From the IMG/VR virus record IMGVR_UViG_3300050033_000285, positions 1-40,617 of that record: a stretch of DNA of 40,617 nt, one strand, 5' to 3'. Positions within the stretch are counted from its first letter, which is position 1; each line of letters opens with the position of its first letter. Of the stretch, positions 1 to 40,617 are shown piece after piece. The position numbers were made by a program, and so were the translations under genes. The notes beneath the pieces were generated by a model, which saw only the letters and a list, made by a program, of their open reading frames with translations, did not search any database and had not been told where the DNA came from. The DNA is from a virus.

Positions 1-559
1 TTCCGATGCCGCTGGCCGTGGCCGCGCCGCTGTCGCCGCTGGCCGTGGCCGCGCCGCTGTCGCCGCTGGCCGTGGCCGCGCCGCTGTCGCCGCTGGCCGT
101 GGCCGCGCCGCTGTCGCCGCTGGCCGTCACACCTTCATTGGCGCCCGTCGCAACTGGACCGTCTTTCCAGTTTGCTCGGTCGAAAACCCACCTGACCGCG
201 CGCGCCGCAAGATCGCCGAGCGAAAGTTCAACGCCGATGGTGATTGATGCGCTCGCGAGCTTCGTCTCCTTGCGGTCGGTCAACCCACTCTGCGTGACCT
301 CAGCGAAGCGCGCGCCAGCAGGCGGGTAATAGTCAAAAACCGACAGCGGGTGCTCGTCGGTCGGGCAGGCGTGAAAACCGTTCGTGCACGCCTCGATCTC
401 GCCGCCGACCTCATACGTCTTGCCGATCTCGAACTTGAAACCGCGACAGGACAGATCGGAGTCAAAGCCCTTTATGCTGGTTACGACTTCACCGTGTTGC
501 GAAATCGTGGAATAGTCGTTTGGATTTTTGATATTGTTTTGCGGCAGAGTCTTGATCAT
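1..559 (-). CDS. DUF7666-like phage protein with Ala/Gly/Ser repeats (partial, runs off window)
   Basis: Read leftwards from an ATG at 559 the frame stays open to the window edge, giving at least 186 residues. The N-terminal part shows KGFDSDLSCRGFKFEIG, then a CTNGFHACPTDEHPLSVF block and YYPPAGARFAEVTQSG. This pattern is one I remember from a phage family of unknown function (DUF7666), whose members often end in long A/S/G/T repeats. Here the last visible residues are four copies of a nine-residue repeat, DSGAATASG. The first 71 nt overlap the 3' end of the HNH gene in another frame. GGAA lies just upstream of the ATG. Function unknown; family assignment fairly sure. Confidence 0.72.
   Translation of the reverse strand, partial: MIKTLPQNNIKNPNDYSTISQHGEVVTSIKGFDSDLSCRGFKFEIGKTYEVGGEIEACTNGFHACPTDEHPLSVFDYYPPAGARFAEVTQSGLTDRKETKLASASITIGVELSLGDLAARAVRWVFDRANWKDGPVATGANEGVTASGDSGAATASGDSGAATASGDSGAATASGDSGAATASGIG
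8..127. repeat. 27-bp tandem repeat, four exact copies plus 12 bp
   Basis: Four identical 27-bp units occupy 8-34, 35-61, 62-88 and 89-115, followed by a 12-bp partial unit. The unit length is a multiple of three, so copy-number change keeps the leftward reading frame and only lengthens or shortens the DSGAATASG array in the encoded protein. Confidence 0.95.
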
Positions 560-983
560 CGAAGTTTCCGAGATGGTATCGCTTGCCGTTGTGGCCGATT
601 GAGGCAACCCATCGGTTGTGGCGCTTGTCGAAGGTGGTCCCGATGCACCCCGAACCGTCGCAGTGCGCTTTGACGTTTTGGCAATTTTCGGCATTTGAGC
701 ATTCCCTTAGATTTGCAAGTCTATTATCTGATCTGTCACCATTGATATGGTCGAGTTGATCAAAGGGCCATCGTCCGACCGCATAAAGCCACGCGAGTCT
801 ATGTGCTAAATAAGACGTTCGATCTATCCGAATTCCGGTATATCCTTCTTTGTGTTTCCAGCCGGCAATTGTATTTGATCGTTTACCGCCAGCAGCAATT
901 AAGCGAGTAAATAAACCAGTATTTTCATCATAATAAAACATCGTTCGCAAACGAGCTGCGGTCATTTCAACGCGTGTTGCCAC
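489..983 (-). CDS. HNH endonuclease with C-terminal AP2-like domain
   Basis: A free-standing phage HNH nuclease of the homing type. The HNH_3-like core is visible as AHRLAWLYAVGRWP, then LDHINGDRSDNRLANLRE with the DH and N-x8-N features of the motif. The C-terminal part (GTTFDKRHNRWVASI...KRYHLGNFDDQDSAA) looks like an AP2 DNA-binding domain. I chose GTG 983 because AGGGGG at 992-997 lies 8 nt upstream; a TTG at 989 would sit only 2 nt from it. The stop lies inside the start region of the downstream repeat protein, which suggests insertion at a gene boundary. Confidence 0.85.
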   Translation of the reverse strand: MATRVEMTAARLRTMFYYDENTGLFTRLIAAGGKRSNTIAGWKHKEGYTGIRIDRTSYLAHRLAWLYAVGRWPFDQLDHINGDRSDNRLANLRECSNAENCQNVKAHCDGSGCIGTTFDKRHNRWVASIGHNGKRYHLGNFDDQDSAAKQYQKSKRLFHDFATR

Positions 984-1061
984 GATCAATACCCCCTAAG
1001 TCCGAGTTGGCGATGGCTCAATGTTGAGTGTTCGGCGCGCTGATCTTCGCGGGGCGCGCGA

Positions 1062-1298
1062 TCAAGCGCCGGAGAGCGACGAGACGCCCGCCGTGTAGGC
1101 GCAACGTTGAAAAAGCGGGTCAAAGGCGTCGGCGGCGGCGCGCGCCAGATCGGCCAGTGCCCGTAGCTCGCGCGGCTCGTCGTCGCATAGCGCCCGCGTG
1201 CAAGCGTCCCAGGAGCGCATCTCGACCAGGCGCTCTATCGTCGCGTCAATCTCGGCCTGGATGCTGGTGCGCGGGGGGAAGGGGCGGGGAGCGTTCAC
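1062..1298 (-). CDS. Small hypothetical phage protein
   Basis: A 78-residue protein that starts with GTG two bases after the stop of the DUF3560 gene, so the two are probably translationally coupled in one leftward operon. The sequence is helical and charged (IDATIERLVEMRSWDACTRAL, ELRALADLARAAADAF) without a motif I recognise. It has no signal peptide or membrane segment. Confidence 0.55.
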   Translation of the reverse strand: MNAPRPFPPRTSIQAEIDATIERLVEMRSWDACTRALCDDEPRELRALADLARAAADAFDPLFQRCAYTAGVSSLSGA

Positions 1299-1300
1299 AA

Positions 1301-2092
1301 TCAGAATCCCTTCAATGCATAATCAGCGGCACAACGTGCGGCATTGTTAAGTTGGCGTTGCCATGCGCCTGCGGTCGGCGCCCAACGGAAGCCGGCGCTC
1401 TTCAGTTGCGCTCGTTGTTCGGCACTGGGCTTGTCAGGAAAGAAAATCTGAAGCCGGTTGATTTCGAGATTTTCGACAGTCCGTACGCCATCTTGGCGCG
1501 TCGTCTCGGTACGCTCTTGACCGGCCTCGACCGCCGCGGCGCGTGTTGTGGCCAAGCGTTCTAGGTGGGCAATGCGCGCTTCGATCCGGCGAATATTCGC
1601 CGAGTTGTTCGAAAGCTGGTAGGGTTCATAAGCGCGGCATTTTCCGCCCCAGCTCGGCGTCAGCCATGCGTCGATCAGCTTAGTGTGGTAGCCGGCGGCT
1701 TCGAGCACAGCGCGGCCCTTGCGGACTAAACCGTTAGCCTTGGTCATTTCCGCTTGCTGAGCTTTCAGCGGCTCAAGTTCTTCGCGCAACTTAGCCGTGG
1801 CCTCGGGATCGTCGGACGAAATGCCGCCAGTCCCGATTGCTGCTGCGCGCGCCGCAACATCTTTCGCGGCCTTCAGGGCCTCAAAGCCCTTTTCGAAGTT
1901 GCCGCGGATGCGACCGCGATAGGCCCGATCACCCTTTTCGCTGTAATGACCGACTAGGATCGGCTGGCCGAACGGAATGGCCTCGGCCATCTTGTCGGCG
2001 CGAGCGATTCGCCCTTCGCCTTCCCGGCGTAGCCGATCGGCGCGGGCTTCGAGCCGTTCGCGCTTGGCTTCGATTCTCTGTTCGTAGGTCAT
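1301..2092 (-). CDS. DUF3560 domain protein
   Basis: A 263-residue protein. The N-terminal TYEQRIEAKRERLEARADR region and the following ADKMAEAIPFGQPILVGHYS segment match the DUF3560 family, which is common on phages and plasmids and has no known function. The C-terminal ~50 residues (FPDKPSAEQRAQLKSAGFRW...GAWQRQLNN) resemble a short domain often joined to DUF3560. I chose ATG 2092, preceded by GGAG five bases upstream, over an upstream GTG at 2152: that GTG lies inside the promoter -35 and next to two repressor operators. This is the first gene of the leftward operon. Confidence 0.85.
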   Translation of the reverse strand: MTYEQRIEAKRERLEARADRLRREGEGRIARADKMAEAIPFGQPILVGHYSEKGDRAYRGRIRGNFEKGFEALKAAKDVAARAAAIGTGGISSDDPEATAKLREELEPLKAQQAEMTKANGLVRKGRAVLEAAGYHTKLIDAWLTPSWGGKCRAYEPYQLSNNSANIRRIEARIAHLERLATTRAAAVEAGQERTETTRQDGVRTVENLEINRLQIFFPDKPSAEQRAQLKSAGFRWAPTAGAWQRQLNNAARCAADYALKGF

Positions 2093-2122
2093 TTCGGCTC
2101 CATCGGGAGGTTCGATGGAGGC

Positions 2123-2152
2123 ACTGTAGCGATAGGCGCTACGCCATGTCAA
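2123..2152 (-). promoter_or_regulatory. Leftward early promoter for the DUF3560 operon
   Basis: On the minus strand a consensus TTGACA (2152-2147) is followed after 18 bp by TACAGT (2128-2123). A repressor operator fills the spacer. Transcription would start near 2116, giving a short leader before the ATG at 2092. Predicted from sequence only. Confidence 0.55.
2126..2142. promoter_or_regulatory. Predicted CI operator, GTAGC-N7-GCTAC
   Basis: GTAGCGATAGGCGCTAC is a 17-bp dyad with perfect five-base arms. The same motif occurs in the cI-cro intergenic region. It lies between the -35 and -10 of the leftward promoter, so a bound repressor would block it. Confidence 0.7.
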
Positions 2153-2157
2153 TAGGC

Positions 2158-2174
2158 GTAGCGAAAAAAACTAC
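2158..2174. promoter_or_regulatory. Predicted CI operator (second leftward copy)
   Basis: GTAGCGAAAAAAACTAC has the same 17-bp layout with one mismatch in the right arm. Its centre is 32 bp from the neighbouring operator centre, about three helical turns, and it lies just upstream of the leftward -35 box. Confidence 0.6.
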
Positions 2175-2487
2175 GGCGAGCGGAATGTTGCGCCCGGAAT
2201 CCTCCCCCGCCCGCCTGCACGCGATCTTCACATTAAGAACGCGCGCGGCTTTAGTAGAGATCTTCCTTATAGAGGTCAGCCGATGGCTTGCCGGATTAGG
2301 TACCATGTCCGGTTAGGGCGATGCCCGTCGGAACGGATTCCTGCTCGGTCAAGTGAGGGCGCGCTTTGCGCGCTCGCCCCGTCATTGAAACGCGAACTGC
2401 TTCAAATTGTTCTGTTATTTCAGGATAGGGCGGAGATTTGCTTCCGCCGATTCAATCTCAAAGGTTATCGGCAGCTGCCGCGCGAGG
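2175..2487. other. Non-coding stretch between leftward promoter and cI end
   Basis: No convincing gene on either strand. The one visible structure is a GC-rich hairpin at 2357-2375, listed separately. Confidence 0.5.
2357..2375 (-). terminator. Possible terminator hairpin after cI
   Basis: GCGCGC-TTT-GCGCGC (2359-2373) with flanking G-C and G-U pairs forms a tight hairpin about 110 nt beyond the cI stop and before the next leftward promoter. No clear T-tract follows, so an intrinsic terminator is only possible. Confidence 0.3.
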
Positions 2488-3078
2488 CTATCTCGGCCGA
2501 ATTTCCTTGACGACGGCAGCCCACTCAATCTCGGCATCGTAGATTGGCGGCCCGATATTCGCGTGCAAATCCCACCGTCCAGGCAAGCGTCCATTCCGAA
2601 GCGCCTTTACGACGATCCTACCGTCGCCAAGTCCGCAGACGCATATCTTGCCAATCCAGTTTGGATCTGGTGGTGTTCTTATCTCATTGTAAAATAAGTG
2701 ACTACCGTCAAGAAGATTACCCAGAGAGTCCCCTTGGACCTCGACCGCGACCGTGGTGCTTACCGCCCATTCTGGTGCACGAATTGTTCCGAAAGGGCCT
2801 TGGCCCTGAGAAAACATCACGGCGTCCGATCCCGCCATCACCTTGCCGACAATATTGACCTCTGGGGGCGGTAGCTCATCGAATTCAGGGATCGGGAATC
2901 TGGTGATTGTGGAGATGGCGAGGAGTTCGTCCGCAGAAAGGTCACGCTTGCCAAGGGTGGCCTTGTTGACGGCCGCTCGGTCAACCGAGATGTTGAATTC
3001 AGATGTCAGTCGGCGCGCAAGCTCGGCTTGGGAAATCCCAGCGAATTCAATGGCATCCTTCGTCCATTTTGCGAACAT
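2488..3078 (-). CDS. CI-like prophage repressor, HTH plus S24 peptidase
   Basis: A 196-residue LexA/CI-type repressor that would hold the phage in lysogeny. Residues ~10-60 form a helix-turn-helix (AGISQAELARRLTSEF, then DRAAVNKATLGKRDLSADE). Residues ~75-196 are an S24 autoprotease: cleavage-like Ala82-Gly83 in GKVMAGSDAV, nucleophile Ser118 in VQGDSLGNLLDG, and general-base Lys158 in GRIVVKALRNG. This implies release by the host SOS response. I chose ATG 3078 because a -10 box (TACAAT) ends five bases upstream, so the message probably begins at the start codon. Upstream in-frame codons run through the operators and are unlikely to be translated. Confidence 0.9.
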   Translation of the reverse strand: MFAKWTKDAIEFAGISQAELARRLTSEFNISVDRAAVNKATLGKRDLSADELLAISTITRFPIPEFDELPPPEVNIVGKVMAGSDAVMFSQGQGPFGTIRAPEWAVSTTVAVEVQGDSLGNLLDGSHLFYNEIRTPPDPNWIGKICVCGLGDGRIVVKALRNGRLPGRWDLHANIGPPIYDAEIEWAAVVKEIRPR

Positions 3079-3083
3079 TCCCC

Positions 3084-3089
3084 ATTGTA
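3084..3089 (-). promoter_or_regulatory. -10 box of the cI promoter (maintenance type)
   Basis: TACAAT on the minus strand, ending five bases before ATG 3078. No good -35 is visible at the right distance, as expected for a promoter that needs an activator, possibly the repressor bound at 3112-3128. Confidence 0.5.
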
Positions 3090-3103
3090 GCGATAATCGC
3101 ATC
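3087..3103. promoter_or_regulatory. Predicted CI operator 1 (cI side)
   Basis: GTAGCGATAATCGCATC, left arm perfect and right arm GCATC (4/5). It overlaps the cI -10 box, so occupation would repress cI. Confidence 0.65.
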
Positions 3104-3111
3104 TGTCGTCG

Positions 3112-3128
3112 GCTGCTCAATTCGCTAC
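3112..3128. promoter_or_regulatory. Predicted CI operator 2 (middle)
   Basis: GCTGCTCAATTCGCTAC, right arm perfect and left arm 3/5, so probably the weakest of the three. Its centre is 25 bp from operator 1 and 33 bp from operator 3. Confidence 0.5.
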
Positions 3129-3136
3129 GAGCCGTC

Positions 3137-3164
3137 TTGACAACGTAGCTAGAATCGCTACGAT
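3137..3164 (+). promoter_or_regulatory. Rightward early promoter in front of cro
   Basis: Consensus TTGACA at 3137-3142, 16-bp spacer, TACGAT at 3159-3164. The start point would be about 3171-3172, on the ATG at 3172, giving a leaderless message. Operator 3 lies in the spacer. Confidence 0.65.
3145..3161. promoter_or_regulatory. Predicted CI operator 3 (cro side)
   Basis: GTAGCTAGAATCGCTAC has perfect five-base arms in the 17-bp layout. It fills the spacer of the rightward promoter, the expected place for shutting off the lytic operon. Confidence 0.7.
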
Positions 3165-3171
3165 GCTGGCC

Positions 3172-3435
3172 ATGGAACCAGCAGCAGAGATCATCAAGCG
3201 CCTGGGCGGCGTCTCCGTAGTAGCCACCATCACCGGCGTTCACCGAACCCGCGTATCCAATTGGAAACGCCCGCGCGCTGTCGGCGGCACTGGCGGGCGC
3301 ATTCCACAGTCTCACCATTTGGCGATCCTTCGAGCGGCTAAGGATCTAGGCATCTCCGACATAACGGCGGAAACCCTGCTTCCCAGGGAGCCATTCGAAA
3401 CCGCCGCCTCCGCCGACGAAGCGAGCGCAGCATGA
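3172..3435 (+). CDS. Cro-like helix-turn-helix regulator
   Basis: An 87-residue protein divergent from cI. A small HTH is visible in EIIKRLGGVSVVATITGVHR followed by the recognition-helix-like TRVSNWKRP. Its position and size fit a Cro-type repressor that favours lytic growth. I chose ATG 3172 over ATG 3163 because the latter overlaps the predicted -10 box and the transcript should start about 3171. The stop overlaps the next start (ATGA), so it heads the early operon. Confidence 0.8.
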   Translation: MEPAAEIIKRLGGVSVVATITGVHRTRVSNWKRPRAVGGTGGRIPQSHHLAILRAAKDLGISDITAETLLPREPFETAASADEASAA

Positions 3436-4709
3436 GCATTCCCTTTCATGCGCTGTCCGAGATTTTTCCGTCGCTCATCGGTCCAGAGTTTGACGCGCTT
3501 GTCGACGATATCCGCGACAACGGCCTTCGCGAACCAATTGTGCTTTTCGACGGCCAGGTTCTCGACGGACGGAATCGCTATCGAGCGTGTCAAGCTGCCG
3601 ATGTCGAGCCGCGCTTTGAGACCTATGAAGGTGATGATCCGGTCAGGTATGTCATCAGCCTCAACCTGAGGCGACGTCACCTTGACGAAAGCCAGCGCGG
3701 GCTTGCGTCGGCGCGACTGGAAAACCTGCCACGGGGGCGCCCCGCAAACAAAGATGCAAATTTGCATGTTTTCGGCGCGGACAGCGATGCCGCCGACGAC
3801 TCGACGGGTATCGAAGACGCCAATTGGGATGAGGTTTTCGAGGATGCCGGCGTCGCGAGAAAGCCTTCGCCAGCGCCGATTGCCCCCGTATCTAGGACGC
3901 AGGCAGCGTCCATGCTCAACGTCTCGGAACGGACGGTTGCAACTGCCGCGAAGGTGCTCAAGGAAGGCGCGCCGGAGTTGGTCACCGCCGTTGAACACGG
4001 CAGAGTTTCCGTATCCGCTGCCGCTGCCATCGCGACCCGTCCGAAGATCGAGCAAGCCGAGATTGTGGCGCTCGACGACGCGGAAATCAAACGGCGCGCG
4101 AAGGCAATCCGTGAACGCGAAACGCAAGAGCGTCGTGAGGCTAATGCCTCCATTGCAAAGCAGCTTGTCGTGCTTCCCGTCGGGAAGGTTTCGACAATTG
4201 TGATCGATCCGCCGTGGCCTATGCAGAAGATCGATCGTGACGTTCGTCCAAACCAAGTCGGCTTCGATTATCCGACGATGAGCGAAGACGAGCTTGTCGC
4301 CTTCCGTGAAACGATCGATGCTGTAAGCGCGGACGATTGCCACCTGTTCATGTGGACGACGCAAAAGTTTCTGCCGGTCGCGTTGCGCCTGCTTAACGCC
4401 TGGGATTTCCGATACGTTCTGACGATGGTCTGGCACAAGCCTGGCGGGTTTCAGCCGATCGGACTGCCTCAATACAACTGCGAATTTGCAGTCTATGCGC
4501 GGCGCGGGTCGCCAGCGTTTGCAGACACCAAAGCCTTCCCGTGCTGCTTCGAAGCGCCGCGTCGCGAGCACTCTCGCAAGCCGGATGAATTCTATGACGT
4601 GATCGCCCGCGTTACTGAGGGCGAGCGCATCGATATTTTCTCGCGCGGGCCACATGAGGGATTCGCGCAGTTTGGCAATGAGGCCGACAAGTTTGCGGGG
4701 GCCGCGTGA
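3432..4709 (+). CDS. ParB-domain / MT-A70 DNA adenine methyltransferase
   Basis: A 425-residue fusion. Residues ~1-90 are ParB/Sulfiredoxin-like (LSEIFPSLIGPEFDALVDDI, PIVLFDGQVLDGRNRYRAC, SLNLRRRHLDESQR). Residues ~155-245 hold a helical HTH-like segment (TQAASMLNVSERTVATAAKV). Residues ~250-410 are MT-A70: DPPW at 259-262, MWTTQKFLPVALRLL, and a conserved REHSRKPDEFYDVI. The family transfers a methyl group from S-adenosylmethionine to N6 of adenine. It is common early in alphaproteobacterial prophages, probably shielding phage DNA or altering regulation. Its ATG overlaps the cro stop and its stop overlaps the next start. Confidence 0.9.
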   Translation: MSIPFHALSEIFPSLIGPEFDALVDDIRDNGLREPIVLFDGQVLDGRNRYRACQAADVEPRFETYEGDDPVRYVISLNLRRRHLDESQRGLASARLENLPRGRPANKDANLHVFGADSDAADDSTGIEDANWDEVFEDAGVARKPSPAPIAPVSRTQAASMLNVSERTVATAAKVLKEGAPELVTAVEHGRVSVSAAAAIATRPKIEQAEIVALDDAEIKRRAKAIRERETQERREANASIAKQLVVLPVGKVSTIVIDPPWPMQKIDRDVRPNQVGFDYPTMSEDELVAFRETIDAVSADDCHLFMWTTQKFLPVALRLLNAWDFRYVLTMVWHKPGGFQPIGLPQYNCEFAVYARRGSPAFADTKAFPCCFEAPRREHSRKPDEFYDVIARVTEGERIDIFSRGPHEGFAQFGNEADKFAGAA

Positions 4710-5224
4710 TGGCGACATACGCAAACGATCGCCTCTGGTCAGACCTGATGATTGACGAAATTCGCTCAATCGTCGGCCCCAGACTTCTCATCCCAGCACC
4801 ACTGGAGATGGACGCCAACCAGGCAACTGACCTGTTCGTGTTCACGGCACGAGATATGCGGATAGCGGCGCGTGTTCGTCGCCCTGGATATGCGGATCGC
4901 TACCCGTTCGAGTTCACAATCCGATCGAAGCGCGATAGCGGCGCGGAAACTGAGATGTCCAAGATCGTGTCGGGTTGGGGCGATTGGATGTTTTACGGCC
5001 ACGCGACCGAGGAAAACCGCATTGGTCTGTGGTGGTTGATCGATCTGCATGTTTTCCGCCGCTCGCTCATCTTGCACAAACGGGATGGTGTGACGCGCAT
5101 TCGAAGCGCCCAGCAATCGAACCAAGATGGAACGCACTTCATGGCTTATGATCTCAGGTCGTTTCCGCAGCATCCACCTATCCTCATTGCCTCAAGCCGA
5201 AACTTGTTTGAGGCCGCCGCATGA
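4709..5224 (+). CDS. Hypothetical protein, possible PD-(D/E)XK-like fold
   Basis: A 171-residue soluble protein with no family I recognise. The segment ATDLFVF...RYPFEFTIRSKR has an Asp followed by E-x-x-x-(S)K in strand-like sequence, weakly recalling a PD-(D/E)XK nuclease; this is a guess. The middle (IVSGWGDWMFYGHA...IGLWWLIDLHVFR) is rich in aromatics. ATG 4709 overlaps the upstream TGA (TGATG), and the stop overlaps the next start (ATGA). Confidence 0.65.
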   Translation: MATYANDRLWSDLMIDEIRSIVGPRLLIPAPLEMDANQATDLFVFTARDMRIAARVRRPGYADRYPFEFTIRSKRDSGAETEMSKIVSGWGDWMFYGHATEENRIGLWWLIDLHVFRRSLILHKRDGVTRIRSAQQSNQDGTHFMAYDLRSFPQHPPILIASSRNLFEAAA

Positions 5225-5361
5225 GTGTGCGGCAGGCCGTACCTCTCACCCATTCGCGGCGTCCACAAGCCGTCGCGGATATGCCGATGGCTGTCTCGCT
5301 ATCGGTTCGTCCTCCCAAAGTCAGACTCGCCCGGCGCTTCGGCGTCGGGCTCTTTGGGTAA
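5221..5361 (+). CDS. Small basic hypothetical protein (46 aa)
   Basis: ATG overlaps the upstream stop (ATGA), the coupling used throughout this operon. The product is Arg-rich (THSRRPQAV, RPPKVRLARRFG) and ends at TAA 5359. It is supported mainly by the coupled start, so it could be spurious. Confidence 0.4.
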   Translation: MSVRQAVPLTHSRRPQAVADMPMAVSLSVRPPKVRLARRFGVGLFG

Positions 5362-5453
5362 TCGCGAATTCGTAATCGTTTTGTGACGCGCAGCCCTGGC
5401 AGGCGCGCGATGTCCAAGAGTTCAAACCGGGGTTGAAAGCGTCGTTGATCTCC

Positions 5454-5867
5454 ATGCCGACCAGTAAAGCATGGAGGAATTCCTTGAAGCGAGAAATTCC
5501 GACCCCATTGCGGGAGCGTTGCGTGAGCATCGAGTCCGAAGCGTCAAGTTTGTTGCGCGCGTTGGTTACGCCGCCTGCCCCTGGTGAGAGTGTCAAAGCT
5601 CTCATCAGACGCGCCGGTCGCCGCGCTGGGCTGACGTTCTCTCGCGCGAAGAAGCTTTGGTACAGCGAAGCGCGCGCTATTCGCGCCGAAGAAATGGATG
5701 CGATCCGCGCCGCGGCGGCGAGGAAGCAGGGCGAGGCCGAAAGTGATCTCAGAAACGAAATTGAGCATCTCCGCGCGCGGCTGGCAGGAATTGAAGCGCG
5801 GCTGGATCTGGGCGGGGAGGATAGCGCTGGCGCGGCTGCTGACTTGGTGCGGCAAGCGCCTCGCTGA
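5454..5867 (+). CDS. Hypothetical helical DNA-binding-like protein
   Basis: 137 residues from ATG 5454; a TTG at 5433 is an alternative start. Residues ~45-75 (SVKALIRRAGRRAGLTFSRAKK) resemble an HTH, followed by a long coiled coil (EEMDAIRAAAARKQGEAESD, RNEIEHLRARLAGIEARLDL). Proteins with this arrangement recur in Hyphomicrobiales prophages, from memory, without a known role. The stretch 5362-5453 before it holds nothing recognisable. Confidence 0.55.
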   Translation: MPTSKAWRNSLKREIPTPLRERCVSIESEASSLLRALVTPPAPGESVKALIRRAGRRAGLTFSRAKKLWYSEARAIRAEEMDAIRAAAARKQGEAESDLRNEIEHLRARLAGIEARLDLGGEDSAGAAADLVRQAPR

Positions 5868-5910
5868 CGCGGCCGAATTCGTCGCGCCGCCGAAGAATTA
5901 GGAGGCGTCA

Positions 5911-6564
5911 ATGTTGAGGAAAACCTTCTGGACTGGCGAGAACGTCGAGACAATGCGGCGTCTCTGGCTCGACGGGCGATCGGCTAGCTATATCGCCGTA
6001 CTCATCGGCGCGCCGTCGCGCAATGCCGTAATCGGCAAGCTGCATCGCATCGGCCTCAATGGACGGCGCGAAGGGGGCGCCCCGACGGCGAACCACGACA
6101 TCGATCGGAGATGGACGCCTGAGGAAGACGCTAGGGTGGCTGAGATGCGCCGCGCCGGTGCGTCGAGCACGGCCATAGCGAATGCGATAGGTCGAACGGC
6201 GGCGGCTATCTGGTGGCGGCTAAGGTGGAAGGGCATCAAGCCGCCGGTGGTCGGAAAGAACGTATCGGCGGGCGCCGCTAACAGCCTGATGGCTAGGATG
6301 GCCCGGATGCAAAATGTCGCCGTCCTTGCCGCCCGCTTTGAATGCGAGGCCGGCGCGCAGCCGGCGGATGGCGGTATCACGATTGTCGATCTGACAGAGC
6401 GCACATGCCACTGGCCTCTCGGCGATCCGGGCGACCTTCAGACGTTTCGATACTGTGGCGCCAAGAAATCACTCGACGCAGGCCCCTACTGCCGTGCTCA
6501 CCGGAAAATCGCCTATCAGCCAGCTAATCCGCCTACTCGCGCGCGGGGCACCGTCTATGCTTAG
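5911..6564 (+). CDS. gcrA: GcrA-family cell-cycle regulator with second HTH module
   Basis: Residues 1-50 match the GcrA DNA-binding end (TFWTGENVETMRRLWLDGRS, IGAPSRNAVIGKLHRIGLNG). Residues ~175-210 match its C-terminal domain (TCHWPLGDPGDLQTFRYCG, then PYCRAHRKIAYQP). In Caulobacter GcrA binds sigma-70 and GANTC-methylated promoters to control cell-cycle genes. A phage copy could redirect host transcription or act on phage promoters. Between the two ends lies an extra SANT/homeodomain-like segment (RRWTPEEDARVAEMRRAG, IANAIGRTAAAIWWRLRW), which looks like a second copy of the HTH. The start has a strong GGAGG at 5901-5905. The next gene overlaps the end. Confidence 0.9.
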   Translation: MLRKTFWTGENVETMRRLWLDGRSASYIAVLIGAPSRNAVIGKLHRIGLNGRREGGAPTANHDIDRRWTPEEDARVAEMRRAGASSTAIANAIGRTAAAIWWRLRWKGIKPPVVGKNVSAGAANSLMARMARMQNVAVLAARFECEAGAQPADGGITIVDLTERTCHWPLGDPGDLQTFRYCGAKKSLDAGPYCRAHRKIAYQPANPPTRARGTVYA

Positions 6565-6817
6565 CCCGGAGGACGTCCACTATCTAGCGAACATGCGCGT
6601 GATCGCCGGGGTGTTGATGAAGGGCCGTGTTCCTTTGGACACGCTGCCGCCCGCCATGGCGCTTGCCGCGATCATTGGCGGCGCTGTTGATAGCGCTATG
6701 AACGTCATGACGCGACACGCCACCTATGACGTCATCCAAGGGTGCGCTGACGAATTGGCCGGCGAGATTATCAAACATACCGTGGTGCTAATGAATGCAA
6801 AGGGAATGACAAAATGA
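6557..6817 (+). CDS. Hypothetical phage protein
   Basis: 86 residues starting MLSPEDVHYLANMRVIAGVL, with the ATG overlapping the gcrA stop by eight bases. It contains a small hydrophobic run (PAMALAAIIGGAVDSAMNVM), too short and polar to call a membrane segment, and a C-terminal helix (IIKHTVVLMNAKGMTK). No family recognised. Its stop overlaps the next start (ATGA). Confidence 0.6.
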   Translation: MLSPEDVHYLANMRVIAGVLMKGRVPLDTLPPAMALAAIIGGAVDSAMNVMTRHATYDVIQGCADELAGEIIKHTVVLMNAKGMTK

Positions 6818-7392
6818 GCGACGAAGCAACAAACGAAATCGACGCTGATCTGGCGAAGAAATACTTCGGCCTCGACGACGAGTGTGAGGCTGAAATTATG
6901 CGCATGCAGATGGAAAACATGAGCGCGCAGAAGGAAGTCCGCCAGAAGCAAAAGCGCGATTTCAAGATGGGCGTCGCCGAGGGGTTGCCAAAGGCTGCAT
7001 TCCAACTTGAGCTAAAGCGCCATCGGCTCGACGCCAAACATGCGCGGCAAAACGAAAATCTACTCGCCTTGGAAGAGCCTGACGTCGTCGAGCTTGCCGA
7101 CGTGATCCGCGAGAAGCTTGGCGCGTTTTCGGACTCGCCGCTTGGGCAGGCCGCTATCGGCGACGCCGAGGCCAAGGTCGAGAAACGGCGCGGCAGGAAA
7201 TCAGCGGCGCTCGACGATCTCGCCGGGGACAATGACGACTACGACCCGCGCCCGCAGTTTCTGAAGCAAGCTGAAGCCGATCGCATTGCGAACAACGCAG
7301 TGACGACTACGACCCGCGCCCAAGCCGAAGCCGACCGCATCGCGGACAACGAAGAACTCCTGAGGGCCGGCATTCGGCCGCTGGCGGACTGA
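6814..7392 (+). CDS. Hypothetical charged, coiled-coil phage protein
   Basis: 192 residues, strongly acidic at the N-terminus and Lys/Arg-rich in the middle (QKEVRQKQKRDFKMG, LELKRHRLDAKHARQNEN), so probably coiled coil. The C-terminal part contains a near-duplicated block, AEADRIANN and AEADRIADN, 18 codons apart, made by an out-of-frame DNA duplication described separately. No known family. Confidence 0.6.
   Translation: MSDEATNEIDADLAKKYFGLDDECEAEIMRMQMENMSAQKEVRQKQKRDFKMGVAEGLPKAAFQLELKRHRLDAKHARQNENLLALEEPDVVELADVIREKLGAFSDSPLGQAAIGDAEAKVEKRRGRKSAALDDLAGDNDDYDPRPQFLKQAEADRIANNAVTTTTRAQAEADRIADNEELLRAGIRPLAD
7233..7321 (+). repeat. 21-bp direct repeat from a 68-bp duplication
   Basis: The 21 bp starting TGACGACTACGACCCGCG occur at 7233-7253 and again at 7301-7321, 68 bp apart. 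They are read as DDYDPRP the first time and TTTTRA the second, because 68 is not a multiple of three. A 14-bp gap after the second copy restores the frame. Confidence 0.85.
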
Positions 7393-7395
7393 GCA

Positions 7396-8010
7396 ATGGA
7401 CGCCAGCACGCTCCACGGCTCGCCGCCAAGGCTCTTGGCTTTGGACCTAGCCAGCGCAAGCGGAGTCTGTTGGGCCCGCGTTGGCGAGACGCCGCGCTTC
7501 CTTACTGTGAAGTTCACGCGCGAAGGCGAGGCGGCATCGATCGACGGATGCTGGGAAGCGGCGGCGCGCGTGATCCAATGGGCGGCCGACTTCACCAAGG
7601 TTGAACAGATAGATCGCGTCGTCATCGAGGCGCCCATTCCAGAGCGCGCACTAGGGTTTTCGACAAATGCATGGAGCACTATGCTGAAGTTCTTCATCAT
7701 CGGAACGATGGGCGGCGCGCTGAAATGCCGAGGCATCACGGTTCGCGACGCCAACATCGGCGCCGTCCGCACGCATGTCCTCGGTCGCGGCTTCGGTCAC
7801 GCTAAGAAAGAGATTGCCAAGCCGGCTGTTATGCGAGTTTGCAAGGCGCTCGGATGGAAGCCTGCAAATTTCGACGAGGCTGACGCGGCAGCACTGTTTT
7901 TATTCGACAGCTTCCGAGTTGCGCCGGGGCTCGCCCATCGCTGCGATCCAATCTCGCTGGGCATCGCGCCGCTGCAACGTGAAGGGCCAAAACGGAGGGC
8001 GCGCGCATAA
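7396..8010 (+). CDS. RuvC-like Holliday junction resolvase
   Basis: A 204-residue RNase H-fold resolvase of the phage RuvC type. Visible acidic catalytic positions: Asp in LLALDLASASGVCWA (residue ~17), Glu in DRVVIEAP (~78), and the paired acids in NFDEADAAALFLF (~160). A conserved Lys-rich segment before them (GHAKKEIAKPAVMRVCKALG) fits the family. Such enzymes cut four-way junctions, resolving recombination or branched replication intermediates before packaging. It starts 3 nt after the previous stop. Confidence 0.85.
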   Translation: MDASTLHGSPPRLLALDLASASGVCWARVGETPRFLTVKFTREGEAASIDGCWEAAARVIQWAADFTKVEQIDRVVIEAPIPERALGFSTNAWSTMLKFFIIGTMGGALKCRGITVRDANIGAVRTHVLGRGFGHAKKEIAKPAVMRVCKALGWKPANFDEADAAALFLFDSFRVAPGLAHRCDPISLGIAPLQREGPKRRARA

Positions 8011-8078
8011 AAGACCGCGTCGACATTGATGTCTGCTGCAACGACCCGGACAGCGGGTTATTTGCCGGAAAGGCGTTC

Positions 8079-8348
8079 ATGATTCAATGGCGCGATTCTG
8101 AGTTCCAAGCCGACGATTGGGATGGCTATAGGTTCACTGTCACCGGCGGCTCTATTCGTATGCATCACAGGAAATTTCAGGTTCTTGCATCTCGTGAATG
8201 GGTTGGGAATTGGGGCTGGAATAGGTACACGCTTTCGCGCGATGACGCTAAGCGCCTTCTATGCATGATGGCCGATACGGGCTTCTGGCATTGCGACTGC
8301 GCTCCCACGCGAATCATGGACTGGTTTGAACCATGCCTATCCGGTTAA
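8079..8348 (+). CDS. Hypothetical phage protein (89 aa)
   Basis: Starts at ATG 8079 with GGAAAGG five bases upstream. The sequence is rich in Trp and aromatics (EFQADDWDGYRFTVTGG, REWVGNWGWNRYTLSRDDA) and looks beta-rich and folded. The last six codons (EPCLSG) lie in a 16-bp sequence that reappears inverted at 8824-8839. No family recognised. The 68 nt before it (8011-8078) carry an in-frame extension without a normal start codon. Confidence 0.6.
   Translation: MIQWRDSEFQADDWDGYRFTVTGGSIRMHHRKFQVLASREWVGNWGWNRYTLSRDDAKRLLCMMADTGFWHCDCAPTRIMDWFEPCLSG
8329..8344 (+). repeat. Left arm of 16-bp inverted repeat
   Basis: AACCATGCCTATCCGG, the exact reverse complement of 8824-8839. The two arms enclose the deoxyribosyltransferase-like gene. 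Confidence 0.9.
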
Positions 8349-8364
8349 GGCCCAAGGGAGCTAG

Positions 8365-8820
8365 ATGTTGATGCGAAAAATCTATGTGGCGTCTTCGTGG
8401 CGCAACCCCATTCAGCAAGACGTCGTCGCCGCGCTACGTGCCGCCGGCCACGAAGTCTATGATTTCCGCCATCCTGCGCCCGGCAACAATGGCTTTGCTT
8501 GGTCGGCCATCGATCCTGATTGGATAGGGTGGCAGCCTGACGAATTTGCGAGACTGGTGACTACGCATCCCGTTGCGGTGGCTGGTTTTAAGCTGGACAA
8601 AGACGCGCTCGATTGGTGTGACACCTGCGTGCTCGTTCTTCCATGCGGGCGCAGCGCTCACCTGGAAGCTGGTTACGCCATCGGGCGCGGCAAGCGCACG
8701 ATCTTCTATCTGCATCCCGACAAATTCGAGCCTGAGCTGATGTATCTGCTCGGCGATGGCTTCGCGAGTTCGGTCGGTGAACTTATGCCGCTGCTCGCTA
8801 CGGATAGCGGCAATGGGTGA
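8365..8820 (+). CDS. Nucleoside 2-deoxyribosyltransferase-like protein
   Basis: A 151-residue protein of the YtoQ/deoxyribosyltransferase type. The N-terminus RKIYVASSWRNPIQQDVVAA and the segment LVLPCGRSAHLEAGYAIG fit the nucleotide-binding fold, with the Ser-x-His-x-Glu block matching the catalytic-Glu region. Relatives exchange or cleave the N-glycosidic bond of deoxynucleosides, so a role in phage nucleotide metabolism is plausible. AAGGGAG at 8354-8360 supports ATG 8365 or ATG 8371. The gene lies exactly between 16-bp inverted repeats and may have arrived as a unit. Confidence 0.75.
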   Translation: MLMRKIYVASSWRNPIQQDVVAALRAAGHEVYDFRHPAPGNNGFAWSAIDPDWIGWQPDEFARLVTTHPVAVAGFKLDKDALDWCDTCVLVLPCGRSAHLEAGYAIGRGKRTIFYLHPDKFEPELMYLLGDGFASSVGELMPLLATDSGNG

Positions 8821-8823
8821 AAC

Positions 8824-8839
8824 CCGGATAGGCATGGTT
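8824..8839 (-). repeat. Right arm of 16-bp inverted repeat
   Basis: CCGGATAGGCATGGTT, reverse complement of 8329-8344, four bases after the stop of the enclosed gene and before the ribosome binding site of the next. Confidence 0.9.
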
Positions 8840-8865
8840 TGAACAATTGCCGGAAAGGAAGCTGC

Positions 8866-9219
8866 ATGATCCCGACCCTCGCCGAACTTGAAAAGATGCC
8901 CGGCTCGGCTGTTCTCGATGCAATCCAAGACACTCTGCTCTCCGAGGCGCAGCGCGTGCGAGGCGTCGAGGAAGCTCTCCGCTCCGGCGCTTGGGATGAA
9001 GACCGTGCCAGCGTCCACCACGCGCTCTGCGCGGCGGCGGCGATCGTCGGACGGCAGCGCGCTGCCGGTGAGGACTCCAAGGCGCAAGGCAAGAGGCCAG
9101 CCTACGGGGTGCAGATGTCCGCGGACGTCGGGCGCTCAGCGCTCATTCTTGAACGCCAACAGCAACTCCAACAGCCTATCGTGACGGGGGAAGAAACTAA
9201 TGAGCCAAGCGCAGCTTGA
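8866..9219 (+). CDS. Hypothetical phage protein
   Basis: 117 residues from ATG 8866, with GGAAAGGAAG just upstream; an upstream TTG at 8839 lies in the inverted repeat and is less likely. Helical N-terminal half (IPTLAELEKMPGSAVLDAI, EEALRSGAWDEDRASVHHAL) and a polar Gln-rich tail. No family recognised. It overlaps the next gene by 20 nt. Confidence 0.6.
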   Translation: MIPTLAELEKMPGSAVLDAIQDTLLSEAQRVRGVEEALRSGAWDEDRASVHHALCAAAAIVGRQRAAGEDSKAQGKRPAYGVQMSADVGRSALILERQQQLQQPIVTGEETNEPSAA

Positions 9220-9676
9220 GAACCGGCCTCACGGCCTGTTGAGGATGATCGACGCCAAGCGGCGAGAATATGACGTGCTGCCGCCGCATGAAAAGGCGGA
9301 GGTCGATTTAGCGCAGAAGGCGGCGCGGGCGCGTATGACCGAGCGCCGGGTGCGCGTGACTGAGCGAACGCGAACGATTTGCTCAATGGTCGTCTCTGGC
9401 GCCAAGGGGTTTGAGATCGCAACAGCGACCGGGTTGACGGTTGCTGCGGTCAAAAGCATCTGCCGTCGCTTAGGTCTTCCGTTCACGACACGCGAGTCGG
9501 GTCGGCATCGCTTCGTTTGGCTGACAGATGACTCGATCGAAAAGCTTGGTGAGGTTTCTCGCGACTACGCCGCGACGGTCGAGCAGACGATGGAGGATGT
9601 CTGGACGTTCCTCTGCGCTGACGATGCCCTGATATTGAGGCGTTTGCTCCATGTGACGCGGGCAACTGCGCCATGA
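9200..9676 (+). CDS. Helix-turn-helix phage protein
   Basis: 158 residues. The middle, TRTICSMVVSGAKGFEIATA then TGLTVAAVKSICRRLGLPF, reads as a homeodomain-like/LuxR-type HTH (residues ~53-95). The C-terminal part is acidic and helical. It is a candidate regulator of later operons, for example of the dyads at 18616-18657, but this is conjecture. GGGGGAAG precedes the ATG. Confidence 0.6.
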   Translation: MSQAQLENRPHGLLRMIDAKRREYDVLPPHEKAEVDLAQKAARARMTERRVRVTERTRTICSMVVSGAKGFEIATATGLTVAAVKSICRRLGLPFTTRESGRHRFVWLTDDSIEKLGEVSRDYAATVEQTMEDVWTFLCADDALILRRLLHVTRATAP

Positions 9677-10101
9677 AAGCCGTCCGCGAAATCATCTGGC
9701 CCACAGCAGACGAAGTTGCGCACGCGATCATCGCTGCGTCTCGGCTTGAGGGCGAGGACCCGATTGCGGTTCTCAAGGGGCGCGATCGGAGCCGGGCGCG
9801 CGTCTATGCGTTTGCCGCGCTGGCCTATCGCTTTCCGCAGGTCCAGCAGTGGCGCGTCGCGATGTTGACTGGCGTTTCTGAAGATCGCGCCGCGTCGACC
9901 GTCATCGCTATTTTGAACACAGTCCGCGACGCAAAGGGCAAGAATGCGCGCTGGTGGAATCGCGAGCGCTTTGCGCGGATCGTCGAGGAGTGCGGCTGGC
10001 CGCGGCCGATTGGCGCCGAGCTGGAGCTGAGGCGCGACCCTATCCATCGGCGGTTTATCCCGCACCAAGCGGCAATCTGCGACGCGGAGGTGCTGCAATG
10101 A
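9673..10101 (+). CDS. Hypothetical HTH-like phage protein
   Basis: 142 residues. Segments ADEVAHAIIAASRLEGEDPI, SRARVYAFAALAYRFPQVQ and WRVAMLTGVSEDRAASTV resemble the helical C-terminal DNA-binding domain of DnaA or a related HTH; the similarity is weak and by eye. It is coupled to both neighbours by four-base overlaps. Confidence 0.6.
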   Translation: MKAVREIIWPTADEVAHAIIAASRLEGEDPIAVLKGRDRSRARVYAFAALAYRFPQVQQWRVAMLTGVSEDRAASTVIAILNTVRDAKGKNARWWNRERFARIVEECGWPRPIGAELELRRDPIHRRFIPHQAAICDAEVLQ

Positions 10102-10322
10102 CCCGCGAGTGTCTCCAATTCGCCAAGCCGCCTGAATTGATGACGGACGGCGATCTTGCGCGCGAGATTGAATCTATCCGAGCGCAGCGAGAAAGCACCC
10201 GTAAGCGATTGCTCGGCTTGCGCGTGACTGAGAAGAGGCTGCGCGCCTTGATCGCAAAATACGATCTCATGCTTTTGGCGGCGTTTGACGCGGTACAACA
10301 GCCCGCAGGACAGCCACAATGA
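10098..10322 (+). CDS. Small coiled-coil phage protein
   Basis: 74 residues starting MTRECLQFAKPPELMTDGDL, then a charged helix (AREIESIRAQRESTRKRLL, VTEKRLRALIAKYDLML). The ATG overlaps the upstream stop and its own stop overlaps the next ATG. The start (MTRE-L) resembles that of the following gene. Function unknown. Confidence 0.6.
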   Translation: MTRECLQFAKPPELMTDGDLAREIESIRAQRESTRKRLLGLRVTEKRLRALIAKYDLMLLAAFDAVQQPAGQPQ

Positions 10323-10741
10323 CCCGCGAGCGCCTTTCCGATCGCCGAGCCGCGGTGACGTTCGATTTTGTGCATGTCACGCCCGCTGGTCAGGTATTCG
10401 ATTTCACAGCGCACGTCGGCTTCTATCCCGACGGCCGGCCCGGCGAGGTCTTCGTCGATGGCGCGCACCTAAGTTCGCAGACTGACGTTGAAGCGCACGA
10501 CGCTGCGATCGTGCTGTCGTTTGCGCTGCAACATGGCGCTTCGCTCGGCAAGATCAGCGCTGCTTTGCTGCGTGGCGAGAGCGGCGAGCCGCATGGTGTG
10601 ATCGGCGCTTTGTGCGACGCGATCAAGCGCGAGATTGGCGACCGTGGGCCAGCCATGCCCGGCGCTACGCTTGATCCAGCGCCGGTTGATGGCGGTCCAC
10701 GTGGGCCGAACGCGCCGGTGGCGGCGGAGGCGGTTGCATGA
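10319..10741 (+). CDS. TSCPD-domain protein
   Basis: 140 residues. Residues ~12-105 match the TSCPD fold known from the C-terminus of B12-dependent ribonucleotide reductases and from free-standing phage proteins: FTAHVGFYPDGRPGEVFVDG, VEAHDAAIVLSFALQHGASL and ALLRGESGEPHGVIGALCDA. The free-standing phage versions have no established role; nucleotide metabolism is the natural guess. The C-terminal 30 residues are Pro/Ala-rich. Coupled by four-base overlaps on both sides. Confidence 0.75.
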   Translation: MTRERLSDRRAAVTFDFVHVTPAGQVFDFTAHVGFYPDGRPGEVFVDGAHLSSQTDVEAHDAAIVLSFALQHGASLGKISAALLRGESGEPHGVIGALCDAIKREIGDRGPAMPGATLDPAPVDGGPRGPNAPVAAEAVA

Positions 10742-11943
10742 ACGAACTGCCGCGCTCATGGACCGACTGGATCGCGCGCGCCGAGGCGGTTGACATCGGT
10801 GAGGTCGCGATGCGTCTCGGCGCCAAGCTACGACGCGCAGGGACGGAACTCGTTGGACCATGCCCTTGCGGCGCCGCTACGTCGGACGGTTTCTGTATTA
10901 ACGGTCGCAAAGGCATCTTTTTGTGCCGCCCAAGTGGGGCGTCCGGCAACGTCATCGATATGGCGAGGCATATCCTCGGCTGCGGATTTGCCGAGGCATT
11001 AGAGGCGGTCACCGGCGAGCCGCGCCCCGATCGCTCGCACGACGAAACGCCAGAGGAGCGCGACCGCCGCGCCTCCATGCGAGCCGAGCGCGAGGCCAAG
11101 ATCGCCGAGCAGCGCCGACGCGATGAGATCGACGAACTCAGCCGGCGTCGGCGCGATGAAGAAGCTGTAGCAGAGATCATCGCCCGTGCCGTCCCGATCG
11201 CCGGGACGCATGCCGAGGCCTACCTGCGCGCCCGCGGCCTGACGCCAGCGCGGCGGCTGACGGGCGATCTCAGGTTTGTTGGCGACCTGAACTACTGGGG
11301 CTGGGCCGGCGACGCGACGCGGGCCGACAACCGCAAGGCGATCCTGGCGACGCTGCCGGCCATGGTCGCGATCATTCGCAACGTGGCCGGCGACGTCATC
11401 GGTGTGCATCAGACGTTCCTGGATCCGGTCGAGCCGCGTAAGTGGGCGCCGATAGGCTCGCGTGAGAACGCGTCGAAGAAGGTCCGCGGCGAGGCTCGGG
11501 GCGGGCTGATTAGGCTAGGAATGCTCGGCGACAAGCTGGCGCTGGGCGAGGGCATCTGCACGACGTTTGCGTGGCATGCGCTTGGCCACGGGCCGGAAGA
11601 CATCAGCCTCGCCGCGGCGATCTCGCTCGGCAACATGGCGGGCGGCTGCACCGGGTCTATTGCGCATCGGACGGCGGTCGGCACGAACGGCAAGCCGGTT
11701 ATGGTCCGCAACGGCGTCCCGGACATGGACAAGCCTGGCGTGATCCTGCCCGACGACGTGCGCGAGGTGATCCTCCTCGGCGACGGGGATTCGGACCCGA
11801 TGGCTACCCACGCTGCTGTTGCGACGGCGGGGCGACGCTTCCGCGCGCAGGGGCGGACGGTCGCGGTCCACTGGGCTGGCGCCGGCCTCGACTGGAATGA
11901 CGTTCTCATGCGGCAGCGGGCGGACGTGGAGCGGGCTGCATGA
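10738..11943 (+). CDS. DnaG-like primase with zinc-finger and Toprim domains
   Basis: 401 residues. Residues ~15-90 are the DNA-binding zinc-finger part (GPCPCGAATSDGFCINGRKG, then FLCRPSGASGNVIDMARHIL). The last ligand position reads Ser instead of the usual Cys (CRPSG). Residues ~95-150 are a charged linker. Residues ~150-390 form the Toprim catalytic part: LALGEGICTTFAWHAL supplies the Glu and VILLGDGDSDPMA the Asp-x-Asp metal site. It would synthesise primers for phage replication, with the RepA-like ATPase downstream as likely helicase partner. Confidence 0.85.
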   Translation: MNELPRSWTDWIARAEAVDIGEVAMRLGAKLRRAGTELVGPCPCGAATSDGFCINGRKGIFLCRPSGASGNVIDMARHILGCGFAEALEAVTGEPRPDRSHDETPEERDRRASMRAEREAKIAEQRRRDEIDELSRRRRDEEAVAEIIARAVPIAGTHAEAYLRARGLTPARRLTGDLRFVGDLNYWGWAGDATRADNRKAILATLPAMVAIIRNVAGDVIGVHQTFLDPVEPRKWAPIGSRENASKKVRGEARGGLIRLGMLGDKLALGEGICTTFAWHALGHGPEDISLAAAISLGNMAGGCTGSIAHRTAVGTNGKPVMVRNGVPDMDKPGVILPDDVREVILLGDGDSDPMATHAAVATAGRRFRAQGRTVAVHWAGAGLDWNDVLMRQRADVERAA

Positions 11944-12995
11944 CTGCGTACTACAACGAGATTGACCCCTACGCCGCGCAGTGGCTGCGCAACCTCATCG
12001 CGGTCAATCTGGTCGCGCCGGGCGACGTGGACGAACGGAGCATCGTGGATGTTCAGCCTGATGACCTCAAATCCTACGGACAATGCCACTTCTTCGCCGG
12101 GATCGGCGGATGGTCCCGCGCACTCCGCCTCGCCGGCTGGCCCGATGACCGACCTGTTTGGACAGGATCTTGCCCTTGCCAGCCGTTTAGCGCTGCCGGA
12201 GCGGGCAAGGCGGCCGATGACCGACGCCACCTGTGGCCTGCGTGGCTTCCTCTCATCGCCGAGCGCCGCCCTCCAATCGTCTTTGGCGAACAGGTTGAAG
12301 CGGCAATTGGACACGGCTGGCTCGACGCTGTTTTTGCTGATCTGGAAGGACAAGGCTACGCCTGCGGGGCGGCCGTATTGCCAGCTTGCGGCGTCGGCGC
12401 GCCGCACATCAGACAGCGATTGTGGTTCGTGGCTGACGCCGGTGGCGAACGACGACAACAAATCGCCCGAAGCACATCTGGCGATGAAGCTGCGGATGGG
12501 CGAGCGCGACGGAACGGGGAGCAAGCGAACGGCGATCACGTCGCTTCAGGTGATGGCGAAAACAGCCTGGCCGACGCCATGTTCGCAGGACGGGCCGAAC
12601 GGCGGCCCGTCTCAGGGCATAGACCGCCTTCCGGGAGCGGCGGCACAAGCGGCGTGGTCAACTCCGCGAGCGAACAAGTGGGGCTTCCCGGACGCGCACG
12701 GCAGTCAGGAAGCGCCGTGGAACACGCCGATGGCGGCGGATGCGACGGGAGGCCATGCGGCCCACAAGAAAGCCGACGGGACTTACGCGAGCCAATCGCT
12801 AGGGCGCCAGACCATTGGCGCGAAGTCGGCTGGCTCGATTGCCGAGACGGCAAGCGCCGGCCAGTTGAGCCCGGAACATTCCCGATGGCTCATGGGGTAC
12901 CCGCTCGAGTGGGCAAGCTGCGCGCCTACGGCAATGCGATCGTGCCAGCGGTGGCCTCGGAATTCATCCAAGCCTACTTAGAGATAGTGCCATGA
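11940..12995 (+). CDS. dcm: C5-cytosine DNA methyltransferase
   Basis: 351 residues with the C5-MTase motifs: I in CHFFAGIGGWSRAL (SAM binding), IV in GSCPCQPFSAAG with nucleophile Cys80, VI as FGEQV (usually ENV), VIII in GAPHIRQRLWFVAD, and IX-X in LRAYGNAIVPAVASEFIQAY. Between VIII and IX is a Gly/Arg-rich target-recognition region with loose VADA/LADA-type repeats. It probably methylates cytosines to protect phage DNA. A second frame is open across almost all of it, and the downstream endonuclease carries what looks like a duplicate of its tail. Confidence 0.9.
   Translation: MTAYYNEIDPYAAQWLRNLIAVNLVAPGDVDERSIVDVQPDDLKSYGQCHFFAGIGGWSRALRLAGWPDDRPVWTGSCPCQPFSAAGAGKAADDRRHLWPAWLPLIAERRPPIVFGEQVEAAIGHGWLDAVFADLEGQGYACGAAVLPACGVGAPHIRQRLWFVADAGGERRQQIARSTSGDEAADGRARRNGEQANGDHVASGDGENSLADAMFAGRAERRPVSGHRPPSGSGGTSGVVNSASEQVGLPGRARQSGSAVEHADGGGCDGRPCGPQESRRDLREPIARAPDHWREVGWLDCRDGKRRPVEPGTFPMAHGVPARVGKLRAYGNAIVPAVASEFIQAYLEIVP
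12145..12981 (+). CDS. Overlapping (overprinted) ORF inside dcm
   Basis: In the +1 frame relative to dcm, a 278-codon frame runs from ATG 12145 to 12981. The product starts MTDLFGQDLALASRLALPER, continues DTAGSTLFLLIWKDKATP, carries four W-x-TP motifs (SWLTP, AWPTP, AWSTP, PWNTP; Trp codons at 12430, 12568, 12655, 12718) and ends with LSPEHSRWLMGYPLEWASCA. I recall free-standing phage proteins with this same architecture next to dcm genes, which suggests real coding. No ribosome binding site is obvious. It may be a GC-rich shadow frame; confidence moderate. Confidence 0.5.
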   Translation: MTDLFGQDLALASRLALPERARRPMTDATCGLRGFLSSPSAALQSSLANRLKRQLDTAGSTLFLLIWKDKATPAGRPYCQLAASARRTSDSDCGSWLTPVANDDNKSPEAHLAMKLRMGERDGTGSKRTAITSLQVMAKTAWPTPCSQDGPNGGPSQGIDRLPGAAAQAAWSTPRANKWGFPDAHGSQEAPWNTPMAADATGGHAAHKKADGTYASQSLGRQTIGAKSAGSIAETASAGQLSPEHSRWLMGYPLEWASCAPTAMRSCQRWPRNSSKPT

Positions 12996-13471
12996 AGGCC
13001 TGCTCGGTATGCAAGCAAGAAAAGCCGCTTGCTGATTTCTGGCCTGATAGACGCCGAAAGAACGGCCACATGGCGCGATGTAAGGCATGCAACACGCTCC
13101 AGGCCAAAAAATACCGCCAGGCCCATCCTGAACATGGTCTGAAACGCTATTGGTCAAACCCGCAAGGGGAACGCGAGCGTCACTTAGTTCGAAAATACGG
13201 GGTGACGCAAGCCGACTATGACCAGATGTACGCAGCTCAGGGCGGTGCGTGCGCAATCTGCCGCAAGACACAAAAGCGGGCATTTGACGTTGATCACGAC
13301 CACGCCACGGGGCGAGTTCGCGGGCTGCTATGCACGAGCTGTAACCGAATGATTGGTCATGCCGGCGATAATGCTGGATGCCTTCGTGCCGCGGCCGATT
13401 ACCTGGAGGTCGTCCCGCAAGTCGCGGCCCAGTTCATAGGCGCGTTCCTTGATTTGCGGAGGGCTGCATGA
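12992..13471 (+). CDS. Endonuclease VII-like HNH nuclease with a dcm-like tail
   Basis: 159 residues. An N-terminal zinc-ribbon (KACSVCKQEKPLADFWPDRR, ARCKACN) is followed by the Endonuclease_7 core: YGVTQADYDQMYAAQGGACA, ICRKTQKRAFDVDHDHATG with the DHDH catalytic region, and RGLLCTSCNRMIGHAGDN. Relatives resolve branched DNA or act as homing nucleases. After RAAADYLE, where the family normally ends, another 20 residues follow (VVPQVAAQFIGAFLD...) that match the tail of C5-methyltransferases. Its ATG overlaps the dcm stop. Confidence 0.88.
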   Translation: MKACSVCKQEKPLADFWPDRRRKNGHMARCKACNTLQAKKYRQAHPEHGLKRYWSNPQGERERHLVRKYGVTQADYDQMYAAQGGACAICRKTQKRAFDVDHDHATGRVRGLLCTSCNRMIGHAGDNAGCLRAAADYLEVVPQVAAQFIGAFLDLRRAA

Positions 13472-14787
13472 ACGCCCACGAGCCGGGCATCGCCGGCGAG
13501 CCGCTCGGGATTGAATCGCTCGAGGCCTTCATCGACCGCATCGCGCCCGACTTTGTCGCGCCGTTCAAGAGCCGGTTCGGGGCGATGTTCCTCGACGAAC
13601 TTGACGACCATGGGGAGGAATTTGAGTTTCTGATCGATGGCTATTTCTCGCTCGGGGACAAGTCGGTTGTCGGCGGACCGTCGCAGAGCGGCAAGTCGTT
13701 CCTGGCGATCCACGCCGGAATGTGCGTCGCTACCGGGCGCGACTTCTTCGGCGCCAAGGTCAAGCAGGGGCTCGTCGTCTATCAGGCCGGCGAAGGCGCA
13801 CGCGGCGTCAAGAAGCGGCTGAGGGCCTGGCGGCGCCATCACGGCGTAGTGTTTTCACGTGAAACACCGTTTGTTCTTCTCAAGTCGGCAATCGACATCT
13901 ACAAGCCGGACGGCGACACTGGGCCTTTAATTGAGGAAATCAAGACGATAGCAGCCCTTTACGACGTCCCGTTACGCATGGTCGTGATTGACACGCTGGC
14001 GACGGCATCTGGCGGCGCAGAAGAGAATTCAAGCCGCGATATGGGTATGGTCATGGCGAACATTGCCAGGATCAACGCCGCGACTAGCGCCCACGTCTGT
14101 CTTGTCCATCACCTAAACGCGGGGGGGACGAAGCTGCGCGGGTCGACGGCAATCTACGCTAACGTGGACCAGGTCGTCTTGGTCACCCGCAACGAAACGA
14201 CGAAGGTGCGCACCGCGTTCCTGGACAAGCAGAAAGATGAGGAGTCGGGCTCGCGGTTTCAGTTCGAGCTGATGTCGGTCAATCTAGGCGCCACCGCTGA
14301 CGACCGACCGATCACGTCCTGCGTCTGCCTGCCGGTCGGCGAAAAGGAGTCCGTCCGCAAGACCGAGGAGGCCAAGGGCTTTGTCCTCAATGCCGGCGAG
14401 GTCGTCTTCATGCAGGCACTATTTACCGCCGAGAAGAAGCACGGGCGCGCCGTGCCGCCAGAATTGAACTTACCGGCCGCCGTGCGCGCGATCGTTGCCT
14501 ATGACGACCTGAAGCGCGCCTATGTCGAACTGTCGCCTTCCGATGCAATTCCAGTCGAAGGCGGCGAAGAAGACGACGTCGCCGCCAAAGAGCGCCACCG
14601 GGACGGCCTCAAGAAACGGCTGGCGCGGGCCAGGGAGACTCTGTCGCGGTTCAAGATCATTGGCGTCAAGGGCCTGGACATGTGGTGGACTGGGCGCTCG
14701 CTGCGCGCGTTCCCGCAGACTTTGCCGCACGATGAGTTGCCGCCGCTGGACATGGGCGACGGGTCGGTTTCCGAGATTCCATTCTAG
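13468..14787 (+). CDS. RepA/AAA_25-like ATPase, probable replicative helicase
   Basis: 439 residues. A RecA-type ATPase core: Walker A GGPSQSGKSFLAIHAG (~residues 70-85), VVYQAGEGARGVKKR, Walker B PLRMVVIDTLATAS, and HVCLVHHLNAGGTKLRGSTA, which matches the sensor/arginine region of RepA-like hexameric helicases. The C-terminal ~150 residues are charged and helical and end with a conserved-looking Trp/Arg stretch (DMWWTGRSLRAF). Beside the Toprim primase it most likely unwinds DNA for phage replication. The ATG overlaps the previous stop. Confidence 0.85.
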   Translation: MNAHEPGIAGEPLGIESLEAFIDRIAPDFVAPFKSRFGAMFLDELDDHGEEFEFLIDGYFSLGDKSVVGGPSQSGKSFLAIHAGMCVATGRDFFGAKVKQGLVVYQAGEGARGVKKRLRAWRRHHGVVFSRETPFVLLKSAIDIYKPDGDTGPLIEEIKTIAALYDVPLRMVVIDTLATASGGAEENSSRDMGMVMANIARINAATSAHVCLVHHLNAGGTKLRGSTAIYANVDQVVLVTRNETTKVRTAFLDKQKDEESGSRFQFELMSVNLGATADDRPITSCVCLPVGEKESVRKTEEAKGFVLNAGEVVFMQALFTAEKKHGRAVPPELNLPAAVRAIVAYDDLKRAYVELSPSDAIPVEGGEEDDVAAKERHRDGLKKRLARARETLSRFKIIGVKGLDMWWTGRSLRAFPQTLPHDELPPLDMGDGSVSEIPF

Positions 14788-14796
14788 GAGGAGCAA

Positions 14797-15633
14797 GTGG
14801 CTATGAACCGTGAAACAGCGATTGGCGCAGCGCTGAAGACCGCCGGCATCGATACGGATGCGGCATTGCTGCGTGTCATTGCCGAGGACCAACTGCGTAA
14901 GGTCGAGCGCGATGCGCGGCGAGCATTGGCGCCGTTTACGGAAGAGGTGCGCGACGCTGGCGGCATCATGGCCGCGCTTGTCCCCTACGCGACGACGCGC
15001 GATCTGGCTTGGGCATATCTTGAGCGCGTTGTTGCCGACATGCTACATTTGGAGGTTCCCGCGAAAGCGGGCGATGGGGTCCACCTTGCGCGTGATGGCC
15101 ACGGGGGACTTGGCCCCATCGAAAATTCGGAAGGCGACGGGTCCAATGAACGCTTGTCGTATGGCCACCATGCGCTTGGCCCATTGCCTTCCGATTCAGT
15201 TCCGTCGCGAGACGGCGGGGGAGTCCGGAATAGATGTGGCGCCAATGGCGTCCGGGAACACGCTGGCTCCCCCGAACAAAGCGAAGACGAGCGGGTCCAA
15301 GCAAGGCATGACTGCCATTCCTCCCGTGGCCCCTCGTCTTCGCCGCCTATCCCGAAGCCGCCACGCGGCCTTGATGCCATGCGCCTACAATCGATTGGTC
15401 GCACGACGATCTACGACACATTCCGCACGCGCGACGGCCCACTCGGCGATCTTCGTTGGTCTAGTCTGCCTCGGCTAATCCGCGACAATACCCACGAGGC
15501 GGCACTGCTAAAATTGATCTACGACCATTGCAACCCCGCGGACCCAAATGCGCGGGTTCGCGACATCATCAAGATCGAGGACCTGCAGCGGATGGTTCAG
15601 AAGGCGGCGGAGAACGTAAATGGCCAAGCCTAA
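14797..15633 (+). CDS. Hypothetical phage protein with low-complexity middle
   Basis: 278 residues. AGGAGG at 14786-14791 supports GTG 14797 or ATG 14803. The first 90 residues are helical, residues ~95-190 are a polar Gly/Ser/Asp-rich linker, and the last 85 form a compact domain (TIYDTFRTRDGPLGDLRWSS, then LKLIYDHCNPADPNARVRDI). I recall phage proteins with the same three-part layout and a similar C-terminal DGRxLGDVRW-type motif, role unknown. It overlaps the next gene by 14 nt. Confidence 0.65.
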   Translation: MAMNRETAIGAALKTAGIDTDAALLRVIAEDQLRKVERDARRALAPFTEEVRDAGGIMAALVPYATTRDLAWAYLERVVADMLHLEVPAKAGDGVHLARDGHGGLGPIENSEGDGSNERLSYGHHALGPLPSDSVPSRDGGGVRNRCGANGVREHAGSPEQSEDERVQARHDCHSSRGPSSSPPIPKPPRGLDAMRLQSIGRTTIYDTFRTRDGPLGDLRWSSLPRLIRDNTHEAALLKLIYDHCNPADPNARVRDIIKIEDLQRMVQKAAENVNGQA

Positions 15634-16618
15634 GAAATTCACGAAAAGCCTAGGCGAAGAGGTCCACCCTTCTGATGAAGGCCGCGTCAGTTTTGGCCCC
15701 ATCGCCGAGGCCCCGGCGCTCGATTTGGATCATCTCTGCATTAGGTTGCAAGAATTCCAGGTCGAGCGCAAATTCGCGATCTCGCTCGAAAATGGCATTG
15801 TTCAGCGCGTGTCGGCGCGTGTCGTGCGAGCTATCGGTCTAGCCTCAGACGCCGGAGAAACCGCGCGCGCCAGCGCATGGAAACGCGCCGAGCAGATTGT
15901 CCGCCATACTTTCATGGGGAAAGCTCCGGCTGAGGCTGACAGAGAAATCGTCGACGCGCTCAAATGGCAATTGGAGGCTGGTCGGCGCGCGTTGGAACCA
16001 ATTTCACTATTTCGCGGCTCCGTCGAGAAGGATATGGATAATCTTGCTGCGCAACTCCCGGCCGTCGATCTCATAAATAGCACGCCCGGGTTTGGCTTGC
16101 GCGGGCTCGCTGTGATTGTGGGCGAGGCTGGTAATCTGTCGAACTATGCGACCGAGCGTAAGCTATGGCGGCGCCTCGGTCTTGGCGTAGCGCCGGGGCA
16201 TGAGGCGCACGCCTATTCGACATGGCGCATGGTCAAGGGGCTGAGCGCCGACGACTGGACGGCTCCGTGTTTTCCTGGCGAGCCGCGCCGGGCCGGCTAT
16301 TCACCCGGGCGTCTCGGTCAGATCTACGGCGTCGTGACGACGCCGCTCTTTATGCACAGAGCGGGGTCCAAGTATGGCGACGTTTATGCAGCGCGTCGCG
16401 CACGGACCCTGGTGACGCACCCGGAGTGGTATTGCGACAAGTCCGGCAAGCAAAAGCTTGGTGCGCATGGCGCGCCGTCGTCGGCCCACGCGATGGAAGA
16501 CGCCAAGCGTGTGATGGTGAAAGCATTGATTTCCGACCTGTGGTCGGAGTGGCGGGGGTCCGAGGGAACACTGAACGCCAGACTGGTAGTGGCCCCCGCT
16601 ACACAAATCGCCGCCTAA
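15620..16618 (+). CDS. IS110-like transposase C-terminal-domain protein, no DEDD domain seen
   Basis: 332 residues. From ~150 it matches the Transposase_20 (IS110/IS116/IS902) C-terminal domain: a helix-hairpin-helix-like STPGFGLRGLAVIVGEAGNL, ERKLWRRLGLGVAP, a stretch ending YAARRARTLV, and HAMEDAKRVMVKALISDLW near the end. The N-terminal ~140 residues are helical and lack the DEDD RuvC-like residues that make IS110 enzymes catalytic. There are no insertion-sequence ends around it, and it overlaps the upstream gene inside the early operon. It is probably a phage gene, not an insertion. Confidence 0.7.
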   Translation: MAKPKKFTKSLGEEVHPSDEGRVSFGPIAEAPALDLDHLCIRLQEFQVERKFAISLENGIVQRVSARVVRAIGLASDAGETARASAWKRAEQIVRHTFMGKAPAEADREIVDALKWQLEAGRRALEPISLFRGSVEKDMDNLAAQLPAVDLINSTPGFGLRGLAVIVGEAGNLSNYATERKLWRRLGLGVAPGHEAHAYSTWRMVKGLSADDWTAPCFPGEPRRAGYSPGRLGQIYGVVTTPLFMHRAGSKYGDVYAARRARTLVTHPEWYCDKSGKQKLGAHGAPSSAHAMEDAKRVMVKALISDLWSEWRGSEGTLNARLVVAPATQIAA

Positions 16619-16631
16619 TGAAGGGATGAAA

Positions 16632-17540
16632 ATGGACAATATCCCCGCCTCGTCCCCGCCCAGTCCCCGCTCTGTCCCCGAACGCGGCGAGATGGCGGAT
16701 CTGGCGCAAGCATATGCCTCGAGCAGCGTCGACGCCCCGGCGCCGACCCGTTGGACGCCTGCCCAGGTGCAGCTCCGCCTCGTCGAGGCGTTCGACGTCC
16801 TGCGCCGGACGCCAATGAAAATCGGCCCTAGGGGATCATCAGGCGCCTGGCCGGCCATCCTTATCGAATGGGAGGACCTGGTTGACGAGTCCACCCGAGA
16901 GCGCGTCAAGGCCAGGGTTGAGGCTGGCCTGTACCCGCCATCGTTTCAGATCTTATGGGAGGAGTGGGTTGATCCTCTCACCAAAGGCTATCTGTCGGCC
17001 GACGCCGATGAGAAAATCCGCCGTGACACTGGCCGCCCGTCGTCCTTTGAGATTGACCGCGCCGACGAGGCCATGAACTGGTGCGCCCGTTACCTAGGCG
17101 ACGAACCGCTCAAGGCCGATGCGCTGCACCTCCACTCGTTCTGTATCGCGCTCGATCTCAAAATGGCGAAGCTTTTGCGCCGGCGCACCCTTCGAGCCGA
17201 CGCCCTCGTCGTCCGCCGCCAAGCCGAGGAAGACGCCGCGCGCGAGCGACGCCGCAAGAGCCTGGCCGCCGAAGCGCTGCAATGGCGCGCCCGCCGCCTC
17301 GCTGATGACAGCGGTGGCGTCCTGACCGAGGAGCGGATCGCCAACATCACCGCCAACGCCCGCATCCGCCTCCAGCGCGAGCTTGAGCGCGCCGCCGCAG
17401 ACGTCAAGCCGATCAAAGTCAGGCGCGGCGACGTCTGGCCCGGTAAGGTCTTCACCCGCTGGCGCGTCGATCACTGGCGGAAAGAGGCAGCCGCCGCCAT
17501 CGCAGCCGCGCTGAACAGGGATAAGGTAGCCGTCCGCTGA
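16632..17540 (+). CDS. Hypothetical protein, possibly DUF6362-like
   Basis: 302 residues from ATG 16632, with AAGGG six bases upstream; ATG 16626 would leave no spacing. The segment RWTPAQVQLRLVEAFDVLRR then SSGAWPAILIEWEDLV recalls a phage family I remember as DUF6362, with moderate certainty. The second half is a long Arg/Ala-rich helix (RRRTLRADALVVRRQAEEDA). It is the last gene of the early operon, a common place for a regulator of late transcription, but nothing else supports that role. Confidence 0.6.
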   Translation: MDNIPASSPPSPRSVPERGEMADLAQAYASSSVDAPAPTRWTPAQVQLRLVEAFDVLRRTPMKIGPRGSSGAWPAILIEWEDLVDESTRERVKARVEAGLYPPSFQILWEEWVDPLTKGYLSADADEKIRRDTGRPSSFEIDRADEAMNWCARYLGDEPLKADALHLHSFCIALDLKMAKLLRRRTLRADALVVRRQAEEDAARERRRKSLAAEALQWRARRLADDSGGVLTEERIANITANARIRLQRELERAAADVKPIKVRRGDVWPGKVFTRWRVDHWRKEAAAAIAAALNRDKVAVR

Positions 17541-18347
17541 TCGGCGTAGGTACATTCCGAGCCTATCGCGCCCAATCACGACTGCTATGGTCCATTCAAT
17601 GAATAGCGTCGGGCACCGATTCCTCCCCCGGGTCGTGGCATACGCTGAGGCGGTCGCCGAAGCCACTACCGCGACCGCCTCCTTCGTCCCCGCTATGTCT
17701 CCGAAACGGGAAAAAATGGGACTTTGTGCAAAACCGCTAGGTCTGCACACACGACCCAGCGGACCTAATTTTGCCCACTACACAAACCGCATGTTTGAGC
17801 GTATCGGATCAATATGCTTCGGCGCAGCTGCGTCGCAGAGATTCGGCCCCCCTACACGAAACTCTCCGCTCCCGAGCAAACCGCTCAATTCTGTCAAGCA
17901 AAATCGACATGCCCAGGCGCAGAAACATTCGCGCCGGATCAATGGCTTGCGCTTCCGCGACAATTCGGCGCTTGACGACCAGCCAATTTTAGGCCAGTTT
18001 CCCCTCGCGTAACCACCATCCTGTAAGGGCAACGCAGGGCGAGCTAAAGGCGAGCATCGCCTCGGCAAGCTAGCCTCAGGCAGCGATGCGATAATCAGCA
18101 TCGGCTAGCCTCAATGCTTCAGGATAGAGCGCACCCCTGTCTCAGAGTGACATTTTTGGAAGAATGTCGCTGCCGATAGAGCCCTTCGTCGACAGGCGTC
18201 TTAGGTGCGCGCTCGATCTCTCCAGAACGTGCAGGACGCGCTATCTCGGCGACTTTCCAGATACTGGCGCGTAGAGCGGCAAGGCGGAGCAGTGGCTGAA
18301 ACCACGCTCCGCCGTCAGCCTATATTCGATAAGGAAGAGACGGTCCA
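17541..18347. other. Mostly non-coding stretch after the early operon
   Basis: Short open frames occur here, but none has a good start, recognisable product or operon-style coupling. Visible structures are the hairpin at 17734-17762, a six-base inverted repeat GACATT/AATGTC at 18149-18168, and GCATCGC/GCGATGC at 18054-18089 within a repetitive AGCATCG/GCTAGCCTC-rich patch. It may hold decayed genes. Confidence 0.5.
17734..17772 (+). terminator. Possible terminator of the early operon
   Basis: CCGCT-a-GGTC pairs with GACC-c-AGCGG across a nine-base loop (17734-17762), followed by ACCTAATTTT. It is a nine-pair stem with one mismatch and a weak T-run about 200 nt after the last early gene. Confidence 0.4.
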
Positions 18348-18596
18348 ATGCGCAAGGGCGCTAGATCAGGCAAGAAAGGGCGAAAGATCATGCAAGAGCC
18401 AGTTCAAGATCGCGTGATCTTCAAGTCGGTCAACTTCGGCGACCTGCAAAATACACACGACCAGGCCAAAGAGAAGCTTGACCGCGCCACAGAACTGCTG
18501 CGCAAGGCTTGGGATGTGTATTCCGAGAGCCAGAGGAATTACAACGCGGCGCGGGAACAATTTGTGTCCGCGTCTAGGACGCTCTTCTCGTTCTGA
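18348..18596 (+). CDS. Small coiled-coil protein
   Basis: 82 residues from ATG 18348, or 68 from ATG 18390, which has AAAGGG upstream. A basic N-terminus (MRKGARSGKKGRKIM) is followed by a heptad-like helix (THDQAKEKLDRATELLRKAW, SESQRNYNAAREQFV). No family recognised. It stands alone between the early operon and the candidate late promoter. Confidence 0.5.
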   Translation: MRKGARSGKKGRKIMQEPVQDRVIFKSVNFGDLQNTHDQAKEKLDRATELLRKAWDVYSESQRNYNAAREQFVSASRTLFSF

Positions 18597-18610
18597 CCAA
18601 AGTGCGCTGC

Positions 18611-18628
18611 GATAGGTTGCGGCAACAC
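18611..18628 (+). promoter_or_regulatory. Activator-like box 1 upstream of the late promoter
   Basis: GATAGGTTGCGGCAACAC, containing the perfect dyad GTTGC-G-GCAAC. Repeated with one change 31 bp downstream. Confidence 0.5.
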
Positions 18629-18641
18629 TAAAGACGCTACG

Positions 18642-18659
18642 GATAGGTTGTGGCAACAC
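18642..18659 (+). promoter_or_regulatory. Activator-like box 2 upstream of the late promoter
   Basis: GATAGGTTGTGGCAACAC, 17 of 18 bases identical to box 1 and on the same helical face (31 bp apart). It ends eight bases before the candidate -35. Confidence 0.5.
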
Positions 18660-18667
18660 ACCTACCG

Positions 18668-18696
18668 TGGACAAATAATTCGGTTTCGCTTAGCAT
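18668..18696 (+). promoter_or_regulatory. Candidate late (virion operon) promoter
   Basis: TGGACA (18668-18673), an exactly 17-bp spacer, TAGCAT (18691-18696). It lies downstream of the two direct repeats and upstream of all virion genes. The -10 region is part of a 10-bp inverted repeat, CGCTTAGCAT at 18687-18696 with ATGCTAAGCG at 18754-18763. Predicted from sequence only. Confidence 0.4.
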
Positions 18697-19120
18697 TCTG
18701 AACACGTCTGACACTTAACACGGCCAGATGGCGGCAATCGTAAGTAGCCGTCTATGCTAAGCGTTTAGACGAGTGGCTTGGCGCCGTGCAGGCAAACCAC
18801 TCGTCCACACCCATTCCGCGCGGCGGCGCCGGATCACGAGCTGATCGGCCAAGCCTCAACACCAGAGTCCAGATCCAAGCTCGATCTGAACCGTTCGCGC
18901 GGAAGCTCATCGCTAAGTCCCTGGAATATCGACAAAGACCAGGAGCGGCTTCGTCGTAAGGAGGACTTCGCCCATAACCATCGCTCATTCCTGCGGACGC
19001 CTTCCACCCGAGGCCAAGTCGCGGTTCGTCCCCTCCCGTAAAGCCTTCGCGCTCCATCGCCAGGCACTCAGGCGCGCCCGCCGCGCAAGGCACGCCACGC
19101 CCCACCAATACGGAATTGCT
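18697..19120. other. Leader region before the virion genes, no gene called
   Basis: Holds the second arm of the inverted repeat (18754-18763) and a small CGTCTA/TAGACG repeat (18749-18771). Frames on both strands are open but lack good starts or recognisable products. The frame of the next gene is open upstream from about 18919 without a usable start codon. Confidence 0.45.
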
Positions 19121-19249
19121 ATGATTTCCGCAGTCCTTATTCCGGTCGTCCTATGCGCCGGCTATCTGCTGGCTAACGCTGTGGTCTGGGTCGCCTTCGC
19201 CTTCATAGACCGATCAGTGCCGCTCTCGACCCAGGACTTTGAGCTATGA
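19121..19249 (+). CDS. Small single-span membrane protein (42 aa)
   Basis: Starts ATGATTTCC and encodes MISAVLIPVVLCAGYLLANA followed by VVWVAFAFI and a short polar tail (DRSVPLSTQDFEL). One hydrophobic stretch of about 28 residues predicts an inner-membrane span with no signal-peptidase site. Its stop overlaps the next ATG (ATGA). Size and position allow a holin- or superinfection-type role, but nothing specific supports one. Confidence 0.55.
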   Translation: MISAVLIPVVLCAGYLLANAVVWVAFAFIDRSVPLSTQDFEL

Positions 19250-19452
19250 CGACGGCCACGGCCCTATATGACAATGCCGTCAGCTATCGTGGCTACTTCA
19301 TCTGGAGCGAACTCGAGAGCGACGACGCCCGGCCATTCATCTTCGTCCAGGACACGTCTCTCGGTGTTTCGGAACATGCCCCGAACACTTACTGGCGCGC
19401 CGCCTCTGTCCAAGACGCCGAGAGGCAGATCGACGACTGGCAAGATGTTTGA
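19246..19452 (+). CDS. Hypothetical protein (68 aa)
   Basis: 68 residues, acidic and aromatic (YDNAVSYRGYFIWSELESDD, ending AERQIDDWQDV), coupled by overlap to both neighbours. It looks like a small folded domain of unknown role. Confidence 0.6.
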   Translation: MTTATALYDNAVSYRGYFIWSELESDDARPFIFVQDTSLGVSEHAPNTYWRAASVQDAERQIDDWQDV

Positions 19453-20035
19453 GCTGAAGATCGATACATCCGCTTTCGAGCGCCAGGCACGCGCAATCAG
19501 CGGCGGGATTGACCAACTCGGATATGCGCTGAGTCGCGCCATGAACGTCGCGGTCAAGGACGCTCGCACTGTCCTGGTGCAGCAGACGTGGCCCAAGAGT
19601 GTCACTGTCCGCAACAAGAGCTTTCTGAGCGCAGCACTCCGCATGGAGTTTGCGACCAAAGGCAATCTCAGCGTCGCCATCACTGATGCCGGACTGCCGG
19701 GTCGCGCGCATCTTGCTCTGCATGCCGATGGGGGAACGAAGGCAGCCAAAGGTCGCCTGGCAATCCCGACCAACGCCGTGCGCAAAGGCGCGTCAGGCGT
19801 CGTCGCATCGCAACTGCCCGCCGTGTTGAAGCGGAAGGTCGTCAAGGGTGGCCTGATCTTCCAGGCCTACGGCAGGGGCAAGAACTCGCACCTGCGCCTG
19901 ATGTACAAGCTGCAATCGTCTGCGACGCAGCCGGCCGACGTTCCTTTCCGAAGCGACTTCGCCGACGCCATGATCAACGGGATCAGGACATCGTTCCCCG
20001 AGGCATTCAGGCGGGCGGTCGCGACAGCGCGATAA
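19445..20035 (+). CDS. Putative tail-completion protein, gpZ/HK97-gp10-like
   Basis: 196 residues from ATG 19445, which overlaps the previous stop. The start FELKIDTSAFERQARAI, the helix ALSRAMNVAVKDARTVL, and the late segment NSHLRLMYKLQSSATQPADV followed by FRSDFADAMINGIRTSFPEA fit the minor tail protein Z / HK97-gp10 group that closes the head-proximal tail end. Lambda has Z after the head genes; here it precedes the terminase. Assignment by overall pattern. Confidence 0.6.
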   Translation: MFELKIDTSAFERQARAISGGIDQLGYALSRAMNVAVKDARTVLVQQTWPKSVTVRNKSFLSAALRMEFATKGNLSVAITDAGLPGRAHLALHADGGTKAAKGRLAIPTNAVRKGASGVVASQLPAVLKRKVVKGGLIFQAYGRGKNSHLRLMYKLQSSATQPADVPFRSDFADAMINGIRTSFPEAFRRAVATAR

Positions 20036-20369
20036 GTTCTGCAAAGAACAGCCTTGCAGCAGGCCGTCGGCACACATCAAAGAACAACTCGATCCTCGCC
20101 TCCATTTCCTTGAGTTCCTGCTTCCCGACGGGGATCTTGATCCCAAACTCAGCCTTCAGATCATCTCTTATGCTTTGAACAGATACCCGCTCGCGCCGAG
20201 GGGCTTTCGATATTCTCTTTGCCATGTGGTCCCACGATATGAGTGAGCCGGTTTCGCCCAGCACGACAACCAAATAGCGGATTATTTGGCGCTGCGCACC
20301 TCGTATTTTTAATCGGGCACGTGGACCATACAACTTACGCGGGTCCTGCCGGAGGGTAACCCTCCGCAC
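20007..20369 (-). CDS. Winged-helix-like small regulator (minus strand)
   Basis: Up to 120 residues from GTG 20369; TTG 20333 is an alternative start. The segment GAQRQIIRYLVVVLGETGSL, then ISWDHMAKRIS and VSVQSIRDDLKAEFGIKI, reads like a winged-helix DNA-binding domain with the VSVQSIRDDLK stretch as recognition helix. It lies opposite the virion genes and its 3' end overlaps the upstream gene by 29 nt. A palindrome at its start could be its operator. Possibly real; no family named. Confidence 0.5.
   Translation of the reverse strand: MRRVTLRQDPRKLYGPRARLKIRGAQRQIIRYLVVVLGETGSLISWDHMAKRISKAPRRERVSVQSIRDDLKAEFGIKIPVGKQELKEMEARIELFFDVCRRPAARLFFAELIALSRPPA
20350..20366. promoter_or_regulatory. 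17-bp palindrome, possible operator
   Basis: CGGAGGG-TAA-CCCTCCG, perfect seven-base arms. It lies at the start of the minus-strand regulator and about 75 bp before the terminase small-subunit gene, so it could serve either or act as an RNA hairpin. Confidence 0.45.
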
Positions 20370-20439
20370 GGGTCACGCCCGAGGTCGACCCGTTTCTAGC
20401 GCCAATCGCACAAAACCCCGTAGCACAACCGGCGGATGA

Positions 20440-20991
20440 ATGACCGAGATCGACCCGCACTTATTCGCTACCCAAGCCGAATTCTCCCGACAGCGAGACG
20501 TCTCCCGCAAGAGTGTTACCGTCTGGAAGGCGCAGGGCTACGTGGTCCTGAATGACGATGGTCTCGTGGATGTCGTCGCCTCGAACGCGTTGCTTGCGGC
20601 GCGGCCCACGAGTTACCGGGGCGGTGTTACCAAGGATGCTCCCGCAGGTAACGGCAGTGGGGCCCGCTCACCGGATGCCCCGATCCTTGACGAGGCTCCC
20701 GAGGCAATCGCCAGCGCCGAGGGATGGACGCTCGCCGAGGCGCAGCGGGTCAAGGAAACCTATCTCGCTCGGCTGCGGCAGCAGGAGTTCGAAGAGAATG
20801 ATCGCCAGCTTGTCCGAATCGAGGAGGTCGGCGCCGCGGTCGACAGTGAGTACGGGATGGTGCGCGAGCGCCTATTGACGCTCCCTGGCAAGCTCGCCGA
20901 CCGCCTATCACCGGAACAAGTCGCCGCGGTCCGCGCCGAGATCAACGAGGCGCTGAGTGAACTCCACGGCCCCGATGAACTCGCAAGGTAA
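20440..20991 (+). CDS. Terminase small subunit, Nu1-like
   Basis: 183 residues. The N-terminus (ATQAEFSRQRDVSRKSVTVW then KAQGYVVLNDDGLVDV) is a winged-HTH typical of Nu1, which recognises the packaging site. The C-terminal half (EAQRVKETYLARLRQQEFEE, VRIEEVGAAVDSEYGMVRER) is the helical part that binds the large subunit. It overlaps the large-subunit gene by 17 nt. Confidence 0.85.
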   Translation: MTEIDPHLFATQAEFSRQRDVSRKSVTVWKAQGYVVLNDDGLVDVVASNALLAARPTSYRGGVTKDAPAGNGSGARSPDAPILDEAPEAIASAEGWTLAEAQRVKETYLARLRQQEFEENDRQLVRIEEVGAAVDSEYGMVRERLLTLPGKLADRLSPEQVAAVRAEINEALSELHGPDELAR

Positions 20992-22948
20992 TACGGCCGG
21001 CTTGCTGGGAAGGCTGGCATCGTCGAGGAAAATCTTCCGGCCGGCCCCGGTGATGGATTTGGTCGAGTGGGCGGACACCTATCGTCAGGTCGCCAGTGAG
21101 ACTTCGGCGAGCCCTGGCCAGTGGAAGACGACTTCCCAGCCCGTCGCTTTCGGTCCGATGCGTGCGGTTACTGATGCGGACACGCACACGGTAACGGTCA
21201 TGGCCGGAACGCAAATTTTGAAGACTGAATTGTGCCTTTGCGCAGCGTTCTATTTCATCCATCTTGATCCGTCGCCGATTCTCTTAGTGCAGCCGACGCA
21301 GGGCGCCGCCGAGGCCTTTTCAAAGGAAAGGTTCGCCCCGAGTGTCGAGGCGACGCCGGTGCTACGCGGCCTGATCGCGTCGAGCAAGTCTCGTGACAGC
21401 GACAACACGATAACCGGGAAATCTTTTCCCGCCGGCCGGATCGACTTTGTCGGGGCCAATTCGCCGACCGATCTCTCGTCGCGTCCGAAGCGAATTGTCA
21501 TCGAAGACGAAATCGACAAGTATCCAACGAGCGCCGGGGCTGAGGGCGACCCGGTCAGGTTGGCGGAAGAGCGTGCCTCGACCTATCACGCGGTTGGTCG
21601 GGCTAAGTTCATTCGGACCTGTTCGCCGACCGAGGAGGGAACTTCGAGAATTGCCCGCGAATATGAGGCGAGCGACCGCCGGAAGTGCTTCGTCGCCTGT
21701 CCGCACTGCGGGTTTGAGCAGACCTTGGCCTGGGCGGACGTGCATTGGGATAAGGACGCCTCGGGGGCCAATCTGCCTGAGACTGCCGGTATTCTCTGCC
21801 AAGGCCCGGACTGCGGCGCCATCTGGTCGGAGTCGGATCGACGACGGGCACTTAACGCACTTGAATTCTCGGCTGGCAACGGTTGGCGGCAGACACGGGA
21901 ATTTTCGTGCTGCGATGAGACGCAGCAACCGACGGTGTGGGACGATTGCGGCCGATCTCTTTGCAAGACATGCGGATCGCGCGCGCCCTATGCGGGGCAT
22001 GCCGGGTTCAACGTATCAAAGTTCTATTCTAAGCGCCATCGCTTGGCGGATATCGTTAAGGAATTTCTGGAGGCCAAGGGCGAACCGGAGCTGCTGCGCA
22101 AGTGGACTAACACGGCGCTCGCCGAGGTCTGGACGCTTCAGGGCGGCGAGAAGATTGACAGCACAGGGCTTATGTCCCGGCAGGAGGCTTATGGGCCTGA
22201 CGATCTCCCCAATCGGGTGATGGTTGTCACCGGCTTCGCTGACGTGCAGGGCAATCGTATTGAAGCGCAGATGATTGGCTGGGGCTCGGACGAAGAGGCA
22301 TGGCCCTTCCTTTACGAGGTCATCAATCTCGACCCGGCGCAGCCGCAGGCCTGGAAAGAACTCGACGCGCTATTGTTGAGGATATTCAAACGCAAGGACG
22401 GTCGCAAATTACGGGTTGCGGCATTCGGAATTGATACCGGCGGCAACCACGGGGCCATGGTCTACGACTTCTGTCGCCATAAGCGCGGCCGGCGCATCTT
22501 CGCCTGCAAGGGGACTGGCGGCAAACGGCCGCTGTGGCCGACACATTCCTCACGCTCAAAATTAAACGATCCGGTTTGGGTGACCGGCGTCGATACGGGG
22601 AAAGACGCACTTTACTCGCGGTTGAGGTTCGAACCTCCGGTGGAGAACTTGCCGCGGTCCGGGTACATTCATTTTCCGAGTGGACCAGGCTTTGGCCCCG
22701 ATTATTTTGAGCAGCTGACGTCGGAACGTCGCGTGACGAGAAAAAAAATGGGCCAGCCCTACACGATTTGGGAGTTGCCATCTGGCAAGAAAAACGAAGT
22801 GCTCGACACTTTCGTCGGCGCCATGGCGGTCAGGCGCTCATTGCCTCACCGCATTGAAGCGGGCCTCGAATACGATGTCACGCCCGACGCGGCGATGATC
22901 CCTCCGCCCCCGGCGAGGCGGTCCCTGGCGAGTATGGTTGCGAGGTAG
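20975..22948 (+). CDS. Terminase large subunit, GpA family
   Basis: 657 residues. Packaging ATPase and nuclease of the lambda GpA group: MDLVEWADTYRQV near the start, an A-loop (MAGTQILKTEL) replacing the usual GKT form, Walker B-like RIVIEDEIDKYPTSAG, and coupling motif IRTCSPTEEGTSRI. The middle has the usual CPHCGFEQTL and CQGPDCG zinc-ribbon pairs plus an extra Cys-rich insert (SCCDETQQPTVWDDCG, then LCKTCG). The nuclease half includes GFADVQGNRIEAQMIGWG and FGIDTGGNHGAMVYDF. ATG 20975 overlaps the small-subunit gene. Confidence 0.92.
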   Translation: MNSQGNTAGLLGRLASSRKIFRPAPVMDLVEWADTYRQVASETSASPGQWKTTSQPVAFGPMRAVTDADTHTVTVMAGTQILKTELCLCAAFYFIHLDPSPILLVQPTQGAAEAFSKERFAPSVEATPVLRGLIASSKSRDSDNTITGKSFPAGRIDFVGANSPTDLSSRPKRIVIEDEIDKYPTSAGAEGDPVRLAEERASTYHAVGRAKFIRTCSPTEEGTSRIAREYEASDRRKCFVACPHCGFEQTLAWADVHWDKDASGANLPETAGILCQGPDCGAIWSESDRRRALNALEFSAGNGWRQTREFSCCDETQQPTVWDDCGRSLCKTCGSRAPYAGHAGFNVSKFYSKRHRLADIVKEFLEAKGEPELLRKWTNTALAEVWTLQGGEKIDSTGLMSRQEAYGPDDLPNRVMVVTGFADVQGNRIEAQMIGWGSDEEAWPFLYEVINLDPAQPQAWKELDALLLRIFKRKDGRKLRVAAFGIDTGGNHGAMVYDFCRHKRGRRIFACKGTGGKRPLWPTHSSRSKLNDPVWVTGVDTGKDALYSRLRFEPPVENLPRSGYIHFPSGPGFGPDYFEQLTSERRVTRKKMGQPYTIWELPSGKKNEVLDTFVGAMAVRRSLPHRIEAGLEYDVTPDAAMIPPPPARRSLASMVAR

Positions 22949-22949
22949 A

Positions 22950-23198
22950 ATGTTTGACCCGCGAGGCACGATTTTAGGCGGCCTGCCGGTCGCCACACTG
23001 CAAAGATGGCTGACCGAAGCGCAGTGCGCCTATGCCGAGCTCGTCATGGGCCGAAAGAGCGTTTCGGTTTCCTACGACGGCAAGGCAGTGACCTATACCG
23101 CGGCGAGCCGTGGGGACCTGGAAAATTTCATCGGACTTATCCAGCGCCAGCTTGGTCAGAACAAGGGCCGACGCGCGCTGCGCCCGTATTTCCGGTGA
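22950..23198 (+). CDS. gpW-like head-tail joining protein
   Basis: 82 residues starting MFDPRGTILGGLPVATLQRW. Helix-hairpin-helix layout with LTEAQCAYAELVMGRKSVSV, SYDGKAVTYTAAS and DLENFIGLIQRQLG matches gpW, which stabilises filled heads and provides the tail docking site. It lies between the terminase and portal genes as in lambda. Confidence 0.9.
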   Translation: MFDPRGTILGGLPVATLQRWLTEAQCAYAELVMGRKSVSVSYDGKAVTYTAASRGDLENFIGLIQRQLGQNKGRRALRPYFR

Positions 23199-23212
23199 CG
23201 AAGAGGACCACC

Positions 23213-24862
23213 GTGAGCGAGAACCCCGTAAGGCTGCTCGGCCCCGACGGCGCTCCGCTTCCGCCACCGCGGTCGCGCGCCCGTGCCCTAGCCGGCGGGT
23301 CGGGCCACTACGGCGGGCCGCCCTTCGATGCTGCTGATCTATACGGTCAGCATATGGCCGCGTGGACTCCGATGCTTTGGAGCCCGGACTCCGAGCTAAA
23401 TCCATATCGCGACCGCATCGTAAGCAGAATCCGGGACATCGTAAAAAATGACGGATGGGCGTCCGGCATCGTTACGCGAATTCTTGACAACGCCGTTGGC
23501 CCTAATCTTCGTCCGATTGCCAAACCAGATCACAAGTTCCTGGCGAACTATTCCGGCAACAAGGCGTTTGACCACGTCTGGGCGCTCGAATTTTCGCGGG
23601 CGCTCGATGCAAATTGGCGTTCGTGGGCTCACGACATCGGCAAATATTGCGACGCCTCGCGCAATCAGACCTTCGGCCAGATGATGCGCACGGCGTTCCG
23701 CCACAAGCTGATCGACGGCGACGCCCTATCGGTCGTGGCGTGGATACCGGAGCGGGTGGGGCGCGGGCGGGCGAGATATTGCACGGCGATCCAACTCGTC
23801 GACCCGGACCGGCTGTCCAATCCGCAACTGCGGTTTGACCAGCAGTCTCTGCGCGGCGGCGTCGAGATCGACGAATGGGGCGCCGCAGCTTTCTATCACA
23901 TTCGGCGCGCGCACGCTGGCGATTGGTTTTCGGCGGCCGAGTCTCTGACATGGGATCGCCTCCCTCGCGAAACGTCGTGGGGGCGCCCGATCATCGTCCA
24001 TGATTTTGACGCCGAGCGCGCCTCGCAGCATCGCGGCGGTGCTGGCATCTTCGCCCCTGTGCTACAGAAATTGAAGATGTTGGTGAAGTACGACGGAACC
24101 GAACTCGACTCCGCGATCATCAACAGCATCTTCGCCGCCTACGTCGAGTCCCCATTTGACCGCGAGATGGTTGGCGAGGCGCTCGACGACGGTGAACACC
24201 TCAATACCTACCAGCAGGGCCGCAAGGAATTTCATGACGAGACGAAAATCGCTCTCGGCAATGCGCGCATTCCGATTCTCTTCCCTGGGGAGAAGATCAA
24301 TACCGTGAGTGCGGAACGGCCGGCGAGCAACTTCTCGGCTTTCGAGAGCGCGGTCATCCGCAACGTCGCGACCGGCGTCGGCCTGTCGGCGCAGCAGGTC
24401 TCCAACGATTGGTCTGATGTGAACTATTCGAGCGCGCGCGGCGCGATGCTCGAAGCGTGGAAGACGCTGTGGCGTCGCCGACACGACTTCTCTGACTCCT
24501 TCGCCGGACCAGTCCGCGGCGCATGGCTCGAAGAATCGATGGAAATCGACGACTTGCCGCTGCCAAACGGCGTGGTCCCGGAGTTCGCGGAGTGCCGTAA
24601 CGCTTATGCGCGCTGCCGATGGCTTGGACCGCCGGTAGGTTGGCTCAACCCGGTTGACGAGCGTACAGGCGCGGTTATCGGTATGGACGCTGGCTTCCAG
24701 ACTCTCGAGGATGTCTGCGCCGAGCAAGGTCTCGACTACGAGGAAGTGCTCGAGCAGCGGGCGCATGAGATCAAGATGTTCGACGATCTCGGCATCCCGC
24801 GTCCCGAATGGTCCGGCCAGGTGGCAGTTAGTCGCATTGTTGCAAAACCGGAAGCCCAGTGA
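23213..24862 (+). CDS. Portal protein, lambda gpB family
   Basis: 549 residues. GTG 23213 has AGAGGA five bases upstream; GTG 23195 is an alternative that overlaps the gpW stop. Typical portal segments: YRDRIVSRIRDIVKNDGWAS, GIVTRILDNAVGPNLRP, IQLVDPDRLSNPQ, AFYHIRRAHAGDWFS, and NVATGVGLSAQQVSNDWSDV followed by NYSSARGAMLEAW. It forms the dodecameric ring through which DNA enters the head. Confidence 0.92.
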   Translation: MSENPVRLLGPDGAPLPPPRSRARALAGGSGHYGGPPFDAADLYGQHMAAWTPMLWSPDSELNPYRDRIVSRIRDIVKNDGWASGIVTRILDNAVGPNLRPIAKPDHKFLANYSGNKAFDHVWALEFSRALDANWRSWAHDIGKYCDASRNQTFGQMMRTAFRHKLIDGDALSVVAWIPERVGRGRARYCTAIQLVDPDRLSNPQLRFDQQSLRGGVEIDEWGAAAFYHIRRAHAGDWFSAAESLTWDRLPRETSWGRPIIVHDFDAERASQHRGGAGIFAPVLQKLKMLVKYDGTELDSAIINSIFAAYVESPFDREMVGEALDDGEHLNTYQQGRKEFHDETKIALGNARIPILFPGEKINTVSAERPASNFSAFESAVIRNVATGVGLSAQQVSNDWSDVNYSSARGAMLEAWKTLWRRRHDFSDSFAGPVRGAWLEESMEIDDLPLPNGVVPEFAECRNAYARCRWLGPPVGWLNPVDERTGAVIGMDAGFQTLEDVCAEQGLDYEEVLEQRAHEIKMFDDLGIPRPEWSGQVAVSRIVAKPEAQ

Positions 24863-25677
24863 TGAGCGAACGCATTATCTCATTGAGCGAGCGGTTCTTC
24901 AATGTCCCGCTGGCTCTCCTGCCGGCGCGCGCGCCGACACTGCTCGAAGGATTGCGCGCGTCGAGGGGGCCGGCGGCGATGGCCGGCGCGGGCCAGGTCG
25001 ATCGCCGTCCCTACGATGTTGTTGACGGCGTCGCGGTAGTACCAATCCAAGGCATTCTGCTCCACGGCGATGCCTGTTGGTGGGGCGAGATGTCCTATAG
25101 CGCGATCACTGACTGTCTGGTGATGGCGCTCGCCGACCCAGAGGTTCGTGCGATCGCGCTACATGTGGATTCTCCCGGGGGCGAAGTCGCCGGCTGCTTC
25201 GATTTGGCCGACACCATCTTCGCCATGCGCGGCCTCAAGCCGATTGTGGCCATCGTGGATGAAAATGCCTATTCGGCCGCCTATGCCCTTGCCTCGGCCG
25301 CAGATCAAATCTTCGTGCCGAAAACTGGCGGCGTCGGATCGATCGGCGTGATCACCATGCACGTCGACGTCACCAAGGCGCTCGAACAGTTTGGCATGAA
25401 GGTGACGACGATCCAGTTCGGCTCGCACAAAAGCGACTCGTATCCAACCACCCCGTTGAGCGACGAAGCTCGCGCGCTCATGCAGACCGACATCGACGCC
25501 CTCGGCGAGATGTTCGTTTCGCTGGTCGCGCGCAATCGCGGGATCACACCAGAGGCCGTGCGGTCCACGCAGGCTGGAACATTTCTCGGAGAGGCCGGCG
25601 TCGCTGCCGGGCTCGCCGACGCCGTGATGGCAGCAGACGACGCGTTTCTAATGCTGATCAAGCAAATTGCGGCTTAA
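24862..25677 (+). CDS. Head maturation protease, S49/SppA family
   Basis: 271 residues. S49 serine peptidase of the lambda gpC type: VAVVPIQGILLHGD, IALHVDSPGGEVAGCFDLAD, catalytic Ser138 in ENAYSAAYALASAAD, GGVGSIGVI, and likely general-base Lys190 in FGSHKSDSYPT. It would cleave scaffold and perhaps portal during head maturation. Unlike lambda gpC the scaffold is a separate downstream gene. ATG 24862 overlaps the portal stop. Confidence 0.9.
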   Translation: MSERIISLSERFFNVPLALLPARAPTLLEGLRASRGPAAMAGAGQVDRRPYDVVDGVAVVPIQGILLHGDACWWGEMSYSAITDCLVMALADPEVRAIALHVDSPGGEVAGCFDLADTIFAMRGLKPIVAIVDENAYSAAYALASAADQIFVPKTGGVGSIGVITMHVDVTKALEQFGMKVTTIQFGSHKSDSYPTTPLSDEARALMQTDIDALGEMFVSLVARNRGITPEAVRSTQAGTFLGEAGVAAGLADAVMAADDAFLMLIKQIAA

Positions 25678-25695
25678 GCCGAGAAGGAGAATTCT

Positions 25696-26301
25696 ATGAG
25701 CGTAGTTCCCAACGCCGGCAAGTCGCCGTTTGCCCACCTCGCCGGCGTCATCCAGAACGCCAAGGCCGACAACGGCGACGATGACGACGAAGCCAAGAAG
25801 GCCAAGAAGGCCGAGGAAGAGAAGAAGGAAGACGACGAGGCCAAGAAGGCTGAGGAAGACAAGAAAAAGGACGACGAGGCCAAGGCCAAGAAGGCTGAGG
25901 AAGACAAGAAGAAGGAAGACGACGAGGATGAGGCCAAGGCCAAGTCCGAAGGCGACGACGAGTCCGACGACAAGGACGACAAGAAGCCGGACGCCCGCAC
26001 GGCCCGCGCTCACGAACGCGGTCGCATCAAGGCCATCCTTCTATCCGAGCCGGGCAAGGCTAACCCGGTGGCTGCGGCTCACCTGGCGACCGGGACCTCG
26101 ATGTCGCGCAGTCAAGCGATCGAGATGCTTTCCGCGATGCAGGCAAGCGCTCCGGCCACGACCGCGACTGTCAGCGACAAGCTGCGCGGGCGCATGGCCA
26201 ACGAGACGATCCCGGCCGTCGGCGCCGGCGACGTTCAAGGCTCTCCCAATCTGGCGCAACAGATCGTGGCGGCAGGCAAGAAGCGCCGCGGCGAGATCTG
26301 A
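25696..26301 (+). CDS. Capsid scaffold protein, separate gene
   Basis: 201 residues. Residues ~25-100 are an extreme run of Lys, Glu, Asp and Ala (repeats of KKAEEDKKKDDEA) predicted as a long charged helix. Residues ~100-150 (RAHERGRIKAILLSEPGKAN, PVAAAHLATGTSMSRSQAIE) match the segment that follows the protease domain in fused S49 proteins. The role is probably that of lambda Nu3. AAGGAGAA precedes the ATG. Confidence 0.75.
   Translation: MSVVPNAGKSPFAHLAGVIQNAKADNGDDDDEAKKAKKAEEEKKEDDEAKKAEEDKKKDDEAKAKKAEEDKKKEDDEDEAKAKSEGDDESDDKDDKKPDARTARAHERGRIKAILLSEPGKANPVAAAHLATGTSMSRSQAIEMLSAMQASAPATTATVSDKLRGRMANETIPAVGAGDVQGSPNLAQQIVAAGKKRRGEI
25784..25980 (+). repeat. Low-complexity Lys/Glu/Asp-coding repeat
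   Basis: Imperfect repeats of AAGAAGGCTGAGGAAGACAA and variants encode the charged middle of the scaffold protein. Such purine-rich DNA can change length by slippage. Confidence 0.7.
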
Positions 26302-26347
26302 TCGCACCGCTGACAAACACATCACCCCAAAATAAAGGAACTTCGAC

Positions 26348-27388
26348 ATGACTCTCTCGGTCAGCAATCTCGGGGACAACCCGCAGCAGCCGACTTACAT
26401 CGCGGACGCCTACATCCCGGATCAGCTAATTGCCGGGCACCTTCATCTCGTGACGGACGGCGCCGCAACACTCACTGGTAGCGCCGCGCTTCAGCGCGGG
26501 ACTGTGCTCGGCCGCGTGACCGAGAGTACCGCTGTCGCGACTGCCGGCAAGGCGTTCGCCTCCGGCACGATCGTCGTCGCCGCCATTCCGACCAGCGGCG
26601 ACACCGTCACCGTCGACGGGACCGTCTACACGTTCTCCACCCCTCCGGGGACGTATCAGGAAAATATGTTCAGCGGCGCGACGGTTTATCTGCAATCGAC
26701 CACGGCGCTCTGCGCTCAGGCGTTCATCCAGGCACTCCAAGCCGCGAGCGACTCCTACACCACGCTGATGACCTATTCGCTGAGCGGTTCGACGATCACC
26801 GCAACGTCGAAGATTCCTGGGACCGGCGGTAACGGCTACACACTCGCGACTTCGGCCGCCGCGCACTTCACGGTTCCCGCCACTCTCACTGGCGGCACCA
26901 ACAATACCGGCACCTCGAGCGTGGGCAGCATATCGCTCGGCCTCAAGGCGCAGATTGGCAACTACACGATGGCCCTGGCCACGACCAGTCAAACGTCAGC
27001 CTTTACGGTGTACGATCCGTCGGGCGAGGTGGTTGGCACCGGCGCTGTGGGTACGGCTTTCACCGACGCGCAGATCAACTTCACGATCACCGCGGGCGGC
27101 ACAGCGACGGCGGCCGACGCTTTCGTCATCACTGTGGGGCAGAGCACCGGGTCGTTCAAGCTGGCGGTGGGTTCTGCTGTGGACGGCAGCCAGATCCCGG
27201 CGGCCATCCTTGTCGACTATACCGACGCTTCCGCCGGCGACGTGAATTGCGGCGTCTATCTCATGGGCGAGTTCAACGGTAACGCGCTGATCTACGACCC
27301 GAGCCTCTCGTTGGCGGCGATCAAAACCGCGCTCCGCCCGCTCGGCATCCACATCAAGAACGTCGTCTCGGCTTCCGACCCGAGCTGA
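26348..27388 (+). CDS. Head decoration protein with inserted beta-rich domain
   Basis: 346 residues, roughly three times lambda gpD. Residues 1-60 (YIADAYIPDQLIAGHLHLVT...LQRGTVLGRVTES) are the gpD-like start, and the C-terminus (PAAILVDYTDASAGDVNCGV, YLMGEFNGNALIYDP) is the gpD-like end. Residues ~61-188 are an inserted domain (ASGTIVVAAIPTSGDTVTVD, then TPGTGGNGY-type and TLTGGTNNTG strands) seen again in the sheath protein. Decoration proteins bind capsid three-fold sites and stabilise the packed head. AAAGGAA precedes the ATG. Confidence 0.85.
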   Translation: MTLSVSNLGDNPQQPTYIADAYIPDQLIAGHLHLVTDGAATLTGSAALQRGTVLGRVTESTAVATAGKAFASGTIVVAAIPTSGDTVTVDGTVYTFSTPPGTYQENMFSGATVYLQSTTALCAQAFIQALQAASDSYTTLMTYSLSGSTITATSKIPGTGGNGYTLATSAAAHFTVPATLTGGTNNTGTSSVGSISLGLKAQIGNYTMALATTSQTSAFTVYDPSGEVVGTGAVGTAFTDAQINFTITAGGTATAADAFVITVGQSTGSFKLAVGSAVDGSQIPAAILVDYTDASAGDVNCGVYLMGEFNGNALIYDPSLSLAAIKTALRPLGIHIKNVVSASDPS

Positions 27389-27422
27389 TTCCACCCCCTC
27401 TTTCCTGAAGTCCTGAACCGAT

Positions 27423-27470
27423 CCCACCGGGCGCCGGCCGCCAGGGGACCTCCACATACGGAGAATCCCT
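27423..27470 (+). promoter_or_regulatory. Capsid/sheath/tube RNA element, copy 1 (major capsid leader)
   Basis: A 25-nt core (27423-27447) with centre GGCG-CCGGC-CGCC folds as a hairpin. A second stem pairs CTCC (27450-27453) with the Shine-Dalgarno GGAG (27460-27463), and AGGG (27443-27446) can pair with CCCT (27467-27470) directly before the ATG. The AGGGG can alternatively pair with the 5' CCC of the core, so two exclusive folds are possible. Confidence 0.75.
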
Positions 27471-28547
27471 ATGGCTGGCCCTGCTACCGGTACCCTGATT
27501 TACGACACAAATACCCTCATTCAGGTTGTCCCCAATCTGAAGCGTCCGACGTCGTTCCTCCTCGACAAGTTCTTCCCGAATATCGTCACGTCGGACACGG
27601 AGTTTGTGTCGATCGACATCGATGTCGGCAAGCGCCGCATGGCGCCGTTCGTCTCGCCTCTCGTTGAAGGCAAGCTCGTCGAGCAGCGTCGCATCCAGAC
27701 GAACATCTTCAAGCCCGCCTATATCAAGGACAAGCGCGCGCCGGATCTGCGCAAGCCCGTTCGCCGCATGATCGGCGAGCGGATCGGCGGCGACATGACC
27801 GGCGCCGAGCGTGAGATGGCCAATCTCGAGTTCGAGATGACCGATCAGATGGACATGATCACTCGCCGGCTCGAATGGATGGCCGCGTCGGCGTTGCTCA
27901 ACGGCAGTGTCACGGTGGCTGGCGAGGGATTCCCGACGGTCGTTGTGGACTTCTTGCGCGACCCGGCGCTCACTGTCGCAAAGACGTCAACGGCAAAATG
28001 GACGGCGGCCAACGTCGTCGCCGGCAATGCGTCCCCAACGACGGACATCGAAGCGTGGCAGCGCCAGGCTCTGAAATCGTCCGGCGCCGTGGTGGACAAC
28101 CTGATCTTCACCACATCGTCGTGGCTCGGATTTATCGCCGATCCGTTGCTGAAGGGCGCGATCTTCTATCCGCGTCTCGGCGAAGCCGGCAACACTGTCG
28201 ACCCCGGCGCGCAGATCGATCGGGGCGGCGTGTTCAAAGGGAAGTGGGGCCAGTACAACCTCTGGGTCTACAACGAGTGGTACGTCAACGACACGACGAA
28301 CGTTGAAACGCCCATGCTCGCTGACGGCTCTGTCCTGATGTCGGGACAAGCGATGATGGGCACGCGCGCATTCGGCATGATTATGGACCCGTATTTCACC
28401 TACGCTTCGTTGCCCTTCGCACCGAAGACCTGGGTGACGGAAGATCCGGCGCAACGCCTGATCCTCATGCAGTCGAGCCCGATTGTGATTCCCTCGCGCG
28501 TCAACGCCTGCGTCGGCGCCACGGTGTGCGACCCGGTGTACACCTAA
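27471..28547 (+). CDS. Major capsid protein, lambda gpE family
   Basis: 358 residues of the Phage_cap_E family: LIYDTNTLIQVVPNLKRPTS, LLDKFFPN, VSIDIDVGKRRMAPFVSPLV, then APDLRKPVRRMIGERIGGDM and the C-terminal VNDTTNVETPMLADGSVLMS, AFGMIMDPY and SSPIVIPSRVNACV. It builds the icosahedral shell with the HK97 fold. It follows an 82-nt intergenic leader holding copy 1 of the RNA element. Confidence 0.95.
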   Translation: MAGPATGTLIYDTNTLIQVVPNLKRPTSFLLDKFFPNIVTSDTEFVSIDIDVGKRRMAPFVSPLVEGKLVEQRRIQTNIFKPAYIKDKRAPDLRKPVRRMIGERIGGDMTGAEREMANLEFEMTDQMDMITRRLEWMAASALLNGSVTVAGEGFPTVVVDFLRDPALTVAKTSTAKWTAANVVAGNASPTTDIEAWQRQALKSSGAVVDNLIFTTSSWLGFIADPLLKGAIFYPRLGEAGNTVDPGAQIDRGGVFKGKWGQYNLWVYNEWYVNDTTNVETPMLADGSVLMSGQAMMGTRAFGMIMDPYFTYASLPFAPKTWVTEDPAQRLILMQSSPIVIPSRVNACVGATVCDPVYT

Positions 28548-28611
28548 TCTGCCCGTCCACTGAACCTCTTCGCGGCGAGGATTACGCCGCGAAAACCATG
28601 GAGTAGCCGTG

Positions 28612-28926
28612 ATGGCTGAAGAGCAAAGAGAAAAGATGGTCCGCGCGACCGTGGCGCAAGGCCATACGATCGAGGGGCCAGTCGAGGGCAAGAAGAGGGT
28701 CGTCGGATATTTCCCCGGCTCCGATGGAACGCCCGGCACCGGCCGTCCAGTCGAGGTTGCAGAAGTGCGTGCTTATGGCCCCGGCGAGGAAGTCATGCTG
28801 ACTGCCTCAGACGTGTCACACTTACGCCTGACAGGGCATCTCGTCGACCCCGACAAGAAAGCGCCGAATTATGGGCCCGGCCCATCCTTCAATCGAGACG
28901 TCGCGCCAAGCGCTGGCGCGGCCTGA
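28612..28926 (+). CDS. Head-region protein, hypothetical
   Basis: 104 residues from ATG 28612 with GGAG eight bases upstream; GTG 28609 is an alternative. The sequence is polar (ATVAQGHTIEGPVEGKKRVV, EVRAYGPGEEVMLTASDVSH) with a flexible Pro/Gly tail. It occupies the slot of lambda FI, between capsid and gpFII, but shows no clear likeness to FI. Confidence 0.65.
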   Translation: MAEEQREKMVRATVAQGHTIEGPVEGKKRVVGYFPGSDGTPGTGRPVEVAEVRAYGPGEEVMLTASDVSHLRLTGHLVDPDKKAPNYGPGPSFNRDVAPSAGAA

Positions 28927-28936
28927 TTAACGCCTG

Positions 28937-29260
28937 ATGTCGATCGATTTTGAACGGCTCGTCCTCGGCCCCTGCGAGGATACCTTTGCTGTTCCGATCA
29001 CGATCACCCCGACGCGATCGATCCCTAATGCGGGGTCTTATCGCGCTCGGGGGATCTGGACGTCGCGGACGGTCGAGATCCCCATGGATGACGGAACTGT
29101 CATCCGGTCGAACGACATGAACGTCGGCATCAAGATTGTGGAGTTTCCGGCACTGCCGATGAAGAACGACGGGCTGCTCGTCAACGGCGTGAACTACACG
29201 ATCTACGATGTGCAGATAGACGGTCAGGGCGGCGCCAAGCTGGTGGTCAAAAACGCATGA
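28937..29260 (+). CDS. Head-tail joining protein, gpFII-like
   Basis: 107 residues of the lambda gpFII group: FERLVLGPCEDTFAVPITIT near the start, RGIWTSRTVEIPMDDGTVIR, and VNGVNYTIYDVQIDGQGGAK. It would sit on the portal-bound connector and receive the tail. Coupled to the next gene by a four-base overlap. Confidence 0.8.
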   Translation: MSIDFERLVLGPCEDTFAVPITITPTRSIPNAGSYRARGIWTSRTVEIPMDDGTVIRSNDMNVGIKIVEFPALPMKNDGLLVNGVNYTIYDVQIDGQGGAKLVVKNA

Positions 29261-30075
29261 GCAGCCAGGCCGCCGTCATTAGGGATGCGCTGCTGGCGCT
29301 TCTCTCGCCCTCGATGTCCGGCATCGTGACGACGACGAAGGCATCCGTCGACACTCTCGAAGAGGCCGACCTGCCGGCGCTCTGCGTCGTCGCCGCGCGC
29401 AACAGGGCCGAGCGGGATTCGCCTGGTGACCTGGTCGGCGAGCCCTACCTGCGCAACGAGGCGAACATCGTCGTCACGGTGCGCGACAAGGCGACGACGC
29501 GCGATGCAATCGCCGCGCAGCTCGACGCATGGATCGACACCATCAAGAGCGTGACGTTGACGGCCTCGCGTAATGACGCCGCGCCGACGACCGGAGCGAC
29601 AGGTCTTGGCGCTGCCTTTGTCGACACCAACGAGGGAATCCTCTCGGTCGAGGAAGCCCAGGAAATGTCGCCAAAGGACGGCGGCTTTTTCTTCGGCAAC
29701 GCCCACGTTCTCTTCGTGATGCAGTATCACGAAACTTGGCCGCCTTACGTGCCTGACGCCTTCACGACGTTGGGCGTCACCGTCTTGCCGGCCGACGATC
29801 TCGCGGCTGCGGTCATTCCAGATGTTGCCGTCTTCACCGCCTCGATCGCCGGCAATGTGATGATAGTCAGCGACGTTGCCGTTGGAGCGCTTCAGCCATT
29901 CCTGGTGATTTCCGATACGGACGGAAATGTCGAGCCAGGGACGATCATCACCGAGATTGATCCGAGCGCTGCAGGCGGCCCTGGGGTCTACACGGTGAAC
30001 CATTCTCAGACCGTCGCTTCCGAGGAAATGACGGCCGATCAGGCGCTCACCGCCGAGTTCACAATCGCCTCATAG
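29257..30075 (+). CDS. Tail terminator-like protein with extra C-terminal domain
   Basis: 272 residues. The first ~170 (AAVIRDALLALLSPSMSGIV, LPALCVVAARNRAERDSP, YLRNEANIVVTVRDKATTRD) look like a minor tail protein U / tail terminator. Residues ~185-265 are an added beta domain (FTASIAGNVMIVSDVAVGAL, GTIITEIDPSAAGGPGVYTV then NHSQTV) of a kind I remember from many phage structural proteins (pattern G-x-YTVN-x-SQTV). The extension probably decorates the neck surface. Confidence 0.7.
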   Translation: MSSQAAVIRDALLALLSPSMSGIVTTTKASVDTLEEADLPALCVVAARNRAERDSPGDLVGEPYLRNEANIVVTVRDKATTRDAIAAQLDAWIDTIKSVTLTASRNDAAPTTGATGLGAAFVDTNEGILSVEEAQEMSPKDGGFFFGNAHVLFVMQYHETWPPYVPDAFTTLGVTVLPADDLAAAVIPDVAVFTASIAGNVMIVSDVAVGALQPFLVISDTDGNVEPGTIITEIDPSAAGGPGVYTVNHSQTVASEEMTADQALTAEFTIAS

Positions 30076-30084
30076 GAGGACCAC

Positions 30085-30306
30085 ATGATCTTCGTCAAAG
30101 CCGCGCCTGGGATGAAACTGAAGCATCCTTCGCTGCACGCCTCGCAGACGCATTTGCCAGAGAGCGGCGCCTACTGGCCCGACGACGCTTTCACCCATCG
30201 CCGCATTCGCGACGGGGGCGTTGTGGCCGTAGAGCCGTCCGCCGATCCGCCCGCCGCGCCAGATGCGCCTCCTGCCATCCGGCCCCGATCGACGACCTAT
30301 CGGTGA
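30085..30306 (+). CDS. DUF2635 tail protein, Mu-like
   Basis: 73 residues: FVKAAPGMKLKHPSLHAS, LPESGAYWPDDAFTHRRIRD and GGVVAVEP match DUF2635, found directly before the sheath gene in Mu-like phages. AGGAGG precedes the ATG. Exact role unknown. Confidence 0.85.
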   Translation: MIFVKAAPGMKLKHPSLHASQTHLPESGAYWPDDAFTHRRIRDGGVVAVEPSADPPAAPDAPPAIRPRSTTYR

Positions 30307-30560
30307 CTGCCGCCGCCATGGGCGAAACCTTCCCGGCCGAATATGTCCGCGAGCTGCGGAATGAGAACAAACGCCGGCGCCTGCGCGTCATCGATCTTGA
30401 AGAGGCGCTGATCGCAAAGGAAATCGCGATCGAGGCTGATCGCCAGGGGCTCTCACAGGATCTCATTGAGCAGGTCCAAACCCTCATGGTCGTCGTCGGC
30501 GATAAGGGCGTTGTCCACGGCGCACGAGAGGCTGTCTTGTTCGTAAAGGCCCGCCAGTAG
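30303..30560 (+). CDS. Small helical protein before the sheath gene
   Basis: 85 residues from GTG 30303, which overlaps the DUF2635 stop (GTGA); ATG 30318 is an alternative. Charged helices (YVRELRNENKRRRLRVIDLE, EALIAKEIAIEADRQGL). No family recognised. Confidence 0.55.
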   Translation: MTAAAMGETFPAEYVRELRNENKRRRLRVIDLEEALIAKEIAIEADRQGLSQDLIEQVQTLMVVVGDKGVVHGAREAVLFVKARQ

Positions 30561-30609
30561 GCATCGGCCTAGCGGCCAATTAACCAGGGCTCCCCGCCCG
30601 CCATCATCA

Positions 30610-30658
30610 CCCACCGGGCGCCGGCCGCCAGGGGTTCCGCAAAAAAGGAACACCCCTG
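30610..30658 (+). promoter_or_regulatory. Capsid/sheath/tube RNA element, copy 2 (sheath leader)
   Basis: The 25-nt core (30610-30634) is identical to copy 1. The second stem pairs TTCC (30635-30638) with the Shine-Dalgarno GGAA (30647-30650) and AGGGG (30630-30634) with CCCCT (30653-30657), leaving only CA unpaired. Loop and stem bases differ from copy 1 but pairing is kept. Confidence 0.75.
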
Positions 30659-32620
30659 ATGAGCATCAGTTTCCCCTCGTTTCCGTCCGGCTGGCGCCTT
30701 CCTCTCTTTTGGGCCGAGATCGATCCTTCGCAGGCCGGCGGCGGCGGCAACCCAAACCTGCCCGCTCTTCTCGTCGGCCAGATCCTCTCCTCGGGAAGCG
30801 TGTCATCCGGCATTCCGTCCGCGGTCGGCGTGCCGATCGCCGTTGGCTCCCCGGCGATGGCGATCAGCTATTTTGGCGCCGGCTCGATGCTCGCCGACAT
30901 GTGCAGCATATTCTTCGGGATTAATCCTGCCGCTGAGCTGTTCTGTCTTCCGATTGCCGATTCTGGTGTCGGATCGGCGGCGACCGCAACGTTCACCGAG
31001 GCAACGAACAAGAACTTTCTGGCGACCGACACAATCACGATCGGCAACCAGACCTTCAACTTCGTTTCGACCATCGGGTCCACGGCGGGCAACATCCTGG
31101 TCAGCGCTAACACCAACGCCGGCTTCGCCGCGACGATGGTCAACATCATTGCATCGATGGCTGCTTCGATCAGCGGCAGCGGTGCGACGGCGAACTACGT
31201 CCCGTGTGCGACGCCCAGCAACGTCTCTGGTTCCATCGCGGCGGGCAACGGCCTCACCTCCGGCCAGACCTGCATTTTCACGGCCCTCACCGGCGGATCG
31301 GCCGGGAATTCCCTCGCTTCGACCTATACCGACACGGGCGGCGTTTCGGCCGGCTCGTTCGGCTCCACGACCTTCTCGGGCGGCGGCTCCGGCGCCGGCG
31401 TCAAGGCGACTGGTTCGATCACGATCGCCTCAGCCGCTTCGGACGCCGGGGTCCTGACGATCTACATCGCCGGCCAGCCGGTCCAGATCTCGGTCGCGAC
31501 GACGGACGCTACGAGCGTCGTGGCGGCTAATCTCACGGCCGCCATCACCGCTATGACAAGCCTGCCCGTCTCTGCGGTCCAGGTGGCAAACGCAGTCAAC
31601 CTGACCTGCCTATGGAGCGGCGTGACCGGCAACGATATCCAGATCCAGCCGAACTACCTCGGTTCGCAGAACGACGAATTTATGCCTACCGGCATGAGCG
31701 TTACAATCGTCGCGATGGCGAATGGGGCCGGGACGCCGAACTGGTCGGCGCCGATCAGCAACCTCGGCGACGATGTCTATTACTACACCGGCATGCCCTA
31801 CACGGACACGGCCAGCCTGAGGGCTTGGGACACGGAGTACGGCTTCACCTCGTCGGGCCGCTGGGGATGGCTGCGCCAGCTCTACGGGAACGTCTACAGC
31901 GCGATCCGCGGCAGCTATTCGACGCTGATCAGCTGGGGACCGACGGGAAATTCCGGGGTCGAGAGCGTGATGGGCGTCGAGACCTCAAGCCCATCCCCAG
32001 TGTGGGAGTGGACCGCGGCCTACACCGCCCAGGCGATGCAGGGCTTTTCGGAAGATCCGGCGCGACCGCTGCAAACCCTCGAGCTCACAGGCATCCTGCC
32101 GGCGCTCAAGCCGGATCGGTGGACCAAGGCCGAGGCCAACGCCCTCGCCGGCGTCGGCGTCGCCGTCCAGATGCGGGGGCCAAACGGCTACCCGGTGATC
32201 ATGATCGAAGCCACGCGCTACCAGGTGAACTCGTTCGGCACGCCGGATATCGCCTACAATCTGGTGACCACGCTGACGACGCTCGCTGCGTTGCTGATGG
32301 CGATGAAGTCGGCAATTACGTCGAAATATCCGCGCTCCAAACTGGCTGACGACGGGACGAACTTCGCCACCGGCCAGGCGATCGTCACCCCAAAGTCGAT
32401 CCGCGGCGAAATCATCTCGGAATACCTGCTCGCGGAATACAACGGCCTGGTCGAGGACGACGCCACGTTCGGCAAGAACCTGGTGGTCGAACGCAGCAGC
32501 ACCAACCCGAACCGCGTCGATGTGCTCTATCCGCCAAATCTGATCGGGCAATTGCGCATCTTCGCCGTGCTCGCCCAGTTCCGACTGCTCGGTTCGTCGG
32601 CGCAGCCGATCTCGGTCTAA
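30659..32620 (+). CDS. Tail sheath protein, Mu gpL-like, with inserted domain
   Basis: 653 residues. Mu gpL-like start (LFWAEIDPSQAGGGGNPNLP, ALLVGQIL), followed by AVGSPAMAISYFGAGSMLAD and FGINPAAELFCLPIAD. The typical centre includes VLTIYIAGQPVQISVATTDA and GVTGNDIQIQPNY; the C-terminus has NLVTTLTTLAALLMAMKSAI and NPNRVDVLYPPNLIGQLRIF. Residues ~104-245 are an insertion (TDTITIGNQTFNFVS...TALTGGSAGNSLAS) resembling the one in the decoration protein. The sheath contracts to drive the tube into the cell. Confidence 0.92.
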   Translation: MSISFPSFPSGWRLPLFWAEIDPSQAGGGGNPNLPALLVGQILSSGSVSSGIPSAVGVPIAVGSPAMAISYFGAGSMLADMCSIFFGINPAAELFCLPIADSGVGSAATATFTEATNKNFLATDTITIGNQTFNFVSTIGSTAGNILVSANTNAGFAATMVNIIASMAASISGSGATANYVPCATPSNVSGSIAAGNGLTSGQTCIFTALTGGSAGNSLASTYTDTGGVSAGSFGSTTFSGGGSGAGVKATGSITIASAASDAGVLTIYIAGQPVQISVATTDATSVVAANLTAAITAMTSLPVSAVQVANAVNLTCLWSGVTGNDIQIQPNYLGSQNDEFMPTGMSVTIVAMANGAGTPNWSAPISNLGDDVYYYTGMPYTDTASLRAWDTEYGFTSSGRWGWLRQLYGNVYSAIRGSYSTLISWGPTGNSGVESVMGVETSSPSPVWEWTAAYTAQAMQGFSEDPARPLQTLELTGILPALKPDRWTKAEANALAGVGVAVQMRGPNGYPVIMIEATRYQVNSFGTPDIAYNLVTTLTTLAALLMAMKSAITSKYPRSKLADDGTNFATGQAIVTPKSIRGEIISEYLLAEYNGLVEDDATFGKNLVVERSSTNPNRVDVLYPPNLIGQLRIFAVLAQFRLLGSSAQPISV

Positions 32621-32645
32621 CCTAAAATATTCAACTGAATTAAGA

Positions 32646-32692
32646 CCCACCGGGCGCTGGCCGCCAGGGGTCGTTCCAAGAGGAACTTCCCC
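32646..32692 (+). promoter_or_regulatory. Capsid/sheath/tube RNA element, copy 3 (tube leader)
   Basis: Core at 32646-32670 differs from the other copies by one base, in the predicted loop (CTGGC for CCGGC). The second stem pairs GTTCC (32673-32677) with GGAAC (32682-32686), containing the Shine-Dalgarno, across an AAGA loop, and GGGG (32667-32670) with CCCC (32689-32692). Confidence 0.75.
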
Positions 32693-33061
32693 ATGGCACA
32701 GAGAATCGCAGGCGTTGCTTATTTGAAAGTTGACGGGGTCCAATACGCTTTGCGCGGCAATTTCACCGTCAGCCCGTCATTGCTTGAACGGCAAATGCTC
32801 GCCGGGCAGGACGGTGTTCATGGATACACAGAAATGCCGCGCGTTCCCTTCATCGAAGGGGACATTTCGTTGCAGCCCGGGTTCTCTCTGACGGACGCTG
32901 AAGATATCACCAATTCTACCATTACGGGTGAATTGGCGAACGGTAGCACCTATACGCTGGTGAATGCTACGACGACGGCCGCGTACTCAATCAATACTAA
33001 GGAAGGGCTGACTCACATCAGGTGGGAAGGCATGAATTCCAACGAGTCTGTCGGCGGTTAA
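32693..33061 (+). CDS. Tail tube protein, Mu gpM-like
   Basis: 122 residues of the Tail_tube family: RIAGVAYLKVDGVQYALRGN, FTVSPSLLERQMLAGQDGVH, GYTEMPRVPFIEGDIS. Hexameric rings of this protein form the inner tube. It follows the sheath gene as in Mu and has copy 3 of the RNA element as leader. Confidence 0.92.
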   Translation: MAQRIAGVAYLKVDGVQYALRGNFTVSPSLLERQMLAGQDGVHGYTEMPRVPFIEGDISLQPGFSLTDAEDITNSTITGELANGSTYTLVNATTTAAYSINTKEGLTHIRWEGMNSNESVGG

Positions 33062-33092
33062 TCCGTCACCCGCCTAGCTAAAGGAGGCCTCG

Positions 33093-33419
33093 ATGGCCAG
33101 CGAAGATCGCAAGGAAGACACCGCGAGCGACGGCGAGTTTGTCGTCATCAAACTCACCAAGCCGATCAAGGCGCACGGGGAAACCCTCGAAGAGATCAAG
33201 TGCCGCGCGCCGACGGCGGCCGACATCATCCAGATCGGCAACCCGGTGATCTACGAGTTCATGATCGACGGGCGGCCTCGGATCACTTACGACGACGGCC
33301 GCATGGCGCGGATGATCTCGCTGCTCGGCGGGGTTCCCCCATCTTCAGTTGCGCAGATGTCGCCGCGTGAATTCGTTTCGGCGTGCTGGATTATGCGCGA
33401 TTTTTTTCTCCCGGCGTAG
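33093..33419 (+). CDS. Tail assembly chaperone, Mu gp41-like (short form)
   Basis: 108 residues: FVVIKLTKPIKAHGETLEEI, CRAPTAADIIQIGNPV, SLLGGVPPSSVAQMSPREFV match Phage_tail_E/gp41. Chaperones of this group bind the tape measure and are made in two lengths. The gene ends shortly after a T7 slippery run; a -1 shift there adds a second domain. AAAGGAGG precedes the ATG. Confidence 0.88.
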   Translation: MASEDRKEDTASDGEFVVIKLTKPIKAHGETLEEIKCRAPTAADIIQIGNPVIYEFMIDGRPRITYDDGRMARMISLLGGVPPSSVAQMSPREFVSACWIMRDFFLPA

Positions 33420-33562
33420 TCGAGGGCGCCGTGAACTCGGCCTTAAAATTGGCGATGATTTTTCATTGCAGTCCCTTCGACGTTTTGGCCCAGCCGGTTC
33501 GCGTGGTCGACGAAGTGCTTAGGGCCACAAACGCCCTTCTCGCAGAAATGGCGGATGACTGA
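33093..33562 (+). CDS. Tail assembly chaperone, long form made by -1 frameshift
   Basis: Ribosomes slipping back one base at T33401-33407 would read on as DFFSPGVVEGAVNSALKL, AMIFHCSPFDVLAQPVR, and end ATNALLAEMADD with TGA at 33560-33562, overlapping the tape-measure ATG. The product is about 156 residues. This mirrors the frameshifted chaperone pair before the tape measure in P2, Mu and lambda. The extension has no good independent ribosome binding site. Confidence 0.7.
33401..33431 (+). promoter_or_regulatory. Programmed -1 frameshift signal
   Basis: Heptamer T TTT TTT in the zero frame (33401-33407), then after a four-base spacer a possible hairpin CGGCG (33412-33416) with CGCCG (33427-33431), ten-base loop. 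Confidence 0.65.
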
Positions 33563-36042
33563 TGGCCAACGATCTCCGCCTCTCGGCAGTCGTCGAAGAT
33601 AAATTTTCAGCGCCGCTGAAGAAACTGCAAGAGCAGCTGACACAAGTCGGCGGGCGCGAACACGCGACGCGCATCGGAGAACAGGCCACCGCGTTCAAAA
33701 AAGCGCATGAGGAAGTCGGAAAATTTGGCGCCCAGCTCAAGGGCGTTCTCGCACCTGCCCTCGACGCGGCCGGCCTTTCGATGCTCGGGATCGGGGGCGG
33801 CCTCGCCGGCATGGTCGCTGGGATAAATAACGCGAGCACGTCGCTGAACGGCCTGCGTCGCCTGTCGGCGACGCTTCAGGTCCCGGCCCAGTTCATCAAA
33901 GATCAAGAGGCCCTTTTCCAGCGCTTCGGCATAGGCGCTGATGAGGTCGACAAATTTCTGCAACACGCGCAAGACGCCTTCCGCGACTTCAAAAAAGGTC
34001 TCGGCGAGTTCCACGCCGCCCTCGCCGATATCGACCCGAAGGAAGCGGGCCGCATGATGGGCATGGATACTTTGCCTGCGGCGGTCCAGGAATATGAGCG
34101 ATATCTGAATTCGATCAAGGACCCGACGCGGCGCGCGCGCATGGCGGCGCTGTTCCTCGACGATGAAGCCGGGCGAGAAATTGGGACCGTCACTCGCCAG
34201 CAGTTCGATACAATCGTCAAGGAGACGCAAGACGGCGCGGCCCGGGTGACGCAGGCCGACCAGGACGCCGCAGCGGATTGGGAAAAGTCATGGGATAAAT
34301 TCAAGAATTCCTTGGAGACCACGCGGAACACGATAGCGCCCCCCGTTATGTCCGCTGCGACATTTGCCTTACAAGGGTTCCCATACCAACCCGAAGAGGC
34401 CAAGAACGCCGCGGATATCGAGAAGAAGGCCAGCGACGCTTACAAGGCGAACGGCGGCGAATGGGGTGAAATCCAACAGACCGCGAAGGGATGGTGGAAC
34501 CGCGGTAAGGACTGGTGGAACAGCAGCCCAGCACCGCCTTTTACGTCGGCCGCTCAAGCCGTATCCAAATCGATGACGAGTCCTTCCTGGGGGGATATGC
34601 CGGCCGCCGGCAGTTTTAAGAATTCTCTCGAGGCGGCGCCAAACGACCCGAGCGGATTTTTCATCCCGCCGGGCGACGACAGCACCTCAAAGGAAAAGCA
34701 GACAGGGCTGCAAAAGACGATCCAGAGCACCGCAATCCTGTTGAGCCTACGCGACGTCAGCATCGACGCCGAGCGGCGCATCTCGGAATGGTGGCGCAAA
34801 GGAATAGCCGCGGGGATCAGCGGTGCGCTCAATCCCGACACGCTGGAATCGCAGGCCGCGGCGGCGTCACTGGAGAGTGTGAACAATCCCGGCGGATATC
34901 GCTCGGTCTATGGCCCGGCAGGATCGCCGCCCCCGTCGTCGAACAACCCCGCCGTGCGATCCCCCGGGGGCGGCGGCCTGACCGGCGCCGGTGCGGCGGG
35001 CTATCGGCAGGTCTATGAGGCGGCCAAGGCGGCTGGCGATCCCTATCCCGAGGTCACAGCCGCGCAGTGGGCCAACGAGTCCGGGTGGGGCGCGCATCCC
35101 TCGGGCAAGAACAATTTCTTCGGCCAGACCGCGCCCGGTGGCGGCTTTGTTGATTACCCGACACCGGAGGCCGGGCTTGCCGACCATTTGAGGCGGTGGA
35201 CAAATTTTCCCGACTATCAGAGCGCGAAAACGCCCGAGGAAGCGCTTCAGGCTAAGATTCGACACGGCTACAATCAGAACGCCGAATACCCTGGCCGCGT
35301 CATGGCCGCGATGAAGGCCGGCGAACAATCGCGCAAATCTGTCTCGGCGTTCGCTATGCCGAGCGGACCTGGCAGCCTTGCGCCGAGCGACACGCAAATC
35401 GTCGGCGGCGCTAACCTCATGTCGAGCGGCGAGTTCGAGAGAAAGACAGGCATTCATCCGACCGTCGGCGGCGATCTTGTCCAGGTCAAGACGGCCGGGG
35501 GCCATACTTTCACGGTCAACAAATACGGCGCCGCAAATTTCAAGGCGTTTGTCGAAGACCTGGAGGGCAGGGGCTACAAGTTCAATGGCGACCCGCAGGG
35601 CTACAACCCGCGCAGCAAGTTTGGTGGAGGCGGCCCGTCCGAGCACGCCTACGGCAACGCGATTGACATCAATCCCGGGGCTAATCCGTACACCCATGAC
35701 GTGAACCGGCCATTGCAGACCGACCTGCCCCCCGACGTTTCTGCCCTTGCGGCCAAATACGGCCTGTCGTGGGGAGGCGACTGGAGGAGCGTCAAAGACG
35801 CGATGCATTTCGAATATCGCGGCTCGCCATGGACTCCCAATACCGCGAAGACGGGCGCAGTCGATCGGGCAATCGGCGCGCAGAGCTTTCTCCAAGGCGG
35901 CGGGATGGGCGCCAACGGTGTCGTCCATATCAATTTGCACGGCAACCTGCGCGACGTGAACGCCACGACAAAGATCGCCGGCGGCCTGTTCAAGAAGGTC
36001 AATCTGAACCGCGGCGAGACGATGCCGAGCGCGACGGGGTAA
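33562..36042 (+). CDS. Tape measure protein with two peptidoglycan-hydrolase domains
   Basis: 826 residues. The N-terminal ~470 form the tape: LRLSAVVEDKFSAPLKKLQE, a hydrophobic stretch SMLGIGGGLAGMVAG, then long helices. Residues ~475-590 are a FlgJ-type glucosaminidase domain (EVTAAQWANESGWGAHPSGK, NNFFGQTAPGG). Residues ~645-757 are an M15/VanY-like peptidase with probable zinc ligands His695 and Asp702 in SEHAYGNAIDI and His749 in DAMHFEY. The tape sets tail length and is ejected first, so both domains could cut the cell wall during DNA entry. The start overlaps the frameshift stop. Confidence 0.88.
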   Translation: MANDLRLSAVVEDKFSAPLKKLQEQLTQVGGREHATRIGEQATAFKKAHEEVGKFGAQLKGVLAPALDAAGLSMLGIGGGLAGMVAGINNASTSLNGLRRLSATLQVPAQFIKDQEALFQRFGIGADEVDKFLQHAQDAFRDFKKGLGEFHAALADIDPKEAGRMMGMDTLPAAVQEYERYLNSIKDPTRRARMAALFLDDEAGREIGTVTRQQFDTIVKETQDGAARVTQADQDAAADWEKSWDKFKNSLETTRNTIAPPVMSAATFALQGFPYQPEEAKNAADIEKKASDAYKANGGEWGEIQQTAKGWWNRGKDWWNSSPAPPFTSAAQAVSKSMTSPSWGDMPAAGSFKNSLEAAPNDPSGFFIPPGDDSTSKEKQTGLQKTIQSTAILLSLRDVSIDAERRISEWWRKGIAAGISGALNPDTLESQAAAASLESVNNPGGYRSVYGPAGSPPPSSNNPAVRSPGGGGLTGAGAAGYRQVYEAAKAAGDPYPEVTAAQWANESGWGAHPSGKNNFFGQTAPGGGFVDYPTPEAGLADHLRRWTNFPDYQSAKTPEEALQAKIRHGYNQNAEYPGRVMAAMKAGEQSRKSVSAFAMPSGPGSLAPSDTQIVGGANLMSSGEFERKTGIHPTVGGDLVQVKTAGGHTFTVNKYGAANFKAFVEDLEGRGYKFNGDPQGYNPRSKFGGGGPSEHAYGNAIDINPGANPYTHDVNRPLQTDLPPDVSALAAKYGLSWGGDWRSVKDAMHFEYRGSPWTPNTAKTGAVDRAIGAQSFLQGGGMGANGVVHINLHGNLRDVNATTKIAGGLFKKVNLNRGETMPSATG

Positions 36043-36046
36043 ATGA

Positions 36047-36406
36047 TCAGTTAGACCAAACAAACATCGCGACGCCCACATCAGTCTCGACAACAGCCTC
36101 GATCGGGTTGCAGGAAAGATATCCCGACCACGTTTGGCCGAAGCGCATCACAACCGGCAAGCGCCTCGAGTCGGCGTCGGGGCCACAATTGCCGCGATTT
36201 ATGGTGAGCGACAGAATTGTTATCGCGTCGACGCGGCTTTGAACCGTCAGCCGCCAGCCGCCGCCAGAGTAGTCACGAAGGTAGGCTTTCGAAGTCGTCA
36301 CCGAGTTTTGTGCCAATTCATTCGCGGTGTTTGGAGTGTCTTGGGCGCGGGATGTAGAACTCATCGCTATAGCGACGGCGATGGAAATCAAAATCGTTGT
36401 TTTCAT
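36047..36406 (-). CDS. Secreted protein of unknown function (moron)
   Basis: 119 residues with a clear Sec signal peptide: MKTTILISIAVAIAMSSTSR then A|QD as likely cleavage after Ala21. The mature part (~98 residues) has a conserved-looking beta segment (YSGGGWRLTVQSRVDAITIL) and two Cys (NRGNCGPD, GYLSCNP) that could form a disulfide in the periplasm. Its ATG overlaps the stop of the upstream ribbon-helix-helix gene. It runs against the tail operon and ends 4 nt from the tape-measure stop, so it is probably expressed in the lysogen. Confidence 0.7.
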   Translation of the reverse strand: MKTTILISIAVAIAMSSTSRAQDTPNTANELAQNSVTTSKAYLRDYSGGGWRLTVQSRVDAITILSLTINRGNCGPDADSRRLPVVMRFGQTWSGYLSCNPIEAVVETDVGVAMFVWSN

Positions 36407-36600
36407 GAGCGTTGTTTCTCCACGTCGCCGAGTGACTTCTCGACAAGCCGGCGGATTGCCTCGGGGCGCGACGGCCTCGGGCCCGGTTGTGACGCAATCC
36501 AAGCGTCGATTGCGTTGAGCGTCTGCCTCTTTAGGCGGGCGCGGACCAACTCGCTATCGACTCTCGGCCGACCACGCATTGTTTTTTTGTGCTCATTCAT
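36403..36600 (-). CDS. Ribbon-helix-helix regulator (moron)
   Basis: 65 residues from ATG 36600, with AAGG upstream. MRGRPRVDSELVRARLKRQT then LNAIDAWIASQ and RPSRPEAIRRLVEKSL are a typical MetJ/Arc-type ribbon-helix-helix: the strand RVDSELVRARLKR contacts DNA and the two helices follow. It probably represses its own promoter through the inverted repeat over its start codon and co-regulates the secreted protein. Confidence 0.8.
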   Translation of the reverse strand: MNEHKKTMRGRPRVDSELVRARLKRQTLNAIDAWIASQPGPRPSRPEAIRRLVEKSLGDVEKQRS

Positions 36601-36618
36601 CGGCCTTATATGAGCACA
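36588..36618. promoter_or_regulatory. Inverted repeat at the start of the RHH gene, likely operator
   Basis: TGTGCTCAT (36588-36596) and ATGAGCACA (36610-36618), nine-base perfect arms, 13-bp spacer. It overlaps the start codon and predicted -10. Confidence 0.65.
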
Positions 36619-36636
36619 TAAAAGGCGTCCCGTCAA
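36607..36636 (-). promoter_or_regulatory. Moron promoter
   Basis: On the minus strand TTGACG (36636-36631), an 18-bp spacer and CATATA (36612-36607). The inverted repeat covers the -10. It gives the two-gene cassette its own transcription. Confidence 0.4.
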
Positions 36637-36664
36637 GGTATCTCACTACACGGAGGGAATGACC

Positions 36665-37291
36665 ATGGCCTCGTTCCCTTCACCATCCGCTGACTGGAAG
36701 TCCAATCTGCTCCCGGCTTCCTATAACGGCGTCGGATTCTACACCCTCATCAGGGTCAAGACGTCCGGTCGGCGCGAGATTGAACACGAATTCGCCAAGG
36801 AAGACACTCCGTTCGGCGAGGATATGGGGAGGCGCGGCTACCGTTTCACCATGACGGGCTACGTGATCGGCGGCGATTACGTAGCAAACATGGCAGCCCT
36901 CATGGGCCAATTGGAGACCGAAGGGCCGGGGACTCTCGTCCACCCTACCATGGGGCCGATCGCGGTGATCCCGGGGCTCTACGAGGTCACGGAGCGCGAA
37001 GAACGCGGCCGAATGGCCGAGTTCGTGATGAATTTCATCGAGGCAGGCTCATCGTCGTCGACAAACCCGGTTGACGATACCGCCGGGCAGGTCGGGGCGG
37101 CGGCGCAGCCGGCGGCGGATGCGACTTCCGGCACGCTCGATGCGAGCACGGGCTTCAGTGCTGACGGCGCTTCGTCGCCAGGGGCTGGCGTTTCGTCTTC
37201 CTCCGTCAATTCTTCGATGTCGGGCTACGCGCCCTCTGGGCTCACGGTGCCGACCACCTTCTCCTCGATAGGGGATAGCGCCTCGTCATGA
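36665..37291 (+). CDS. gpN-like DNA circularisation protein, N-terminal part
   Basis: 208 residues from ATG 36665, eight bases after GGAGGG; ATG 36659 is too close. Residues ~5-115 are the DNA_circ_N domain of Mu gpN: LLPASYNGVGFYTLIRVKTS, GRREIEHEFAKEDTPFGEDM, YRFTMTGYVIGGDYVANM. It is followed by a Ser/Ala-rich tail. Mu gpN is a single ~490-residue baseplate protein; here only its first part is in this gene and the rest follows 37440. Confidence 0.82.
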   Translation: MASFPSPSADWKSNLLPASYNGVGFYTLIRVKTSGRREIEHEFAKEDTPFGEDMGRRGYRFTMTGYVIGGDYVANMAALMGQLETEGPGTLVHPTMGPIAVIPGLYEVTEREERGRMAEFVMNFIEAGSSSSTNPVDDTAGQVGAAAQPAADATSGTLDASTGFSADGASSPGAGVSSSSVNSSMSGYAPSGLTVPTTFSSIGDSASS

Positions 37292-37443
37292 GTATGAGCA
37301 AATCCAACGCCCCGCGCTCGCATGGCGTTCTGATCGTCGTCGGCGATCGCCGCTATCGTCTGGAAAGAATAGCAAGCGGCGACGTCGTAATCCACGACAA
37401 TCAGGGTCAGAAAGTGCACCTCAAGGCGATCGCCGCACCATGA
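37288..37443 (+). CDS. 51-aa protein resembling a gp45 fragment
   Basis: MSMSKSNAPRSHGVLIVVGD then RRYRLERIASGDVVIHDNQG. The part after SHG closely follows gp45 downstream (SHGVTVVNGDRRYRLYKLAN, GEVALHDDLGHQIHM). Its first nine codons nearly equal those of the next gene (MSMSKSNAP against MSMSKSDAP). It is coupled to both neighbours by four-base overlaps, so it is probably translated. Confidence 0.7.
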   Translation: MSMSKSNAPRSHGVLIVVGDRRYRLERIASGDVVIHDNQGQKVHLKAIAAP

Positions 37444-38126
37444 GCATGTCCAAATCCGACGCCCCGGAAGCGCTGGCGGTCCTGACGACGGTTCTGACCG
37501 CGCTCCAGGCCAACGCCATGATGCAGGCCAGTGGCGCCGCTGCCTCGACGCTTTACTACACCTTTGGCGCGATGGAATCGTTCGCGCCGTCGGCGATTGA
37601 ATTCAACTGGCTCGGATTGCCGCTTTCGCAATGCTTCTATCTCGCCAGGGTATCAGGGATCACGCTGGCCGGCATGGCGGCGGTTCGCGCCGTGGCGCAG
37701 GCACAGACGCCGACGGGGACACCGGCCAAGGCGGTTGCGCTGGCCTGTGCGCGCTTTGCTTTGATCCAGGAAGCGCAAATCCTGGCGCAAACGACGTTCG
37801 TCAGCAGCGGCGACGTCAACGAGGCGATCGCGGTCTACAACACGGCCTTCGACCGCGCGCAGACCGAAGCGGCCGACGCAATGCAAATCGCGGCGTATCG
37901 AAGCCTGGTGACGCTGCACGCGGCGATGAGCCACGATCTTTCGATGCGCGCGCTGCAACTACCTTCGATGATCCGCTACTCCTTCGGGCGGTCCTATACG
38001 GCGGTTGGCCTAGCACAGCGGCTGTTCGGCGACCCGACGCAGGCCATCAACCTAGTTCAGGAGAACAAGGTCCCTCATCCCTATTTCATGCCGCTGTCGG
38101 GCAGCGCGCTGGCATTGGCGGCTTGA
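37440..38126 (+). CDS. gpN-like baseplate protein, C-terminal part
   Basis: 228 residues: ALAVLTTVLTALQANAMMQA, FALIQEAQILAQTTFVSSGD, RSLVTLHAAMSHDLSMRALQ, PSMIRYSFGRSYTAVGLAQR and RLFGDPTQAINLVQENKVPH PYF. The last motifs match the C-terminal region of Mu gpN-type proteins. Together with the gene at 36665 it makes up one gpN. Confidence 0.75.
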   Translation: MSMSKSDAPEALAVLTTVLTALQANAMMQASGAAASTLYYTFGAMESFAPSAIEFNWLGLPLSQCFYLARVSGITLAGMAAVRAVAQAQTPTGTPAKAVALACARFALIQEAQILAQTTFVSSGDVNEAIAVYNTAFDRAQTEAADAMQIAAYRSLVTLHAAMSHDLSMRALQLPSMIRYSFGRSYTAVGLAQRLFGDPTQAINLVQENKVPHPYFMPLSGSALALAA

Positions 38127-38129
38127 GGC

Positions 38130-39290
38130 GTGCCTAATCCATCCGAAGTTGCGTCGATCACAATCGGCGGCAAGCAGTATACGACGTGGAAGACTGTTTC
38201 CGTCGAGCGCACATTCAAGCACGGCGGCGCGTCCGCCGAATTCAGCATCATCGAGGATGCCGCGACCTCAGCACCCGGCGGCCCAGGCGGCGTCACCGTT
38301 TTGTCGCCGGCGCAGGTCGGGTTAGGGGGCACGCAGGTCATCGACGGCTTCGTCGAGATGGTCCAGCGCGCGTACAGCCCACAACAACACGGTGTGTTGG
38401 TGCGGGTCGTTTCCAAAACCATCTTGACCGTCAAAAGCACGGTTCGCACCAGTCCGGGCCAGTTCAAGGGCTACACACTTTCGTCGCTGGTCAACACAAT
38501 CGCGGCGCCGGTCGGCGTGTCCTTCAGCTACGGTGCGGGCGGCGCGCCGGCCAACGCGGAAAAAGTCTTCGAACGCGTTTCGCTCAACGTCGGCGAAAGC
38601 ATGCACGTGGCGATCGGCCGCCTGGCGGCCATGCGCAACATCTATCTGACCGACGACGCCAACGGCAATATCGTCGGCATGCGAGCATCGGGGTCGGGAG
38701 GTTCCGGCGCGCAGCTGACCGAGGGCGGCAACATCAAGTCCGCAATCGCGGTGTTAAGCACTCGCGATGCGCTAGAACAATACGATGTCCAGGGCCAGAA
38801 TTTTTCGACCGATCAGCGCTGGGGCCGGCAGGCCAGCGCGGTCTCGGCGACGGGGGGATATAGCGGCGAGCCTGGTACTTACAAGAATACGACAATGCCG
38901 ATGCCGGGCGACTCGACCGACGCGGCGATGTATTGCCAACGTGTGATCGGCGAAGATGCCGCGCGGTCGGTCGAAGTAACGGTGGTCGTGCGGGGATGGT
39001 TCGCTGACGGCGGCAATCTCTGGATTGCAATGATCGGGCAACAGGTCACGGTCAATTCGCCGTTGCTGTTTCCGAATGACAAAACAATGTCACTCTATAT
39101 CCGCGGCGTCACGCACAAGCAAAATGATGCGACGGGCACGGAGACAGAGATCGTGCTCTGCAACATCTTCGGGCTTGGCGGCGACGCGCCCGCCGGAACT
39201 GATGAAACGATGCCGGGCGGAACGCCTACACCGGCGACGCCGGATGCTCCCGATGCGCCTGATCCGGCAGCCAGTCCTGGCGAATTTTAA
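38130..39290 (+). CDS. Baseplate hub protein, Mu gpP (gp44)-like
   Basis: 386 residues from GTG 38130, three bases after the previous stop. Pattern of gpP: VASITIGGKQYTTWKTVSVE, RTFKHGGASAEFSI, QVIDGFVEMVQRAYSPQQHG, VLNVGES-type helix (VSLNVGESMHVAIGRLAAMR) and YDVQGQNFSTDQRWGRQASA. It forms the trimeric hub (like T4 gp27) at the tube end. The tail is Pro/Asp-rich. Confidence 0.88.
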   Translation: MPNPSEVASITIGGKQYTTWKTVSVERTFKHGGASAEFSIIEDAATSAPGGPGGVTVLSPAQVGLGGTQVIDGFVEMVQRAYSPQQHGVLVRVVSKTILTVKSTVRTSPGQFKGYTLSSLVNTIAAPVGVSFSYGAGGAPANAEKVFERVSLNVGESMHVAIGRLAAMRNIYLTDDANGNIVGMRASGSGGSGAQLTEGGNIKSAIAVLSTRDALEQYDVQGQNFSTDQRWGRQASAVSATGGYSGEPGTYKNTTMPMPGDSTDAAMYCQRVIGEDAARSVEVTVVVRGWFADGGNLWIAMIGQQVTVNSPLLFPNDKTMSLYIRGVTHKQNDATGTETEIVLCNIFGLGGDAPAGTDETMPGGTPTPATPDAPDAPDPAASPGEF

Positions 39291-39309
39291 CCGGTCGAGA
39301 GGACACGGA

Positions 39310-39936
39310 ATGCCGCAGATCGGAAAACCGCAGACGGGCCTGGACCGAACCGCAAACGGGATAGGGCGCGCGTTCATCACAGCGACCGACGACACGAAGT
39401 TGTGGCAGGAGGTTACTCATAAGGGCCACCAGAACGAACAGGCTGACACAATCGAGCACGCTCATCCCTACGGCTTCACCTCGCGCGTGCAGCCGCCGTC
39501 GAACGGCAAGGGCGCGGAGGGGATCGTCGTCTATCCCACCGGGGATCGATCGCACGGCGTCACGGTCGTCAACGGCGATCGTCGTTATCGGCTCTATAAG
39601 CTAGCCAACGGCGAAGTAGCGCTGCATGACGATCTTGGCCATCAGATCCATATGTCGCGGACAGGGATCGTCGCATCGGCGCCAAACAGCAAGAACATCA
39701 CCCTCCAGATCATGGAGAGCGATGCCCTCCCGCAGGATCAGAAATACGCTCAGGTACAGCAGAAGGGACGCCCCACCGTCGCAACGTTCGTCCTCAACGC
39801 AAAGGGACTCACAATCAATGCTCCCCAGATTACGCTCAATGCAACCGGCGGTGCGCTGACGATGACCGCGTCCGGCACTACGACGCTCACTGCGCCGAAC
39901 ATCAAGATCAACGGCAACGTCGACATCAATAGCTGA
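39310..39936 (+). CDS. Baseplate spike protein V, Mu gp45-like
   Basis: 208 residues from ATG 39310: KLWQEVTHKGHQNEQADTIE, HAHPYGFTSRVQPPSNGKGA, GIVVYPTGDRSHGVTVVNGD, then a beta-helical end (LTINAPQITLNATGGALTMT, APNIKINGNVDINS). It forms the membrane-piercing spike. A short stretch of it seems to be copied at 37288-37443. Confidence 0.9.
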   Translation: MPQIGKPQTGLDRTANGIGRAFITATDDTKLWQEVTHKGHQNEQADTIEHAHPYGFTSRVQPPSNGKGAEGIVVYPTGDRSHGVTVVNGDRRYRLYKLANGEVALHDDLGHQIHMSRTGIVASAPNSKNITLQIMESDALPQDQKYAQVQQKGRPTVATFVLNAKGLTINAPQITLNATGGALTMTASGTTTLTAPNIKINGNVDINS

Positions 39937-39948
39937 GGCTCGGCGACG

Positions 39949-40209
39949 ATGGGATTTCCTGTGGCGAGGCTTGGCGACACGGGGACGCACGGCGGCGCGA
40001 TTATCACCGCGGCATCGAAGACGAAGTGCGAGGGGCAGATGGTAGCGCGCGTAGCCGACATCTACAACTGCCCAATCCACGGCCCCAACCCAATCACGTC
40101 CGGCTCGCCACAGTGGATCACGGAGGGACACCTGACTGCCCGCACTAGCAGCACGACGGCGTGCGGCGCGACGATCATCGGTGGCGCGACCAAGACGTTT
40201 TGCGACTGA
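39949..40209 (+). CDS. PAAR-motif spike tip protein
   Basis: 86 residues: FPVARLGDTGTHGGAIITAA, VADIYNCPIHGPNPITSGSP and SSTTACGATIIGGATKTFCD. The repeated short beta turns and spaced Cys/His fit a PAAR cone that caps the spike and binds a metal ion. It follows the spike gene as expected. Confidence 0.9.
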   Translation: MGFPVARLGDTGTHGGAIITAASKTKCEGQMVARVADIYNCPIHGPNPITSGSPQWITEGHLTARTSSTTACGATIIGGATKTFCD

Positions 40210-40210
40210 C

Positions 40211-40617
40211 ATGACCGACATCCGCATCGTCCAATACTCGCAGTTCGCTGGGCCCGTGCTGCTTGATTGGTTGCTGACGCCGCTCGGACAATTGGACGAG
40301 ACCGAGCAGCTTGCGACCGCCATCATTGTCGCGCTCGGGACCGATGGGCTGGCCGCCGCGACCGACACGCTGCCGAACATCGGCGACGACAACCTCAGAG
40401 GCTGGTGGGGCGATCTCGACGCGGACATAATCTGGAACGGCTGGCCGATCGGTTCGAAGTTGTGGCTACTGTCGCGATCGAAGATCACCGGCGCGGGCTC
40501 CAAGCAAGGCCCAACCGTCGCGCAGGTGCAGCACTACATCAATGCCTGCATCCAGCCATTCATCAAGGCGAGAGTCGCGACGTCGTTCACGGCCGTGGTG
40601 ACCAATCCAGACCGCGA
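40211..40617 (+). CDS. Mu gp46-like baseplate protein (partial)
   Basis: Starts MTDIRIVQYSQFAGPVLLDW LLTPL and stays open to the window end (135 residues). The pattern LATAIIVALGTDGLAAATD, GWWGDLDADIIWNGWPIGSK and LWLLSRSKITGAGS matches the GP46 family, a wedge component next to gp47 and gp48 in Mu. The 3' end is outside the window. Confidence 0.9.
   Translation, partial: MTDIRIVQYSQFAGPVLLDWLLTPLGQLDETEQLATAIIVALGTDGLAAATDTLPNIGDDNLRGWWGDLDADIIWNGWPIGSKLWLLSRSKITGAGSKQGPTVAQVQHYINACIQPFIKARVATSFTAVVTNPDR

Follow-up and report, generated by a model that had tools for sequence, protein, structure and literature searches.

A 29-nt hairpin ahead of capsid, sheath and tail tube genes: an apparent, hitherto undescribed control signal for virus particle production

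Hairpin copies before three virion genes

The window, the whole stretch of 40,617 nucleotides that was analyzed, bears a head-to-tail gene run in which the major capsid protein (Phage_cap_E, E 3e-61; 27471..28547), the tail sheath protein (phrog_165, E 2e-146; 30659..32620) and the tail tube protein (PF10618, E 4e-31; 32693..33061) are encoded on the plus strand. A 25-nt block, CCCACCGGGCGCYGGCCGCCAGGGG, precedes each of the three genes on the same strand, at 27423-27447, 30610-30634 and 32646-32670, and the sole difference among the copies is a C/T change at loop position 2. The copies occupy short intergenic gaps of the run and lie just before the ATG, as stated in the preliminary description, although the measured gaps between block and start codon are 23 nt (capsid), 24 nt (sheath) and 22 nt (tube) instead of 23-25 nt. 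That description also held that the block marks exactly the three most abundant virion proteins. The genes are those of capsid, sheath and tube, but the wording slightly overstates the case, as the head-decoration protein, encoded upstream of the capsid copy (PF02924; 26348-27388), is also expected in high copy number and its gene lacks the element.

No further match to the block was found within the window when up to three mismatches were allowed; the mean number of such matches expected by chance is 0.15, and three were reached in 1 of 100 shuffles. A calibrated covariance model likewise located the three sites and no fourth, in agreement with the earlier claim that the block beginning at 27423, 30610 and 32646 occurs nowhere else in the window. 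Scores of the three copies with the model, R1, were 41.0-43.6 bits (E 3e-8 to 5e-9), the tube copy being the highest at 43.6 bits. As R1 was built with the window copies included, the independent finds are those from other records.

The block is a portion of a 29-nt hairpin that comprises an outer stem, P1 (4-5 bp), an AYCG/AG internal loop, an inner stem, P2 (GGNN/NNCC), and a CNGRC pentaloop, and all three window copies have each of these parts. In the capsid copy (27421..27449, plus strand), P1 is formed by 27422-27425/27445-27448 (UCCC/GGGA) with internal loop ACCG/AG, and P2 by 27430-27433/27439-27442 (GGCG/CGCC), closed by the loop CCGGC. The sheath copy (30608..30636, plus strand) has P1 ACCC/GGGU with the same P2, GGCG/CGCC, and loop CCGGC, and the tube copy (32644..32672, plus strand) has a 5-bp P1, GACCC/GGGUC, P2 GGCG/CGCC and loop CUGGC. 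Thus, the core hairpin with its single change in the loop was correctly described, but the structure is larger than this core by P1, which itself covaries among the three copies (UCCC/GGGA, ACCC/GGGU, GACCC/GGGUC). The 29-nt P1/P2 hairpins by themselves are no more stable than shuffled sequences, and the support for P1/P2 is therefore covariation and not energy. Folding models that include coding sequence prefer other folds to P1/P2, so that a factor or co-transcriptional folding must be assumed.

Sigma-70 promoter-like sites (-35 and -10 hexamers at proper spacing) are absent from 27200-33600, and no terminator was predicted at, or just downstream of, the three sites. The bases 3′ of the element are GGGGAC, GGGGTT and GGGGTC with no T run; the element thus does not have the GC-rich stem with a directly following T run that defines an intrinsic terminator.

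Distribution and covariation of the element

Relatives of the motif were gathered with patterns in which stem and loop positions were left free. A broad pattern with a variable loop returned mostly chance matches, and only those of fixed geometry were retained; among the candidates rejected as chance were L420, which has a tRNA-like 3′ arm, and L394, in which P2 is broken. The geometry that is shared after this removal is a P1 of 3-5 bp, AYCG, a 4-bp P2, a 5-nt loop, AG and P1′. About 30 distinct versions are present in public viral contigs. The element is in sense orientation, about 22-49 nt ahead of the coat start codon, with variable spacing, and nearly all versions precede coat genes of the phrog_1357 family, mostly by 24-46 nt; this family has no Pfam link to the Phage_cap_E capsid of the window. 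A single version precedes a relative of the window capsid gene (contig L417). Significant copies were found in 14 of the 15 whole phage records searched, almost always as one copy before the coat gene. Record L099 has two copies in tandem in a different setting, on the integrase side.

In 398 genomes of the phylum, one of the free-position patterns occurred only in the two prophage coat leaders of a Luteibacter assembly (G001), so that chance cannot explain most of the 41 viral contigs. Across ~1,000 bacterial genomes, namely these 398 and 299 each from the orders of G001 and of an Acidocella genome (G004), no convincing copy was found outside prophages, the yield being the two Luteibacter prophage copies and three marginal covariance model matches. 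Among annotated isolate phages, the coat found matches in Komagataeibacter phages phiKX1/2 and in Streptomyces phage Kromp. None of the annotated isolate phages was found to carry the same hairpin, and the phiKX1 leader, which was examined, has a different one. The coat was unmatched among plasmids.

Closer to the window, all three copies recur in phage contig L001, which is nearly identical to it (97% at the DNA level over 7.5 kb). The nearest capsid relative is L417, which was found by pattern search and has 89% capsid, 73% portal and 65-69% decoration and protease identity. Its element ahead of the capsid gene, UUCC-AUCG-GGCG-CCGGC-CGCC-AG-GGGA, agrees with the window at 27 of 29 bases, and the flanking leader has diverged, so that the block itself is under selection. 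The expectation that related phages share the element was borne out in part: it occurs with compensatory changes in other phages, L417 among them, but it is absent from capsid relatives with 66-78% capsid identity (L006-L084), as well as from the sheath and tube relatives L085 and L086. So far, additional copies ahead of the sheath and tube genes are known only from the window lineage.

The cleanest test of covariation used 31 distinct elements gathered with a pattern that left the tested positions free. The free P2 positions pair in 30 and 31 of these elements compared to permuted means of 15.1 and 17.2, respectively, and the third P1 pair is formed in all 31 (permuted mean 24.8). Pairs four and five of P1 are formed in 15 and 10 elements, which is not above chance. 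In an alignment of 19 sequences, part of which were picked with stem criteria, 88.9% of cells are paired and 38 double changes are seen versus 15.2 in shuffles. Double changes fall at seven of the nine pairs, and the covariation score of 0.552 compares with 0.153 in shuffled alignments (0/500 as high) and with no more than 0.116 when the partners are slid. RNAalifold, which the preliminary description had named as a check, recovers the same structure unaided (8/9 pairs). The earlier proposal of a structured RNA with compensatory changes is thereby supported. G-U pairs are present in P2, which is evidence against a DNA cruciform. Positions A6, C8, G10, G11, C21, A23 and G24 are invariant in alignment A3 and cover the greater part of the internal loop together with its adjoining pairs, which points to recognition by something and not to a plain stem. 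Overall, it is close to certain from these comparisons that the 29-nt hairpin is a conserved structured RNA selected at the RNA level.

At the same position before other PHROG 1357 coat genes (L231 and L243 groups) are hairpins of two further types, b and c, CCCC-GUGA-GUC-CNGAC-GAC-GA-GGGG or CCC-GACA-GCC-CUGGU-GGC-GA-GGG, which show a few double changes and the same CNGRY loop. As model R1 does not detect them, we regard them as no more than possible relatives.

A second stem over the Shine-Dalgarno sequence

In each window leader a second stem, P3, contains the Shine-Dalgarno (SD) sequence. In the capsid leader (27444..27470, plus strand) GGGGA/UCCCU encloses CUCC/GGAG (-12.5 kcal/mol, z -2.5), in the sheath leader (30629..30658, plus strand) CAGGGGU and ACCCCUG pair around UCC/GGA (-16.5 kcal/mol, z -4.4) and in the tube leader (32667..32692, plus strand) GGGG/CCCC surrounds GUUCC/GGAAC (-15.7 kcal/mol, z -3.9). 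Taken in isolation, the P3 hairpins are far more stable than shuffled sequences, and their energies match or surpass those of P1/P2 (-11.6, -11.4 and -13.7 kcal/mol for the capsid, sheath and tube copies, respectively). P1 and P3 are mutually exclusive since the GGGG strand is common to both. The proposal that GGGG has two alternative partners thus holds for the window phage, in which a P1-versus-SD switch is plausible on the modeled folds.

Across 27 leaders, the GGGG strand of the hairpin pairs with a downstream CCCC above shuffles (z 3.9, p<0.001); for comparison, the 5′ strand of P2 gave z -0.4, and the loop with the 3′ strand of P2 gave a weaker signal (z 2.5). Sequestration of the SD throughout the family was rejected, as the mean unpaired probability of the SD is 0.31 versus 0.305 in shuffles. 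Among 29 leaders a helix surrounding the SD is clear only in the three of the window and in the L417, L145, L215, L219 and L239 lineages (z -1.3 to -4.3). The second stem tying up the SD that had been described therefore exists in all three window leaders but is not family-wide, and the predicted SD switch is a lineage feature built upon a more general hairpin.

Candidate partner, rival readings and known systems

A phage-encoded partner was sought via shared proteins in five carrier contigs of 43-48 kb, which may be incomplete, and none was found: no protein with a window homolog (tblastn 1e-4) is common to all five, and the sole matches to window proteins were a cytosine methylase in one contig and an HNH endonuclease in two. 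The window phage encodes GcrA, which we take to be linked to Alphaproteobacteria, and its host is thus very likely an alphaproteobacterium. With the Luteibacter assembly, the carriers then fall in at least two bacterial classes. As no likely phage partner is common to the carriers, a phage protein is a less likely partner than a host factor of wide occurrence, and the simplest reading would be a conserved host factor or the translation or decay machinery itself.

Post-transcriptional control of virion genes by the element is likely. We give about an even chance to a cis-acting structured leader RNA that increases the expression of abundant virion proteins, with P1 held by a partner and the SD freed where P3 covers it. 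A trans-acting partner would recognize the internal loop and pentaloop and hold P1 closed. In the window phage and a few others, closed P1 would keep GGGG off the CCC beside the start codon; with P3 blocked, the SD would become accessible, allowing joint, high-level synthesis of the abundant virion proteins late in infection. In leaders whose SD is not covered by P3, the bound hairpin may serve mainly as a 5′ leader that favors translation or stability. Both the switch and the host partner are partially supported hypotheses. More tentatively, the hairpin could be a mobile, structure-specific RNA element of unrelated tailed phages through which a conserved bacterial factor licenses late translation of the virion proteins made in greatest amount via the P1-versus-SD switch, its spread to three window genes coordinating head and tail output; this we regard as possible and rather less than probable.

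The hairpin might instead mark a boundary between mRNA segments, protecting the processed downstream message at its 5′ end, or the upstream message at its 3′ end, and raising capsid, sheath and tube message with no switch. The element sits in short intergenic gaps of a head-to-tail run without promoter-like sites. Furthermore, in Phage_cap_E relatives that lack it, a terminator-like hairpin with a T run is located at the same position in 35 of 62 distinct leaders of the capsid gene and 28 of 58 of the tube gene (0 in shuffles), which keeps this explanation alive; the element may replace that hairpin. However, the invariant A, YCG, AG and CNGRC would be needless in a plain stabilizing hairpin, the element has no T run, and the relatives' hairpin is rare in sheath leaders (4/55), so that we hold a segment boundary to be possible and somewhat doubtful. 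The terminator-like hairpins of relatives also bear on a cis-acting antitermination RNA that modifies RNA polymerase in the manner of HK022 put, RNA antiterminators being known from phages. As the element is a single 29-nt hairpin that adjoins each start codon and not the operon start, with no terminator predicted directly downstream, such a role is improbable.

An operator for a phage-encoded RNA-binding repressor, comparable to autogenous control by coat protein, would account for a recognition-type hairpin with conserved internal loop and pentaloop ahead of a coat gene; the coat operators of ssRNA phages act by autogenous repression via such a hairpin. Nevertheless, the five carriers share no window homolog beyond the methylase and HNH enzyme of one or two contigs, and one capsid protein cannot account for the sheath and tube copies, nor for two unrelated capsid families. 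A repressor operator is accordingly unlikely. Even less credence attaches to a DNA-level signal, whether a transcription factor site or a recombination or packaging sequence. The block does contain an imperfect dyad, and near-identical copies could aid recombination between genes, but compensatory change at free positions, G-U pairs and the fixed sense orientation ahead of genes speak against it, and covariation has already largely refuted this possibility.

In sum, the 29-nt hairpin resembles a control signal for virus particle production that has yet to be described. It would be a new family of structured RNA linked to virion genes, in phages for which no common regulator is detectable, and its partner is thereby a target that can be found. 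It also provides a small experimental system in which to ask how, after transcription, tailed phages fix the large and constant ratios among capsid, sheath and tube proteins, and a covariance model with which dark viral contigs can be annotated.

The earlier remark that no equivalent has been described still stands. No Rfam 15 family reaches the gathering threshold anywhere in the window, the sheath and L231 leaders, searched in E-value mode, gave only weak matches below threshold, and no description of such a motif was found in the literature searched, which is not proof of absence. Leader RNA sets phage gene output at the T4 translational operators (gp32, RegA) and in the T7 gene 10 leader, which likewise lies ahead of a major capsid gene; to our knowledge these are single systems and not a motif common to unrelated phages, and no likeness to the present element in sequence or structure is evident. 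The coat operators of the ssRNA phages MS2, PP7 and Q-beta are small hairpins close to a start codon in which the recognition bases are unpaired. They precede the replicase gene, and the present element differs from them in fold and sequence and belongs to tailed dsDNA phages; it stands before coat, sheath and tube genes, with several leaders in the genome of the window phage.

Closer in layout are the start-associated sequences (SAS) of cluster K mycobacteriophages, a short repeated motif just before several start codons whose function is unproven and which includes the SD (AGGAG) in ribosome binding site position (PMC3203893). Extended SAS (ESAS) add imperfect inverted repeats of 17 bp whose spacer varies in length, mostly between 4 and 13 bp (PMC3203893). 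The likeness lies in a short repeated phage motif before several start codons, with inverted repeats in the extended form. In contrast, the stems of the 29-nt motif, of 4-5 and 4 bp, covary strongly, its loop is always 5 nt long and its internal loop is conserved; it contains no SD, lies 22-49 nt upstream and, in the window, ends 22-24 nt before the ATG, which sets it outside the SAS and ESAS definition, and it is found almost only ahead of virion genes.

Possible masking of the Shine-Dalgarno sequence in PHROG 1357 coat leaders

In the leaders of four PHROG 1357 coat genes (contigs L231, L228, L225, and L234), the Shine-Dalgarno region CAGGACTCACG lies directly 5′ of the ATG. This region is complementary over 8–11 nt to the strand GTGAGTCCTG of the type b hairpin carried by the same leaders, which suggests from base pairing that the Shine-Dalgarno sequence may be masked there by another route.

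Tandem copies in L099 and further genes of the window

Two tandem copies of the element are located on the minus strand of contig L099 (11049–11135) in an integrase-side intergenic region. Their loop, CCTGC, departs from CNGRC; a terminator-like hairpin follows the pair directly, and the copies do not precede a coat gene. In the window, the head-decoration gene (26348–27388, plus strand) lacks the element although high abundance of its product is expected. The protein bears an N-terminal extension of ~240 residues ahead of a lambda D-like domain. The phage also encodes a GcrA-like cell-cycle regulator (5911–6564, plus strand), accompanied by an MT-A70 methylase (3432–4709).

Hairpins at the same position in capsid relatives

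Among the related prophages L006–L084, a terminator-like hairpin with a T run is positioned directly 5′ of the capsid start codon in 35 of 62 leaders and of the tube start codon in 28 of 58; terminator-like hairpins are rare in sheath leaders (4/55). The capsid leaders of L007 and L010 possess a hairpin, GCGCC-CTGG-CTC..GAG-AC-GGCGC, that is unrelated to the element in sequence, but resembles it in layout and occupies the same position.
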